Below, piece by piece: positions 1 through 64,000 of a stretch of DNA of 64,000 nt. The notes under the pieces are model-generated. The model saw only the letters and a program-made list of their open reading frames with translations, had not been told where the DNA came from and searched no databases. Both the position numbers and the translations under genes were made by a program. Every line of letters starts with the position of its first letter. Position 1 is the first letter of the stretch. Source of the DNA: Paramagnetospirillum magnetotacticum MS-1 (lineage in GTDB: Bacteria; Pseudomonadota; Alphaproteobacteria; Rhodospirillales; Magnetospirillaceae); contig NZ_JXSL01000027.1 in assembly GCF_000829825.1 (NCBI RefSeq), positions 186,001-250,000 on the forward strand. Reading direction: 5' to 3'.

Positions 1-288
1 GCCCGGCGCCAACAGGGTCTCGCCCGCATCGGTGAGCAGGGTAGGGGCGCCTTCCAGGATATAGATGAACTCGTCCTGGCGGGCATGGGAATGGCGCAAC
101 GCCGACCAGGCACCGGGCGCCAGTCGCGTCTGGTTGACGCCGAAATTGGCAAGTCCGAACAGATCACCCAGCGGGCGCTTCAGGCGGCCTTCCACACGTC
201 CGGCCAGGGCGGCGGGATAGATGGATTTGACGCTGCGCGGCGGCGCTTCGGCGGCGACCACGGCGATGGGCTTTTTGGTCTCGTTCAT
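1..288 (-). CDS. Cupin-domain protein, C-terminal part missing (runs off the window)
   Basis: The first 96 residues are present and the rest lies beyond base 1. A double-stranded beta-helix cupin motif is visible in the stretch HSHARQDEFIYILEG (His-x-His, then Glu and Gly), so a metal-binding small barrel is expected. Its substrate cannot be told. The ATG at 288 overlaps the stop of the upstream SUMF1-like gene as ATGA, so the two are translationally coupled, and the set starts with hybE. No signal peptide is seen. Cupin is well supported by the motif; any link to hydrogenase maturation is only by position. Confidence 0.7.
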   Translation of the reverse strand, partial: MNETKKPIAVVAAEAPPRSVKSIYPAALAGRVEGRLKRPLGDLFGLANFGVNQTRLAPGAWSALRHSHARQDEFIYILEGAPTLLTDAGETLLAPG

Positions 289-1061
289 CTTTCCTCCTTT
301 CCTTCCGGCAACTCGCACAGCAGCCGGATGCCGATATTGTAGCTCCACACCGTGGCGTCGTTCTTGGCTCGCGCCGAGGCACGCGACATGGCGGAGAAAT
401 AGTACCAAGAGCCCCCTTTGATCACCTTGTCGCGGCAGGTGGACTCATTGGTGGCGGCCAGTTTGGAATGGTCAGGCGTCCAGCAATCCGCCGTCCACTC
501 CCAAACATTGCCGTTCATCTCATGTAGGCCCCAGGGGCTGGGCGGGAAGCTTCTGACCGGCTTGGAACCGTAAGGCGTCTCCTTGCCCATGCAATCGCGG
601 CAATTGATCCGGCCCCGGCCCACATCCTCGCCCCACCAATAGCCGGAAGACGTTCCGGCGCGGGCGGCGAATTCCCACTCGGCCTCGGTGGGCAGACGGC
701 AGACGAGGCCGCTTTGGGTTCCCACCCAGGCGGCATAGGCCTTGGCGTCGTCCCAGGTGATGTTGATCACCGGGCGTTTGCCCTTGCCCCATTCGTGATC
801 GTCCTGGCCGCCCCGGCAGGCATGGGCGGCGACGCAAGCGTTCCACTCGTCGAAGGTTATCTCGGTGGCCGACAGGGCGAAGGGCCGCGAGATGGTGACC
901 GGAACGGCAGGCTTCTCATTGGCGAACTTGGACATGTCATCGCCCATCACGGCCCGGCCAGCCGGTATGCTCACCATGGGGGGGCATTGCGGACAGGGCT
1001 GCCACTCCCCGGCGGCGGCGGGGAGGCTGAGGAAAAGCAGGAGGGCGGCGATACCTTTCAT
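285..1061 (-). CDS. Secreted formylglycine-generating-enzyme (SUMF1/PvdO-fold) protein
   Basis: The 258-residue protein begins with a clear signal peptide (MKGIAALLLFLSLPAAAG) and then carries the SUMF1/EgtB/PvdO fold: IPAGRAVMG near residue 31, CRLPTEAEWEFAARAG in the middle, GNVWEWTADCW and KGGSWYYF towards the end. Known members either oxidise a sulfatase Cys or act as structural or modifying proteins. The catalytic Cys pair of true formylglycine-generating enzymes is not evident, so sulfatase activation is not claimed. ATGA overlaps couple it to hybE upstream and the cupin gene downstream, suggesting a periplasmic role linked to an uptake hydrogenase or its partners. Family assignment is strong; role is unknown. 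Confidence 0.82.
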   Translation of the reverse strand: MKGIAALLLFLSLPAAAGEWQPCPQCPPMVSIPAGRAVMGDDMSKFANEKPAVPVTISRPFALSATEITFDEWNACVAAHACRGGQDDHEWGKGKRPVINITWDDAKAYAAWVGTQSGLVCRLPTEAEWEFAARAGTSSGYWWGEDVGRGRINCRDCMGKETPYGSKPVRSFPPSPWGLHEMNGNVWEWTADCWTPDHSKLAATNESTCRDKVIKGGSWYYFSAMSRASARAKNDATVWSYNIGIRLLCELPEGKEER

Positions 1062-1531
1062 GGCCCCTTGTTGACGCCCCAGCCGAAGCCGCAGCCGGTC
1101 TCGGGCTCCTCGCCCGGTTCCTGGAAATAGGGGCCGACGGCGGCCCAGGCGGTGGTGGATGCGCTGGCGTGATCGGGGAACTGGCCCATGGGCGAGTGGA
1201 TGGAGTGGGAGAGGTAATAGCCCACTTCCTCGACCTCGCCGACCACGAAGACCACCTGGCCCTTGGGCAGGTCGATGCGCCGCCGCGAGCCGGGCTCGAC
1301 GCCCGCCAGGTTCTCGGTGTCAGGACCGGGCAGCAGCATGAAGTTCATGAACCACGGCGTCACCAAGATACCCGCCAGCCAGCCCTGCCACTGGCGAAAG
1401 CCCACGGCTTCCACCTGAAGGGCGGGATTGTAGAGGCCGAGATCCTTCATGCGTTCCTCGCCGATGCGCGTGAACACGGTGACCAATTCACGGATGCGGG
1501 TCTGGTCGGCGGGGCTCAAAGGATCGGCCAT
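1058..1531 (-). CDS. hybE: [NiFe]-hydrogenase assembly chaperone HybE/HupJ family
   Basis: The 157-residue product resembles the HybE/HupJ chaperones that bind Tat-exported hydrogenase precursors and hold them until maturation is complete. Recognisable features are the N-terminal helix, the segment NPALQVEAVGFRQWQGWLAG, and the LPGP and SHSIHSPMGQFPDH segments. The start at 1531 was chosen because it follows GGAGT at good spacing; an in-frame ATG at 1570 would add 13 poorly conserved residues. It is first in a tightly overlapping three-gene set with the SUMF1-like and cupin genes. Structural hydrogenase genes are not in this window and may lie beyond its left end or elsewhere. Confidence 0.8.
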   Translation of the reverse strand: MADPLSPADQTRIRELVTVFTRIGEERMKDLGLYNPALQVEAVGFRQWQGWLAGILVTPWFMNFMLLPGPDTENLAGVEPGSRRRIDLPKGQVVFVVGEVEEVGYYLSHSIHSPMGQFPDHASASTTAWAAVGPYFQEPGEEPETGCGFGWGVNKGP

Positions 1532-1682
1532 GGGTGACTCCTGAAATGATGAGGCGGGATCGTAGCCCACCCGGGCGGAGGGGTCAAAGTCCCACCTTCA
1601 CGTTGCATTCCTGTGTCAGGATCGGGTAACACTTCGCCCAGCCAATGACGGGAAAATCCGCCGAGCTTGAGAGAGGGACGAC

Positions 1683-2696
<1,014 letters not shown>

Positions 2697-2713
2697 CCTT
2701 GATCGGATGAAGG

Positions 2714-2748
2714 CCGGACGCGGCGAAGGTGCCGCGTCCGGTTTTTTT
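2714..2748 (+). terminator. Rho-independent terminator of fbp
   Basis: A perfect 11-bp GC-rich stem (CCGGACGCGGC with its complement, 2714-2724 and 2731-2741), a six-base loop and a run of seven T lie 18 bases after the fbp stop. The convergent chemoreceptor gene ends a few bases further on. Confidence 0.92.
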
Positions 2749-2752
2749 ATGC

Positions 2753-4432
2753 CTAGCCCTGCCGCATATTGCCGAGGAAGCCACCGACTTCCGAACGCAG
2801 GTGACCGGCTTCCTCCACCAATTCGTCGGCAGCCTCGAACATGCCCGCCGCCATTTGGCCGGTGGCGATGGCGGCCTTGGACACATCGGCGATGTTGCGC
2901 GTGATCTCGGCATTGCCCGAGGACGCCTCCTGCACCGACCGCACGATCTCGTCCGTGGCGGCGCTTTGCTCCTCTACCGCCGCGGCGATGGAGGACACCA
3001 CCTCGTTCACCCGGTCGATGGTGACGCCCACATTGCGGATGGTGTTCACCGCCTCGGCCGAGATGGATTGAATGCCTGCGATCTGCTGGGCGATCTCGTC
3101 GGTGGCCCTTGCCGTTTGGTTGGCCAGGGTCTTGACCTCGCTGGCCACCACGGCGAACCCCTTTCCGGCCTCACCGGCGCGGGCGGCCTCGATGGTGGCG
3201 TTCAAGGCCAGAAGATTGGTTTGACCAGCGATGTCGTTAATCAGCTGCACCACCTCGCCGATGCGCTTTGCCGCTTCGGCCAGCCCATCCATGGTGCTGT
3301 TGGCGGTGTGGATGCCGCTGACCGCTTCCGAGGTGATGGTGGCGGTTTCGGAGACCCGGCGGCTGATTTCCTGGACCGATGATCCCAGTTGCTCGGCGGC
3401 GCTGGCCACGGTGGCCACATTGGCGGCCGAGTGTTCGGCGGCGCCCGCCACGGCCGATCCCTGCGCGCTGGTCTGTTCGGCGGTGGATTGCAGGGAACTG
3501 GACAGGGTGTGGACCCGTTCGATGGAGGCGGAGACGGTCCCCATGATCTTTTCCATGGCCCCGTTGAAATCGGCGATCAAGCGGTCGCGCCGCGCCAACA
3601 GATCCGTTTGCTGTTCGCGCTGGCGCCGCTGCTGCGATTCCAGTTCCGCCGCCCGCTTCATGCCGTCGCGGAACACCGCCACCGCACGGGCCATTTCGCC
3701 CACCTCGTCCCGCCCGGTCTGGGACGGGATTTCCACATCGGTGCTGCCCTCGGCCAGACGGCCCATCACGCCGGTCAACTGGGTAACCGGGCGGGCGGTC
3801 AGCCGCGCCATGCCCATGGTCACGACCGCGCCCAGGGCCAGGAACACGGCCAGGACCAGGAAGTACTGGGTCCGGGTGGCGCCAGCGGCGGTCTTGGCCT
3901 CGCGGTAATCCTGGTCGGCGGCGGCGGCGGCCTTGCCGGTCATCTCGCGCAGCTTGGCCCGGATTCCATCATATTCCAGCTCGGTGGCGCCCATCATGGC
4001 CAAAGCCGTGACATGGTCGCTTCGGTACATGTCGAGTACATCGCCCGCCGCTAGGACGTAGTCCCGAATCTGTTTGGTGGCGGCCGCGTCGGATTTCAGG
4101 GTTTCCAGCAGAATCTTGGATTTTTCGCCCAGCGTCTTGAGGTCGGCGCGGACCTGGGTGTCCAGGGTATCGATCCGCTCCTTTTCCTCGCGCGCCGCCT
4201 GCCAGCCCAGAAGGCGGTAGATGTTTGATTCGATGGTGGCCGCCATCCCGTCCAACTCGGCGGCGGTACGGCTGTTGGCGAAGGAAACGGTGACCATGTC
4301 TTCCATGGACCGCTCCTGCTTTTCCATGGCGGCATGGAAAACGCCGCCCAGCACCATGATGCAGACAACCAAAAGGAGTGGGGCGATAAAGAATTTTACG
4401 GTGATGCGGGCGTCAGCGATACGGGCGAACAC
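2753..4432 (-). CDS. Methyl-accepting chemotaxis protein with periplasmic helical sensor
   Basis: The 559-residue receptor has a first membrane segment at about residues 12-33, a helical periplasmic domain of about 150 residues without a cache fold, a second membrane segment near 190-210, a HAMP domain ([22 protein letters not shown]) and a long cytoplasmic coiled coil. The signalling tip ([28 protein letters not shown] in two halves) is fully conserved and would contact CheA/CheW. The ligand is not predictable; a four-helix-bundle sensor is likely. It is divergent from the response-regulator phosphatase at 4686 across 253 AT-richer bases that must carry both promoters. No CheR-tethering pentapeptide is present at the C terminus. 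Confidence 0.93.
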
Positions 4433-4685
4433 GGATTTCTCCCAACAGGTAATGGCGATAGCCGGACCCAGGATGGTGCCAGCCCTACCGATTACTGCTT
4501 GCTGCCCTAAATGAACGCATATTTATTTTCTATTGGCGCGTTCTGACGCAATGATATTGCCTATCCGTTCATCTTTCCGTCAAGCCATTGTTGCGGGCCA
4601 TGGTCGGTTTACCCGCCGGAAACAATGATCTTCACTGGCGAATTTTCCAGGCGCGGCTATCCTGCCTTTCTGAGGGAGAGCGCCG

Positions 4686-5858
4686 TTGGACAATCTTGAG
4701 GATCTGAGCATCGATCTGGCCGGGGCCAGGGTTCTGGTTGTCGAGGACAACGAGTTCAACCGCGTCTTTGCCTGCGCCGTGCTGGAGAGCATGGGCCTTG
4801 CCAATGTGGAATGCGCGCGCAACGGCCGCGAAGGCCTGGACAAGGTGGAGTCCTTCAGGCCCGACATCGTCTTGCTCGATCTGATGATGCCGGTGATGAA
4901 CGGCGAGGAGTTCCTGCTGACCCTGCGGGCGGATTCCCGTTACCACGCCTTGCCGGTTCTGGTGCTTTCGGCGGTGGTGGATCAGGCGACCCGCAACGCC
5001 CTGTTCGCGGCGGGCGCCAACGACTATATCGGCAAGCCCATTGATCGTCTGGAACTGGTGGCCAGGGTCGAGGTTCATCTGCGCAGTCACTTGGCCCTGG
5101 CGGATTTGCGCCGGTACAGGAACCGGCTGGCGCTGGATTTACGCACGGCCAGAGGGATGCAGAACGCTTTGCTTCCCACGCCCGAACAGATGAGCGCGGC
5201 CCGCCAGAATTATGGCCTGTCCATCAGCGCGGTCTTCAAGCCGTCCTCGGAGCTTGGCGGGGATCTGTGGGGGCTTGTGCCGGTCGATGAGAACCGTCTG
5301 GCGCTTTATGCCGTGGACTTTTCCGGCCACGGCATCGCCGCATCCATCAATACCTTCCGGCTGCATCTGATGCTGGAGGATATGGATGCCCAAATGGGAT
5401 TTCCCGAAGCCGTGCTGGAGAAGGTGAACGTCACCTTGAAGCAACTGCTGCCGCGCGGCCAGTTCGCCACCATGACACTGGTGGTGATCGACTCCCAGGC
5501 GCGTACTCTGTCCCTGGTCAATGCCGGGGGGCCGGCCCCCGTTCTGGCGGAGCCAGGCCGCGAACCGCGTCTGGTCGGGGCCGGTGGTCTGCCGTTGGGA
5601 ATCAGCCTCAAGGCCCATTACGAGCCCATCGTGATGGCGTTCCCGCCGGGAAGCCAGCTTTCGCTCTACAGCGACGCGCTGATCGACGCCCTTGATCCGA
5701 CGGGTGAGCCGCTGGGCGGCGAATGGGTTGCCAAGATTGTCCGCGACGTCATGACCGATGACCCCGCCGAGACGGCGGGACGGGTGATGGATGCCTTTGC
5801 ATCCCGATCACCCGGCGACTGCGTCGACGACGTGACCTGGGTTCAGGTGGCGGGCTGA
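4686..5858 (+). CDS. Response regulator with PP2C/SpoIIE (RsbU-like) phosphatase output
   Basis: Residues 15-130 form a CheY-like receiver with the phospho-acceptor Asp65 in LLDLMMPVMNG and the Lys of GKPID. Residues 190-388 form a SpoIIE/PP2C phosphatase with metal-binding motifs GGDLWG, DFSGHG, YSDALID and DDVTW. Phosphorylation is expected to switch on dephosphorylation of an anti-sigma-factor antagonist. The only good start is TTG at 4686, eight bases after GAGGGAGAG. It converges with the HATPase kinase gene and their 3' ends overlap by 16 bases; the STAS protein next to that kinase is the obvious substrate. The cognate histidine kinase is not in the neighbourhood. Confidence 0.9.
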   Translation: MDNLEDLSIDLAGARVLVVEDNEFNRVFACAVLESMGLANVECARNGREGLDKVESFRPDIVLLDLMMPVMNGEEFLLTLRADSRYHALPVLVLSAVVDQATRNALFAAGANDYIGKPIDRLELVARVEVHLRSHLALADLRRYRNRLALDLRTARGMQNALLPTPEQMSAARQNYGLSISAVFKPSSELGGDLWGLVPVDENRLALYAVDFSGHGIAASINTFRLHLMLEDMDAQMGFPEAVLEKVNVTLKQLLPRGQFATMTLVVIDSQARTLSLVNAGGPAPVLAEPGREPRLVGAGGLPLGISLKAHYEPIVMAFPPGSQLSLYSDALIDALDPTGEPLGGEWVAKIVRDVMTDDPAETAGRVMDAFASRSPGDCVDDVTWVQVAG

Positions 5859-6577
5859 GACGGCGGAAGGCCGAACCGCATGGTGATGCGCCGCCCCCGG
5901 TCGGTGAAGATCACCCTCTGGCAAAGGGCCCGGATCTGGCCGATACCCCGGCCGGAACAGGCTTTCGCCTCGACCGGAAGGGAGGTGGCGGGGGGCCGGA
6001 AGCCGCGTCCGCGATCTTCGACCCGCACCACCAGATAGGCTTGGTTCCAGTCCAGGGCAATGGTGACCGGGCGGTGCCCGAAGCGGGGGTCGCCCAGGCG
6101 GCGCTGCATGGTCTGGGTGAAGAGGGAAAGCCCTTCGCGGCTGCCACGCAGGCGGCCGTCCAGGCACAGATTGCCGTGCATCACGGCATTGCTGACCGCC
6201 TCCTGCAAGACGATGCGCAGATCCATTTCGATACTGCGTGCCCGTGGCAGACGCTCAATCAGGGCCGCGACCACCACATTGACCACGTCATGGGCGACCA
6301 TGGTCGTGGTGGCGGCGCGGACCAGCAGACGGGCGGGAAGCCGGTCCAGACCCTGGTCGGGCGAAGCCGCGCCGAGGTCGATGGCCCAGGCGGCGGGGGG
6401 GCAGAGGATGTCGCCGAGATCTGCCGTGCCTGCTCCATCGAACAGGACGAGGCAATGACCATTCTCATCGGCGTGCAGCGGCAGCAAACCAGAGGCGGCA
6501 AGACGTCCGAAACGACCGAGACCCCGTTTGCCGGAGGTCCGGTTGATGATTGTGGGAGATGGCGGGACCCGGCTCAC
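5843..6577 (-). CDS. RsbW-like serine kinase / anti-sigma HATPase protein
   Basis: About 244 residues. The C-terminal half is a GHKL ATPase of the RsbW/SpoIIAB class: N box LQEAVSNAVMHGN, G1 box VEDRGRGF, and the glycine lid SGRGIGQI. The N-terminal 100 residues are a less conserved domain. Such kinases bind and inhibit a target (often a sigma factor) or phosphorylate a STAS antagonist. The start is GTG at 6577, overlapping the STAS stop as GTGA, which couples translation of kinase and antagonist. No sigma-factor gene lies beside it, so the controlled target may be encoded elsewhere or may not be a sigma factor. Confidence 0.85.
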   Translation of the reverse strand: MSRVPPSPTIINRTSGKRGLGRFGRLAASGLLPLHADENGHCLVLFDGAGTADLGDILCPPAAWAIDLGAASPDQGLDRLPARLLVRAATTTMVAHDVVNVVVAALIERLPRARSIEMDLRIVLQEAVSNAVMHGNLCLDGRLRGSREGLSLFTQTMQRRLGDPRFGHRPVTIALDWNQAYLVVRVEDRGRGFRPPATSLPVEAKACSGRGIGQIRALCQRVIFTDRGRRITMRFGLPPSQPAT

Positions 6578-6879
6578 CTGAACTCGAAAAGCGTCTTGAA
6601 GGCCGCGCGCTCGAGTGCCGACGCCACGGGGCCGTTGGCTCTAAGAACCGATACCTTGATGTTCCGGCTCTGCGACGCATCATAGATATGAACGAACAGG
6701 CTCATCCCGGTGGAATCGATGAAGTTCAATTCCCCCAGATCAATCTCCAGCTTGGTCAGGGATTTGATGGATTCCAACTCGGTCAGGATCTTGGGGAATT
6801 GGGGGGCTTCCGCGAAAGTCAGGGAGCCGCTGAGATCAAGCTGTGCAGCGGTTCCGGCGGTTTTCAACGCATATTTCAT
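6574..6879 (-). CDS. STAS-domain anti-sigma factor antagonist (RsbV/SpoIIAA-like)
   Basis: This 101-residue single-domain protein has the STAS fold with the phospho-acceptor Ser56 in FIDSTGMSLF. It is expected to be phosphorylated by the adjacent HATPase kinase and dephosphorylated by the receiver-PP2C protein encoded convergently, forming a partner switch. It lies 19 bases downstream of a chemoreceptor gene on the same strand, so receptor, antagonist and kinase are probably co-transcribed. Alternative roles for such lone STAS proteins include control of diguanylate cyclases or biofilm and motility genes. Confidence 0.87.
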   Translation of the reverse strand: MKYALKTAGTAAQLDLSGSLTFAEAPQFPKILTELESIKSLTKLEIDLGELNFIDSTGMSLFVHIYDASQSRNIKVSVLRANGPVASALERAAFKTLFEFR

Positions 6880-6898
6880 GTGGGGTTCTCTCGATATC

Positions 6899-8587
6899 TT
6901 AGGATGCCCGGATACTGGTCAGGAAGGTGTCCACCCGATCGCGAAGAGTGTTGGCGCGCTCCGCCACATCCTTGGCCGTCCCGAATACCTCGTCGGCGAC
7001 ATGTTCGGTTTGTTCGGCGGCCTGGTTGACACCGAGAATATTCGAACTGACCTCGGCTGTCGCCTGGGCAACCTGTTGCACATTCTCGGCGATCTCTCCG
7101 GTGGCCTGATCCTGCTGGTGGACCGCTTCGGCGATCGCCGAAGACGTCTCCCGGATGCGTTCGATCACCGCGGAAATGGAGCCGATGGCCGTTACCGCAT
7201 CGCCGGTGACCTTCTGGACGGTACTGATCTGGGTGGCGATCTCGTCCGTGGCCCGGGCCGTCTGGTTGGCCAGGGTCTTGACCTCATTGGCCACGACGGC
7301 GAAGCCTTTTCCCGCTTCGCCAGCTCTGGCGGCCTCGATGGTGGCGTTCAAGGCCAGCAGATTGGTCTGAGACGCGATATCGTTGATCAGGGCCACCACG
7401 GCGCCGATCTTGTCTACGGCCTCGGCCAGACTGTTGATCAGGGCGGTGGTGCGGCTGGCCTCGGCCGAGGCGTCGCCAGCCACGCTCACCGAGAGGCTGA
7501 CCCTTTGGCTGATATCCTCGCCAGAGATGGCCAATTGCTCGGCCGATCCCGCCGCCGTGCGCATGTTGACGGCGGTTTCCTCGATGGCCGAGGCCACGGC
7601 CGTAGCCTGGGACGAAGCGCCCTGGGCGGTGTCAGACAGCACCCGCGAGGTGGTTTCCAACTGTTCGGCGGTATTGGCCATGCCCTTGAGGGCTTCGGTC
7701 ACTTCCTCGTTGAATTCCTTCAGCAGATTGTCGACGACGCGGGCACGCTTGTCCTTGGTCCACTCGGCCTGACGCTGCTCTTCGGACAGTTGCTCGGCGC
7801 GGATCAGCCCTTCCTTGAAGATCTCGACGGTTCGCGCCATGTCGCCGACCTCGTCCTTGCGGGTCAGGGCCGGGACATCCATGTGGAATTCCTTGCGCGA
7901 CAATTCGGCCATGACTGAGGAAAGATTGACCAGGGGACGGGTGATGCGCCGCGCCACCAGGAAGGACAGCGCGATGACCAGGGCGGTCAGTGCCAAGACG
8001 CCGCTGCCGAAATACAAGGCGCTGGACCAGAAGGCGGCATCCACGTCGTCTAAATAGACGCCGGTTCCCACTACCCAGCCCCAACCAGAGTTGAGCTTGA
8101 CATAGGAAACCTTGCGGACCGGCTTGGGCGATCCGGGCTTGGGCCAGTCATAGTAATGAAAATCAGCCCCCTTGGCCTTCACCAGTTCGTTCATGCGCAC
8201 GAACAGGGGCTGGCCGCTGGCATCCTTCATTTCATCGACGGCGGTGCCGTCCAGTTCAGGCTTGATGGGGTGCATGACCATGCGCCCCGACAGGTCGTGA
8301 ATCCAGAAATAGTCGCTGCTGCCGTAGCGCAGCGCCGCGATGTCGCGGCGGGCGGCCGCCTTGGCCTCGGCCTCGGGCAGGCGGCCCGCCTTGGCCTCGG
8401 CCTCGTAGGAGGCGATGACGCCAGCGGCGCTGTCTACCAGGTCCTTGACCTTGGCCTTGCGCCCGGAAAGCACCTCGGTGTCGAGCATGTTGAGGGCGCC
8501 GACGAAGATCAGGCACATGCCGAGAAAGGCCGCCGCCACGATCAATGCGATCTTTGTCCCGATTCGCCTGTCATCAAGCCATGTCAT
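6899..8587 (-). CDS. Cache-type methyl-accepting chemotaxis protein
   Basis: With the start set at 8587 (after GGGGGC), the receptor has 562 residues. A membrane segment near residues 10-30 is followed by a single-cache domain with the typical [18 protein letters not shown] and [14 protein letters not shown] stretches, a second membrane segment, HAMP, and a complete signalling hairpin with the conserved [20 protein letters not shown] tip. Single-cache receptors commonly sense small carboxylates, but the ligand is not predictable. An upstream in-frame start at 8647 would add 20 residues of unlikely sequence. The downstream STAS and kinase genes make it the possible input of the partner switch. 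Confidence 0.92.
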
Positions 8588-8869
8588 GACTGCCCCCGCG
8601 CCGATTCTATGTGTTTTGTTGCAGTGCAAATAAATCGCAACCAACACCGCATGTCAAACATCCGAAGGGGGGAAGTGGTGGAGAAAGCCGGATGTCACAA
8701 ATTGTCACAGAATGAAAGCGCGCAGATATTTAGAGAAGGCGGAAATTCACCGCAAATCCATAGCGTTTATGACTTGTTTAACATTAGGAGTGTCACTTAT
8801 AGCCTTTTGGCTAGGTTCGGCCTTGGTGATGAAAGATGCGGAAGCAATACATAAATAAGCTCGCCGGCC
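8588..8869. other. Intergenic region upstream of the cache chemoreceptor
   Basis: About 280 AT-richer bases between the end of the GST gene and the start of the chemoreceptor, both on the minus strand. It must contain the receptor promoter. I see a short AGCCAAAAGGCT hairpin close to the GST end but no T-run and no convincing coding potential. No clear sigma-28 or sigma-54 box was recognised. Confidence 0.5.
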
Positions 8870-9574
8870 TCATTGTGCCGGGCCCAATGTCGCGGCGGTT
8901 TGTCCAAACAGTACCTTCTTGGCCTCTTCACTGACGACGCGCTGGGTGTTGACCTCGTCGGCGCGGGCATAGGCCCTTTGCACCGCGGGCCGGGCGGCGA
9001 TGGCCTGGAACCAGCGCTTGAGATGGGGAAAATCATCCAGGTTCTGTCCCTGGCGCTCCCACGGCACGATCCAGGGATAGGAGGCCATGTCGGCGATGGA
9101 ATAATCGCCCGCCATGAATTCCCGGTCGGCGAGGCGGCGGTTCAGCACGCCGTACAGACGGTTGGTTTCCTTGACATAGCGTTCGATGGCGTAGGGGATC
9201 TTCTCGGGGGCGTATTGGACGAAGTGGTGATTCTGGCCCAGCATGGGGCCAAGTCCACCCATTTGCCAGAACAGCCATTGCAACGTCTCGGCCCGCCCGC
9301 GCGCGTCCTTGGGCAGGAACTGCCCGCACTTCTCGGCGAGATAGACCAAGATGGCGCCGGACTCGAATACCGAAAGCGGAGCGCCGCCATCGGTGGGCTG
9401 GTCGTCGACAATGGCGGGCATGCGGTTGTTGGGCGAGATGCGCAGGAAGTCGGGCTGGAACTGCTCACCCTTGGAGATGTTGACTGGCTTGATGCGGTAG
9501 TCCAAGCCGCTTTCTTCCAGGAAGATGGTGATCTTGTGCCCGTTGGGTGTGGTCCAGTAATAGAGGTCGATCAT
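8870..9574 (-). CDS. Glutathione S-transferase family protein, YfcG/YghU-like
   Basis: The 234-residue protein has an N-terminal thioredoxin fold (IDLYYWTTPNGHKITIFLEE, with the TPNGHK active-site segment typical of nu-class YfcG/YghU enzymes) and an all-helical C-terminal domain. Glutathione contacts such as NNRMPAI and VFESGAIL are present. Nu-class members show disulfide-bond reductase activity on small disulfides, which is the likely reaction. The gene stands alone between a chemoreceptor and a bacteriohemerythrin gene. The family is clear; the exact substrate is not. Confidence 0.88.
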   Translation of the reverse strand: MIDLYYWTTPNGHKITIFLEESGLDYRIKPVNISKGEQFQPDFLRISPNNRMPAIVDDQPTDGGAPLSVFESGAILVYLAEKCGQFLPKDARGRAETLQWLFWQMGGLGPMLGQNHHFVQYAPEKIPYAIERYVKETNRLYGVLNRRLADREFMAGDYSIADMASYPWIVPWERQGQNLDDFPHLKRWFQAIAARPAVQRAYARADEVNTQRVVSEEAKKVLFGQTAATLGPAQ

Positions 9575-9616
9575 TCCAGGGCTCCCGTTCGGTGTTCCTC
9601 ACAGGTAGGCCAAATC

Positions 9617-9638
9617 CGGCAGGGCAAAAGCCCTGCCG
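9617..9638 (-). terminator. GC-rich hairpin between hemerythrin and GST genes
   Basis: Perfect 9-bp stem CGGCAGGGC with an AAAA loop, 30 bases after the hemerythrin stop on the minus strand. There is no clear T-run, so it may be a weak terminator or an mRNA-stabilising hairpin. Confidence 0.4.
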
Positions 9639-9667
9639 ATGGTATGAGGCCGATCCGGGGCAGAGGG

Positions 9668-10090
9668 TCAGCGCCACTGTTCGACCTTCATTTTGCCCTT
9701 CATCTTGAGGTCGGTTTCCAAGATGTGGTTCATCAGCCAGTGGTTCAGGAAGGCAGACATCTCGCCCGCCGCCACCTTGAGATCGGCATATTGTCCGGCA
9801 TTGAACTTTTCAATGTAGGTGCCCAGCGTGGTGCGCAAGGCGGCGTGCTGACGCTTGTTCTCTTCCAGCCCCTCATACTTGGCCACCGCCTGGATGTATT
9901 CCTCGCGGGCGAAGTGGTCATAGGCATAGAGCTGCAGCCGTTCCAGGGTCACCTGGATGACATGCTTGTCCACGCCCTCCGGGGCCTTGGCCTTGGCTTC
10001 GAAATCGTTGATCAGTCCGATGAGTTCCTTGTGGTCGGCATCGATTTCGATGTCGCCGACCTTCAGTGCTTCGTCCCAGGCAATGGCCAT
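9668..10090 (-). CDS. Bacteriohemerythrin (single-domain O2-binding protein)
   Basis: The 140-residue cytosolic protein has the complete di-iron ligand set of hemerythrins: His in DADHKEL, His and Glu in HFAREEY, His in KRQHAAL, and the closing HWLMNHILETD with two His and an Asp. It binds O2 reversibly and may buffer, deliver or sense oxygen. Bacteriohemerythrins are numerous in magnetotactic and other microaerophilic spirilla, and a second one lies at 43444. The gene is monocistronic and divergent from the PilZ-tailed chemoreceptor, with 200 bases between them for both promoters. Confidence 0.93.
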   Translation of the reverse strand: MAIAWDEALKVGDIEIDADHKELIGLINDFEAKAKAPEGVDKHVIQVTLERLQLYAYDHFAREEYIQAVAKYEGLEENKRQHAALRTTLGTYIEKFNAGQYADLKVAAGEMSAFLNHWLMNHILETDLKMKGKMKVEQWR

Positions 10091-10292
10091 GGTTGTTTCC
10101 CCCTTTGGCTACGCCCTCAGGGTAACCCGTCCTGCGGCAAGGCTCAACGGCTTAGCCTGAATTGTGCCCATTAACCCGCCGCCATCCAGCCATCCTGACA
10201 TTTGCGCATGGTAGGACCTCACGCTTCACGCTTTACCTGGATGTCGGAAAACCACTAATACAAAAGATTATTGCTTCTATCGGGAGGGGTGG

Positions 10293-12260
10293 ATGTCGGG
10301 CAGGACTATTTCGCTACGGTTTCGGTTGCTGGCCATTCCGGCGCTGGCGGCGCTGGGGCTGCTTGCCTTCGCCGTCGTGACCGTTCTGACTGTGCGCAAC
10401 GGCCAACTGGAAACGCGCCGGGTGCAGATCCACAGCGTCGTCGAATCCGCCATGAAAATCGCCGAGGCCTATCATGGCAAGGCCAAGAAGGGCGAGATGA
10501 CCGAGGATGCGGCCAAGACGGCTGCGCTCGTCGCCATCGGCATGATCCGCTTCGATGGCGATAATTACCTGTGGGTCAATGACCTGGAGGGCAACCTGCT
10601 CATGCATCCCTTCCGGCCCAAGGAAGTGGGCAAGAGCATGCTGGAGGTGAAGGATTCCGCCGGTAAGTTCATCTATCGTGCCTTTGTCGCCGCGGGGCGC
10701 GACGGCGGCGGTCTGGTGGAGTATGTGGGCCGCCGTCCCGGGGCGGATTCCTACGACTCTCCCAAGCTTGCCCAGATCATTCCCTATACTCCATGGGGTT
10801 GGGGGATCGGCACCGGCGTCTATATCGACGACGTGGAGGCCGTGACCCGTGCGGCGGTGGTCAAGGTCGGGTTGATCGCACTGGTCATTCTGGGCATTGT
10901 CTCGGGCGTTTCCGCCTGGATCGGCATGCGCATCGGTTCGCGCGTCCATCGTCAGGCCGAGACCATGCTGCATCTGGCCGAGGGTGATCTGGACGTCGAG
11001 GTTGAACAAGATGGTATCCGTGACGAGATCGGTGAAATCGCGGAAGCCGTGGCGGTGTTCAAGCGCAACGCTATCGAAAAACGTCGTCTGGAGGAAGCGA
11101 ACCTGGCCGACCAGGAGGCCCGCAATCGCCGTCAGGAGGCAATCGAGCGTCTGACCGCGGATTTCAATCAGAGCGTCGAGGGCGTGCTGCATTCAGTCTC
11201 GACTTCGACCTCGCAATTGCGGGTGTCGGCCGAGTCTCTCTCCCATGTGGCGGACGGCACCAGCCGCAATGCGTCCAGCGTTGCCGCCGCCGCCGAACAG
11301 GCCTCGGTCAACGTGGAAACCGTGGCTGCGGCTGCCGAGGAAATGTCCGCCTCCCAAGGTGAGATCGCGGGCCAGGTCGCCCGTTCCTCCGAGGTCGCCG
11401 AACGGGCCGCCCATGACGTGCGTCATATCGACGAGATCGTCCAGGGGCTTTCCGCGGCGACGGGCCGTATCGGCGATATCGCCGGTATCATCAACGATAT
11501 CGCTGCCCAGACCAATCTTCTGGCGCTGAACGCCACCATCGAGGCGGCGAGGGCGGGCGAGGCGGGCAAGGGCTTTGCCGTGGTGGCCAATGAGGTGAAA
11601 AACCTCGCCAACCAGACCGCCAGGGCCACCGAGGAAATCGGGATCCATATCAAGGCGGTCCAGGATGTCAGCCAAGAGACGGCCGAGGCGGTAAGGGCCA
11701 TCGGTGAAACCATCGCCACCGTTCACGAGACGGCGACCGCCATCGCTGCGGCTGTCGAGGAGCAAAGTGCCGCCACCAACGAAATCGCCCGCAATGTCCA
11801 CGAGGCCTCCATCGGCACGCGCAGTGTCACCGAAACCATTTCGGAGGTCAGCGCGGGGGCGGGCACCACTGGCGATTCCGCCAAGGCGCTGTTCGATACC
11901 GCCAATGAGCTGAACTCGCGGACGTCGGAACTGACCTCCGAGATCAAAGATTTCCTTGCGGCATTGCATCAGACGGGCAATCGGCGCCAATTCGAACGAT
12001 TCAGCGTGAGCATCACGGCCACGGTCGATGGCCGGTCTTGCCGAACCCAGGATCTTTCGGCGGGCGGAGCCTGTCTCGACGTGGATCTGGGATTGCAATC
12101 GGGAACCAGGGTGAGCGTCTCGCTGGATGGCGGCGAACTAATTCTGGCCCGTGTTGTGGATGTGGAAGGGGGGCGCACCCATTTGCAATTCGCCCTGGAT
12201 GCTCGGACCCAGGCGGGACTGGAAGGCCGTCTTGATGGGTGGCGCCGTCAGGCCGCATGA
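10293..12260 (+). CDS. Cache chemoreceptor with C-terminal PilZ (c-di-GMP) domain
   Basis: This 655-residue receptor has a first membrane segment near 10-30, a single-cache sensor ([33 protein letters not shown]), a second membrane segment near 190-210, HAMP, and a complete signalling hairpin. After residue 560 comes a PilZ domain with both ligand motifs: R564-R565-x3-R569 and DLSAGG (587-592). c-di-GMP should therefore bind the receptor directly and tune taxis. The Azospirillum brasilense aerotaxis receptor Tlp1 has the same kind of tail. GGGAGGGG at optimal spacing supports the ATG at 10293. Sensory ligand unknown; energy or oxygen taxis is a reasonable guess. Confidence 0.93.
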
Positions 12261-12345
12261 AAACCGGCCCCGCCCTTGACCCTGTCGGGCCGCGAAGCTA
12301 GGGTTGCGGCGATTTCGCTGCAACCTGATTGAATGGCGGTTTTCC

Positions 12346-13230
12346 ATGGGTAATGTCGGGACCAAGAAGCCGAGCTTCCAAAGCCTGATCCTCACCTTGC
12401 AGGCTTTCTGGGCCGAGCAGGGCTGCGTCATCCTCCAGCCCTATGACATGGAGGTGGGTGCCGGGACCTTCCATCCCGCCACCACGCTGCGGGCGCTGGG
12501 GCCGGACCATTGGAAATGCGCCTATGTCCAGCCCTCGCGCCGCCCCAAGGACGGCCGTTACGGCGAGAATCCCAACCGGTTGCAGCATTACTACCAGTAT
12601 CAGGTGCTGCTGAAGCCTTCGCCGCCCAATGCCCAGGAACTCTATCTGGAAAGCTTGAAGCGTCTCGGGATCGACCCGCTGGCCCATGATATCCGCTTCG
12701 TCGAGGACGACTGGGAAAGCCCGACTTTGGGTGCCTGGGGCCTGGGCTGGGAAGTGTGGTGCGACGGCATGGAGGTGACCCAGTTCACCTATTTCCAGCA
12801 GGTGGGCGGCATCGAATGCGACCCGGTTGCGGTAGAGCTGACCTACGGCCTTGAGCGTCTGGCCATGTATATCCAGGGCGTGGAGAACGTCTATGACCTG
12901 GACTTCAACGGCGACGGCGTCACCTATGGCGACGTGTTCCTTCAGGCCGAGAGGGAATACTCCGCCCATAATTTCGAGCATGCGGATACCGACATGCTCC
13001 TGCAGCACTTCCTCGACGCCGAGACCGAGTGCAAGAACCTGCTGGACAAGGGCGTGGCGCTGCCCGCCTACGACCAGTGCATCAAGGCGAGCCATCGCTT
13101 CAACCTGCTGGACGCGCGCGGCGTGATCTCGGTCACCGAGCGCCAGGCCTATATCGGCCGCGTCCGTGCCCTGGCCAAGGCCTGCTGTGAAGGCTGGCTG
13201 GCGTCCCGAACCAACAAGGTGGAGGGCTGA
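12346..13230 (+). CDS. glyQ: Glycyl-tRNA synthetase alpha subunit
   Basis: The 294-residue catalytic subunit of the bacterial alpha2beta2 glycyl-tRNA synthetase charges tRNA-Gly. Class II features are evident: [20 protein letters not shown] near the start, [20 protein letters not shown], and [20 protein letters not shown]. The start at ATG 12346 matches the usual family N terminus; an upstream in-frame codon would add 14 unlike residues. It is followed after three bases by glyS, so the two subunits are co-translated. Confidence 0.97.
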
Positions 13231-13233
13231 GCC

Positions 13234-15300
13234 ATGGCCGAGTTCCTGCTTGAAATCTTCTCCGAGGAAATCCCCGCCCGCATGCAGGCGCGCGCCGCCG
13301 ACGATCTGCGCGGTATGGTGACCGATGGTCTGGCCAAGAACGGCATCACCTTCGACGCGGTGCGCTCCTATGTCACGCCGCGTCGTCTGGTGCTGGTGAT
13401 CGAAGGGCTGCCTCTGGCTGGCCCCGACGTGTCGGAAGAAAAGCGCGGGCCCCGTGTCGGCTCTCCCGCCCAGGCCATGGAGGGCTTCCTCAAGTCCACC
13501 GGAATGAGCGTCGAGCAACTTGAACAGCGCGACACCGGCAAGGGCGTGTTCTACTTCGCGGTGATCAACCGCAAGGGCCGCCCCACGGCCGAGGTGCTTT
13601 CCGAGGTGGTCGAGGCCACCATGGCCGCCTTCCCCTGGCCCAAGAGCCAGCGCTGGGGCGCCAATTCCATTCGCTGGGTCCGCCCGATCCAGTCCATCCT
13701 GGCCCTGTTCGAGGGCCATGTGGTGCCTGTGGAATTCGGCCCGGCCAAGTCCGGCGACATGACTTGTGGCCATCGCTTCCTGGCGCCAGAATCCTTCCGG
13801 GTCAAGGACTTCGCCGATTACCTCGCCCGGCTGCGCCACGCCAAGGTGATGCTCGACCCCGTAGAGCGCCGTCACGCTATTCTGTCGGGTGCGGAAGCCC
13901 TGGCGGCGGCTGAAGGCCTGACCTTGAAGGCCGATGACGGATTGCTGGCCGAGGTCACCGGCCTGGTGGAATGGCCGGTTCCCCTGGTGGGCTCTATCGA
14001 CGACAAGTTCATGGATGTGCCGGCCGAGGTGCTGATCACCTCCATGCGCGCTCACCAGAAGTATTTCTCGCTGCTCAAGGCGGACGGCTCCCTGGCCTCG
14101 CGCTTTGTGGTGATCTCCAATATGGAGACGACGGACGGCGGAAGCGCGGTGGTGGCGGGCAATCAGCGCGTGCTGCGCGCGCGGCTGTCCGACGCCAAGT
14201 TCTTCTGGGACACCGACCGCAAGCAGCGTCTGGAGTCTCGCCTGCCCAAGCTGGCCGAGCGCACCTTCTATGCCAGCCTCGGCACCGTGGCCGACAAGGT
14301 GGAACGTATCGCCGGTCTGGCGGGCAACATCGCCGACATGATTGGGGCCGACAAGGCTCTGGCGGAACGGGCCGCAAGGCTGGCCAAGGCCGATCTGTCT
14401 TCCGAACTGGTGGGTGAATTCCCCGAGCTTCAGGGGCTGATGGGCCGCTATTACGCGCTGAACGATGGCGAAAATCCCCTGGTGGCCGACGCCATCGCCG
14501 CCCATTACGCGCCCCAGGGCCCTTCGGATAGCTGCCCGACGGCGCCGGTGTCGGTGGCCGTCGCCCTGGCCGACAAGATCGATTCCCTGGTCGGCTTCTT
14601 TGCCATCAACGAGCGGCCGACCGGGTCCAAGGACCCCTTCGCGCTGCGCCGCGCCGCGCTGGGCATCATCCGTCTGGTGCTGGAGAACGGACTGCGCCTG
14701 CCCCTGTCCCAGGTCATCTTCCTGGCCTCGGGACATTTCAAGGCGACCTTGGTGCAAGCGCCGGGCGAAGTGGCCCGCGACCTGCTGAACTTCTTCGCCG
14801 ACCGGCTGGCGGTGGCGCTGAAGGAGAAGGGGGTGCGCCACGATCTCATCACCGCCATTTTCTCGTTGGGCGGCGAGGATGATCTGGTCCGCCTGTTGAA
14901 GCGGGTGGACGCCCTGGGTGCCTTCCTGGCCTCCGACGACGGCGCCAATCTGCTGATCGCCTATCGCCGCGCCGCCAATATCGTGCGCATCGAGGAGAAG
15001 AAGGACGCGACCCTGTTCACCGGTTCCGCCGATTTGGCCCTGCTGCGCCAGGACGAGGAGAAAGCCCTTGAACTCGCCCTGTCCAAGGTCGGTCAGGAAG
15101 TGAAGAACGCCCTTGCCACCGAGGATTTCGCCGCCGCCATGGCGGCTCTGGCCCGGTTGCGCCGTCCCGTGGACGCTTTCTTCGACAAGGTGACGGTTAA
15201 TGCCGACGAGGCCGACCTGCGGGTCAACCGCCTGAAGCTGCTGGCCATGATCGGTTCGGCCATGGGCGGATTGGCCGACTTCTCGAAGGTCGAGGGGTGA
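13234..15300 (+). CDS. glyS: Glycyl-tRNA synthetase beta subunit
   Basis: The 688-residue beta subunit handles tRNA recognition. The N-terminal stretch [20 protein letters not shown] is the family hallmark; the middle contains [13 protein letters not shown] and the HD-like segment, and the C terminus carries the DALR anticodon-binding region ending in NRLKLLAMI. Length is standard. It begins three bases after glyQ and ends in a terminator before ppdK. Confidence 0.97.
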
Positions 15301-15362
15301 GGCTCGGGGGGGAAAGCGGTACTACCTATTTTCAATCCCTCTGGGACGTAGCATGATGAGAT

Positions 15363-15397
15363 CCGCGTCGTCGAAAGCGGCGCGGTTTTTCCTTTTT
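15363..15397 (+). terminator. Rho-independent terminator of glyQS
   Basis: An 8-bp stem (CCGCGTCG with CGGCGCGG, one G-U pair), a seven-base loop and TTTTTCCTTTTT, 60 bases after the glyS stop. Because it lies only 24 bases before ppdK, it could also act as an attenuator for read-through. Confidence 0.8.
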
Positions 15398-15420
15398 CTG
15401 GATTGGGGACGAGATCAGCC

Positions 15421-18105
<2,685 letters not shown>

Positions 18106-18115
18106 CGGCTTAAGG

Positions 18116-18139
18116 AAAAGGACCCTTCGGGGTCCTTTT
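18116..18139 (+). terminator. Terminator of ppdK with UUCG tetraloop
   Basis: A perfect 10-bp stem, AAAAGGACCC and GGGTCCTTTT, around a TTCG loop, 10 bases after the ppdK stop. The A-rich 5' arm and T-rich 3' arm make it potentially bidirectional. Confidence 0.92.
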
Positions 18140-18213
18140 CTGCTTTCCAGGGCTGGAACCCGGAGCAATACCATACTAAGGTCATCGGCGGTTCCCACGG
18201 GAGGCGCTTGCAT

Positions 18214-18624
18214 ATGACCACGTCCGAAGATGCCGATTTCACCGCCTGGATGTCCCAAAAGGAATTCATGGTTGTGGAAGATGTGAGTTCGGCCCGCATG
18301 CTCGAAGCCAGTCTGCTGCGCGGGCTTGGGGCCAAGAAGGTGACTCCCGCCACCGATGGGGCCGATGCCCTGGCCAAGCTCGACCACGCCGAACAGGTGC
18401 CCGACATCATCATCAGCGACTGGATCATGCCGGATGTGGATGGTCTGGCTTTGCTGGAGGCGGCCAAGGCCAAATATCCCGACGTCAAATTCATCATGCT
18501 GACCGGCAAGACGGATCTGGACGATGTGCGCGTGGCCCGCGGAAAGGGGGTCGACGGCTATATCGCCAAGCCCTTCACCAAGGAAAGTCTGGTGGCGGCC
18601 CTGAAGAAGCTGGTGAAGGGCTGA
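18214..18624 (+). CDS. Single-domain CheY-like response regulator
   Basis: The 136-residue protein is a lone receiver domain: acidic pair in VVEDVSS, phospho-acceptor Asp69 in IISDWIMPDVDG, Thr in MLTGKT and Lys in IAKPF. Without an output domain it should act by protein contact, as CheY does on the flagellar switch, or as a phosphate sink. GGGAGG sits nine bases before ATG 18214; a TTG six bases earlier is less likely. It stands alone between the ppdK terminator and the COG4315 gene, with no che genes nearby, so its kinase cannot be named. Confidence 0.88.
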   Translation: MTTSEDADFTAWMSQKEFMVVEDVSSARMLEASLLRGLGAKKVTPATDGADALAKLDHAEQVPDIIISDWIMPDVDGLALLEAAKAKYPDVKFIMLTGKTDLDDVRVARGKGVDGYIAKPFTKESLVAALKKLVKG

Positions 18625-18709
18625 AATTATTTTTCACCCTGTGGAATAATCCCGACTGCCGCCCGTTCTCTCCCATATGGCCCATGTGGAGCCACACTCG
18701 GAGGGAACC

Positions 18710-19084
18710 ATGAATATTCGCAGCCTCACCGTCTTCGCCGCCGCGCTCGTCATCAGCTCGGCCGCCCTGGCCGCTCCGGTCAAGCAGGGTCAGTCTTCTC
18801 TGGGCGCCGTGCTCACCGATGAGAAGGGCATGACCCTTTACACCTTCGACAAGGATGCGCCCGGCATGTCCGCCTGTGTGGATGCCTGCGCCCAGAACTG
18901 GCCGCCGCTGATGGCCGCTGGCGGGGCCATGGCCGAGGGCGATTACACGGTGATCAAGCGGGCCGATGGTTCCATGCAATGGGCCTATAAGGGCAAGCCG
19001 CTCTACACCTGGGCCAAGGATGCCAAGCCGGGCGATACCACCGGCGAAGGCTTCAAGGATATTTGGCACGCCGCCAAGCCGTAG
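18710..19084 (+). CDS. Secreted COG4315 (Lipoprotein_15 repeat) protein
   Basis: A signal peptide (residues 1-20, ending AALAAP) precedes about 105 residues containing two copies of the Yx(F/W)xxD repeat: LYTFDKDAPGMSACVDAC and LYTWAKDAKPGD, each followed by a W/N-rich strand. The family is widespread and of unknown function; no lipobox Cys is present at the cleavage site, so it should be periplasmic or secreted and not lipidated. It lies 14 bases before an ECF sigma gene, so it may be a target or sensor partner of that regulator. GGAGGG precedes the ATG at 18710. Confidence 0.83.
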   Translation: MNIRSLTVFAAALVISSAALAAPVKQGQSSLGAVLTDEKGMTLYTFDKDAPGMSACVDACAQNWPPLMAAGGAMAEGDYTVIKRADGSMQWAYKGKPLYTWAKDAKPGDTTGEGFKDIWHAAKP

Positions 19085-19098
19085 CCATATAAGCTTGC

Positions 19099-19605
19099 AT
19101 GAGCAAGATAGAGAGCCAGATCGAAGCGGAAATCCCCGGATTGCGGCGCTATGCCCGCGCCCTGTCCGGGGATGTCTCCCAGGCCGACGACCTCGTCCAG
19201 GATTGCCTGGAACGGGCGCTTTCCCGGCTGACTCTGTGGCGCCGCGACAGCAACTTGCGGGCCTGGCTCTTCACCATCTTGCGTCATGTCTGGATCGACG
19301 AATTGCGGCGGCGAAAGATACGCCCGGAACTCAACGGTATGGATGATGTCATGGACTCTGCCGCGACGGCGCCCAATCAGATGGACCGGCTCGCGGTGCG
19401 CGATCTGGGCGCCGCCTTGGCCCTGCTGGCCCCGGAGCAGCGCGAGGCCGTCCTGCTGGTCGGGCTGGAAGCGATGAGCTATGCCGAAGTGGCCGCGGTT
19501 ACCGGCGTGCCGGTGGGCACCGTGATGTCGCGCTTGAAACGCGGCCGTGACCGTCTGGCCCTGTTGATGCACGGCGGCGAGGCCGCCCTACGGAGAGTGA
19601 AATGA
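19099..19605 (+). CDS. ECF-family RNA polymerase sigma factor
   Basis: The 168-residue protein has only sigma regions 2 and 4. Region 2 includes QADDLVQDCLERAL and NLRAWLFTILRHVWID; region 4 includes LAPEQREAVLLVGLE, the helix-turn-helix SYAEVAAVTGVPVGTVMSRL and RGRDRL. It directs RNA polymerase to a small stress regulon. Its last four bases overlap the start of the anti-sigma gene (ATGA), the usual arrangement for an ECF/anti-sigma pair. The inducing stress is not visible; the upstream COG4315 gene may be in the regulon. Confidence 0.93.
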   Translation: MSKIESQIEAEIPGLRRYARALSGDVSQADDLVQDCLERALSRLTLWRRDSNLRAWLFTILRHVWIDELRRRKIRPELNGMDDVMDSAATAPNQMDRLAVRDLGAALALLAPEQREAVLLVGLEAMSYAEVAAVTGVPVGTVMSRLKRGRDRLALLMHGGEAALRRVK

Positions 19606-20363
19606 GCGCCCCGGTTTCCGACGACGACCTGCTGTCCTACGTGGATGGCGTCCTTGCCCCCGAACGGGTGGCCGAGGTGGAGTCGTGGCTGGAGACCAAT
19701 CCCCGTGACGCCGAACGGGTGCGCCAGTGGCGCGAGCAGATGGACGGCCTGCACCGCCTGTTCGACCCGGTACTGGACGAGACCGTGCCCGACCATCTCA
19801 GCGTGGCGGCCATCAGGCGCCGCCGTTCGTCATCCTGGATGATGCCCCTGATCCGTATCGCCGCCATGGTTCTTCTGGTCCTGGCCGGAGGAGTGGGTGG
19901 CTGGTGGTTGCGTGGCGGCACGGGCTCTGCCCAGGCCCCTGGCGCCATGGTCGCCGCCGAGGCCCTGTCCGCTCATGTGGTTTTTGCCGCCGAGATCCGC
20001 CATCCCGTGGAAGTAGGCGCGGGGGAGCGAGCCCATCTGGTGGCCTGGCTGTCCAAGCGCCTGGGGTCGGAGCTGAAGGTTCCCGACCTCTCGGCGGCCG
20101 GATTTTCCCTGGTCGGCGGGCGGTTGCTGCCCGCCGCCTCGGGTCCTGCCGCCCAGTTCATGTACGAGAACGGCGACGGACGCCGGGTGACGCTCTATCT
20201 GCGGCGCAATCCCGAAGGGTCAGAGACGGCGTTCCGGTTCGCCGCCCAAGGCCGGGTGGAGGCCTTCTACTGGCTTGACGGGCCGCTGGGCTATGCCCTG
20301 GCTGGCGATGTGGATCGCGAGCGTCTGATGGAAATGGCCAAGGCCGTCTATCACCAATTATAA
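19602..20363 (+). CDS. Transmembrane anti-sigma factor
   Basis: The 253-residue protein starts with a short anti-sigma domain (DDDLLSYVDGVLAPERVAEV, residues 7-60), which resembles those of RskA/FecR-type regulators and lacks the HxxxCxxC zinc motif. A single membrane helix follows near residues 84-104, then a periplasmic domain of about 150 residues that would sense the signal. It should hold the adjacent ECF sigma factor at the membrane until proteolysis or a ligand releases it. Coupling through the ATGA overlap supports the pairing. Confidence 0.88.
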   Translation: MSAPVSDDDLLSYVDGVLAPERVAEVESWLETNPRDAERVRQWREQMDGLHRLFDPVLDETVPDHLSVAAIRRRRSSSWMMPLIRIAAMVLLVLAGGVGGWWLRGGTGSAQAPGAMVAAEALSAHVVFAAEIRHPVEVGAGERAHLVAWLSKRLGSELKVPDLSAAGFSLVGGRLLPAASGPAAQFMYENGDGRRVTLYLRRNPEGSETAFRFAAQGRVEAFYWLDGPLGYALAGDVDRERLMEMAKAVYHQL

Positions 20364-20523
20364 AACCCCCGCAGACATCAAAATCTCCCGCGAAAAATGG
20401 TGTCCCTTGAGGGCATTGAGTCCGTTCGACTTTACCAAAGTCACGGAGATGAACTTTCCGTAATGAGACCTTCAGGGTCCGGTCGTCCGGAGTTATTTCG
20501 GAAATGCCAAGGGAGTTCGATCG
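20364..20523 (+). promoter_or_regulatory. Leader of the heme-copper/cytochrome b operon with a 15-bp palindrome
   Basis: The 160 bases before the operon must hold its promoter. They contain a perfect inverted repeat GACTTT-ACC-AAAGTC at 20428-20442 and a second short one, TCCGG-TCGT-CCGGA, about 40 bases later. Either could be an operator; neither matches the FNR/Dnr box TTGAT-N4-ATCAA well. AAGGGAG at 20508-20514 is the ribosome site of the first small gene. Confidence 0.4.
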
Positions 20524-20685
20524 ATGTCCAATTCAATCGAAGGCAAGGAGGAGGAGCAGATTCCGGTGATGCAGCGCATCCTGGATAATCCGTTCCTGCT
20601 TCTCTTTATCGGTGTGGTGGTTCCGGCGGTTTCCTACACGATCTGGGGGATCATGGAAGTCGCCCAGTTACCGATAGCCAAGTAA
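20524..20685 (+). CDS. Small single-span membrane protein heading the oxidase-like operon
   Basis: A 53-residue product, MSNSIEGKEEEQIPV at the start, then one hydrophobic helix at about residues 22-46 (NPFLLLFIGVVVPAVSYTIW) and a short polar tail. The ATG follows AAGGGAG at nine bases and the stop is 14 bases before the CuA-subunit gene. Heme-copper oxidases often have one-helix accessory subunits (for example CbaD of ba3 oxidase), so a structural role next to subunits I and II is likely. Sequence identity with a named family was not recognised. It is easily missed by gene callers because of its size. Confidence 0.72.
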   Translation: MSNSIEGKEEEQIPVMQRILDNPFLLLFIGVVVPAVSYTIWGIMEVAQLPIAK

Positions 20686-20699
20686 GGGAGGGATAATAC

Positions 20700-21245
20700 A
20701 TGTCTATTACTCCTCCAGAACAAAAAGTCTGGTTCAACGAGCCCGTCGAGAAGACCGAGGTGATCTGGGTGCTTATCGCACTCACCTGGGCGCTTATCAT
20801 GTTCGCCATGATGCCGCTCTGGCACCTCAAGGGCACCCAGAACATGTCCAACGAAGCCTATCGCATCCAGCCGGATGTGTATCAGGCCCGCGTGGACGCG
20901 TTCGTCGAGAAGTTCAAGGTTGGCGAGGAAGGTCACGCCAAGACCCCGGTGGTTCGTCCCCCGGCCGGTTCCGACGTGTACATGATGGCCCGCCTTTGGG
21001 AATGGTATCCGGTTCTCGAGCTCGAAAAGGGCAAGAGCTACCGCCTGCATCTGTCGTCGCTGGATTGGCAGCATGGGTTCTCCGTGCAGCCCGCCAACAT
21101 CAACCTGCAGGTCCATCCCGGCATCGACGAGGTGGTGACCATCACCCCGACCGATAGCGGCGATTTCGGCATCATCTGCAACGAATATTGCGGTATCGGC
21201 CACCACACCATGCTCGGAAAAATCCGAGTCGTGGCTGGCAAGTAA
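20700..21245 (+). CDS. CuA-containing heme-copper oxidase subunit II (ba3/NOR-like)
   Basis: The 181-residue protein has one N-terminal membrane helix (about residues 22-42) and a periplasmic cupredoxin domain. The binuclear CuA motif is complete: Cys160, Glu162, Cys164, His168 and Met171 in CNEYCGIGHHTM, with the distal His in LDWQHGFS. The single helix and short length match B-family (ba3-like) enzymes, not aa3 subunit II. CuA takes electrons from cytochrome c and passes them to the catalytic subunit encoded 16 bases downstream. A strong ribosome site (GGGAGGG) precedes the ATG. Confidence 0.92.
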   Translation: MSITPPEQKVWFNEPVEKTEVIWVLIALTWALIMFAMMPLWHLKGTQNMSNEAYRIQPDVYQARVDAFVEKFKVGEEGHAKTPVVRPPAGSDVYMMARLWEWYPVLELEKGKSYRLHLSSLDWQHGFSVQPANINLQVHPGIDEVVTITPTDSGDFGIICNEYCGIGHHTMLGKIRVVAGK

Positions 21246-21261
21246 TCGAGGGGGAGCGCAA

Positions 21262-22944
21262 ATGGTTGCCAAGCCCATATTTCGAACCTGCGGCTTCACG
21301 GGTCTGAAGATCCATGATGAAGCAGAGAAGCTGATCAAGATCAACGCGGTCACCGCTATCGTGGTGCTGGCCGTCGGCGGTCTGTTCGGCCTTCTCGTCG
21401 CCTTGACCCGCTGGCCGACCGTGCACCTGCTGCCGGCCGACCTGTTCTACCTGGCGCTGACCGCGCACGGTATCGACATCCTGATCGTCTGGTGCATCTT
21501 CTTCGAAGTTGCGCTGATGTACTTCGCCTCTGCCATCTTGCTGCAAAGCCGGCTGGCCACGCCCAAAATGGGCTGGGTGGCGTATGCTCTGATGGTCCTG
21601 GGTGCCGGCATCACCAACTGGAAGGTCCTCGAGGGCAATTCCAGCGTGATGATGACCTCCTACGTGCCCATGCAGGCCGATCCGCTGTTCTATGTGGGTC
21701 TGATCCTGTTCGCCGTGGGTGCCCTGATCGCATGCTTCATCTTCCTCGGTACCCTGGTTGTCGCCAAGGCCGAGAAGACCTATGAAGGGTCGATCCCGCT
21801 GGTCACTTTCGGTGCCTTGACGGCCTGCATCATCGCCATCTACACCATCTCGTCCGGCGCCATCATCTTGATCCCCACCTTCTTGTGGTCGGTCGGGCTG
21901 ATCAGCCACATCGACCCCTTGATGTATAAGGTGGTCTGGTGGGGCATGGGCCACTCGTCGCAGCAGATCAACGTGGCCGCCCATATCGCCGTGTGGTACG
22001 CCATCGCCGCGATCCTGTTCGGGGCCAAGCCGCTGTCCGAGAAGGTCAGCCGCTGTGCCTATCTGACCTACATCTTCTTCCTGCAGATCGCTTCGGCCCA
22101 CCATCTTCTGGTGGAGCCCGGCCTGTCTTCGGCCTTCAAGATCTTCAACACCTCGTATGGCATGTATCTCGCCGTGCTGGGTTCGATGATCCACGGCCTG
22201 ACCGTTCCGGGCTGCATCGAGGCGGCTCAGCGCAAGAAGGGCTTCAATAACGGCCTGTTCGAGTGGCTGCGGAAGGCTCCCTGGGGCAATCCCATCTTCT
22301 CGGGCATGTTCCTGTCCCTGATCCTGTTTGGCTTCCTGGGCGGCATCTCCGGTGTCACCATGGGCGTGGAACAGATCAACATCATGATCCACAACACCAT
22401 CTACGTGCCCGGCCACTTCCACGCGACCGTGGCGGCCGGCACCACGTTGGCCTTCATGGCGATCACCTACTTCCTGGTCCCGGTTCTGTTCGGCCGCGAG
22501 CTGATCCTGCCGGGTCTGGCCAAGCTCCAGCCCTATCTGTTCGGCCTGGGCATGGGGGTGTTCTCCCTGTTCATGATGGGTGCCGGTACGCTGGGCGTGT
22601 CCCGTCGTCACTGGGATATGGCCTTCTCCGACGCTCCGCACGCCTTCGCTCATGCTCCCGCTGCCTTCCTGATGATGGGCATCGTGGGTGTGGCGGCCTG
22701 CGTCGCGGTGGTCGGCGGCGCTCTGTTCGTCCTGGTGATCGTGGGTTCGGTGCTGTTCGGCAAGCCGGTGGTGCATGCCCCGGCCGCTCCGGCTCCGGCT
22801 CCGTCGCCGGTGGCGTCCTATGGCAATGCCGAGCATGTGGCCGTTCCCGGCACCTTCGCTCTGGCGCTGCTCTTCCTGACGGTGTTTGTCTTGTACTACT
22901 TCGTCAACTGGAAGTACCTGGCCAGCACCTGGATCATGAGCTGA
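21262..22944 (+). CDS. Heme-copper oxidoreductase catalytic subunit with Gln in place of the active-site Tyr (putative NO reductase, eNOR-like)
   Basis: This 560-residue polytopic protein (at least 12 helices) has all histidines of the catalytic core: His69 and His387 for the low-spin heme, His385 for the high-spin heme, and His231, His280 and His281 for CuB. In oxygen reductases of the A and B families the helix VI motif is HPxVY, with the Tyr cross-linked to the CuB His; here it reads H231-S-S-Q-Q235. The lack of the Tyr points away from O2 reduction. Loss of that Tyr is typical of NO reductases, and Gln at this place recalls the eNOR family. That family name is from memory. It is paired with a CuA subunit, ctaB and sco. 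An alanine/proline-rich linker near residue 510 precedes the last helix. Confidence 0.85.
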   Translation: MVAKPIFRTCGFTGLKIHDEAEKLIKINAVTAIVVLAVGGLFGLLVALTRWPTVHLLPADLFYLALTAHGIDILIVWCIFFEVALMYFASAILLQSRLATPKMGWVAYALMVLGAGITNWKVLEGNSSVMMTSYVPMQADPLFYVGLILFAVGALIACFIFLGTLVVAKAEKTYEGSIPLVTFGALTACIIAIYTISSGAIILIPTFLWSVGLISHIDPLMYKVVWWGMGHSSQQINVAAHIAVWYAIAAILFGAKPLSEKVSRCAYLTYIFFLQIASAHHLLVEPGLSSAFKIFNTSYGMYLAVLGSMIHGLTVPGCIEAAQRKKGFNNGLFEWLRKAPWGNPIFSGMFLSLILFGFLGGISGVTMGVEQINIMIHNTIYVPGHFHATVAAGTTLAFMAITYFLVPVLFGRELILPGLAKLQPYLFGLGMGVFSLFMMGAGTLGVSRRHWDMAFSDAPHAFAHAPAAFLMMGIVGVAACVAVVGGALFVLVIVGSVLFGKPVVHAPAAPAPAPSPVASYGNAEHVAVPGTFALALLFLTVFVLYYFVNWKYLASTWIMS

Positions 22945-22962
22945 TCCAGTCTTTGGGTAAGG

Positions 22963-22988
22963 CGGGCGGGACTTCTCGGTCCCGCCCG
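22963..22988 (+). terminator. Hairpin between the catalytic subunit and ctaB
   Basis: A perfect 10-bp stem CGGGCGGGAC with a TTCTCG loop, followed by TTTCCC, 19 bases after the subunit I stop. The poor T-run suggests partial termination or mRNA processing that would raise subunit I-II levels over the downstream assembly genes. Confidence 0.55.
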
Positions 22989-23039
22989 TTTCCCAAACAG
23001 AATTTAGAGTTTCGAAGTCTGAAAGGGTGGGAGCAGGTG

Positions 23040-23906
23040 ATGGCGGCAAACCTCAAAGTCCTGGCATCGGTGTTCAAGCTGCGTATCGGGGTGTTCTGCG
23101 CCCTGGCCGCCATAGCCGGGGCCCTGGTGACACCCGGTGCCGTTCCGCCAGCCCCCCAGATTTTCGCCGTCGCCCTGGCCGTCCTGCTGTCGGCCGCCGC
23201 GGCTGGTGCCTTCAATCATTATTGGGAGCGCGACATCGATCCCATGATGAACCGCACCCGCAACCGTCCTTTCGCCACCGGACAATACGCCGCCGGTCCG
23301 CTGTGGCCCCTGGGGCTGTTGGCGTTGACCGTCGCCGCCGTGGCCCTGGCCGCCTTCGCCGCCAATGCCTGGGCGGCGCTGCATGTTTTCCTCGGTGCCT
23401 TCGTCTATGGCATCGTCTACACCGTCTGGCTGAAGCGCCGCACCGCCTGGAACATCGTGATCGGCGGATTGTCCGGCAGTTTCGCCGTGCTGGCCGGTGC
23501 CGCCGCCGCACTGCCGGGCTTAAGCCCCCAGTCCCTGATCCTGGCTTTGGTCCTCTTCTTGTGGACGCCGCCCCATTTCTGGAGTCTGGCCACCGCGTTG
23601 AAGGACGATTATGCCGCCGCCGGGATTCCCATGCTGCCGGTGGTGCGCTCGGAATCCGAGACCAACCGGATCATCCTGGCCAACACATTCGCCTTGGTCG
23701 CCTCGTCGCTGCTGCCCGCCTTTTTCGGTGCCGGTCCGCTTTATCTCGGCGCGGCAGCCCTGGGCGGCGGCTGGTTCCTCTACAAGAGCGTGGCCCTGGT
23801 CAGGACTCCGGGGCGAAGCGCGGCCATGGGTAATTTCTTTGCCTCGTTGATCCAGCTGATGCTGCTCTTGACCGCCGTCATGGTGGAGCCGCTGCTGGCT
23901 GGGTAG
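23040..23906 (+). CDS. ctaB: Protoheme IX farnesyltransferase (heme O synthase)
   Basis: The 288-residue UbiA-family membrane enzyme adds a farnesyl group to heme B to make heme O, the precursor of heme A. The prenyl-diphosphate motif NHYWERDIDPMMNRTRNRP (residues about 60-78) and the second Asp-rich loop KDDYAAAGIPMLP are both present, with about nine helices. The ATG at 23040 follows GGTGGGAGCAGG. Its place inside this operon implies that the adjacent heme-copper enzyme carries an O- or A-type heme. The SCO gene begins nine bases after the stop. Confidence 0.92.
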   Translation: MAANLKVLASVFKLRIGVFCALAAIAGALVTPGAVPPAPQIFAVALAVLLSAAAAGAFNHYWERDIDPMMNRTRNRPFATGQYAAGPLWPLGLLALTVAAVALAAFAANAWAALHVFLGAFVYGIVYTVWLKRRTAWNIVIGGLSGSFAVLAGAAAALPGLSPQSLILALVLFLWTPPHFWSLATALKDDYAAAGIPMLPVVRSESETNRIILANTFALVASSLLPAFFGAGPLYLGAAALGGGWFLYKSVALVRTPGRSAAMGNFFASLIQLMLLLTAVMVEPLLAG

Positions 23907-23915
23907 GACTTTGCC

Positions 23916-24731
23916 ATGATGCGCGCAACCGTCCTGATCCTGTCTGCAATCCTGTTGGGTGGGGCCTTCGGCTCCCAAGCGGCGCCCAGCGTTTCCGCCA
24001 CGGCGGAAGAGGCGCTGAAACGGTCGCGTGCCGTCGAGGGCAATGTGGTCGGCTCGCACCAATTGCTGGACCAGGACGGCCAGCCGGTGGACATCACCCG
24101 GTACCGTGGCAAGCCGGTGGTGATCAGCATGATCTACACCGCCTGCGACCATACCTGTCCGGTGACCACCCAGAACGTGGCCCGTGCCGTGGCCGGGGCC
24201 CGCAAGGCGCTGGGCAAGGACAGTTTCCAGGTCCTGTCCATCGGCTTCGACACGGTGCGCGATACGCCCGAAGCCCTGAAGGTCTACGCCAAGCAACAGG
24301 GTATCGACACGGGCGGGTGGAGCTTTCTGGCGGGCAATCCCGCCACCATGGAGGCCCTGGCCGGTGATCTGGGCTTTAGCTGGTATGTGACCTCGCGGGG
24401 CTTCGACCACATCGCACAGACCACGGTGCTGGACGGCCAGGGTCGCATCTACCGTCAGGTCTATGGCGAGAATTTCGAATTGCCGCTGCTGGTCGAACCG
24501 CTCAAGGATCTGGTGCTGGGCCGGGCCGCCGCTTTGACCTCGATTCAGTCCATCAGCGACCGGGTGCGCTTCTTCTGCACCGTCTACGACCCCCATTCCG
24601 ATGCCTACCGCTTCGATTACGGCATCTTTTTCAGCATCGGCTCGGGCTTTCTGGCGGTGCTGACCATCATCTGGATGACCATCCGCATGTGGCGCGACAG
24701 CAAAAGAACGCCGCGCCAGCCGACCGCATGA
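23916..24731 (+). CDS. SCO1/SenC-type copper chaperone with C-terminal membrane helix
   Basis: A signal sequence (residues 1-22) leads into a thioredoxin-fold SCO domain with the copper ligands in CDHTCP (Cys-x3-Cys) and the distal His in GFDHIAQTT. It inserts copper into CuA or CuB sites in the periplasm. Unlike the usual 200-residue SCO proteins, it has a further 60 residues ending in a membrane helix near residues 238-260 and a basic tail. Two CuA subunits are encoded in the operon and could both be clients. The stop overlaps the possible start of the cytochrome b fusion gene as ATGA. Confidence 0.9.
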   Translation: MMRATVLILSAILLGGAFGSQAAPSVSATAEEALKRSRAVEGNVVGSHQLLDQDGQPVDITRYRGKPVVISMIYTACDHTCPVTTQNVARAVAGARKALGKDSFQVLSIGFDTVRDTPEALKVYAKQQGIDTGGWSFLAGNPATMEALAGDLGFSWYVTSRGFDHIAQTTVLDGQGRIYRQVYGENFELPLLVEPLKDLVLGRAAALTSIQSISDRVRFFCTVYDPHSDAYRFDYGIFFSIGSGFLAVLTIIWMTIRMWRDSKRTPRQPTA

Positions 24732-26341
24732 CGGCAAAAAAATGGAAACGAAAAGGAAATATCGCCTTGTCTAATCCAATCAAATCCGCCGTCAGAGCGG
24801 GGCTTTTCCGCCTTGAAAGCGGTTGGGATATGCTGGTCGGGCGCGAGTCCAATCCCATGTACTGCCTGGGCGCCATGTCCTGGTACTTCTTCTGGATCGT
24901 CGGTGCGTCGGGCCTGTACCTGTTCATTCCCTACGACACCAGTGCGGTGCGGGCCTGGAACTCCATCGAATATATCTCGCGCGAGCAATGGTATTGGGGC
25001 GGCCTGATCCGCTCGCTGCACCGCTATGGCTCGGATGCTATGGTGCTGACCATGATGCTGCATCTGGTGCGCGAATGGTGCCTGGACCGCTATCACGGAG
25101 CCCGCTGGTTCGCCTGGTTCACCGGCGTGCCGCTGATCTGGATGGTATTCAGCTCTGGGATCACCGGCTATTGGCTGGTCTGGGACGAACTGGCCCAGTA
25201 TCTGGCCATCGGCACCGCCGAGTGGATGGATTACCTCGGCATTTTTGGCCAAAGCATCGCGCGCAACTTCCTGACGCCCGGCGCGCTCACCGACCGCTTC
25301 TTCACCTTGCTGATCTTCATCCATATCGCGGTGCCGCTGTTCCTCTTGATGGCCATGTGGGTGCATATCCTGCGCATCAACCGGGCCAATACCAATCCGC
25401 CCCGGCCGCTGATCATCGGCTCGTCCATCATGCTGGTGGCGCTGTCGCTGATCCATCCCGCCCAAAGCCATCCGGCAGCCGATCTGGGCAAGGCCATCGG
25501 CGATCTCAATCCCGACTGGTATTTCATGGCGCTCTATCCGCTCTATGATTCCAAGGGGCCATTGGTGACCTGGGCGGTGTCCATCGGAGCCTCCTTGTTC
25601 CTGTCGCTGATGCCGTGGATGGCCTTTCGCCGCAAGCGCCGGGCGGCGGCCGTTGTGACCTCGGAGCTTTGCAATGGCTGCGGCAATTGCGCCTCCGATT
25701 GCCCGTTCGGCGCCGTGGTGCTGCGCCCGCGCAGCGACGGACTGCATTCCAGCCCCAAGCTGGCGGTGATGCAGCCCGATCTGTGCACCAGTTGCGGCAT
25801 GTGCATGGCGTCGTGCAACAAGACCAATCCCTTCCTTCCCCATACGGGCGAGACCCGCCAGACCGCCATTGATATCCCGGACTTCACCTTTGACCTGATG
25901 GTCAAGCGGGTTTCGGCGCGTACCCATGGCCTGGTGGGCAATGGCCGGGTTCTGGTGATCGGTTGCGAGCATGGCGCGGTGCTGGACCATCTCAAGGGAC
26001 CGTCGGTGGGCGTGCTGCCGCTGCATTGCACCGGCATGATGCCGCCTTCGCTGATCGACTATGTCTTCAACAAGGATCTGGCCGACGGCGTACTGGTCAC
26101 CGCCTGCCGCCCCGGCGAGTGCTTCTATCGCCTGGGACCGGAATGGACCGAGCTGCGCATGAATGGCGAGCGGGTGCCGAAACTGCGCGGCGCCGTGCCC
26201 CGCGACCGGGTGCGGCTGTTCTGGGCGGCCAGCACCGAGATCAAGGCCCTTAGGTCCGAACTGGCCGCCTTCCGGGTGGCGCTGGAGGAATTGCCGCCAT
26301 TAGAGCGTCCCCAATCCACCAAGCGGAGGGTGACGGAATGA
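24728..26341 (+). CDS. Cytochrome b / 2[4Fe-4S] ferredoxin / MvhD-like fusion protein
   Basis: Three modules in about 537 residues. First, a cytochrome b/b6-type membrane domain with two bis-His pairs, each separated by 13 residues: His98/His112 and His199/His213, and the quinone-site segment GYWLVWDE. Second, near residues 315-370, two [4Fe-4S] motifs, CNGCGNCASDCP and CTSCGMCMASC. Third, an MvhD-like hydrogenase iron-sulfur domain with Cys in GCEHGA, HCTGMM and CRPGECFY. It should move electrons between quinol and iron-sulfur carriers. ATG 24728 overlaps the SCO stop, but TTG 24767, seven bases after AAGGAA, is an equally good start. It overlaps the next gene as ATGA. Confidence 0.85.
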   Translation: MTAKKWKRKGNIALSNPIKSAVRAGLFRLESGWDMLVGRESNPMYCLGAMSWYFFWIVGASGLYLFIPYDTSAVRAWNSIEYISREQWYWGGLIRSLHRYGSDAMVLTMMLHLVREWCLDRYHGARWFAWFTGVPLIWMVFSSGITGYWLVWDELAQYLAIGTAEWMDYLGIFGQSIARNFLTPGALTDRFFTLLIFIHIAVPLFLLMAMWVHILRINRANTNPPRPLIIGSSIMLVALSLIHPAQSHPAADLGKAIGDLNPDWYFMALYPLYDSKGPLVTWAVSIGASLFLSLMPWMAFRRKRRAAAVVTSELCNGCGNCASDCPFGAVVLRPRSDGLHSSPKLAVMQPDLCTSCGMCMASCNKTNPFLPHTGETRQTAIDIPDFTFDLMVKRVSARTHGLVGNGRVLVIGCEHGAVLDHLKGPSVGVLPLHCTGMMPPSLIDYVFNKDLADGVLVTACRPGECFYRLGPEWTELRMNGERVPKLRGAVPRDRVRLFWAASTEIKALRSELAAFRVALEELPPLERPQSTKRRVTE

Positions 26342-26841
26342 TCAAGCCCCGTTACATCGCCGGTCAGGCCGTGGCCTATACCGCCTTTGCCGTGATGATC
26401 GCCTATTTCGCCTCCAACCCGGTCTATCGCTTGCACCCGCCGGAATCCGCGCTGCTGAAGCTGTCGCTCACCCATGCGGGGCAGAAGATGGGCGAGTGCA
26501 AGGACCGTTCGGCCGAGGAACTGGCCAAGCTGCCGCCCAATATGCGGGCCAAGCAATCTTGCGGGCGCGAGCGCAATGCTGTGACGCTGGAAATGGATAT
26601 CGACGGCGAGAAGGTCTACGCCCATACCGCCAAGCCCGCAGGTCTGTCCGGCGACGGGCGCTCGCGCTTTTACGATTCCCGCGAGATCAAGGCTGGCCGC
26701 CACGTCATCGCCGCCCGCATGCGCGACGGCAATGATCCCAAGGTCTTCGATCAGGTGGCCGAGGTGACGGTCGAGCTTGCGCCGCGCCAGGTTTTCGTGG
26801 TCGATTTCGACGAAGAGAACGGCAGGTTCGAGTTCAAATAA
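26338..26841 (+). CDS. Membrane-anchored protein of unknown function in the respiratory operon
   Basis: The 167-residue protein has one N-terminal membrane helix (about residues 10-27) and a soluble, probably periplasmic domain rich in beta strands, with two Cys (GECKDRS and KQSCGRE) that could form a disulfide or bind metal. I do not recognise the family. It is coupled to the cytochrome b fusion by an ATGA overlap, so it is most likely an accessory or assembly subunit of that complex. The soluble domain ends in the pattern RQVFVVDFDEENGRFEF. Confidence 0.75.
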   Translation: MIKPRYIAGQAVAYTAFAVMIAYFASNPVYRLHPPESALLKLSLTHAGQKMGECKDRSAEELAKLPPNMRAKQSCGRERNAVTLEMDIDGEKVYAHTAKPAGLSGDGRSRFYDSREIKAGRHVIAARMRDGNDPKVFDQVAEVTVELAPRQVFVVDFDEENGRFEFK

Positions 26842-26851
26842 ACCTGACATT

Positions 26852-26944
26852 CGTCATCCCGGAAGCGCAACGCGCTATCCGGGATCCAGGGGGCCGAAGT
26901 TCGTCTTCGCGACTCCTGGATCCCGGCTCAGGGCCGGGATGACG
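26852..26944. repeat. Nested palindromic intergenic repeat (REP-like)
   Basis: Outer arms CGTCATCCCGG (26852-26862) and CCGGGATGACG (26934-26944) enclose inner arms CCGGGATCCAGG (26879-26890) and CCTGGATCCCGG (26915-26926). Elements with the GTCATCCCGG...CCGGGATCCAGG core are common dispersed repeats in alphaproteobacterial genomes. It interrupts the operon between the unknown membrane protein and the second subunit I-like gene and could affect mRNA processing. Confidence 0.8.
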
Positions 26945-26970
26945 GAAGTGGGAAGCGGGGCAGGACCGGA

Positions 26971-28326
26971 ATGGATCACTCCTGGAAGACGGACGGGTTG
27001 TCGGCGGCGCGGCGGACTGAACTGCGCGGCTGGGCCTTGCTGGCGGTGGGCTCGCTGGCCGTTGCCGGGCTTTTGGCCTTGGGCCTGGGCCTGTCGCGCA
27101 CGCCCAAGGTTCAGGACTGGCTGCCCTGGGGGCCGCACTTCTTCTACCGCGCCCTGGTCACCCATGTGGTGCTGTCCTTCGAAGTATGGTTCCTGGCCGC
27201 ATTGGGCGCGCTGTCGGCCATGGCGGCGCCGCCCTGTCCCCACGGAGACCGGCTGGGCAAGGTCGCCGTTCTTCTCGGAAGCCTGGGCGTTCTGCTGTTG
27301 CTGATTCCGGCCCTCGCCGATCAAGGCGAGCCGTCCTTGAACAATTACGTCCCGGTGGTGGGGCACAGGCTGTTCTATATCGGCCTCGGCGTGCATGCCC
27401 TCGGGGTGGCCCTGGCCTGTCTGCGGCTGCTGCCCGTTCTGCGCAGCCATCGGGTGGTGCCCTTCGGCATTGCCTGCGCGGGTCTGGCCTATCTGGCGGC
27501 CCTGGCCTGCTTTGTCATGGCCTGGGCGCTGATCCCGGCTAGGACCGATGCCGATCTGTTCAACGAGCGGGTGTTCTGGGGCGGCGGCCATGTGCTGCAA
27601 CTGGTCAACACCATGATCCTGATGATCGCCTGGCAGGCCCTGTCCGAGCGTCAGTTCGGCACCGGCCCGGTTCCGTCCGGGTTGGGCCGAGCCAGCTTTG
27701 CCGCCCTGGCCCTGTTCGCGGTGGTCTCGCCCTTGATATATATCCTGGGCGGCGACGTATTGGGCCTGGAACACCGGCAGATCTTCACTCGCCTCCTGTG
27801 GGTCGGGCTGCCTTTGCCGCCCCTGGTCATGGGGTTGGGTCTGGCCTGGCAATTGGTCAAGGGGCCGCGCGACTGGCGCTCGCCCGCTTTCCTGTCCCTG
27901 GCCCTGTCGCTGTTCGTATTCGCCATCGGCGGCTTTGCCGGATTCTTTCTGGGCGTGGCCGACACCCGCACGCCGTCCCATTACCACGCTGTCATCGGAG
28001 GCGTTCAACTGGGCCTGATGGGCGTGGTGCTGGTCCATCTGCTGCCCGCCCTGGGGCGCGAGATCGGGACGGGCAGGGGCGTGCGCCTGCAATTCCACCT
28101 CTATGGCTGGGGGCAGTTGGTCCACGCCCTGGGATTCTTTCTGGCGGGTGCCGCTGGTGTGCCGCGCAAGACCACCGGCGTCGACCAGGGCCTCGATACA
28201 ATCTGGAAGAAGGTTTCCATGGGCGTGGTGGGGATGGGAACCGGTCTGGCGGTCCTGGGCGGCGTGATCTTCGTGTGGATGGCCCTGTCGCGATTGCTCA
28301 AGCCGGGGGAGGGCGATCATGCTTAA
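26971..28326 (+). CDS. Divergent heme-copper-oxidase subunit I homologue lacking CuB ligands
   Basis: A 451-residue polytopic membrane protein (about 12 helices) related to the catalytic subunit at 21262. It keeps candidates for the low-spin heme ligands His65 and His339 (in PSHYHAV), the high-spin heme His337, and the helix VI His207 (GGGHVLQL). The helix VII His-His pair that completes the CuB site is missing; the matching stretch reads SPLIYILGG. The CuB position is therefore probably empty and the protein is unlikely to reduce O2 or NO in the normal way. It overlaps a second CuA gene by eight bases. An electron-transfer, sensory or structural role is possible. Confidence 0.8.
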   Translation: MDHSWKTDGLSAARRTELRGWALLAVGSLAVAGLLALGLGLSRTPKVQDWLPWGPHFFYRALVTHVVLSFEVWFLAALGALSAMAAPPCPHGDRLGKVAVLLGSLGVLLLLIPALADQGEPSLNNYVPVVGHRLFYIGLGVHALGVALACLRLLPVLRSHRVVPFGIACAGLAYLAALACFVMAWALIPARTDADLFNERVFWGGGHVLQLVNTMILMIAWQALSERQFGTGPVPSGLGRASFAALALFAVVSPLIYILGGDVLGLEHRQIFTRLLWVGLPLPPLVMGLGLAWQLVKGPRDWRSPAFLSLALSLFVFAIGGFAGFFLGVADTRTPSHYHAVIGGVQLGLMGVVLVHLLPALGREIGTGRGVRLQFHLYGWGQLVHALGFFLAGAAGVPRKTTGVDQGLDTIWKKVSMGVVGMGTGLAVLGGVIFVWMALSRLLKPGEGDHA

Positions 28327-28798
28327 GGGCTTCGCTCCGTTGGCCCTGCTGGCGGCCAGTTTGATTCTGGCGCTGGGCTGGCTGATGGGCCGCACCGGCG
28401 GCATCGACGTGGCTCCCTCGCAAAGCTACAAGGCCGATCTGGCCGAATTCCACGGCCGCCATCTGGCTTTGATGGCCGCCCATGGCACCGGCCAAAGCGT
28501 GGACGGTATCCCGGTGGTGCGTCCGCCCGCAGGCTCTGACATCCCCGTTCTGGCCAAGCGTTGGGAGTTCAGCCCCGCCCTGCAACTGGAACCGGGCAAG
28601 ACCTACCATTTGCATTTGCTGGCCGAGGATGCCGTTCATTCCGCAGCCATCGGCGAGGCCGAGCTATTGTTGAGGCCGGGCGAGGTCCAGGTGGTGGACC
28701 TGACCGCGCCCATGTCGGGCCGGGTTCGCCTCCAATGCGCCGAATATTGCGGCCTGGGGCATACCAAGATGATCGGCAGTATCGAGGTGGCCCCTTAG
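28319..28798 (+). CDS. Second CuA (subunit II-like) protein
   Basis: The 159-residue protein has an N-terminal membrane anchor (residues 5-23) and a cupredoxin domain with an intact CuA motif, Cys140, Glu142, Cys144, His148 and Met151 in CAEYCGLGHTKM, and the distal His in DAVHSAAI. It is a paralogue of the gene at 20700: the stretch VVRPPAGSD is shared. It presumably donates electrons to the subunit I homologue encoded immediately upstream, even though that protein seems to lack CuB. It is the last gene of the operon. Confidence 0.88.
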   Translation: MLKGFAPLALLAASLILALGWLMGRTGGIDVAPSQSYKADLAEFHGRHLALMAAHGTGQSVDGIPVVRPPAGSDIPVLAKRWEFSPALQLEPGKTYHLHLLAEDAVHSAAIGEAELLLRPGEVQVVDLTAPMSGRVRLQCAEYCGLGHTKMIGSIEVAP

Positions 28799-28860
28799 CT
28801 TGACGGCGCTTCACCGGGGTGGGAAGATTTTCCCCAAGGTCAGCCATCCGGGAGGGGATT

Positions 28861-30207
28861 ATGGGCGCCGGGAAGAAGAGAATCAGCCTGCGGCCGGATT
28901 TCGTCTGGGGGGTGTCCACCTCGGCCTTTCAGGTGGAAGGCGCCACCAAGGAAGACGGGCGCGGCCCCAGCATCTGGGACACCCGCTGCCGCCTTGCCGG
29001 AGGGGTGTGGACCGGGGCCAATGCCGATGTGGCCTGCGACCATTACCACCGCTGGCCCGAGGATGTGAGGCTGATCAAGGATCTGGGCGTTGACGCCTAT
29101 CGCTTTTCCATCGCCTGGCCGCGCCTGCTGCCCAAGGGCAAGGGAGCGGTTAACCAGAAGGGTCTCGACTTCTACGACCGGCTGATCGACGGCGTTTTGG
29201 AAGCTGGGATCACCCCTTGGGTCTGCCTCTATCACTGGGACCTGCCCCAGGCGCTGGATGATCTGGGCGGCTGGACCAATCGCGACTGCGCCGGGTGGTT
29301 CGCCGATTACGCCGTTCTGGCGGCCAAACGCTATGGCGACCGGGTCAAGCATTTCGCCACCTTCAACGAGTTCTCGGTCTTCACCATGTTCGGCTATGCC
29401 ATCGATTGGGCGGCGCCCGGCGTCACCGACCGGGCCGCCCATATGAAGGCCATCCACCACGTCAATTTGGCCCATGGCATGGGCGTGGACGTGCTGCGCG
29501 ACCATGTTCCGGGCGTGTCCATCGGCGCCATCCATAACCGCCAGATCGTGCGGCCGGAGGGCGGGCTGGCCGAGAACCAGGCGGCGGCCGACCTGCTGGA
29601 CGCCCATTGGAACGGTGTGTTCTGCGACCCGCAGCATCTGGGCCATTACCCCGAGATCATGGCCCGCGATGTGGAGCCCTATGTCCAGGCGGGCGATCTG
29701 GCCCGCATCTGCCGTCCCACCGACTGGATGGGACTCAACCACTACGGCCCCATCTACGCCAAGGCCGATCCGGCCACCACCTGGGGCTATGGCTGGGGCG
29801 CTCCGCCTGAATCGGCCAACCATCCGGAAGTGGGCTGGCCCATCTTCCCCGAAGTGTTCAAGGACGAGTTGCTGACCCTGACGCGGCGCTATGGCCTGCC
29901 CATCTACGTGACCGAGAATGGATGCGGCGGGGGCGCGGGCAGCGACACGCCCGACGAGAACGGCGAGGTCAAGGACACCCATCGCCTCGCCTATTTCCGC
30001 GAATACCAGCAGGCTATGCTGGACGCGGTGGCCGAGGGCGCTGATCTGCGCGGTTATTTCGTCTGGGCTTTGCTCGATAATTTCGAGTGGGGCTCGGGCT
30101 ATGGCCCGCGCTTCGGCCTCTATCACGTCGACTTCGAGACGCAAAAGCGCACGTTGAAGAATTCCGGCAAGTGGTACCGGGACATGATCAAGGGGCATAG
30201 GACGTAA
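28861..30207 (+). CDS. Glycoside hydrolase family 1 beta-glucosidase
   Basis: The 448-residue cytosolic (beta/alpha)8 enzyme has the GH1 N-terminal motif FVWGVSTSAFQVEGA, the acid/base Glu170 in TFNEF and the nucleophile Glu352 in VTENGCGG. It should hydrolyse beta-glucosides or related beta-glycosides. The start at 28861 follows GGGAGGGG; an in-frame ATG at 28819 would add 14 residues unlike the family. It has no transporter beside it apart from the unrelated ABC gene on the other strand. The exact sugar is not predictable. Confidence 0.93.
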   Translation: MGAGKKRISLRPDFVWGVSTSAFQVEGATKEDGRGPSIWDTRCRLAGGVWTGANADVACDHYHRWPEDVRLIKDLGVDAYRFSIAWPRLLPKGKGAVNQKGLDFYDRLIDGVLEAGITPWVCLYHWDLPQALDDLGGWTNRDCAGWFADYAVLAAKRYGDRVKHFATFNEFSVFTMFGYAIDWAAPGVTDRAAHMKAIHHVNLAHGMGVDVLRDHVPGVSIGAIHNRQIVRPEGGLAENQAAADLLDAHWNGVFCDPQHLGHYPEIMARDVEPYVQAGDLARICRPTDWMGLNHYGPIYAKADPATTWGYGWGAPPESANHPEVGWPIFPEVFKDELLTLTRRYGLPIYVTENGCGGGAGSDTPDENGEVKDTHRLAYFREYQQAMLDAVAEGADLRGYFVWALLDNFEWGSGYGPRFGLYHVDFETQKRTLKNSGKWYRDMIKGHRT

Positions 30208-30208
30208 T

Positions 30209-30321
30209 CGGGCACTCGCCCGAACCCATCCGGGGCGATGCCCCGGACCCCATTTTGATTTATGAAATAAACGAATGGGGTTTGGGGCCTATGGCCCCAA
30301 GCGGGTGCGGGCGGCAGCCCG
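30209..30321. repeat. Multi-hairpin intergenic repeat between convergent genes
   Basis: Five perfect or near-perfect stems in a row: CGGGC/GCCCG (30209-30222), TCCGGGGC/GCCCCGGA (30229-30247), CCCCATT/AATGGGG (30248-30280), TTGGGGCC/GGCCCCAA (30282-30300) and CGGGC/GCCCG (30308-30321). The last part, GCGGGTGCGGGCGGCAGCCC, is nearly repeated at 44041-44059, so this is a dispersed mosaic repeat. It lies between the convergent GH1 and ABC genes and may terminate both. Confidence 0.75.
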
Positions 30322-30329
30322 AATCCTTT

Positions 30330-32207
30330 TTACCGCCGCTTATCGCCGCGCTTGGTCAGGCCGTCGGCCAGGGCGCGGCGCTCTCCCCTGCGCAGCAGAT
30401 TGCCGAACAGGCGACCGCCCCAATTCATGCCACGCTTGGGCTGGTTCCAGTCCTTGCGGCTTTCACGAACCAAGATGGTGCCGTCGGGCGAAGGCGACAG
30501 GGTCAGCTTGCGCTGATGGTACTGCTCCAACTCGGCGTGGAAGCCCACGGTGAGGATGGCTGCGGTGGGGAATTCGTCGTTGAGCAACTGCATCAGCTTG
30601 CGCTCGCCCTCGGGGTCGAGCGCGTCGGTGGCCTCTTGCAGGAAGACCCATTTGGGCCGGTGCAGCAACAGCCGCGCAAAGCCCAGGCGCTGCTGTTCAC
30701 CGGCGGTAAGGTTCTGTTCCCACAAGGCGGTGTCGTCGATGCGCACCATCAGATGGCCGAGGCCGACCCGTTCCAGGGCGCCCTCCAACTGGTCGTCGGG
30801 GAAGCATTCCGTGGCCGACGGGTAGGTGAGTACGCTGCGCAGCGTGCCGATGGGCATGTAGGGCCGCTGGGGCATGAAGAAGATATGGGCGTCGCAGGGA
30901 AGGTCCACCGTGCCGCGTCCCCAGGGCCACAATCCGGCCACCACCTTGAACAGCTTGACCGCCGCGCCGGGATCGCCGCCGATCAGCACGTGCTCGCCGC
31001 CGACGATCTCGGCGCTGAAATCCTCGATGACCACGCTGCCATCGGAATTGGCGATGGTCAGGCCGTGGAAGCACAAGGTGGGAATGGCGGCCTTTTGCAC
31101 GATGACCGCGTGGGCATCGGGGCGCGACGCATCATCCCTGAGCGCCTGAAGGGCGTCGTGCAGGGACAGGACGCGCTCGACCGAGGCGCGCCATTCGGCG
31201 ACGCGCTGCAGGTTGTCCACGGGCCAGGACAGGGCCTGGGACAATTGCTGGAACGCCTGGGCGGTCTGCATCAGATGCCCCAGCGAGATGACGCCGGAAA
31301 TATAGCGCGGCGCTGCGATCAGAATGGGGAAGGCGGTGGAGAACACCGCGTATCCCGAGGTGAACAGGAACAAACGCGTCAGGCCCGCGGTCTGGCGGTT
31401 CCAGGCGCCCTCGATGCCGCGGAACAGTTCCGAGAAACGGCGGCGTTCGCCCACCTCGCCATGCAACAGGGCGATGGCTTCGGAATTCTCCCGCGCCCGC
31501 ACCAGTCCAAAGCGGAAATTGGCTTCGGCGGTCTGGCGGCGGTCGGTGGCGCGGATCAGGGGCCTGCCCACCCAAAGCGCCAGGGACGAGGCGCATGAAG
31601 CGTAGAACAGCGCCACCCAGACCATGTGGCCGGGAATGGAAATCTCGAATCCGCCCAGATCGAGGATGAGTTCACCCGACAGCGACCACAGGATCTGCAC
31701 GAAGCTGGCCAGCAGCAAGCCGCAATAGAACAGCGAATGGATCAGGTCGATGGCCGTTTCGGTAGTCAGGCGGATGTCCTCGGCGATGCGTCCGTCGGGA
31801 TTGTCGTGATCGCCTGGCATATGCATCAGCTGGTAATGATGGCCCATGGCCATCCAGTTGTCCTGCAACCTGCGGGTCAGCCAGCGGCGCCAGCCCAGCT
31901 GGATGGTTCGCTTCACCTTCAGATGCAGGGCGGTCACCGTCATGGACGCGACCAGGATCAGGCAGATTTCGGCGATCTGGGCGAAGAACTTTTCCATGGA
32001 TTTCTGTTCGAGCGCGTCGAACAACTCGGCGCTCCACAGATTGATCATGATGGGGATGACCACCTGGCCCACGGTCAGGCCAAGCAGCAAAGCGACAAGG
32101 CCGCGTACTTTCCACTTCTCGCCCGATTGCCAATAGGGTCCCGCCAGGCGGATAAACTGCCTGATGAAACCCGGCGACTGGCGATCCTGATATTGGCCGT
32201 CGCTCAT
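30330..32207 (-). CDS. SbmA/YddA-type ABC transporter (fused permease-ATPase) with degenerate nucleotide site
   Basis: About 625 residues: a permease domain with six helices (residues about 25-320), then an ATPase domain of the peroxisomal/YddA subfamily. The signature motif LTAGEQQRLGFAR is good, but the Walker A segment reads GGDPGAAVKLF with no GK[S/T], and the Walker B region reads FLQEATDALD with Gln where Asp is expected. ATP hydrolysis is therefore doubtful. The start at ATG 32207 follows GAGG at seven bases; GTG 32276 and ATG 32237 are alternatives. Substrates of this family include peptides and fatty-acyl compounds. It is divergent from the carboxypeptidase gene. Confidence 0.82.
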   Translation of the reverse strand: MSDGQYQDRQSPGFIRQFIRLAGPYWQSGEKWKVRGLVALLLGLTVGQVVIPIMINLWSAELFDALEQKSMEKFFAQIAEICLILVASMTVTALHLKVKRTIQLGWRRWLTRRLQDNWMAMGHHYQLMHMPGDHDNPDGRIAEDIRLTTETAIDLIHSLFYCGLLLASFVQILWSLSGELILDLGGFEISIPGHMVWVALFYASCASSLALWVGRPLIRATDRRQTAEANFRFGLVRARENSEAIALLHGEVGERRRFSELFRGIEGAWNRQTAGLTRLFLFTSGYAVFSTAFPILIAAPRYISGVISLGHLMQTAQAFQQLSQALSWPVDNLQRVAEWRASVERVLSLHDALQALRDDASRPDAHAVIVQKAAIPTLCFHGLTIANSDGSVVIEDFSAEIVGGEHVLIGGDPGAAVKLFKVVAGLWPWGRGTVDLPCDAHIFFMPQRPYMPIGTLRSVLTYPSATECFPDDQLEGALERVGLGHLMVRIDDTALWEQNLTAGEQQRLGFARLLLHRPKWVFLQEATDALDPEGERKLMQLLNDEFPTAAILTVGFHAELEQYHQRKLTLSPSPDGTILVRESRKDWNQPKRGMNWGGRLFGNLLRRGERRALADGLTKRGDKRR

Positions 32208-32396
32208 TTCGGCCTCGGTGTTCACGTCGCTTGCCATCCCCTGAAGCGGGAGGAGCAATACTCCCCCAGTGATCACTTAACCTCGAAAAGCCGTGCAAGT
32301 GAAGCCCGCACAAAGGCCATTGTGTCATTTCAACGTTTCGCAGCGGTTAATTCCGAAGCAGTTGCAACTTGGCGGCCGGAAGGCGATGGTGATGCC

Positions 32397-33650
32397 ATGG
32401 TGAACGGGATTTTGGCATGTGGTCGGTTTTTGGCGGTGTTGGCGCTTGGGCTGGCGCTGCCGACTGGCATGGTGCGGGCCGAGCCGTCGGCATCTCTGGC
32501 CGTCGATCTGGGCTCGGGCACGGTGATTGCCGAAAGCCGGGGGGGAATGCCCCATCATCCCGCCTCGCTCACCAAGATGATGACTGCCTATGTGGCCTTT
32601 GGCGCGATCAAGGCTGGCAAGGTGTCGCAAGACGATATCATCACCGTTTCGGAACGGGCGGCGTCCCAGGGCGGTGCCACCCTCGACCTGGGGCCGGGCG
32701 AAAGGATCAGCCTGGGTGCGGCGCTGAAAGCCATGATCGTTCGCTCGGCCAATGATGCCGCCGTGGCCGTGGCCGAACATGTGGCGGGCAGCGAGTCCGC
32801 CTTTGCCGTCCGCATGACCGAGGAGGCGGCCAGACTGGGCATGACCTCGTCCTCGTTTCGCAATGCCACAGGCATGACGGCGGCGGGACATGTGAGTTCG
32901 CCGCGCGACATGGCCATCCTGGCCATGGCCATCGAGCGGGATTTTCCCGCCTTCCGCCCGATGTTTTCCAGCCGCGACACCACCTGGAAGGGCCGCGTCC
33001 TGCCCACGGTCAACGGCTTTCTTGGCGCCTATGCCGGGGCCGAGGGCATGAAGACCGGCTTTACCTGCTCGGCGGGCTACAATCTGGTGGCCATCGCCCA
33101 TCGGGGTGGACGCCGGGCCCTGGCGGTGGTGATGGGAGCTGGGTCCTCGGCCGAGCGGCTGGGTGCCATCCGAAGGCTGATGGATCAGGCCTTGCAGGCC
33201 GAGCCTGCTACCGGGCGTTCTCTGGCCGGGCTCGGCAATGTCGGAGGGACGCCGCCCGACCGCTCGCAGGAGGCCTGCGGCTATGCGCGCAGCGGCAAGG
33301 GAGGCGGACCCGAGATGGCCATCGCCCAACGCCGCTCCGTTCCCGCCGGATGGGCGCTGGAGGTCTCCTATGGCCGCGACCTCGGCAAGGTCCGCCGCGA
33401 ATTGGACAAGGTCCATCGCCAGATGCGGGGCAAGCTGGGCGGTGGTTCGGCCATGGTGGTGGTGCGTCCCCGCGACGGCATGCTGCGTTATCGCGGTCTG
33501 ATCGTGGGATTGCAGGAGCGGCGGGCCATCGATACCTGTCTGGCCGAGCGGGCGCGGGCGGGCGAGGAACGCTGCCTGGTACTCAATCCGACCATGCTGG
33601 CGGGCGCCATGGATGACGAGCGCCGCTTTAAAATGATCTCGGCGCATTGA
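32397..33650 (+). CDS. D-alanyl-D-alanine carboxypeptidase (peptidase S11)
   Basis: The 417-residue exported enzyme trims the terminal D-Ala from peptidoglycan stem peptides. After a signal peptide (residues 1-25) come the three penicillin-binding motifs: Ser57-x-x-Lys60 in ASLTKM, SAN in RSANDAA, and KTG in GMKTGFTC. A C-terminal region of about 140 residues after the catalytic domain is unlike DacA/DacC and has no clear membrane anchor; it may be a cell-wall or SPOR-like module. ATG 32397 is the first in-frame start before the signal peptide. The gene is monocistronic and sits just upstream of the FecR-CHASE2-CHAT operon. Confidence 0.9.
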   Translation: MVNGILACGRFLAVLALGLALPTGMVRAEPSASLAVDLGSGTVIAESRGGMPHHPASLTKMMTAYVAFGAIKAGKVSQDDIITVSERAASQGGATLDLGPGERISLGAALKAMIVRSANDAAVAVAEHVAGSESAFAVRMTEEAARLGMTSSSFRNATGMTAAGHVSSPRDMAILAMAIERDFPAFRPMFSSRDTTWKGRVLPTVNGFLGAYAGAEGMKTGFTCSAGYNLVAIAHRGGRRALAVVMGAGSSAERLGAIRRLMDQALQAEPATGRSLAGLGNVGGTPPDRSQEACGYARSGKGGGPEMAIAQRRSVPAGWALEVSYGRDLGKVRRELDKVHRQMRGKLGGGSAMVVVRPRDGMLRYRGLIVGLQERRAIDTCLAERARAGEERCLVLNPTMLAGAMDDERRFKMISAH

Positions 33651-33740
33651 GGGAAACGACGTATACTCTGGATCTATAATCAAATTCGGATCGCCATCGA
33701 CCATTGGGGAATGGGCGGCTGGTTCGTGAGGGGCAGTTGA

Positions 33741-34799
<1,059 letters not shown>

Positions 34800-34806
34800 C
34801 CAAATT

Positions 34807-34837
34807 GGGGCGCTCTCTTCCGCGAGGAGAGCGCCCC
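34807..34837 (+). terminator. Strong hairpin between FecR-like and cyclase genes
   Basis: A perfect 11-bp stem GGGGCGCTCTC with a nine-base loop, followed by TCTCGATT, not a T-run. It fits the 58-base gap between the genes and is more likely an attenuator or mRNA-stabilising element for the abundant first gene than a full terminator. Confidence 0.55.
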
Positions 34838-34857
34838 TCTCGATTCCGGGGAGCGGC

Positions 34858-36912
34858 ATGACCAAGCGATACGATATACTCTTCACCCTCGTCCTGTTCC
34901 TGATCGCCATCCCCGCCCAGCATTTCGAATGGTTCGCCCTGCTGGAGGATCAGACTCTTTCCTTCCGCCACCAGTTACGGCTGGCCTATGGCGATGCCAA
35001 GAAGCTTGCGGTGGCCCCCGAAGTGGTGGTGGTCAATACCGACGAGGCCTTCTTCAAGTCCTATAAGAGCTTTCCGCTCCGGCGCACCGATATTGGCGCC
35101 ATGGTGACCAATCTCAAGGCGCTGGGCGCCAAGGTCATCGCCGTCGACATGCTCATGGATTTTCCCAGCTCGTATAATGAGGACCCGGCCCTGGCCAAGG
35201 CGTTGAGCGACGCTGGCAATACGGTGCTGGTGGCCCAGGGCGAGTTCAGGGACGGAAAATTCGCCAAGATCAATTATCCGACGGCGCTTCTCGATCAGGC
35301 CTCGGCCAGCGCCTATACGAATATCCAGTCAAATTCCAAGCTGGTCACCAGCCTGTCGCGGCTGCGGGTGTTTCCCGAGATGACCGGCGAGAAGGGGGGC
35401 TGGCCCTTCGCCGTCAAGGCCGCCGCCATGTTCTTGGGTGTCGAGCCCAAGTTGGACGGCAATACGCTGGTTCTGGGCGAGCTTCGCGTCCCGCTGAACC
35501 ACGAGAACAAACTCTATATCGACTTTCCGCCCCTTCCCACCGGCACCCGGTTCCTTAGCCAGTCGGCGGGGCTGTCCGCCCTGGAATTCCTCGATATCTC
35601 CGGCCTGGATGAGCGGGAGCTGGCCGAGTTGGAGTTCTGGGTGAAGGACAAGATCGTCGTCTTAGGCGATACATCCGAAGTGTCCCACGACTGGTTCGAC
35701 ACGCCTGTCGGCATGGTCTACGGGGTGGAAATCATCGCCGATTCCATCAGCTCGATCCTGAAGGGGGCGCCATTGCGCGCCGCGAGTCCCGTCCTGGATT
35801 CCGTGGCGCCCGTCGTCTTGCTGCTGGCCATGATGCTGCTGTCGCTCTATCTCACCCGGCCGCTGCTGCGTGGCATGTTCGTGGTGGCCTTGGGAATCGG
35901 CTTCATTCTGTCGGCCAGCGCTCTTTACATCCATCTGGGCGTGGTCATCTCCATGTCCTACGGCATCCTGGCCCTGATGGCCTCCTATCTCCTGGTGGAA
36001 TTCCGCCAGTATCTGATCGAGCGCAATCAGAAGCAGCAGATCGCCAAGACTTTCGGTCAATACATCCCGCCCGAACTTGTGGCCGAGATGAACAAGACCG
36101 GCCAGCAGGTCACCGTGGGCGGCGAATCGCGCGAAATGACCGTGCTGTTCTCCGACGTGCGCGGCTTCACCACCATTTCCGAAGGCCTGGCGCCGCAGGA
36201 ACTGACCGTGCTGATGAACGCTTTCCTCAGCCCCATGACCCATGTGATCCATGATTTCCGCGGCACCATCGACAAGTATATGGGCGACGCCATCATGGCC
36301 TTCTGGGGGGCGCCTCTGCACGACCCCGACCACGCCCGCCATGCGGTCATGGCGGCGCTGGGCATGGTCAAGAAGATGGAGGAGTTGAAGGACGACTTCA
36401 TCGCGCGCGGCTGGAAGCCCATCAAGGTGGGTATCGGGCTCAACACCGGCATCATGAATGTGGGCAACATGGGATCGGACTTCCGCATGGCCTATACGGT
36501 GCTGGGCGACGCGGTCAATCTGGGCTCGCGTGTGGAAAGCCTGACCAAGCAATACGGCGTCAACATGATGGTCACCGAGTACACCCAGGCGGTGGTGCCC
36601 GGACTGGTCAGCCGCGAGATCGACCTTGTCCGCGTCAAGGGCAAGGACACGCCTGTCCGCCTCTACGAGCCCATCGGCTTCGAAGGCGAGGTGGATGCCG
36701 AGACCGTGGCGCGTCTGTCCCAGCATCTGGCCGCACTGGCCATGTTCCGCGATCAGAAGTGGGACGCGGCCAAGATGGCGTTTCAGGAACTGCACAATGC
36801 CGAGCCCGAGCGGGTGATCTACAAGATTTACCTCGACCGTATCGAGCACTTCATGGAAGAGCCGCCCGGTTTGGACTGGGATGGCGTCTATACCCACAAG
36901 GAAAAAAGCTAG
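34858..36912 (+). CDS. CHASE2-domain class III adenylate cyclase
   Basis: The 684-residue membrane enzyme has an N-terminal helix, an extracytoplasmic CHASE2 sensor (residues about 28-310, with LKALGAKVIAVDMLMDFP), three membrane helices (about 318-385), and a class III cyclase domain. The catalytic set is complete: metal-binding Asp433 (FSDVRGFT) and Asp477 (DKYMGDA), the purine-specifying Lys473, and the transition-state Asn and Arg in LGDAVNLGSR. Lys473 and the Thr in AYTVLGD indicate ATP, so cAMP is the expected product. A C-terminal helical tail follows. It lies between the FecR-like sensor and the CHAT protease genes. Confidence 0.93.
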   Translation: MTKRYDILFTLVLFLIAIPAQHFEWFALLEDQTLSFRHQLRLAYGDAKKLAVAPEVVVVNTDEAFFKSYKSFPLRRTDIGAMVTNLKALGAKVIAVDMLMDFPSSYNEDPALAKALSDAGNTVLVAQGEFRDGKFAKINYPTALLDQASASAYTNIQSNSKLVTSLSRLRVFPEMTGEKGGWPFAVKAAAMFLGVEPKLDGNTLVLGELRVPLNHENKLYIDFPPLPTGTRFLSQSAGLSALEFLDISGLDERELAELEFWVKDKIVVLGDTSEVSHDWFDTPVGMVYGVEIIADSISSILKGAPLRAASPVLDSVAPVVLLLAMMLLSLYLTRPLLRGMFVVALGIGFILSASALYIHLGVVISMSYGILALMASYLLVEFRQYLIERNQKQQIAKTFGQYIPPELVAEMNKTGQQVTVGGESREMTVLFSDVRGFTTISEGLAPQELTVLMNAFLSPMTHVIHDFRGTIDKYMGDAIMAFWGAPLHDPDHARHAVMAALGMVKKMEELKDDFIARGWKPIKVGIGLNTGIMNVGNMGSDFRMAYTVLGDAVNLGSRVESLTKQYGVNMMVTEYTQAVVPGLVSREIDLVRVKGKDTPVRLYEPIGFEGEVDAETVARLSQHLAALAMFRDQKWDAAKMAFQELHNAEPERVIYKIYLDRIEHFMEEPPGLDWDGVYTHKEKS

Positions 36913-36980
36913 GCCCGGTTTTCAGCCAGGGGCCTCGGTGGCGGCTTGGGGAAGCCGGCCGGCAGTCGGGAGAGGGTTCG

Positions 36981-39900
36981 ATGATGGCTTCGCGTGCTTT
37001 GACGTTGCTCGCCGGGACCGCTTTGGCGGTTCTGGTTGCCGCATCGCCGGTTTTCGCCCAATCCGCCGACGATCTGATCGGTCAGGCTCGCCAAGCCATG
37101 CAGGCGGGCAAGGCCGCAGACGTCCAGCGTCTGGACGGCGAAATCACCAAGGCCCGCTCGGTTCTGCCCGCCTGGGTGGCGGAGAAGCAGCAGGCCGCCT
37201 CGGCCGTTCCCCAGGCCAAACAGCGCGCCGCCATGCTGTGGAACCGCTCGCATCAGCAGGCCATCGCCTCGGCGGGCGGTGGCGATCTTTCCAAGGCCGT
37301 GGACGAGGCCGCCCAGGCCCTGTCCATCGCCAAGGACAATCTGGGCGAGGGGCATCTGGCCACCATCATCAGCGCCACCGATCTGGCCGCCTTGCAGCAA
37401 TTGGCTGGGCAAGTCGAGGCGTCGGAGGCCAGCTATCTCCTGGCGGTGAAGCTTTCCCAGGCCTCTTTGGGCGATGCCCATCCCGAAACGGTCAAGGTGC
37501 AACAGGCTCTGGCCGGACTTTACCAGTCCCAGGCCAAGTTCGATCAGGCCGCCAAGGTCTATGACGGGGCCGTCAAAGCCTCGACCGCCGGATTGGGGGC
37601 CACGCATCCCCAGACCATCAGCCTTCAACTCACCCTGGCGCGTCTGCAGATCAACGCCTCCAAGACCAAGGATGCCGACAAGCTTCTGGACGCCGCCTGC
37701 ACCGCCTCGCGCAAGGTCTATGGCGAGGCCCATGGGGAGTTTTCCCGCTGTCTGGCCCAGCAGGGCGCCTTCAAGCGGGTGCAGGGCGACTACACCGCCG
37801 CCGCGGCCCTGATGGATCAGGCCGTGGCCATTCAGAAGCTGGCCCTGGCGCCCACCGATCCCTTGAGCCTTTCCACCCGTATCGAGGCGGGTGGGCTGTA
37901 CCACCGCCAGGGCCGTCTGACGGAATCGCAGCAGATTCTGGAATCCGCGGTGCGCGATGCCCAGGCCGCCAATGATCAGCAGAACCTGCTTTCGGCCAAG
38001 GGCGATCTGGCCGACGTGCTGGATGACCGTGGCGAATACGACGCCGCCGAGAAGATGGCCAAGGAAGTACTGGAGGCCCAGACCGCCGCGCTGGGCGCCG
38101 CCCATCCCAACACCGTGGCGGCGCTGTCCTCGCTGGCCTCCATCTACCGCAAGCAGGGCCGCCTGCTGGAGGCCGAGAAGACTTTCATGGATGCGTGGGA
38201 ACGCTACCGCAAGGTTCTGGGCACCGACCACCGCTCCACGGTGATCGCCGCCAATAATGTGGGCGAGATCTTAGAGAAGGAAGGCATTTACGAGCGCGCC
38301 GAGCCCTTCTTAAGGGGCGCGCTGGACGGCGGACGCAAGGCCTTCGGCGAGACCCATCCGGCCACGCTGACCACCATGAACAATCTGGCGCTGCTGTATG
38401 AAAGCCAGGGCGTGTTCGACAAGGCCGAGCCTCTGTATCAGAGCGTCATCACGGTGTTCGGCAAGACCATCGGACCGAAGCATCCCGATACCATCGCGGC
38501 GACCAACAATCTGGCCTATCTCTACATGCTGAAGGGCGAGTACGACCGTGCCGCCCCCATGTTCAAGACGGTGCACGAAGCCTGGGTCAAGGCATATGGG
38601 CCCAAGCACCAGAACACCTTGAAGGCGCTCAACAACCTGGCCCGCGCGCTGCACAAGCTGGGCAAGCTGGGAGAGGCGGAAAAGGCCTTCGACACCGCCC
38701 TGGCCGGTCGGCGCTCGGTGTTGGGCGAGAAGCATCTCGATACGTTGCGCTCCATGCACGATCTGGCGGCGCTCTATCGCAGCCAGAAGAAGCTCAAGGA
38801 GGCCGAAACCCTTCTGACCAAGACCCTGGCCGGTGACGAGGCCGTTCTGGGGCCGGCCCATCCCTATACCTTCGAGACGCTGAACACCCTGGCCGGGGTG
38901 CAGGAGGATATGGGCGACATCAAGGCCGCCTTCGCCACCCGTCAGACCACCTTCAAGCGCCGCACCGAATTCCTCAACCGCGTGCTCTATGTCACCGGCG
39001 ACAATGCGCGCGAGGGCTATGTGCGCCTGCACGCGCCCGAACTGGCCGCCTATGTGGCCTTGCTGACCAAACTGGACGAGCCGACGGCGGGCAAGGCGCT
39101 GATGGAGATCAGCCTGAACCGCAAGGGTCTGCTGCTCAAGGTGGCGTCGGAGATTCAGCAGGTGACCCGCCTGTCGCGCGATCCCGAACTGACCAAGCTG
39201 ACCGAGGAACTGGCCGAGGTCAGAAAGCGTCTGGCCGCCCTGACCCTGTCGGGCCCCACCGAGGAAACCAAGGACAACCACGTCGAGGTGATCAACGGCC
39301 TCGAGGAAAAGATCAACGACCTGCAGGGAGCGCTTGGCCGTTCCTCCACCCGTTTCCAGCAATCGGTTGCCCCCATTGCGCTTGATGATCTGGTCAAGGC
39401 CTTGCCCGCCGACGGTGTGGTGGTCGACCTGTTCATCTATGGCGAAGAAGGCGCGCGCAAGCTGGTGGCCGCAACGCTGCGTAAGGATGGCGACACCCCG
39501 GTCTATGGGCTGGTGAAATACGATTCGCTCAAAACCATCGAAGACGCCATCGTCAAGTACCGCACCGATATCCAGAACGAAGAGATCGAAATGGACGATC
39601 TGCTTGATGTGGGCCAGCAGGTGCACAAGCTGGTCTGGCAACCCCTGGATAAGGCCCTGGGCGGGCGTACCAAGGTCTATTTCATTCCCGATGGCATGCT
39701 GAACATCCTGCCCATCAGCGCCCTGGTGGAGCCGAGCCGCAAATATCTGATCGAGCGCATCGACCTGCATGTCCTCAATTCCAGCCGTGATTTGCTGCCC
39801 TCTTCCATCCCGGCGGCCAAGGGCGGCTATCTCATCAATGCAGGTCCCGACTACAACACCGAGGAAGTGACGGGTAAGGCGACCCTGGAAAAGGCCCGCT

Positions 39901-40637
39901 CGCGCTCGGCCGGTTCCGATGTCCAGAATTCGGTGCGCGGCATGAGCGGTATGCGCGGCCTCAAGTTCGATCCGCTGCCCGGCGCCGAGAAGGAAGGCCA
40001 ACTGATCGTCAAGACCGTGGAGAACCAGGGCAAGCCCACCGCCATCTACTCCAAGGCCGGAGCCCAGGAAAAGGTGCTGCGCGAGCTGGAGCAGCCGCCC
40101 GAGGTTCTGCACATCGCGACCCACGGCTTCTTCCTCAAGGCCGACGATACGCTCAGGAAACGCCTGTTGAAGCTGCAGCGCTCGTCCGATTTCCAGTTCC
40201 CGCCGCCCGGCGATAACCCGCTGCTGCGCGCCGGGCTGGCCTTTGCCGGTATCAACTCCAACGCCCAGGTGCTGGGCGATATCGATACCGACAATGACGG
40301 CGTTCTCACTGCGCTGGAGGTGCTGGGCCTGGACCTGACAGGCACCCAACTCGCCATTCTGTCGGCCTGCGAAACCGGCCTGGGCGAAGTCCATGAGGGC
40401 GAGGGCGTCTACGGTCTGCGCCGCTCATTCCAGGAGGCGGGCGCCCGTTCGGTGGTCTCCTCCCTGTGGGAGGTCAGCGACGCCGGAACCCAGACCCTGA
40501 TGGCGGCACTTTACAAAAGGCTTTTGGCGGGCAAAACTCCGCATGACGCCTTGAGGGAGGCTCAGCTGGAGATGTTGCGTAACAGCCAGTGGAGCATGCC
40601 CTATATCTGGTCGGCGTTCTTTATGGTTGGCGGCTGA
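36981..40637 (+). CDS. Exported TPR-CHAT caspase-like protease
   Basis: A 1218-residue protein with a signal peptide (MMASRALTLLAGTALAVL...FAQS), about 12 kinesin-light-chain-type TPR repeats (residues 95-700, with recurring GxxHPxT and NNLAxLY patterns), a coiled-coil stretch and a C-terminal CHAT domain (about 900-1215). The catalytic dyad is intact: His1048 in IATHGFF and Cys1130 in LSACETGLGE. CHAT domains are clan CD proteases related to caspases and separases. The signal peptide implies action in the periplasm. Start at 36981 follows GGGAGAGG. The stop overlaps the next gene start (TGATG). Confidence 0.92.
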   Translation: MMASRALTLLAGTALAVLVAASPVFAQSADDLIGQARQAMQAGKAADVQRLDGEITKARSVLPAWVAEKQQAASAVPQAKQRAAMLWNRSHQQAIASAGGGDLSKAVDEAAQALSIAKDNLGEGHLATIISATDLAALQQLAGQVEASEASYLLAVKLSQASLGDAHPETVKVQQALAGLYQSQAKFDQAAKVYDGAVKASTAGLGATHPQTISLQLTLARLQINASKTKDADKLLDAACTASRKVYGEAHGEFSRCLAQQGAFKRVQGDYTAAAALMDQAVAIQKLALAPTDPLSLSTRIEAGGLYHRQGRLTESQQILESAVRDAQAANDQQNLLSAKGDLADVLDDRGEYDAAEKMAKEVLEAQTAALGAAHPNTVAALSSLASIYRKQGRLLEAEKTFMDAWERYRKVLGTDHRSTVIAANNVGEILEKEGIYERAEPFLRGALDGGRKAFGETHPATLTTMNNLALLYESQGVFDKAEPLYQSVITVFGKTIGPKHPDTIAATNNLAYLYMLKGEYDRAAPMFKTVHEAWVKAYGPKHQNTLKALNNLARALHKLGKLGEAEKAFDTALAGRRSVLGEKHLDTLRSMHDLAALYRSQKKLKEAETLLTKTLAGDEAVLGPAHPYTFETLNTLAGVQEDMGDIKAAFATRQTTFKRRTEFLNRVLYVTGDNAREGYVRLHAPELAAYVALLTKLDEPTAGKALMEISLNRKGLLLKVASEIQQVTRLSRDPELTKLTEELAEVRKRLAALTLSGPTEETKDNHVEVINGLEEKINDLQGALGRSSTRFQQSVAPIALDDLVKALPADGVVVDLFIYGEEGARKLVAATLRKDGDTPVYGLVKYDSLKTIEDAIVKYRTDIQNEEIEMDDLLDVGQQVHKLVWQPLDKALGGRTKVYFIPDGMLNILPISALVEPSRKYLIERIDLHVLNSSRDLLPSSIPAAKGGYLINAGPDYNTEEVTGKATLEKARSRSAGSDVQNSVRGMSGMRGLKFDPLPGAEKEGQLIVKTVENQGKPTAIYSKAGAQEKVLRELEQPPEVLHIATHGFFLKADDTLRKRLLKLQRSSDFQFPPPGDNPLLRAGLAFAGINSNAQVLGDIDTDNDGVLTALEVLGLDLTGTQLAILSACETGLGEVHEGEGVYGLRRSFQEAGARSVVSSLWEVSDAGTQTLMAALYKRLLAGKTPHDALREAQLEMLRNSQWSMPYIWSAFFMVGG

Positions 40638-42916
40638 TGGCGAAAACGGGGCGCCATCGAAAGCCTGCTCCGGAAAGCGGTCCTGTGGGGGGAAGCCGCA
40701 TGCGGGTCGTATCTGTATCGTCAGGAATCAGCTGGGTCGAAGTGCCCGAGGCGGATCTCAGAGTCTTGTGCGGCTGTCCCGCCGACAGCGTCAAGCATCT
40801 GATCAAGCGCGGGCTGATTGTTCCCACCGAACGGAACGGGGTCTCTTTCGAGACCGGGCCCAACGCCATTCTCTTGTCCGATGTGCCGCTGCAAAACGGT
40901 GCATTCTCCAACCTGTCGGAATTTCCCATCCTGCAGATGCTCTATCGCCAGGGCATGATCATTCCCGGCCATCCCAATTGCTCGGGGCGCAGGCCGCTGC
41001 TCCTGGGTCTCGCCCAGCAGGTTGAAGCGCAGATGGAATACGTCCTGCGCGGCAATTACGGCCTGTTGTCAGAAGATGAGATGCTGGCCGCGGGCGTGCC
41101 CGCCGATATGGCCGCCGAGTGGATGCGCATGAAGCTGCGCTTCGCCTTTGGCGCCATCAAACCGCCCCAGGATCTGATCGACACCTGCATCATCGGAGAC
41201 GACTCGGCCATCCTGCCCGGCGGCGTGACGGTGCGGCGCCTGGAACTCAATATCTTCGAGTTTTCCTATGACGGCGAGACCGCCATCGTCGATCTCAATC
41301 TGTCCGCCGGGAACACTTACGAGACTCCCTATCACCTGGGCTATCACAATCTGGAGCGTGAATACTTCTCGGTGGTTCATGCCGGGGAAGGCGACGGCTG
41401 GGACCCCGAGCGGGCCGCCATGTCCTCCATCTTGATGTTCCAGGGCAAGATCTATCTGATCGATGCCGGTCCCAATGTTCATTCGGCCCTTCAGGCCCTG
41501 GGCATCGGCGTGCAGGAGGTGGAAGGGATCTTTCACACCCATTGCCACGACGACCATTTTTGCGGCCTGACCACGCTGTTCCGCGCCGATCACCGCATCA
41601 AATACTATGCCCTTCCCGCCGTACGCGCCTCGGTGGCCAAGAAACTGGCGGCGCTCACCAATATCGGCGAGGATTCGTTCGGCGAGTATTTCGAGATCTG
41701 CGACCTGTCGCTGGGTATCTGGAACGATATCGCCGGGCTGGAGGTGAAACCCATCTTCTCGCCCCATCCGGTGGAAACCACCGTGTTTCATTTCCGCACG
41801 CCCTGGGAGGATGGTTTCCGCTCCTATGCCCATATGGCCGATATCGTCTCTTTGGACGTGCTGGGCCAGATGGTCGATGACGACGAGACCCGCCACGGCA
41901 TCAGCAGCGAACTGATGGCCCAGGTGCGCGCCGATTACCTGATGCCCGCCGACGTCAAGAAGCTCGATATCGGCGGCGGCCTGATCCATGGCTGCGCCGA
42001 GGATTTCCGCGAGGACCAGTCGGGCAAGATCATCCTGTCCCACACCGCCCTGGCGCTGACCAAGGCGCAAAAGAGCATCGGTTCGGGCGCGCCCTTTGGC
42101 ACGGTGGATGCGCTGATTCCCTCCTACCAGGAATACCGGGTGAGCGCCGCGCGCGGCTATCTCGCCGAATACTTCCTCGGCGTGCCGGAACACCAGATCC
42201 GCATCTTGCTGAATCATCCGGTGGTGACCTTCAATCCGGAAACCATCTTGTTGCGCGAAGGCAGCTATTGCGAGGACGTGCATCTGATTCTCACTGGTCT
42301 GGTGGAGACCATCGAGCCCGATTCGGACCAGACCGCCACTCTTTCGGCGGGCGCCATGATCGGTGAATCCTATGCCCTGTCGGGAGAGCCGTCCTTCGAG
42401 ACCTACCGGGCGCTGTCCTTCGTGCGTGCCCTGAAGATTCCGGCCGTTCTGTATCGCAGCTTCGTTGAGCGCAACGAGATGAGCGAGCGCATCTCGCGCC
42501 TTGCCGATCTGCGCAATTTCTTCAATCATACCTGGCTGTTCGGCGAAAGCCTGTCCAACCTGACCGAGGTGCGCATCGCCGAGACCTGCCAGCCCTATTA
42601 CCTGGCCACCGGCGAGGAAATCGACATGACCGGCCAGGACTTCGTGTTCATGGTGCGCGATGGCCGCATCGACCGCTATTTCGACGGTGCCGTGGTGGAA
42701 TATTGCGGAATCGGCGAGCCGCTGAACGAGTCCGAAGTGCTGTTTTCCCAGGCGGGGAAGGGGCGTCTGGTGGCGGCCATGCGCAGCGAATTGTTGATGG
42801 TGCCGGGCTTCATGGTGCGCGACATCCCCGTGGCGCGGTGGAAGCTGCTGGAACTGTACCAGCGCCGCCAGCGCACCTTCTCCTCCCAGCGCCAGGAAAC
42901 GGGGATGCCGTCTTGA
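40637..42916 (+). CDS. Metallo-beta-lactamase-fold hydrolase with cyclic-nucleotide-binding domain
   Basis: About 759 residues. The N-terminal 200 residues are unfamiliar. A metallo-beta-lactamase fold follows, with the zinc motif His302-x-His304-x-Asp306-His307 (HTHCHDDH), a later His in GCAEDF and the closing His in LSHTAL. Residues about 520-640 form a cyclic-nucleotide-binding domain (HPVVTFNPETILLREG; LILTGLVETI; SAGAMIGESYAL), and a second partial copy lies near 650-720. cAMP from the adjacent cyclase could gate the hydrolase; its substrate is unknown. No signal peptide, so cytosolic. ATG 40637 overlaps the CHAT stop; ATG 40700, six bases after GGGGGGAA, is a serious alternative. Confidence 0.85.
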   Translation: MAKTGRHRKPAPESGPVGGSRMRVVSVSSGISWVEVPEADLRVLCGCPADSVKHLIKRGLIVPTERNGVSFETGPNAILLSDVPLQNGAFSNLSEFPILQMLYRQGMIIPGHPNCSGRRPLLLGLAQQVEAQMEYVLRGNYGLLSEDEMLAAGVPADMAAEWMRMKLRFAFGAIKPPQDLIDTCIIGDDSAILPGGVTVRRLELNIFEFSYDGETAIVDLNLSAGNTYETPYHLGYHNLEREYFSVVHAGEGDGWDPERAAMSSILMFQGKIYLIDAGPNVHSALQALGIGVQEVEGIFHTHCHDDHFCGLTTLFRADHRIKYYALPAVRASVAKKLAALTNIGEDSFGEYFEICDLSLGIWNDIAGLEVKPIFSPHPVETTVFHFRTPWEDGFRSYAHMADIVSLDVLGQMVDDDETRHGISSELMAQVRADYLMPADVKKLDIGGGLIHGCAEDFREDQSGKIILSHTALALTKAQKSIGSGAPFGTVDALIPSYQEYRVSAARGYLAEYFLGVPEHQIRILLNHPVVTFNPETILLREGSYCEDVHLILTGLVETIEPDSDQTATLSAGAMIGESYALSGEPSFETYRALSFVRALKIPAVLYRSFVERNEMSERISRLADLRNFFNHTWLFGESLSNLTEVRIAETCQPYYLATGEEIDMTGQDFVFMVRDGRIDRYFDGAVVEYCGIGEPLNESEVLFSQAGKGRLVAAMRSELLMVPGFMVRDIPVARWKLLELYQRRQRTFSSQRQETGMPS

Positions 42917-43371
42917 AGCCTGTGTCGGCTGTGTTCGCGGCCCTGCTTCTGCTTTGCGGCTGTGCGTCCATGGTGAATGGCCCCTCGTCGGAGGTGCATA
43001 TCGCCACCCAGCCCAATGGAGCCAATTGCGCCTTAAGCGGTGCCGACGGCTTTGCGGCCGAAGTCTCGACCCCTGCCACCCTGCAGATCCCACACAAGGC
43101 CGCCCCCATCACCGTCGCCTGTTCGGCGCCGGGCTATCGCCGCACCGTCAATACGCTCAATACCAGCGGCAGCGGCTGGCTGTGGGCCAATACCGCCTTC
43201 ATCGTCTTTACCGGCGGCGGCGCCGTTCTGGGCATGATGGTGGACGAGGCGGTGGGCGCCAGCACCAGCTATCGCCGGGACTTCAACATGGACCTGGATG
43301 CCGATGCCGGACGGCGCATCCGCGCCACACAACGCAATGGCGGTCCCACTTTCGATCTCAAGACGCCATAA
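42913..43371 (+). CDS. Small lipoprotein
   Basis: A 152-residue protein with a short signal sequence and lipobox (LLLLCGC-ASM), followed by the pattern EVHIATQPNGANCALSG typical of a PEGA-like lipoprotein family, and a glycine-rich hydrophobic hairpin (ANTAFIVFTGGGAVLGMMVD). The most likely start is TTG 42913, overlapping the upstream stop as TTGA; GTG 42922 is an alternative. It closes the cyclase-CHAT operon by position. Its role is unknown; an outer-membrane anchoring or envelope-sensing part is possible. Confidence 0.78.
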   Translation: MKPVSAVFAALLLLCGCASMVNGPSSEVHIATQPNGANCALSGADGFAAEVSTPATLQIPHKAAPITVACSAPGYRRTVNTLNTSGSGWLWANTAFIVFTGGGAVLGMMVDEAVGASTSYRRDFNMDLDADAGRRIRATQRNGGPTFDLKTP

Positions 43372-43443
43372 TCTGTTTCTTGCCCTCCAATACCTTTGGG
43401 CCCATCCTTTCCGCTGGGTTAGGACGGGCAGAGGCGTATTTCC

Positions 43444-43872
43444 ATGGCGAATTGGCAAGAGCACATGCGGACCGGCATCGACGTTGTCGATGACGATCAT
43501 CAGGAGCTGTTCGCCCTGGTCGGTCAGTTCGAGACGGCCAGCAAGACCGCCTCGGGCCTGGTCGACGGCGCCGAGATCGGCCGCATCCTCGAGCGCCTGC
43601 AAACCTATGTGATCGAGCATTTCGAGCGCGAGGAAACCGCCCAGCTCGAGACCGGCTACGAAGGCTATGAAGAGAACAAGCGCCAGCACGACGAATTACG
43701 CCGCACCCTGGAAAAATTCCTGGACAAGCACAACAAGGGCGAATGGGGCGACCTGAAAGTCGCCACCGAAAGCATGCGCAGCTTCCTGAGTATTTGGCTG
43801 TCCGAGCACATCATGAAAACCGACCGCAAAATGCGCGGCCGCATCCTGCCCTGGGTGCGCAAGAAGGCCTGA
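43444..43872 (+). CDS. Bacteriohemerythrin
   Basis: A 142-residue cytosolic O2-binding protein with all di-iron ligands: His in DDDHQEL, His and Glu in EHFEREE, His in KRQHDEL, and His, His, Asp in IWLSEHIMKTD with the earlier His positions shifted relative to the copy at 9668; in this copy the first His of the last helix is replaced by Ser in LSIWLSEH, so one Fe ligand may be lost. It belongs to the same family as that gene, but with an 18-residue insertion in loop 1. It stands alone with its own ATG 72 bases after the lipoprotein gene. Role: oxygen buffering or sensing in a microaerophile. Confidence 0.85.
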   Translation: MANWQEHMRTGIDVVDDDHQELFALVGQFETASKTASGLVDGAEIGRILERLQTYVIEHFEREETAQLETGYEGYEENKRQHDELRRTLEKFLDKHNKGEWGDLKVATESMRSFLSIWLSEHIMKTDRKMRGRILPWVRKKA

Positions 43873-43956
43873 GAGCCGTTCTGTTGTCCGAAGATAGGCG
43901 AAGGGACTCGTCCCTTCGCGCATCCCTATTCCTTTGTTCCGGGATTGCCTGTAAAA

Positions 43957-44061
43957 CCCCTCGCCCGCTTGCGGGAGAGGGGGGGCGAAAAGAAAGAGCG
44001 ATCAGACAAATCAACGGGATCAAAGGGCCCAAGGCCCTTTGCGGGTGTGGGCGGCGCCCAC
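43957..44061. repeat. Mosaic intergenic repeat with three hairpins
   Basis: Stems CCCCTC-G-CCCGC/GCGGG-A-GAGGGG (43957-43982), AAAGGGCC/GGCCCTTT (44022-44040) and GTGGGC/GCCCAC (44047-44061). The segment from 44022 is related to 30282-30321 (shared GCGGGTGxGGGCGGC). It lies between the convergent hemerythrin and protease genes and probably ends both transcripts. Confidence 0.75.
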
Positions 44062-44084
44062 GAGGACCGTGAATCCGGCCTTGC

Positions 44085-45752
44085 CTAATCAATCCGGCAT
44101 TCGATGAAGACGGTGACGCGCTTGATGCGCTCGCCCACATCGGCCACCGACATCTGGGACGAGGAGGGCGCGGTCTGGTACGCAACGCCGTTGCTGTCCA
44201 GATAGGTCCGCGCCAGATCGGCCTTGATGGCGAAGTTGATGTTCTGGGGCAGGTCGCCGGTTTTGTCGGCGATCTTCATGGCGTTGAGCTTGGAGGTGAC
44301 GATGCCGACGATATTGCCGCTCATATCGATGAGCGGGCCGCCGGAATTGCCTTTCTGGACCGGGGCGGTGATCTGGTAGTGGCGTGGATCGCCGCGCATG
44401 CCGTTCATGGCGCTGACCACGCCTGCGGTGACGTTGGGCTCGCGCGACAGCAGGGACGACAGGGGGAAGCCGATCACCACCACCTCATCGCCCGAGCGAA
44501 GCGGGCGGTCCTGGCGGAAATGGGCGATCTCGGGCAGGCGCAGCGAGGTCTTGAGCAGGGCCATGTCGTTGGCGCTGTCCTTGGCCTTCAGCGAGACCAC
44601 CTGGGCGGGGGCGTCCTGGGGCTTGACGGTGATGGTGCGGCATTGCTCCACCACATGGGCGTTGGTCATCACCACGCCATCAGCGGAAACCACGAAGCCC
44701 GAGCCCGAGGACACTTTGCCCCCCGTGGTCTGGGGAGGGGTGGTGGAAGATTGCTGCGGCAGCGGAGCGGAGGAGGGCGAGGGACCACCGGCCTGAGCCG
44801 CCGGTTGGCCAGCCAAGGCTGTGGGCTTCCACAGGGCGACGCGGGCTCGCGTGGCATCCAGGTCGGCGGGAGACAGGCGCGAACCGGCCCCATCGCGCTC
44901 CTTCTCGTAATTCTGTTTCAGGTTGGGCGGCGCGCGTTCCGCGCCCAGGGCCAGCCAGAAATAGCCTTCGGTCTGGGATTTGGCGATTCCATTGCCGTTG
45001 AGATACATGACGCCGAGATTATGCTGGGACTGAGGGTGGCCCTGGTCGGCGGCCTTGCGGAACCACTGCGCGGCCTTATTCATGTCCTTGTCCACGCCGC
45101 CCTGGCCCAGCAGATAGGCCACCCCAAGGATGAACTGGGCGACGGGGCGTCCGGCCTCGGCGGCGGGGCGGGCGTATTCCAGCGCCTTGACCTGATCGGT
45201 GGGCATGGCGCGCCCTTCCCAGGCGTATTGGGCCAGGCGGTCGAGAGAGGGCGGCCAGCCTTTTTCGGCGGCGCGCTTGAAATATTCGATGCCGCGCCCT
45301 TCGTCCTTGTTGATGCCCAGCCCGTTGAAATGGATCTCGCCCATGGCATGCAGGGATTCCGGCTGGCCCTTTTCGGCGGCACGTCCGAACCAGATCAGGG
45401 CCTGGGAAATGTCCTTGGGCACGGCGCGGCCGTTGAAATAGGCGCTGCCCAATACGTGCTGGGCGAAGGAATCGCCGCTGGCGGCGGCGGCATTGAGCAG
45501 GCGTAACGCCTCCACATCGTCCTTGGTGCCGCCCAACCCATCGAACAGCATATGGCCAAGCCGGGCCTGGGCGGCGGCATTGCCCTGGGCGGCCAGGGGC
45601 CTGAACTCCCGGATGGCGGTGGCCCAGTCCCGCTTCTGATAAGCGGCAAGGCCTTCGTCATAGCCAGCCATTGCTGGCACCGTCCCCAAGGCCAGAAAAA
45701 GGCTCAGGGCGAGTGGCGCGAGTGGGCGGGCCATCCGGGGGAGGCGAGGCAT
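44085..45752 (-). CDS. Sel1-repeat / trypsin-like (Deg family) serine protease fusion
   Basis: The 555-residue exported protein has a signal peptide (to about residue 30), about seven Sel1 repeats (residues 30-270: GNAAAQARLGHMLFDGLGG and similar), a Pro/Ser/Thr linker near 310-340 and a C-terminal trypsin-like domain. The triad is intact: His in TNAHVVE, Asp in NDMALLK and Ser in KGNSGGPL. There is no PDZ domain, unlike DegP/HtrA. Sel1 repeats would recruit partners in the periplasm. The start at 45752 comes five bases after the stop of the small chemoreceptor-tip gene, so the two are probably co-transcribed; ATG 45734 is an alternative. Confidence 0.87.
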   Translation of the reverse strand: MPRLPRMARPLAPLALSLFLALGTVPAMAGYDEGLAAYQKRDWATAIREFRPLAAQGNAAAQARLGHMLFDGLGGTKDDVEALRLLNAAAASGDSFAQHVLGSAYFNGRAVPKDISQALIWFGRAAEKGQPESLHAMGEIHFNGLGINKDEGRGIEYFKRAAEKGWPPSLDRLAQYAWEGRAMPTDQVKALEYARPAAEAGRPVAQFILGVAYLLGQGGVDKDMNKAAQWFRKAADQGHPQSQHNLGVMYLNGNGIAKSQTEGYFWLALGAERAPPNLKQNYEKERDGAGSRLSPADLDATRARVALWKPTALAGQPAAQAGGPSPSSAPLPQQSSTTPPQTTGGKVSSGSGFVVSADGVVMTNAHVVEQCRTITVKPQDAPAQVVSLKAKDSANDMALLKTSLRLPEIAHFRQDRPLRSGDEVVVIGFPLSSLLSREPNVTAGVVSAMNGMRGDPRHYQITAPVQKGNSGGPLIDMSGNIVGIVTSKLNAMKIADKTGDLPQNINFAIKADLARTYLDSNGVAYQTAPSSSQMSVADVGERIKRVTVFIECRID

Positions 45753-45756
45753 GGGA

Positions 45757-46053
45757 TTATTCAGCGGCGTCGGCCCGCAGGCGTCCCGCCAGCTTGCCCA
45801 ATTCATCCACGGCGGCGCCCATTTCCGCTTCCAGCGACTGGGTGATGCCGTCGATGCTTTCCGAGACGTTCTTGACCTCGCCCGCCACCACGGCGAAGCC
45901 CTTGCCCGCCTCGCCGGCACGGGCGGCTTCGATCAGGGCGTTGAGCGCCAGAATGCGGGTGGTGCCGGTGACCTTCTTGATCTCCTCCACCTTACGGGAG
46001 ACCACGTCGGCAAGGGTGGCGGTCAATTCGATGATACGTTCCTGATCGGACAT
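45757..46053 (-). CDS. 98-residue stand-alone chemoreceptor signalling-tip protein
   Basis: The product has only the centre of a chemoreceptor cytoplasmic hairpin: the conserved tip [21 protein letters not shown] and about 35 residues of coiled coil on each side. It lacks sensor, membrane segments, HAMP and methylation helices. GGGAAGG precedes ATG 46053, so it appears to be a real gene and not a broken receptor. It could bind CheW/CheA or mix into receptor arrays. It lies directly before the Sel1-protease gene on the minus strand. Confidence 0.75.
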
Positions 46054-46200
46054 GGTGTGCCTTCCCGCAACTGTGATCGGTGCAGTGTACGGGGCGAGCG
46101 GGCGGCGGGCAATCGCCAGCTTTCCGAAATCGTTCATATGGTTTGGCCTTGGCCTATGTCATTGTGCGGTGCATCAATTCAAATGAGGCGAGCGACAGAC

Positions 46201-46980
46201 ATGAGCATCATGCGCTGCGAGTTGGACGGCCACCTTGCCGTCATCACCATGACCAACCAGGCCAAGCGCAACGTTCTGTCCGAGGCCATGATCAACGGCA
46301 TCATCGAGGCGCTGGAAGAGGCGGGGCGTGCCAAGGCGCGCGCCGTCATCCTGCGGGCCGAACCGGGATGCAAGGTCTGGTCGGCCGGTCACGACGTATC
46401 CGAACTGCCCGCCAGCCATCGTGATCCGCTGGGCTGGAGCGATCCGCTGCGGGTGGTTATCCGCGCCATCGAGGAGTTTCCGGCCCCCGTGATCGCCCTG
46501 ATCGAAGGCGGCGTTTGGGGTGGAGCCTGCGAGATGGCCCTGGCCTGCGACATCGTGGTGGCGACGCCCGATTCCACCTTCGCGCTGACGCCCGCCAAGC
46601 TGGGCATTCCCTATAACGTCTCGGGCCTTTTGACCTTCATGAATGTCACCGGTATCCATGTGGTGCGCGAGATGGCTTTTACCGCCCGGCCGATTTCGGC
46701 CCAGCGGGCCCAGGCGCTCGGCATCGTCAACCATCTGCGCGGGGCGGAGGAGATCACCTTCTACTGCACCATGATGGCCCGCGACATCGAGAAGCTGGCG
46801 CCGTTGGCCATCGCGGTGATGAAGGAAGAGATGCGGGTCCTGGCCTCGGCCCATTCCATCACGCCGCGCATGTTCGAGCGGGTGCAGGGCCTGCGCCGCC
46901 AGGTCTATGACAGCCAGGATTACCAGGAAGGGGTCCGGGCCTTCCGCGAGAAGCGCCCGCCCAACTTCACGGGTGAGTGA
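46201..46980 (+). CDS. scpB: Methylmalonyl-CoA decarboxylase (crotonase family)
   Basis: The 259-residue cytosolic enzyme closely follows E. coli ScpB (YgfG): SAGHDVSELP, RDPLGWSDPLR, EGGVWGGACEM, LGIPYNVSG, APLAIAVMKEEMRVL and YDSQDYQEG are all in the same order. The active-site His (SAGHD) and Tyr (IPYN) are kept. It decarboxylates methylmalonyl-CoA to propionyl-CoA. No mutase or CoA transferase gene lies beside it, unlike the E. coli sbm operon. It ends base-to-base against the convergent exostosin-like gene. Confidence 0.9.
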   Translation: MSIMRCELDGHLAVITMTNQAKRNVLSEAMINGIIEALEEAGRAKARAVILRAEPGCKVWSAGHDVSELPASHRDPLGWSDPLRVVIRAIEEFPAPVIALIEGGVWGGACEMALACDIVVATPDSTFALTPAKLGIPYNVSGLLTFMNVTGIHVVREMAFTARPISAQRAQALGIVNHLRGAEEITFYCTMMARDIEKLAPLAIAVMKEEMRVLASAHSITPRMFERVQGLRRQVYDSQDYQEGVRAFREKRPPNFTGE

Positions 46981-47904
46981 TCAGCCCGCGCTGCGGGCGA
47001 AGGCGCCGTTGATCAAGGTGGCGACGCGCTGGGCCTGGCGGCTCTTGAAGGCGCTCCACCAGGCGATGACTTCGGTCTGGAGCCGGGCATAGCGTTCGGG
47101 CTCCGCCTCCACCGTCTTCCACCACAGGGGAAGCTCGTCCCACGAGTTCAGGATCACGGCCGGAATGCCGCCAGCGGTGCGCTCGTCATGCAGGAAGGGC
47201 GCATCCAGGCAGATTGGGATGGCTCCGGTCTCCAGCGCATCATAGAGACGGATGGTCTCTACCGAATTGCCGGTGGGGACCAGGGCGAAGCGGGTGTTTT
47301 CCATCAGGGCGCGATAGGCATGGGGGCTGAACTCGCCACCGAACTTGAGAGAGGTCTCGAGCCGGGCGGGAAGGGCATGGGCGCGGATCACCTCCATCAT
47401 CTTCAGGCGGTCGGTCAATTCGGGCGGCGTGCGGCCCACGAAGCTCATCTGATGGCTCCGCAAGCCGAAGGGCAAAAGGGCATCAGCACGGCAAGGCCCC
47501 ACGCCGGTACGATAGCCGTTGGGGACCCAAATGGCGCCCTGGCACCGGCTGCCGGGGGCAATCTCCAGGGCTTCGGGGCGCCAGTAATTGCGCAGCACGT
47601 AATCGACCTTGGGGTAATAGGAGCAATCGGCCGACAGCGTCTCGTCGGCCATGTGCAGCACGCCCACATTGCGAAACGGCGCGGCGGCGAAGGAGTTCAC
47701 CACCGGGCTAAGGCGGTTCTCGAAATCGATGATCAGGACGTCGTCCATGGCCTGCAACTGCTGGCCTGGTTCGCCCAGAACGACCCGCACCGGCACATCG
47801 ACCTTGGACAGCAGCACGTCGAGGATGAACCCCGTCTCCATGATGAAGTCATACATCTGACGCGGTGCCAGAACGCTGAGAACCCTGCCGTCCGGGTTTG
47901 TCAT
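46981..47904 (-). CDS. Exostosin/GT47-like glycosyltransferase
   Basis: A 307-residue protein without a signal peptide. The C-terminal half has the exostosin-type pattern SFVGRTPPELTDR, YRALMENTRFALVPTGNSVETIRLYDALETGAIPICLD, here split: MENTRFALVPTGNS and RLYDALETGAIPICLD. This is the nucleotide-sugar-binding signature of GT47-type enzymes. The N-terminal half is not recognised. It is the last gene of the minus-strand glycan cluster, though a gap of 96 bases separates it from the SGNH hydrolase. Donor and acceptor sugars are unknown. Confidence 0.65.
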   Translation of the reverse strand: MTNPDGRVLSVLAPRQMYDFIMETGFILDVLLSKVDVPVRVVLGEPGQQLQAMDDVLIIDFENRLSPVVNSFAAAPFRNVGVLHMADETLSADCSYYPKVDYVLRNYWRPEALEIAPGSRCQGAIWVPNGYRTGVGPCRADALLPFGLRSHQMSFVGRTPPELTDRLKMMEVIRAHALPARLETSLKFGGEFSPHAYRALMENTRFALVPTGNSVETIRLYDALETGAIPICLDAPFLHDERTAGGIPAVILNSWDELPLWWKTVEAEPERYARLQTEVIAWWSAFKSRQAQRVATLINGAFARSAG

Positions 47905-48000
47905 GGAATGAGGGCTCCGAAATTTCCTAATTGCCGCCGGTGGAAGATAGCGGAATTCGGGCGAATCCGGAAGATTGGGGCCCGCCGAGTCAGGGCTTTC

Positions 48001-49092
48001 TCACTGAAATGGCCGGTCCACCTCAAAGGGACCGATTCGGCGGAGATGCTCGGCGATGACCGAGTTTCCGAGTTCACTGAAATGAACGTCGCCGCCGATA
48101 TAAAGATCGCTATACCATGTCTGTGGATGTGAGGCTTTGTATGAAAAGAAATCTGGAAATGTATCGATAAAATGAGAGCATTTGTTGGTGCACCATTCGC
48201 GCCAAATTTTGACATGAACGCTATCAACGTGGTCAGAGTTCAATTGATCTGGCCATGGGTACACGCCAACGCTGATGCGGATGTTTTTTGATTTTAGGAG
48301 TTCGTAGAGTTGATCCATGTTTGCCTTTGCTTTTTCGATGGCAGAGGCAACTCCCATGGAGGGGTAGTGGGGGCTGAGATCATTCCAGTCGGTGAACGTC
48401 CACGATGCTCTGGTATTGGCAAAGATAGGCTGAATTGTCGGTGGATTGCGGATGGCGTTCAGCAAGTCTGAGATATTTGCCATCGCGATAAAGTTATTGT
48501 CTATGAATTGACCGATCAGCAGTTCGAAATCCGTTTCAATGTCATCTCTGTCGTCGATGATATTGTTGCCGGAAGATAGATGATAGTGTGTTTCATCCTG
48601 GATATCCGACGGATCTACAAACACGATCACGTGGTCGAACGTCAGTCCCTGTTCCAGCAGGTGACGAACCTTGGTGTAGTAAATGGATGGGGCGTAACTG
48701 GCGACCGCCGCGTTCAGCACTTCGGAATTTTCCAGTCGAGACGAATACAGCCCCACGAACGAATCCTTCCAGGGCATGCCAATGGCCTCGGTAAACGAGT
48801 CGCCGATGAACAGGAGGCGGGGGCGAATGGGGGCCTGGGCGACGATCCTGGCGGATCCATCCTTAAAACCCAGGGAATTGGTACATATCGGATAAGGCCG
48901 CCCACCCCATCTGTCTAGCCCGCAGAGATTTGATCTCAGGGTGTGGTGGTAGACCGGATTGTGAATTCTCAGACCGGTATGACGGATGAGGCCGAACCAT
49001 GAAAATTGAGAAAATATAAAATCGGCAAGGGCAACCATCAGTAGTGTCAGGAGTATAGATGCGGAGAGTGTGTTGAAATTGTTGAAGTTCAT
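48001..49092 (-). CDS. AT-rich SGNH/GDSL hydrolase with membrane anchor
   Basis: The 363-residue protein has one N-terminal membrane helix (about residues 10-30) and a periplasmic SGNH domain: block I IGDSFTEAIG with the nucleophile Ser, block II/III near YAPSIYY, and block V GGDVHFSELGN with the catalytic Asp-His. Such proteins often add or remove acetyl groups on polysaccharides. Base composition is clearly lower in GC (roughly 45%) than neighbours and codon use differs, so it was probably acquired recently. It has no good ribosome site before ATG 49092. The nearest genes are in the same glycan cluster. Confidence 0.8.
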   Translation of the reverse strand: MNFNNFNTLSASILLTLLMVALADFIFSQFSWFGLIRHTGLRIHNPVYHHTLRSNLCGLDRWGGRPYPICTNSLGFKDGSARIVAQAPIRPRLLFIGDSFTEAIGMPWKDSFVGLYSSRLENSEVLNAAVASYAPSIYYTKVRHLLEQGLTFDHVIVFVDPSDIQDETHYHLSSGNNIIDDRDDIETDFELLIGQFIDNNFIAMANISDLLNAIRNPPTIQPIFANTRASWTFTDWNDLSPHYPSMGVASAIEKAKANMDQLYELLKSKNIRISVGVYPWPDQLNSDHVDSVHVKIWREWCTNKCSHFIDTFPDFFSYKASHPQTWYSDLYIGGDVHFSELGNSVIAEHLRRIGPFEVDRPFQ

Positions 49093-49211
49093 AGTCTTGG
49101 TAATAATTGTTGCGGACTGCTCTCGCTTTGGACCTCATGGTAACTTAAGTGTGGGCAATCGCGAACCAGTTTATGGGCCAGTTATCGCGGACGATCTCAG
49201 GGGTGAGAAAT

Positions 49212-50498
49212 CTAAAGGGGACGGTTGGTGGAATTATTGCGTCCAAACCGGCATGTGGAAATAAGCCATCGGATCAGTGAGGTGGATAACAGCAGCATCA
49301 TGGCTGCGGCGGGCAGTGCCTGACGAGCAGGTTCCCAGGTGCTGTTCACCAGACCCAGAAGCACGGTGACCAGTACCGCCGCCATGGGGATGAGAGTGAT
49401 GAGGGCATCCCGTTTCCGGCGCTCGGGGTCGGTTTGCGGCTCCAGCAGCGCCGCCAACAAGCCGCAGATCACACCGGCGAAGCAGGGAAACAACAAAATG
49501 GTCGCCAGATTAGCCAAAGAGACGTTCAGCCATGCGAAGTTATGCTGGCCGACCTCTTTCCAGTAATGGCCGGCGTAATCCCCCAGAGAGTTCAGCCGGC
49601 CGGACAAGACCCTCTCCGTGTTCAGGTAGGCAATGCCCATCAACGCCGCCAGGGCGGTCGATGACCCCAGCCCGGCACTGACCAGACGGGTCAGCGCGAC
49701 CCGCCAGCGAACCTTGCCGTCAGGCGGCAAGATAAGGGCGGCAGCCGCAAGGCACAATCCGGTGGCCAGCCCAAGATTCTCGAAGAACAGCTGTCCAAAA
49801 GCAGCGAGCAATGCGGCCTGACCAGCCCCAATCCGCGACGAAGCCCTGAGAGTGAGGGCAAGAAGGTGAACCATGCCCACGGCGGCGAAGTCGTGGGAAT
49901 TGGTCCGAACGTCCCACATGTAGTAGGAGTGCGGCCAATTGATCACTGGCTGAACCATGGTGAAAAAGGTGTTGATGACCAGGGGGGCGCCACCTCCCAC
50001 GGTGGATGTCACCGCGATCAGATATAACAGCCGAACTCCGGTGGTTCGAAAGAAGGTCAAGGCAGCCCAATAGACAGGCGAGAGCAACAGGAGCTGGGTA
50101 CAGGCGCGTGCCATCAACGGCACGGTGAAGCCGTTCAACTCGGAACCACGATCATTATTCCCCCACGGCGAGCCGGGAAACAGCGGATAGCTGGCGGGAT
50201 CGCCCATGACCAGATGGGCGAAGACGCCGAATATTCCCTGAAAAGCGCGCTCGATCAGAACGCTGCCGACGCGCAGGGATACCGGTAGACCGTTCATGTC
50301 GAGAGGCAGCAGGTTCTCGGGACTGTGAAGCAGAATCCGGTGCACGCTGAGATCACGGAAGACAACGACAAAGACCCCCAGCCCCAGGAAAACCAGAAGA
50401 GGCAGAATCCTGACCAGTCCTGCTGCCGCAGTCACGCCATTGGCAAGGGAAAGCGCATCAGTCCCCCGCTGTCCCCTTGCTTGCTCGTTTGTCGCCAT
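49212..50498 (-). CDS. Polytopic membrane protein of unknown function
   Basis: A 428-residue protein with about ten to eleven hydrophobic helices and a large first periplasmic loop (about residues 50-125) containing NNDRGSELNG. The layout resembles GT-C-type polyprenyl-phosphate glycosyltransferases or glycan-modifying integral enzymes, but no DxD motif in the first loop was confirmed and I do not recognise the family. It lies 24 bases after the DprE2-like gene on the same strand, so it is a natural candidate to use the polyprenyl-phospho-sugar made by that pair. GGGGGCGG precedes ATG 50498. Confidence 0.7.
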   Translation of the reverse strand: MATNEQARGQRGTDALSLANGVTAAAGLVRILPLLVFLGLGVFVVVFRDLSVHRILLHSPENLLPLDMNGLPVSLRVGSVLIERAFQGIFGVFAHLVMGDPASYPLFPGSPWGNNDRGSELNGFTVPLMARACTQLLLLSPVYWAALTFFRTTGVRLLYLIAVTSTVGGGAPLVINTFFTMVQPVINWPHSYYMWDVRTNSHDFAAVGMVHLLALTLRASSRIGAGQAALLAAFGQLFFENLGLATGLCLAAAALILPPDGKVRWRVALTRLVSAGLGSSTALAALMGIAYLNTERVLSGRLNSLGDYAGHYWKEVGQHNFAWLNVSLANLATILLFPCFAGVICGLLAALLEPQTDPERRKRDALITLIPMAAVLVTVLLGLVNSTWEPARQALPAAAMMLLLSTSLIRWLISTCRFGRNNSTNRPL

Positions 50499-50522
50499 GC
50501 CGCCCCCAATATCTCCGACCGC

Positions 50523-51257
50523 TCAAATCTTCAGGCGGCGGTACAGAGCCCAGGGAAGCAGTCGCAGCCCCAAGGCAATCAAACCCCACCAGCGGGGAAG
50601 GTAAGCCATACCCCGTCTTTTGCCCAGTCGAGCAACAATTTTCCGGGCTATGGACGCTGGCGATGCCACCAGTAGACCGGCGGTACGGTTGCCAAGCATG
50701 GTGGTATCCATGAACCCTACCCGGTAGAACTGGACGGAGCAGCCGGTTCCGGAGAGACGGTGGCGCAAAGCTTCGAAGTAGAACTCCAACCCACGCTTCG
50801 CCGCCCCATAGACCATGTTGCGCGACCGCCCGCGAATGGCGGCAACCGATCCGATTCCGATCAGATGCGCCTCAGGACTTGAACGCAAGAGATCGGGCAA
50901 CAAGGCATTAATCACTGCCACCGGGCCGGTAAAATTGACGGCTGCAAGCCGCCGCAGCAAGGACTCTGCCATGGCTCCGTCATCGGCGTCATCGCCCAAC
51001 CCGGCCACCAGAAAAGCCGCGTCGATTCCGCCCAGACGACCGACCATGGCCTGGGCAAGGCCGGAGGCATCCTCCAGACCTAGGTCTGCGGCCAGCCAGT
51101 CCACCTCCGTGCCGTAGCGCAAAGACAGATCTCGGGCCGATGCATCGAGATCCCTTCCGTCCCTTGCCACCAGCAACAGCCGGTCTCCCCGTCTGGCCAG
51201 CTCCTCGGCCAGGGCTAGCCCCAAACCGGCCGAAGCACCGATTACCACGGCTCTCAC
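50523..51257 (-). CDS. Short-chain dehydrogenase, DprE2-like
   Basis: The 244-residue NAD(P)-dependent enzyme has the Rossmann motif GASAGLGLALAEELARRG, a structural Asn (VNFTGPVAV), and the catalytic Ser-Tyr-Lys set in GIGSVAA and YGAAKRGLE. Its start is GTG 51257, overlapping the stop of the FAD oxidase as GTGA. In Mycobacterium, DprE2 reduces the keto intermediate made by DprE1 in turning polyprenylphosphoryl-ribose into polyprenylphosphoryl-arabinose. The same pairing here suggests an analogous 2'-epimerisation. SDR function is firm; the substrate is inferred. Confidence 0.8.
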   Translation of the reverse strand: MRAVVIGASAGLGLALAEELARRGDRLLLVARDGRDLDASARDLSLRYGTEVDWLAADLGLEDASGLAQAMVGRLGGIDAAFLVAGLGDDADDGAMAESLLRRLAAVNFTGPVAVINALLPDLLRSSPEAHLIGIGSVAAIRGRSRNMVYGAAKRGLEFYFEALRHRLSGTGCSVQFYRVGFMDTTMLGNRTAGLLVASPASIARKIVARLGKRRGMAYLPRWWGLIALGLRLLPWALYRRLKI

Positions 51258-52561
51258 AGTCCGATCCTTTCCGAAAGGATGGATCGCATCAGGCGATCCG
51301 GGTCAAAGGCCACCAGGCGTTGCCGGAACAGATCGTATTCGGGATAGGCGGCTTTCACCACGGCCTGGGGCAGCCGGGCATCCTTGATGATATTGGGGCG
51401 GCACCCCAGGACGGCATCAAGCTGATCCAGACCTGCGAAAAGCTTCAGGCATTCAGGGCCAGCGGCAACCTCAACGGCAATGCTCAGCCCGTCGCCCTCA
51501 AAGCGCAGCAGGCCGGGATTGCCGCCGAACGGCTTCATCACCATCAGCCCGGGGGTCACGCCGAAACGGCGGATCAGATCACGCAGACCGTCAATGTAGT
51601 CTGAAGCGCGCTCCCAGGGGACCAGGGACTGATGCTCAAGGAATCCGTTACGTCCGAACAGCGCGAAGAACTGGGGAGTTGCCGCAAAGGGAAAGGTGGC
51701 CGCGGCCACGCCCAGATCACGCACATGCCGCCATTGCGCCCACTGGATGGCATTGACCAGGGCAATGCCTGCCCGGTGGCGGAGAACCCCCGGCAGCAAG
51801 CCACGGGCACCGGGTTTCAGGGGGCGGTAGCGGGCAAGGCAAGCCGCCCGTTCGCCTTCTCCCTCATGGCGCCCCACGAAGACTATACCGGGACCGCGCC
51901 GCCCGGGTGCGGCAAGGTCGTGCCAGGAATAGAGATGCTCAGCATCAGGAGGGCAAACTTTCAAGATGTCTGCTGCCTCTTCCGGTGTCGCGACGCGACG
52001 CGGCTCTACCCTGATGGTGTTTGCCGACAGAGGAACCAGCCGCAGGCGGGCGCGCAGGATCACCCCGGTCAATCCCAGCCCGCCGATGGTCATCTCGAAC
52101 AGATCTGGATTCTGCTCCCGTGACATCGACAGAGGGCCGTGCGATGGATGGAACAGTTCAATGGCCTCGACCCACTGGCCGAAGCAGCCGTGAGCTCTCG
52201 GATTCTTGCCATGGACATTGCCGCCTATGGCGCCGCCGATGGTGATGTCGGGATATCCGGGCTGAACGGCAAGCTGAAACCCCTGTGGCGCGAGGAAGTC
52301 AAACAGACGTCCCAGAGTGGCTCCGGCCTCGGCGGTCACTGTCGGCACGGTAGGATCAAAGGCGAGAATGCGGTTGAAACGGCGCATGTCCACGGCCCGG
52401 ACTCCCTCGCCAAATCCGGCGCCGGAGAGGGATAGCCCCCCCCCGCGCGCAATGACCCGCCCTTGAGGAAAGTCGTCGAAGAACCGATATCTGTCAGGGC
52501 GCTCCCAAGTGCCCAGGGCACCCTCGCCCCGGCCAAGGCAATGGAAGTGGTGCGATGACAC
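51254..52561 (-). CDS. FAD-linked oxidoreductase, DprE1-like
   Basis: The 435-residue protein has an FAD-binding PCMH domain: VIARGGGLSLSGAGFGE, then IGGAIGGNVHGKNPRAHGCFG, which strongly resembles the GGAI...HGKN segment of DprE1, and GLGLTGVILRA. A C-terminal substrate domain (MVMKPFGGNPG) matches the Lys-containing DprE1 active-site loop. It would oxidise the 2'-OH of a polyprenyl-phospho-furanose. Start is GTG 52561, four bases after the radical SAM stop. The adjacent DprE2-like gene completes a predicted epimerase. Confidence 0.82.
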   Translation of the reverse strand: MSSHHFHCLGRGEGALGTWERPDRYRFFDDFPQGRVIARGGGLSLSGAGFGEGVRAVDMRRFNRILAFDPTVPTVTAEAGATLGRLFDFLAPQGFQLAVQPGYPDITIGGAIGGNVHGKNPRAHGCFGQWVEAIELFHPSHGPLSMSREQNPDLFEMTIGGLGLTGVILRARLRLVPLSANTIRVEPRRVATPEEAADILKVCPPDAEHLYSWHDLAAPGRRGPGIVFVGRHEGEGERAACLARYRPLKPGARGLLPGVLRHRAGIALVNAIQWAQWRHVRDLGVAAATFPFAATPQFFALFGRNGFLEHQSLVPWERASDYIDGLRDLIRRFGVTPGLMVMKPFGGNPGLLRFEGDGLSIAVEVAAGPECLKLFAGLDQLDAVLGCRPNIIKDARLPQAVVKAAYPEYDLFRQRLVAFDPDRLMRSILSERIGL

Positions 52562-52565
52562 CGGG

Positions 52566-54050
52566 CTATCCCGCCATCCTGAGGTTCGTCTTTATCAGCT
52601 TCATGGCCCCCTTGGCCTTGGACAGAAACTGATAGAGCGAGCCAGTCTGGCGCACGCTGCGCAGGATGTAGGGCAGGCGGAAATAGAATCGGCGATAGGC
52701 GCGCTTTTGCTCCCGGACCAAGGTGGTGAGATCCATGAACTCGTTCCAGTGATCGACGATGAAGTCGCGGCGGGGATTGACCGAGAATTCCTGCCAACGT
52801 CCAGGCGCGACGACTCCCCTTGCCGTTGCATCATCGTACATTTCGGTGTTGGGATAGAGCTTGAGGACCGAAATCTGAGCATAATCCGGGTCGAGGGCGA
52901 CCAGGAAGTCAATGTTGCGGCGGATATCGTCGGGCGTTTTCTCGAAAGGCTGGCCGATGATGTAATCGGCCACGGTGAGAATCCCCAGTTCCCGGCACCA
53001 GGCGAAGGCTTGGCGGATTTTGGCGGTGGTGGTGGCCTTCTTCAGAATGCGCAAGCCGTCATCGCTGCCTGTCTCCACACCAAACGAAATCATCCGAAGC
53101 CCCGAGGCTCTGGCGCGCACCAGGGATTCCCGGCTCACCGCGTTGACCCGACCACGGAAATCCCAGGTAATCCGAAGCCCCCGGCGGTCCAATTCATCGC
53201 AGAAGGCGATCACCTTGCGCTCGTTGATGTTGAACAGATCGTCGTAGAAGCGGAACTCTTTGTACCCCATGGCCAGACAGGCCTCGATCTCGTCGCAAAC
53301 CGCCGCGGGCGAGCGTTCGCGGTAGCTCTTGATCGGCACATCGCAAAAGGTGCAGCGGTAGGGACAACCGCGCGACGACAAGATGGTCGCCAGATCGTCC
53401 GTTGATCCGATGATGTTGTGGTAACGGTATTGACGAATATAGGCGCGGTTGAGCATGGGCAGCGCGTCGATATCCTCCACATAGGCGGCGGGGACCGTGA
53501 CACGGGCTAAAAAGCGCTTATCGCGGACCGGATTGTCTAGATGACGACCGATGGAATCGCGGGTGTAGACGCCGCGGATATCAGTAAAATCCCGCCCCGT
53601 CTCCAGCCGGCCGACCAATTCGGTGAAGACTTCCTCGCCCTCACCGACCACCACCGAGTCGAATTCGGGCAGTTCGGCCGCTTCCTTGGGATAGGCAATG
53701 GGGTGATGACCACCCAGGCAAAGATGGACGTCCGGCACCACCTCGCGGATCAGGCGGGCCGTCAGAACTACGTCCATCAGGCAAACGGTGAAGCTGGTGA
53801 TCCCGACCACATCGGGGCGAATATCCTCGATATAGGCGCGAAGCTGTTCGTAATCGCTGCGCTCCGCGACGCAATCCTTGAAGAACAATTGGTGTCCGGT
53901 GCTGTGCGCCTCCAGGTGGGAGAGAACGTAAAGCGCTCCCAATGGCGGAAAGTCGCCAAACGAATCAGCCTCGAGGAACTCCTCGCCGTTCTCGTCCGGA
54001 TTCTCCACCACCTTGTTTCGGTCGGGAGGATTGATGAGCAAGATACGCAT
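52566..54050 (-). CDS. B12-binding-domain radical SAM protein
   Basis: The 494-residue protein has an N-terminal cobalamin-binding-type Rossmann domain (RILLINPPDRN to about residue 170) and a radical SAM barrel with the [4Fe-4S] motif SRGCPYRCTFCD. The C-terminal stretch of about 100 residues is unassigned. Family members methylate unactivated carbons or rearrange lipid and glycan precursors. The neighbours (methyltransferase, GT2, DprE pair) suggest a modification of a polyprenyl-linked or membrane lipid, such as a hopanoid-like or glycan carrier. The real substrate is not predictable. Confidence 0.88.
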   Translation of the reverse strand: MRILLINPPDRNKVVENPDENGEEFLEADSFGDFPPLGALYVLSHLEAHSTGHQLFFKDCVAERSDYEQLRAYIEDIRPDVVGITSFTVCLMDVVLTARLIREVVPDVHLCLGGHHPIAYPKEAAELPEFDSVVVGEGEEVFTELVGRLETGRDFTDIRGVYTRDSIGRHLDNPVRDKRFLARVTVPAAYVEDIDALPMLNRAYIRQYRYHNIIGSTDDLATILSSRGCPYRCTFCDVPIKSYRERSPAAVCDEIEACLAMGYKEFRFYDDLFNINERKVIAFCDELDRRGLRITWDFRGRVNAVSRESLVRARASGLRMISFGVETGSDDGLRILKKATTTAKIRQAFAWCRELGILTVADYIIGQPFEKTPDDIRRNIDFLVALDPDYAQISVLKLYPNTEMYDDATARGVVAPGRWQEFSVNPRRDFIVDHWNEFMDLTTLVREQKRAYRRFYFRLPYILRSVRQTGSLYQFLSKAKGAMKLIKTNLRMAG

Positions 54051-54059
54051 GTGGTCGTC

Positions 54060-54770
54060 CTAACGCCTCCAAACGGCGAGAATGGATTTTCCGAACCGGC
54101 CGCCGATCAACGGATCGAAGTATCGCGACGCGGGAACCATCCAGCGATCCCAGGTTAGCACCTGCCCCAAAGTGGGCATGCCGGAGCGCAATAGCAACCG
54201 GTTGGCCATGGATGCCGCCATGCCGACGCTATCGAGATAGCTCATTCGCACCGATGCGGCGCCAGCAGGGGCGATGGCCGTCAAACGGTCGCGGTCGTAG
54301 CGTCTGACATGGCCAATGGCGTGATCGAAGGCAGTGTAGAGCCATTGGAATGCCGGCGACAGCACCACCAGCGTCCCGCTCGGCCGCAGGAGGGCGAAAG
54401 CCCTCGCCAATTCACCGGAGTCATCCTCAATATGCTCCAGAACATCGATATAGATTACGCTGTCGTAGCGCTCGCCCTGGTCGGCGGCGATCAGATCGGA
54501 GGTCGTGCCAGCCTGGATCCGGCATTGGACGGGAAGCATGCCTTGTGTCACCGCATCCCCCAGCCTCTTCGCCATTTGGGGGTCGGGTTCCAGGCAGACC
54601 CAGCGAGACTGTCCGCTGTAAAGAGCGACGGTCGTCGTTCCGAGCCCGGCCCCCACTTCCAGCACCGACTCCCCAAGATAGGGGGTGATTTTCGAACTGA
54701 AATAGCGCTTCCAATTAACGGCATGCGCGAACAGGGCCAACTCGCCGCCCTGATAATCAAGCGCGGTCAT
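54060..54770 (-). CDS. Class I SAM-dependent methyltransferase
   Basis: With the start at ATG 54770 (overlapping the GT2 stop as ATGA) the protein has 236 residues. The SAM site is clear: motif I VLEVGAGLGTTT, acidic end of strand 2 CLEPDP, and IYIDVLEHIEDD. The downstream segment FQWLYTAFDHAIGHVRRYDR is typical of methyltransferases near GT2 genes in glycan clusters. It likely methylates a sugar or lipid carrier. A longer reading up to 54965 has no support. Confidence 0.87.
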   Translation of the reverse strand: MTALDYQGGELALFAHAVNWKRYFSSKITPYLGESVLEVGAGLGTTTVALYSGQSRWVCLEPDPQMAKRLGDAVTQGMLPVQCRIQAGTTSDLIAADQGERYDSVIYIDVLEHIEDDSGELARAFALLRPSGTLVVLSPAFQWLYTAFDHAIGHVRRYDRDRLTAIAPAGAASVRMSYLDSVGMAASMANRLLLRSGMPTLGQVLTWDRWMVPASRYFDPLIGGRFGKSILAVWRR

Positions 54771-55723
54771 TGACACGGCCACACCTTTCGCACGTCCCGT
54801 ATGTAATGTTCGGAATGAAGAAACGGGATCAACGGCATATTGCAGCGTTCTTGCAATGCCAGGAGGCTGGTGGACAGCAGCCCGAACAGGATCGTCACCA
54901 GGGACAGGACCAGGAAGCCGACCATGTTGCTGGCCCAGCCAGGGACGATCCATCCCGGCTCCCAAAAGCGAACCATGACAACAGCAAAAATTGCGGCCAG
55001 CACCGCCAGCACCGCCGCAAGAGACAAACGAACCAGAACCGTGTCGGAAAACGTGGTGATCGCCTGCATGCCGTGCAGGATCAAGTCGACGAATCTCATC
55101 TTTGCCTCACCGGCATAACGCCGCCCCCGGACCACCGGTATGGTCGTGTAAGGCAATTTAGAGCGCAGGCAGGTAGCGGGCAGGCTGTTCCATAAAATAG
55201 GCATGAAGGCCAGCCGGCGGGCTGAGGCATTGGTCATGGCACAGTAGTTGCCGAAGGACAGGCTCTGCCCTGTCAATTGGCGGAACAGCAGCTTGTACAC
55301 AATATAGAATGCGCGAAACAACAGCCCTTCCGAGCGTTTGGCGCGATGGGCCAGAACGATGGGCGCCTTGCTATCTCGCATCGTGGCAAGAAAGCGCGGA
55401 AGATCGGCGGGATCATCCTCACCGTCCCCATCCATGATCACCACATAGCCGCAATCCTCGAATCCGGCAGCCACACTGAGTCCTATGGCAATCGCTTTCT
55501 GGTGTCCGAGATTACAGGCCAGCCGCAGGATTTCGACCTGCTCAATGGCCTTGTAGGAACGAAAGGCCCAGCCTGCGTCATCGTCGGAAAGAGTGGAACC
55601 ATCGTCAACGACCAGCACCCGGGCGCTGGCACCACTCACTAGCATCGACTCGTCAATACCCCTCAGCAGGCGCTCTAACGATACCCAGTCATTGAAGATG
55701 GGAATGACGAAGCACACCTTCAT
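54767..55723 (-). CDS. DPM1/GtrB-type family 2 glycosyltransferase
   Basis: The 318-residue protein has a GT-A domain (VIPIFNDWVSLERLL; VVDDGS; MDGDGEDDP, the DxD-type motif) and two C-terminal membrane helices (about residues 235-258 and 270-295). Enzymes of this type move a sugar from a nucleotide to polyprenyl phosphate on the cytosolic face. It is the first complete gene of the cluster, so it probably makes the polyprenyl-phospho-sugar used further on. It overlaps a truncated upstream frame by ATGA. Confidence 0.88.
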   Translation of the reverse strand: MKVCFVIPIFNDWVSLERLLRGIDESMLVSGASARVLVVDDGSTLSDDDAGWAFRSYKAIEQVEILRLACNLGHQKAIAIGLSVAAGFEDCGYVVIMDGDGEDDPADLPRFLATMRDSKAPIVLAHRAKRSEGLLFRAFYIVYKLLFRQLTGQSLSFGNYCAMTNASARRLAFMPILWNSLPATCLRSKLPYTTIPVVRGRRYAGEAKMRFVDLILHGMQAITTFSDTVLVRLSLAAVLAVLAAIFAVVMVRFWEPGWIVPGWASNMVGFLVLSLVTILFGLLSTSLLALQERCNMPLIPFLHSEHYIRDVRKVWPCQ

Positions 55724-55854
55724 TCACGCACCATCCGATATCCGTAACGCAGCGCCGCGCGAGCCAGAAAATTGTGGCAAAGTCCGGTCGGAGGGTATCC
55801 ATGGCCGCCCGTGATCGCAAGTAAATCGTTCAGGTGGGGATACGAGCGGAAGGC
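55720..55854 (-). pseudogene. C-terminal remnant of a lost gene upstream of the GT2 gene
   Basis: An open stretch of 44 codons (AFRSYPHLNDLLAITGGHGY at its start, ending RYGYRMVRE) stops in an ATGA overlap with the GT2 start. It has no start codon and is closed upstream by TAA at 55855-55857. The translational overlap and protein-like composition suggest the tail of a former operon gene. The following 135 bases up to the tRNA terminator show no coding potential in any frame. The family is not recognised. Confidence 0.4.
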
Positions 55855-55991
55855 TTAACCCCATGTTCCAAAGGCCCCCGCCAGGGATGGGAGGATTTAT
55901 GGCGCCGTGGCGCTACGTGTTGGTGGATCTCGAATGCCTATGCCCAGGCTTATGAAAACTTGATCTGCCGTGCCGAGCGAAAGCGCGGGCA

Positions 55992-56026
55992 AGAAAAAAG
56001 GGCTCGACCGTATTGGTCAAGCCCTT
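55992..56026 (-). terminator. Terminator of the tRNA-Cys/tRNA-Asn transcript
   Basis: On the minus strand, AAGGGCTTGACC, loop AATAC, GGTCGAGCCCTT (one mismatch) and a run of T, 17 bases after the 3' end of tRNA-Asn. It suits the two tRNA genes being one transcript. Confidence 0.88.
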
Positions 56027-56042
56027 CATTTCCCAACAAAAT

Positions 56043-56117
56043 TGGCTCGGGAGGAGGGATTCGAACCCCCGGCCAGGCGGTTAACAGCCGCCTGCTCTAC
56101 CGCTGAGCTACTCCCGA
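56043..56117 (-). tRNA. tRNA-Asn (GTT)
   Basis: A 75-base cloverleaf with acceptor TCGGGAG/CTCCCGA, D arm GCTCAGCGGTAGAGC, anticodon GTT in CTGTTAACC, T arm GGGGGTTCGAATCCC and an encoded CCA. Standard structure. Confidence 0.97.
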
Positions 56118-56192
56118 TCAACGGCCTGCCCAGGCGGTATGGCAAGCCGAGGAATTCTTGTGTCTCACATGCACACCCGGACCTGGGGACGG

Positions 56193-56266
56193 TGGAGGCC
56201 GAGGCCGGAATTGAACCGACGTACGCGGATTTGCAGTCCGCTGCATAGCCACTCTGCCACCCGGCC
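56193..56266 (-). tRNA. tRNA-Cys (GCA)
   Basis: A 74-base cloverleaf with acceptor GGCCGGG/CTCGGCC (one G-U), anticodon GCA in ACTGCAAAT, T loop TTCAATT, discriminator T and encoded CCA. It lies 75 bases upstream of tRNA-Asn on the same strand. Confidence 0.97.
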
Positions 56267-56472
56267 CAACCGGCCCAGCCGGCGGGTGCCGACGTGAGGA
56301 CCGTGCTTATACGCGCAGTTCGATAACCGGTCAAGCGGCTGTTTGGCGCTTTTCGCGGCATTGTTTTCGCCCGCACTCACGCCTATAAATTTCAATCGCG
56401 GCTCTGCCCGATTTCAATTGAGGGGGTGAGCCCGCCCAAGCCAGTGACGAGCAGCAGGGGAGCCCAAGGGAC

Positions 56473-57129
56473 ATGGATTACGCCGGCGCCAGATACAACA
56501 TGGTCGAGAACCAGATCCGCACCAACAAAGTGCATGATCTGAACGTGTCGGGGGCCATTTCCTCGACCCCGCGCGAGGCGTTCCTGCCCAAGGCCATGCG
56601 GGCCTTCGCCTATGTGGACGAGGATGTGTCCATCGGCGGCGGCCGCTTCGTGATCGAACCGCTGGTGCTTGCCCGTCTGCTGCAAGCGGCCGCCATCCAG
56701 CCTTCCGACGTGGTGCTGGCCATCGGCGATGCCACCGGCTGGGCCTGCGCGGTGCTTTCCAAGCTGGCCAGCACGGTGGTGTCTTTGGAAAGCGATGCCG
56801 ATCTTTCCAGCCGAGCCTCCCAAGCCTTGTCCGACCAGGGCGTGGATAACGTCGCCTATGTGACGGGCAGTTACTCGACTGGCTATACCGCGCAGGCGCC
56901 TTATGACGTGATCATCTATTTGGGGGCGGTAGGGGAGATTCCCTCTGGCCTGTGCCGCCAGTTGAGCGATGGCGGCCGTCTGGTGGCCGTGGCGGATCCG
57001 GGGGGCAAGGGCGCGGGCAAGGTGGTGCAGGTGATCCGGGTGGGGGATACTTTTGGCCGCAGGCCCCTGTTCGATGCCGCCACGCCCTATCTGCCCGGCA
57101 TGGCTCCTCGGCCCGGCTTTGTTTTCTGA
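56473..57129 (+). CDS. Protein-L-isoaspartate O-methyltransferase-like protein
   Basis: The 218-residue protein begins MDYAGARYNMVENQIRTNKV, the usual alphaproteobacterial PCMT-like start, and has PREAFLP and VDEDVSI segments. The SAM-binding motif is divergent: VLAIGDATGWACAVL instead of the usual glycine-rich GxGxG. Catalysis may therefore be altered. Its position directly before a TolC gene is common in alphaproteobacteria, so a role in outer-membrane or secreted protein quality is possible. Repair of isoaspartate is not assured. Confidence 0.8.
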   Translation: MDYAGARYNMVENQIRTNKVHDLNVSGAISSTPREAFLPKAMRAFAYVDEDVSIGGGRFVIEPLVLARLLQAAAIQPSDVVLAIGDATGWACAVLSKLASTVVSLESDADLSSRASQALSDQGVDNVAYVTGSYSTGYTAQAPYDVIIYLGAVGEIPSGLCRQLSDGGRLVAVADPGGKGAGKVVQVIRVGDTFGRRPLFDAATPYLPGMAPRPGFVF

Positions 57130-57283
57130 GGCTTGTTGCATGCGGCCGGGGTGGGTCGCCCCGGCTGGCGGGAGCGGGCAGGAGGATGGAATTGTCCTTG
57201 ATCTTCCGGTCCCAAGGTCTAATGTTCTCGGGCCGTAAGGTCGTTTGGGGATGGGGATCCGCTTTGCTGAAGACAGGTGTTGA

Positions 57284-58657
57284 ATGAGGAAGGTAAGCTG
57301 CCGGCTGATTGGCGCGGCGTGCATGGTTGTTGCCGCATCGGCGCCCGTCTCCGCTGAGACGCTGGAAGAGGTTCTGGCCTCCACATACTCCTCCAATCCG
57401 ACGCTTTTGGCCCGGCGTGCCAAGCTTCGTTCCACCGATGAAGGCGTTCCCCAGGCTCTGTCCAACTGGCGGCCAACCGTGTCACTGACCGGATCCGTCG
57501 GGCGGGGCAGCTACGACAACAATACGCTTAGCCCCTACAGCATGAACCGCACGCCAAGGACGCAGGCGCTGACCATTTCTCAGCCTCTGTTCCGGGGCGG
57601 GCGCACTTTGGCCGCCACATCGCAGGCGGAAAACACCGTGCTGAGCGAGCGGGCGTTGTTGGCCGCTACCGAGCAGTCCATCCTGCTGGCCGCCGCCACC
57701 GCCTATCTCAACGTGGTCCGCGATGATGCGGTGCTGAAACTGTCCATCAACAACGAACAGGTTCTGCGCCGCCAGTTCGAGGCGACGGAAGAGCGCTTCA
57801 AGGTGGGCGAACTGACCCGTACCGACGTCAGCCAGGCCGAGGCCCGCCTTGCCAAGGCCACCGCCGACCGCGTCGCCGCCGAGGGAAATCTTCAAACCTC
57901 GCGCGCCAATTATGTGAACAATGTGGGGCGTCCGCCCGAGGCTCTCAGTCCTCCCGCGGCGCCGCCCGCTCTGCCTGCCAGCCTGGAAGAAGTCACTTCC
58001 ATGGCCCTGGCGGCCAATCCCAATGTCCTTTCCGCCGATTTCACCCACGAAGCCGCCAAGGATGGCGTCGATCTGGTGTTCGGCGAATTGCTGCCCACTG
58101 TCTCGCTGTCGGCGGATCTGACGCGCAACTTCCAGACCTCGACCATGGAGAATTCGTCCACGGCCCGCGAGGTTTTGCTGAACGTCTCGGTCCCACTCTA
58201 CGAGTCGGGCAGTGTCTATTCCCGCGTGCGCGCCTCCAAGCATACCGCTGGCCAGCGCCGCATCGAGGCCGATCAGGCCAGGCGCGATACCGTGGAGACC
58301 GGGACCAAGGCATGGGAGGCGCTGCAGGCGGCCCGCGCCCAGGCCAAGTCCTATCAGGCGCAGATCAAGGCCTCCGAACTGGCCCTGGCCGGTGTGCGTG
58401 AGGAATCCAAGGTGGGCTCGCGCACCATTCTCGACGTGCTGAACGCCGAGCAGGAGCTGTTCGACGCCCGCGTCAATCTGGTGAAAGCACAGCGTGACGT
58501 GCTGGCCGGTTCCTATCAAGTCAAGTCGGCTCTGGGGCAGATGACCGCCCGGGGGCTTAATCTCGGTGTCGAGGTCTATGATCCGACCAAGCACTATGAC
58601 GATGTGCGGGGGCAATGGATCGGCAATGGCATCGACAAGGACAAAGGATACGAGTAG
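57284..58657 (+). CDS. tolC: TolC-family outer-membrane efflux channel
   Basis: The 457-residue protein has a signal peptide (cleaved near residue 24, VSAET) and the two-fold TolC repeat: N-terminal LEEVLASTYSSNPTLLARRA and NYLNVVRD-like helices, and C-terminal LEEVTSMALAANPNVLSAD and GVREESKVGSRTILDVLNAEQEL in two parts. It forms the trimeric outer-membrane tunnel for type I secretion or RND pumps. No pump genes adjoin; the neighbour is a PCMT-like gene. It is followed by a CtrA-like box and popZ. Confidence 0.93.
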   Translation: MRKVSCRLIGAACMVVAASAPVSAETLEEVLASTYSSNPTLLARRAKLRSTDEGVPQALSNWRPTVSLTGSVGRGSYDNNTLSPYSMNRTPRTQALTISQPLFRGGRTLAATSQAENTVLSERALLAATEQSILLAAATAYLNVVRDDAVLKLSINNEQVLRRQFEATEERFKVGELTRTDVSQAEARLAKATADRVAAEGNLQTSRANYVNNVGRPPEALSPPAAPPALPASLEEVTSMALAANPNVLSADFTHEAAKDGVDLVFGELLPTVSLSADLTRNFQTSTMENSSTAREVLLNVSVPLYESGSVYSRVRASKHTAGQRRIEADQARRDTVETGTKAWEALQAARAQAKSYQAQIKASELALAGVREESKVGSRTILDVLNAEQELFDARVNLVKAQRDVLAGSYQVKSALGQMTARGLNLGVEVYDPTKHYDDVRGQWIGNGIDKDKGYE

Positions 58658-58722
58658 AAATAGCGGGACCGGGGGCTCAGCCGAATGGCTGACACAGGTT
58701 TCTCTTGGGGACTCGTGGAATT

Positions 58723-58737
58723 TTAACCATTTGTTAC
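58723..58737 (+). promoter_or_regulatory. CtrA-like binding site before popZ
   Basis: TTAACCATTTGTTAC matches the CtrA pattern TTAA-N7-TTAA with one mismatch and includes the preferred TTAACCAT half. It lies 65 bases before the popZ ATG, the right distance for a promoter-proximal site. Confidence 0.5.
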
Positions 58738-58801
58738 CAGCCGTAGGCCACTATTACGGCAGGTCCCTTTCTTGGGCGCAGGCAGACAGAATAGCCGTGA
58801 C

Positions 58802-59536
<735 letters not shown>

Positions 59537-59559
59537 TCTCCGCCGGTTCGAAGCCAATG

Positions 59560-59595
59560 GGGCGGCCCGGCATGATCGGGCCGCCCTTCTCGTTT
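59560..59595 (+). terminator. Rho-independent terminator of popZ
   Basis: A perfect 10-bp stem GGGCGGCCCG with a seven-base loop (59560-59586), followed by TTCTCGTTT, 23 bases after the popZ stop. Confidence 0.82.
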
Positions 59596-59624
59596 GTATC
59601 CCCCCAATTGAAGTGACAAGTCCC

Positions 59625-62294
59625 ATGGCCATGCTGGATAAGACCTATCGCCCCGCCGAGATGGAGCCGAAGCATTACGAGCGCTGGGAGGCCCAAGGCG
59701 CCTTTGCCGCTCATACCGACTCCGAGGCCCGGCCCTATACCATCATGATGCCGCCGCCCAATGTGACGGGCAGCCTCCATATGGGCCATGCGCTGACTTT
59801 CACGCTTCAAGATATCCTGATCCGCTACCGCCGCATGACCGGCAAGGACGCCCTGTGGCAGCCGGGAACCGACCATGCCGGTATCGCCACCCAGATGGTG
59901 GTGGAGCGCCAGCTGGAGGCCCAGAAGGTCACCCGCCACGATCTGGGACGCGACAACTTCATCAAGCGCGTCTGGGAGTGGAAGGCGGAATCGGGTGGCA
60001 CCATTACCCGTCAACTGCGCCGCCTGGGCGCGTCGCCCGATTGGGCCAAGGAACGCTTCACCATGGACGAGGGCCTGTCGGCCGCCGTCCGCAAGGTCTT
60101 CGTCACACTTCACCGCCAGGGCCTGATCTACCGCGCCAAGCGGCTGGTCAATTGGGACCCCAAGCTGCACACCGCCATTTCTGATCTGGAGGTTGAGCAA
60201 CGTGAAGTGAAGGGTCATATGTGGCACTTCAGATATCCCGTTGAAGGCGTTGAAAATGCTTACATTACCGTAGCTACCACCCGCCCCGAAACCATGTTGG
60301 GCGACTCGGCTGTTGCAGTTCATCCTGAAGATGAACGCTATACCGATCTGGTGGGTAAGATGGTCCGTCTACCCATTTGTAATCGCTTGATTCCTATCGT
60401 CGCGGACGAGTATTCCGACCCCACCAAGGGCACCGGCGCGGTGAAGATCACCCCGGCCCATGACTTCAACGATTTTCAGGTGGGCGTGCGTCACGATCTG
60501 CCCCAGATCAATATCTTCGACCGCGATGCGCGGACTCTGGACGATCTGCCCGAGGGCTATGGCGGCCTGGATCGCTATGACGCCCGCAAGAAGGTGGTGG
60601 CCGAGTTCGAAGCTCTGGGCCTCTTGGACAAGATCGAGCCCCACACCCATATGGTGCCCTATGGAGACCGGTCGGGCGTGGTGATCGAACCCTGGCTCAC
60701 CGACCAGTGGTTCGTGGACGCCGCCACCCTGGCCAAGCCTGCCATCGAGGCGGTGGAGACGGGCAAGACCCGCTTCGTCCCCAAGCATTGGGAGAACACC
60801 TATTTCGAATGGATGCGCAACATTCAGCCCTGGTGCATCTCGCGCCAGATCTGGTGGGGCCATCAGGTTCCAGCGTGGTACGGCCCTGACGGGGCGTTCT
60901 TCGTCGAGGAGACGGAGGCCGAGGCCCAGACCGCTGCGGCCAAGCATTACGGCAAGGCGGTGGACCTGACCCGCGATTCCGACGTGCTGGACACATGGTT
61001 TTCGTCGGCGCTGTGGCCGTTCTCGACGCTCGGCTGGCCGGAGCAGACCCCGGAACTGGCCCGCTATTATCCCGGCGACGTGCTGGTCACCGGTTTCGAC
61101 ATCATCTTCTTCTGGGTCGCCCGCATGATGATGATGGGCATCCATTTCATGGGCGACGTGCCCTTCAGGGACATCTACATCCACGCCCTGGTCCGCGATG
61201 AGAAGGGCCAGAAGATGTCCAAGTCCAAGGGCAACATCATTGACCCCCTGGATCTGATCGAAAAGTACGGCTGTGATGCGCTGCGCTTCACGCTGTCGGC
61301 GCTGGCGGCGCAAGGCCGCGACGTCAAGCTGGCGGAAAGCCGGGTCGAGGGTTACCGCAACTTCGCCACCAAGCTGTGGAACGCGGCGCGCTTTTGTCAG
61401 ATGAACGAATGCCAGCCGGTGGCGGGTTTTGATCCAAAGGCGGTGAAGGAGACGGTCAACCGCTGGATCGTGGCCAAGACCGCCGAACTGGCCGCCAAAG
61501 TGGGCCAGGCCATCGAGACCTATCGCTATGACGGGGCGGCGGGTGGTGCCTATCAGTTCGTCTGGGGAACCTTCTGCGACTGGTATCTGGAATTCGCCAA
61601 GCCCATCTTCACTGGCGCCGATGAAGACGCCAAGGCCGAGACGCGGGCCACCGCCGCCTGGGTTCTGGACCAGATCCTGCACGTCCTGCATCCCCTGATG
61701 CCCTTCATCACCGAGGAGTTGTGGGGCCAGATCGCCGAACGTGACGGTGATCTGATGCTGCGCTCCTGGCCCGTTCTGGACGGTCTCGCCGCTCCCGGTG
61801 TGGAGGAGGAGATGGATTGGGTGGTGCGCATGATCTCCACGGTGCGCGGTGTGCGTGCCGAGATGAACGTGCCACCTTCGGCCCAGGTGGACCTACTGGT
61901 ATCGGGCCTGGCCGAGGGCAAGCAGGGATGGGCCAAAACCCATGCCGACCTGATCACCCGGCTGGCGCGGCTGACCAGTTTCGATGCTCAGGCGGGCGCC
62001 GATCGGGTGGCCCAGGCGTCGTCGCACGGTGCCGCCCAGATGGTGGTGGACGAGGCCACCTTGGTGATGCCGCTGGGAGGCGTCATCGACGTGGACAAGG
62101 AACGCGCCCGTCTGGACAAGGAGATCGCCCGGCTGGAGGGCGAGATCGGCAAGGTGGACAAGAAACTCGGCAATGCCGACTTCATCGCCAAGGCGCGTCC
62201 CGAAGTGGTCGAAGAGCAGCACGAACGCCGCGCCGACTGGGCGCAGGCGGTGACCAGGCTGAAGGAGGCTTTGGAGCGGCTTTCCGGCGCTTAA
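59625..62294 (+). CDS. valS: Valyl-tRNA synthetase
   Basis: The 889-residue class I synthetase charges tRNA-Val. The HIGH motif is HMGH in [13 protein letters not shown], and the KMSKS motif is in [13 protein letters not shown]. An editing (CP1) domain lies between them and a C-terminal coiled coil ([20 protein letters not shown]) ends the protein. ATG 59625 fits the family start; ATG 59631 is equally plausible. About 220 bases within the editing domain have strikingly different, more AT-rich codons. Confidence 0.96.
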
Positions 62295-62320
62295 AGACCG
62301 GAAGGCCCGCTTTCAACCCG

Positions 62321-62343
62321 CCGAGACTCCATCTCGGTTTCCC
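62321..62343 (+). terminator. Weak hairpin terminator after valS
   Basis: A 6-bp stem CCGAGA/TCTCGG with a five-base loop followed by TTTCCC, 27 bases after the valS stop. Weak T-run. Confidence 0.5.
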
Positions 62344-62382
62344 GCTAAGATTGGTGCGGGCTGTGCGGGAAAATTGTAGGTG

Positions 62383-64000
62383 ATGCCTGACCTCGGCGAG
62401 CGGATCACTCGGGATCTGACCACACGGTATGTTACCGTGCTGGGGGTGCTGGGCGTGGTGGCTCTGCTGTCGTTTTTCGCCCTGGCCCGGATTGTTACCG
62501 ATGCTGGCGATAGCGCCGAACTGGTCCAATTGACCGGTGAGCAGCGGGTCCTGGTGCAAAAAGCGGTCTTCGAGACTCACCGGTTTCTGGTGTCTTCGGG
62601 AGAGGAGCGCCAGACGGCCCGGAAATCCCTGGCCTCCGTTCTTGATGATCTGGAAGCCGGGCATCAGCGGATTTTCTTCTCCGGCTCCCGCCCGTTATCA
62701 GAGCCCGCCCACGAGGTGCTGAGCGCTCCCCCCTGGAACCTAGATCGCGAGATGAAGGATTTTGTCCGTTTCGGGCGGGCGATCCTCTCCCTGCCCGACA
62801 GCGTGGAGGGGCACAAGACAAATCTGGCGGGCATAGCCTTGAAGGCGGCCAACCCCCTGATGTCGGGTCTGGACGAGGCTTCAAGCCGTTTTCGCCGTGA
62901 CGCCGCCGGACAATTGGGCGGCGTGGTCACTGTCCAGGGGACAAGCCTGTTTATCGCGCTTGGCCTGCTGGTGCTGTCGGCCCTGGGCGTCTTTCGCCCC
63001 ATGGTCTTACGGCTGAAGGCCGATTTTGCCGAGCGTTCCGAGGCATCGGCGCGACTGCGCGAAAGCGAGGCGCGCCTATGGCGCATCCTGGAGGAAAGCC
63101 CCGTCGGCGTATCGGTGTCGCGACGGCGCGACGGCAAGGTTGTCTTCGCCAACAGCCGGTTCACCGATATCATCGGCATGAGCCGCGACGAATTTCTCGG
63201 CTCGGCGGCGCGCGAGCATTACGTGGACGACGCCCAGCGGCAGGTGGTTTTGGCCATTTTGCGCCGCGACGGGCGCCTGGACGACGCCGAGGTGGAGTTC
63301 CGCCGCAAGAATGGAAGTCCATTCTGGAGCCTGTTGACCATCCGTCCCCTGGAATTCGAGGACGAGCCGGTCAATCTGGCCTGGATCTACGACATCACCG
63401 AGCGCAAGGCGGCGGAGCAGCAGATCTTGCTGGCTGCCAAGGTTCTGGAAACGGTGACCGAGGCCGTGGTGATCACCGATGCCGACAACCGCATCATCTT
63501 CGTCAATCCCGCTTTCACCACCATCACCGAATATTCCAAGGACGAGGTGCGGGGCAAAAACCCCAGCTTTCTGCGTTCCGGCCGCCACGATCCCGAATTC
63601 TACGCCAATCTGTGGAAGGTTCTTGCCGAGACAGGCCATTGGGAGGGCGAGATCTGGAACCGGCGCAAGTCGGGTGCCTTTTATGCCGAGTGGCTGTCCA
63701 TCAACGCTTTGCGCGACGTCAGCGGCGCCATCACCCATTTCGTGGCGGTGTTCTCCGATATCACTCACCGCAAGGAAGACGAGGAGCGCATCTGGCGTCA
63801 GGCCAATTACGATGCGCTGACCGGCCTGCCCAACCGCTCGCTGTTCCTCGATCGTCTGAGCCAGGCGGTGCGTCAGGCCAAGCGCGACAAGAAGTACTTT
63901 GCCCTGATGTTTTTGGACCTGGATGGCTTCAAGGCGGTCAACGACACTTTGGGACATGCGGCCGGTGACGTGTTGTTGCAGCAGACTGCCACCCGGCTGT
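62383..64000 (+). CDS. Membrane PAS-PAS-GGDEF protein, C-terminus beyond the window
   Basis: The visible 539 residues contain a membrane helix (about 18-38), a periplasmic helical domain with GEQRVLVQKAVFETHRF, like the PilJ-type N-terminal sensor (TGEQR...), a second membrane helix near 190-210, two PAS domains (about 235-350 and 360-480, with the DITERK and DITHRK ends) and the start of a GGDEF domain (TGLPNRSLFLDRL, LDLDGFKAVND). The active-site GGDEF loop and any EAL domain lie outside. It should be a c-di-GMP enzyme or sensor. GTAGGTG precedes ATG 62383. Confidence 0.88.
   Translation, partial: MPDLGERITRDLTTRYVTVLGVLGVVALLSFFALARIVTDAGDSAELVQLTGEQRVLVQKAVFETHRFLVSSGEERQTARKSLASVLDDLEAGHQRIFFSGSRPLSEPAHEVLSAPPWNLDREMKDFVRFGRAILSLPDSVEGHKTNLAGIALKAANPLMSGLDEASSRFRRDAAGQLGGVVTVQGTSLFIALGLLVLSALGVFRPMVLRLKADFAERSEASARLRESEARLWRILEESPVGVSVSRRRDGKVVFANSRFTDIIGMSRDEFLGSAAREHYVDDAQRQVVLAILRRDGRLDDAEVEFRRKNGSPFWSLLTIRPLEFEDEPVNLAWIYDITERKAAEQQILLAAKVLETVTEAVVITDADNRIIFVNPAFTTITEYSKDEVRGKNPSFLRSGRHDPEFYANLWKVLAETGHWEGEIWNRRKSGAFYAEWLSINALRDVSGAITHFVAVFSDITHRKEDEERIWRQANYDALTGLPNRSLFLDRLSQAVRQAKRDKKYFALMFLDLDGFKAVNDTLGHAAGDVLLQQTATRL

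Follow-up and report, generated by a model that had tools for sequence, protein, structure and literature searches.

A probable eNOR-type nitric oxide reductase operon in a magnetospirillum, with a conserved cytochrome b/Fe-S/FlpD protein as putative redox partner

The window analysed here is the whole 64,000-nucleotide stretch G000:C27:186001-250000, taken from an assembly of 4.52 Mb. It contains an operon that runs in the order 53-aa peptide, CuA subunit, putative eNOR subunit I, ctaB, sco, cytochrome b/Fe-S/FlpD protein, 167-aa protein, a second heme-copper subunit I (HCO2) and the CuA subunit of HCO2 (Table 1). The CuA subunit, ctaB and sco genes that had been placed beside subunit I in the earlier note are all present on the same strand. 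The CuA subunit lies immediately upstream of subunit I and carries the cupredoxin residues C160/C164/H168/M171, its match to CoxB (TIGR02866, 42.9 bits, E 3.9e-11) staying below the cut-off of 147.7, and at E 0.01 neither Pfam nor NCBIfam matched the 167-aa protein.

Table 1. Features of the operon and its upstream region in window coordinates.
Feature	Coordinates	Strand	Remarks
Palindrome GACTTTACCAAAGTC	20428..20442	.	perfect; candidate operator ~95 bp before first gene
53-aa peptide, first operon gene	20524..20685	+	one likely membrane helix, by eye
Subunit II, membrane-anchored CuA cupredoxin	20700..21245	+	H125, C160, C164, H168, M171; motif CNEYCGIGHHTM
Probable eNOR subunit I	21262..22944	+	ATG start, 560 aa, open ORF; six core His and Q234/Q235
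ctaB/cyoE heme o synthase	23040..23906	+	TIGR01473 290.4 bits, cut-off 210.3; scan began at 23067, start codon at 23040 read by eye
SCO/SenC copper chaperone	23916..24731	+	PF02630 64.4 bits; C-terminal membrane helix by eye
Cytochrome b6-like/2x[4Fe-4S]/MvhD-FlpD fusion, proposed eNOR partner	24728..26341	+	Pfam Cytochrome_B, Fer4, FlpD; scanned from 24689
167-aa protein	26338..26841	+	membrane-anchored by eye
HCO2, second heme-copper subunit I	26971..28326	+	PF00115 55.8 bits
CuA subunit of HCO2	28319..28798	+	motif CAEYCGLGHTKM; CoxB 30.8 bits, E 2e-7, below family cut-off

The palindrome GACTTTACCAAAGTC is exact in seven aligned members of the genus, window included, and degenerate in two rows from other genera of the family, and the overlapping ACTTTACCAAAGTCA has a single exact copy in the genome. 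Near-matches to the palindrome number five in the genome, which is not above the six of a reversed-pattern control; two of the four other near-matches to GACTTTACCAAAGTC (2 mismatches) lie in the nir region (G000:C20:193647-193661 and 198717-198731). Directly upstream of the operon and on the same strand, an ECF-type sigma factor and a membrane anti-sigma factor were recognised by eye (window 19099-20363). Among the 80 named eNOR loci, which are the best-scoring of 561 confirmed and not a random sample, the CuA gene is present in 80, the 53-aa peptide in 77, sco in 77 and ctaB in 46. At L165 of Bradyrhizobium liaoningense (6785-7606 and 14931-19660), a Crp/Fnr-type regulator gene stands upstream of the eNOR operon, and a cytochrome c gene and then, further on, nirS follow it. 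At L208, a hemerythrin-family gene (12529-12933) comes after the eNOR operon on a Defluviimonas plasmid, so the operon can sit on a plasmid.

The product of 21262-22944 matches Pfam COX1 (PF00115, 212.8 bits against a cut-off of 34.8), and the nearest solved sequences are those of the B-family enzymes of Aquifex (7deg) and Thermus (T. thermophilus ba3, 4g71, E 4e-43). Both features from which the earlier note had started were recovered: the six core histidines (H69, H231, H280, H281, H385 and H387) and a Gln in place of the Tyr four residues after H231. This residue, Q235, ends the motif HSSQQ, where B-family O2 reductases have HPxVY with its cross-linked Tyr, and its column holds Tyr in all seven other B-family rows of the alignment. 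The T. thermophilus ba3 and Aquifex rows were taken from solved structures; the other five, from plasmid records, are classed as O2 reductases only by their motif or record name. The ba3 row, 4g71, is titled mutant V236N, and its Asn at the Q234 column is therefore engineered. An Azospirillum match, which yielded no usable frame, was left out of the alignment rows; plasmid matches from Haloarcula, Natrialba, Geobacillus, Methylobacterium and Burkholderia were rejected as eNOR for carrying the Tyr and were used as B-family rows. Nor is a Tyr supplied by another helix in the manner of cbb3, an outcome the earlier note had allowed for. The helix-VII position is occupied by V284 in the window and by S, T or V in four other eNOR rows, and the sequence at the helix-VII His pair is HHLLVE, against HHLHYT in the genome's own cbb3-type (C family) enzyme; Y246 and Y299 are invariant tyrosines elsewhere in subunit I. 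In O2 reductases the Tyr is the electron and proton donor for O-O cleavage, and its loss removes that donor. Gln, given in the earlier note as the eNOR residue, is indeed the published hallmark at this site: the available text of PMC8756737 (section 2.7.1, Table A4) tells eNOR subunit I by Gln at the cross-linked Tyr position and gives Asn for sNOR and CuANOR, Asp for gNOR and Glu for cNOR/qNOR.

In a maximum-likelihood tree of 41 rows, the 17 eNOR rows, including Thermus and Thermomicrobium plasmid proteins, form one clade (100/99), the seven Tyr-bearing B-family rows a separate group (96/93) and the 13 rows of HCO2 another (100/100); long branches lead to the A, C and qNOR rows. The eNOR of Rhodothermus marinus, which has reportedly been purified and biochemically studied, was left out of the tree; it was not among the best 80 loci of the scan. 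The window protein, for which a place inside an O2-reductase clade had been considered as the outcome contrary to NO reduction, falls in the eNOR clade instead, and an AU test rejects forcing it together with the Tyr-bearing B-family rows (p-AU 2.7e-5). eNOR and HCO2 appear as sisters with 93/86 support, a placement that is insecure because the AU test does not reject trees with HCO2 outside B+eNOR (p-AU 0.294). Several other identities were set aside: an O2 reductase, on the Tyr missing at both known positions, the tree and the AU test; a cNOR or qNOR, on Gln rather than Glu at the site and a different clade; and an sNOR, gNOR or CuANOR, on Gln rather than Asn or Asp.

Across 120 related loci collected by tblastn with no motif filter, Q234, Q235, N237, E82 and H311 are invariant (120/120), as are S308, Y246, H377 and the six core His, and residue 314 is T at 108 loci and S at the other 12. 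These 120 loci are not 120 genomes, some genomes having entered twice (L065 and L099, for example, both come from G116, and one contig of 179,960 bases is common to L144 and G009), and the count replaces a motif-filtered one that had missed 3 of 80 loci. The invariance of Q234/Q235 means that the Gln is not a sequencing error or chance. Q234, Q235, N237, E82 and H311 are also common to two Thermus and one Thermomicrobium plasmid eNOR. The Thermus plasmid eNORs (L209 7001-8683 and L212 7001-8686) have Lys (GHFK) at the position of the low-spin heme ligand His387, a column that is His in every other row of the alignment. Closer to the window, eNOR is 89-96% identical in Paramagnetospirillum caucaseum SO-1 (L144), P. 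marisnigri (L146), P. kuznetsovii (L148) and a Phaeospirillum MAG (L150), and the copy in G008 is 98% identical. By position, S308, H311, T314 and Y246 correspond to S309, T312, T315 and Y248 of the ba3 K-channel; their conservation supports a proton path having been kept, pumping being left unshown by sequence, and energy conservation by eNOR is only inferred from these positions.

The genome offers a denitrification context for such an enzyme. Three strong d1-heme matches lie on contig C20, one of which is NirS with cytochrome c and d1 domains, and a NosZ-like gene scores 370.6 bits, under the TIGR04244 cut-off of 625. The four COX1-family genes are eNOR, HCO2, one aa3-like and one cbb3-like, the last two assigned by motif. 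No cNOR was found in the genome with a cNorB query at E up to 1e-8, and no qNOR with a qNorB query at E up to 1e-20; with nirS present and neither enzyme detected, the proposal in the earlier note of an alternative to cNOR in denitrifying magnetospirilla gains support. In the respiratory chain of this organism, the window enzyme most likely provides the NO reductase step after NirS, as far as gene content can tell.

The same association recurs among relatives. In 60 genomes, own included, eNOR occurs in 27 and d1 in 37: both in 26, eNOR only in one (G037), d1 only in 11 and neither in 22 (Fisher p 4.4e-7, ignoring kinship). Within the genus, d1 is present in 13/13 genomes with eNOR and in 0/4 without it. 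When cNOR is taken as a match below E 1e-150 (26/60 genomes, a weak 25% match in G052 being left out) and qNOR as a full-length match (4/60), 31 genomes have neither. Of these, 17 carry d1, 14 of them with eNOR, and of the 14 that lack d1 one has eNOR (p 3.9e-5, ignoring kinship). eNOR is the only NO reductase found in 14 of the 37 d1-bearing genomes, and G047, G052 and G053 have d1 but no recognised NOR. Since cNOR is present as well in 12 of the 27 genomes with eNOR, eNOR cannot be assumed to be the main NO reductase in every case. At the level of loci, a nirS/d1-type gene lies inside 17 of the 80 named eNOR loci, up to 9 kb on each side, the match in L140 being only 26% identical. Among 299 genomes of the phylum, own included, eNOR was found in 29 at E below 1e-60.

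The product of 24728-26341 joins on one chain what are, by profile match, a cytochrome b6 module (21-216), an HdrA-type ferredoxin and an MvhD module (408-518). In 92 rows chosen for full-length match (88 distinct, from 89 sources), the four heme His, which form two H-x13-H pairs as in cytochrome b6/bc (H98/H112 and H199/H213), the eight ferredoxin Cys and the four MvhD-domain Cys are all invariant, which fits electron transfer. At the quinol site cytochrome b has the motif PEWY. The window protein instead has DW[YF], D263-W264 being kept in at least 95% of the 92 rows and the next residue being Y or F in the 53 rows read there, and no Rieske match was obtained in a Pfam scan of eight operon proteins. 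Its AlphaFold model, built like the others without cofactors, has a moderate pLDDT of 78.2, and Foldseek returned MvhD-type subunits and cytochrome b6/bc1 with low whole-chain TMq (0.19-0.37). By analogy with cytochrome b6 and subunit IV, and from a basic RRKRR that follows the final helix, one would expect the Fe-S part on the cytoplasmic side and the DW[YF] loop on the periplasmic side.

This protein follows eNOR closely in distribution. It is encoded in 62 of the 63 loci with more than 5 kb downstream among the 80 named loci, as is the 167-aa protein, L171 (Thioploca) being the exception in both cases. Strong matches occur in 28 of the 60 genomes, namely 27/27 with eNOR and 1/33 others, the latter being G047, which has the protein without eNOR in an assembly that is 82% complete. 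Of ten eNOR loci from the 299-genome sample, six have the gene; none was seen within 3-4 kb after sco in L101 and L102, and the stretches of L103 and L106 end just after sco. It is absent from the Thermus and Thermomicrobium eNOR loci. Because of these absences, and those in L101 and L102, it is a widespread and not a universal companion of eNOR, seen here in Pseudomonadota only. Two cytochrome b/Fe-S-type genes are present in L107, L117, L118, L161, L180, L182, L195 and L196, and in L114 (8054-9627, G007) the gene is in two adjoining pieces in different frames, reflecting sequencing error or decay.

HCO2, which follows in the operon in this genus, retains a predicted heme-copper fold and the heme His: H65, H337 and H339 are invariant in 27 aligned rows, together with H207, Q210 and Y338. 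Of the three CuB His only H207 is left, the helix-VII His-His pair being missing at its column in 27/27 rows; in L176 and L182 an HH dipeptide occurs roughly ten residues later, where the alignment shows no conservation. The predicted fold is that of heme-copper enzymes (pLDDT 84.9), with ba3 as best Foldseek match (TMq 0.77, E 1.2e-9). HCO2 had no match in the plasmid collection, and its profile none among PDB sequences at E 0.01. HCO2-type genes occur in 17 of the 80 named eNOR loci, on no constant strand or side, and the family is present in Alpha-, Beta- and Gammaproteobacteria. A raw tally, which includes some partial matches and counts G050 on the strength of its eNOR alone, gives HCO2 in 47 of the 60 genomes, often where eNOR is absent, so it is not an obligate part of eNOR. 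In L112 (10426-11777, G008) the HCO2 gene is in two adjoining pieces in different frames, again through sequencing error or decay. The protein may have been named in literature beyond our search; lacking CuB, it amounts to a natural experiment on the heme-copper fold without the copper site.

We put at about 0.9 the probability that 21262-22944 encodes the catalytic subunit of eNOR, a two-subunit heme-copper NO reductase on the B-family side, and the NO reductase reading of the earlier note is thus supported by the eNOR-type sequence, the tree and the genome context. Electron entry through CuA, likewise proposed there, agrees with the complete CuA motif of subunit II: electrons would enter at CuA on the periplasmic side and pass to the low-spin heme (H69/H387) and on to the high-spin heme (H385) and CuB (H231, H280, H281), where two NO would be reduced to N2O and water in a pocket presumably reshaped by the Q234/Q235/N237 set. 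The protons would be drawn through a K-type channel, so that turnover would probably be electrogenic. Homology to ba3 (4g71, E 4e-43) and the retention of all metal ligands would suit a B-family oxidase that has degenerated but goes on reducing O2, some other residue replacing the Tyr, and the available text of PMC6431628 calls the enzyme a 'degenerate B family oxidase' whose function awaits biochemistry. With no Tyr at either known position, a separate clade and an association of eNOR with d1 nitrite reductase genes that is greatest where c/qNOR is missing, we consider continued O2 reduction extremely improbable. NO might also be reduced for detoxification or redox balance and not as an energy-conserving respiratory step: the presence of cNOR in 12 of the 27 eNOR genomes makes a second role plausible, and proton pumping is read from sequence only. 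This genome and 14 other eNOR genomes have no strong c/qNOR match, however, the operon carries electron-transfer machinery and the K-channel positions are conserved, all of which makes a purely protective role improbable.

This eNOR probably has the cytochrome b protein as its dedicated redox partner, with electrons passing in either direction, and a transmembrane electron-transfer partner that does not bifurcate is the arrangement we consider likely. Its absence from the Thermus and Thermomicrobium loci and from the fetched stretch of L101 and L102 means that the protein is not needed for the enzyme class, and together with the cytochrome c gene after one Bradyrhizobium operon (L165) this speaks for an eNOR fed only by soluble cytochrome c via CuA, with the cytochrome b protein no partner at all. 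The invariance of its 4 heme His and 12 Cys in 92/92 rows and its presence in 27/27 eNOR genomes against 1/33 others argue otherwise and leave that supply route unlikely, though a serious contender. Highly improbable, in our estimate, is a single membrane assembly with eNOR as the high-potential end of a quinol-oxidising, electron-bifurcating machine. In such an assembly the cytochrome b protein would oxidise quinol at its periplasmic DW[YF] site and send one electron to a CuA domain and NO in place of the Rieske route, while the second would cross via both b hemes to the cytoplasmic 2x[4Fe-4S]-MvhD part, reducing a low-potential carrier. Where present, HCO2, without CuB but with a CuA of its own, would act as an electron-relay or NO-buffering subunit.

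With the eNOR assignment, the gene belongs in all probability to a known, little-studied type of NO reductase, on which its magnetospirillum-like denitrifying host probably relies. Records label eNOR genes 'cbb3-type' or 'b(o/a)3-type cytochrome c oxidase', and NO-reducing capacity is therefore easily missed; NO reduction by eNOR, if true, would be the N2O-making step in such organisms. With the conserved cytochrome b/Fe-S/FlpD protein, the origin of the electrons used by eNOR and a possible tie of NO reduction to cytoplasmic low-potential carriers become testable questions.

The enzyme of magnetospirilla is already in print and is not newly found. The available text of PMC6431628 (2019) describes a 'putative B type (ba3-a1) oxidase present in Magnetospirilli' that lacks the catalytic Tyr, has SCO in its operon and is suspected of NO activity; in that of PMC8879329, ba3-a1 is reported to show NO reductase activity and is renamed eNOR. 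PMC8756737, in the text available, places eNOR in Archaea, Chloroflexi and Proteobacteria, has a cupredoxin subunit II upstream of eNOR in its MAG and lists Thermus eNOR among its entries, under accessions that differ from those in the present tree. As far as these texts go, the published eNOR/ba3-a1 and the window enzyme have in common the Gln or missing Tyr, the six His, the CuA gene upstream and the B-family origin, as well as SCO in the operon and magnetospirilla as hosts, and no difference was found in the catalytic subunit. What the present analysis adds is two leads, the conserved partner protein and the second subunit without CuB: the eNOR literature, in its available text and figures aside, makes no mention of the cytochrome b/Fe-S/FlpD gene, the 167-aa gene or a CuB-less subunit, and our search, which did not extend to the main eNOR paper, found no published description of the partner protein or HCO2. 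T. thermophilus ba3 shares with the window enzyme the CuB and heme ligands and the S308/T314/Y246 channel positions, and differs in having Tyr237 and Thr312 where the window has Gln235 and His311; E82 and N237 are found only in the eNOR rows of the alignment and not in ba3. With cNOR and qNOR the window enzyme would share the proposed reaction, 2 NO to N2O, but they have Glu at the site where it has Gln, it has a CuA subunit instead of a heme c subunit, and it belongs to another clade.
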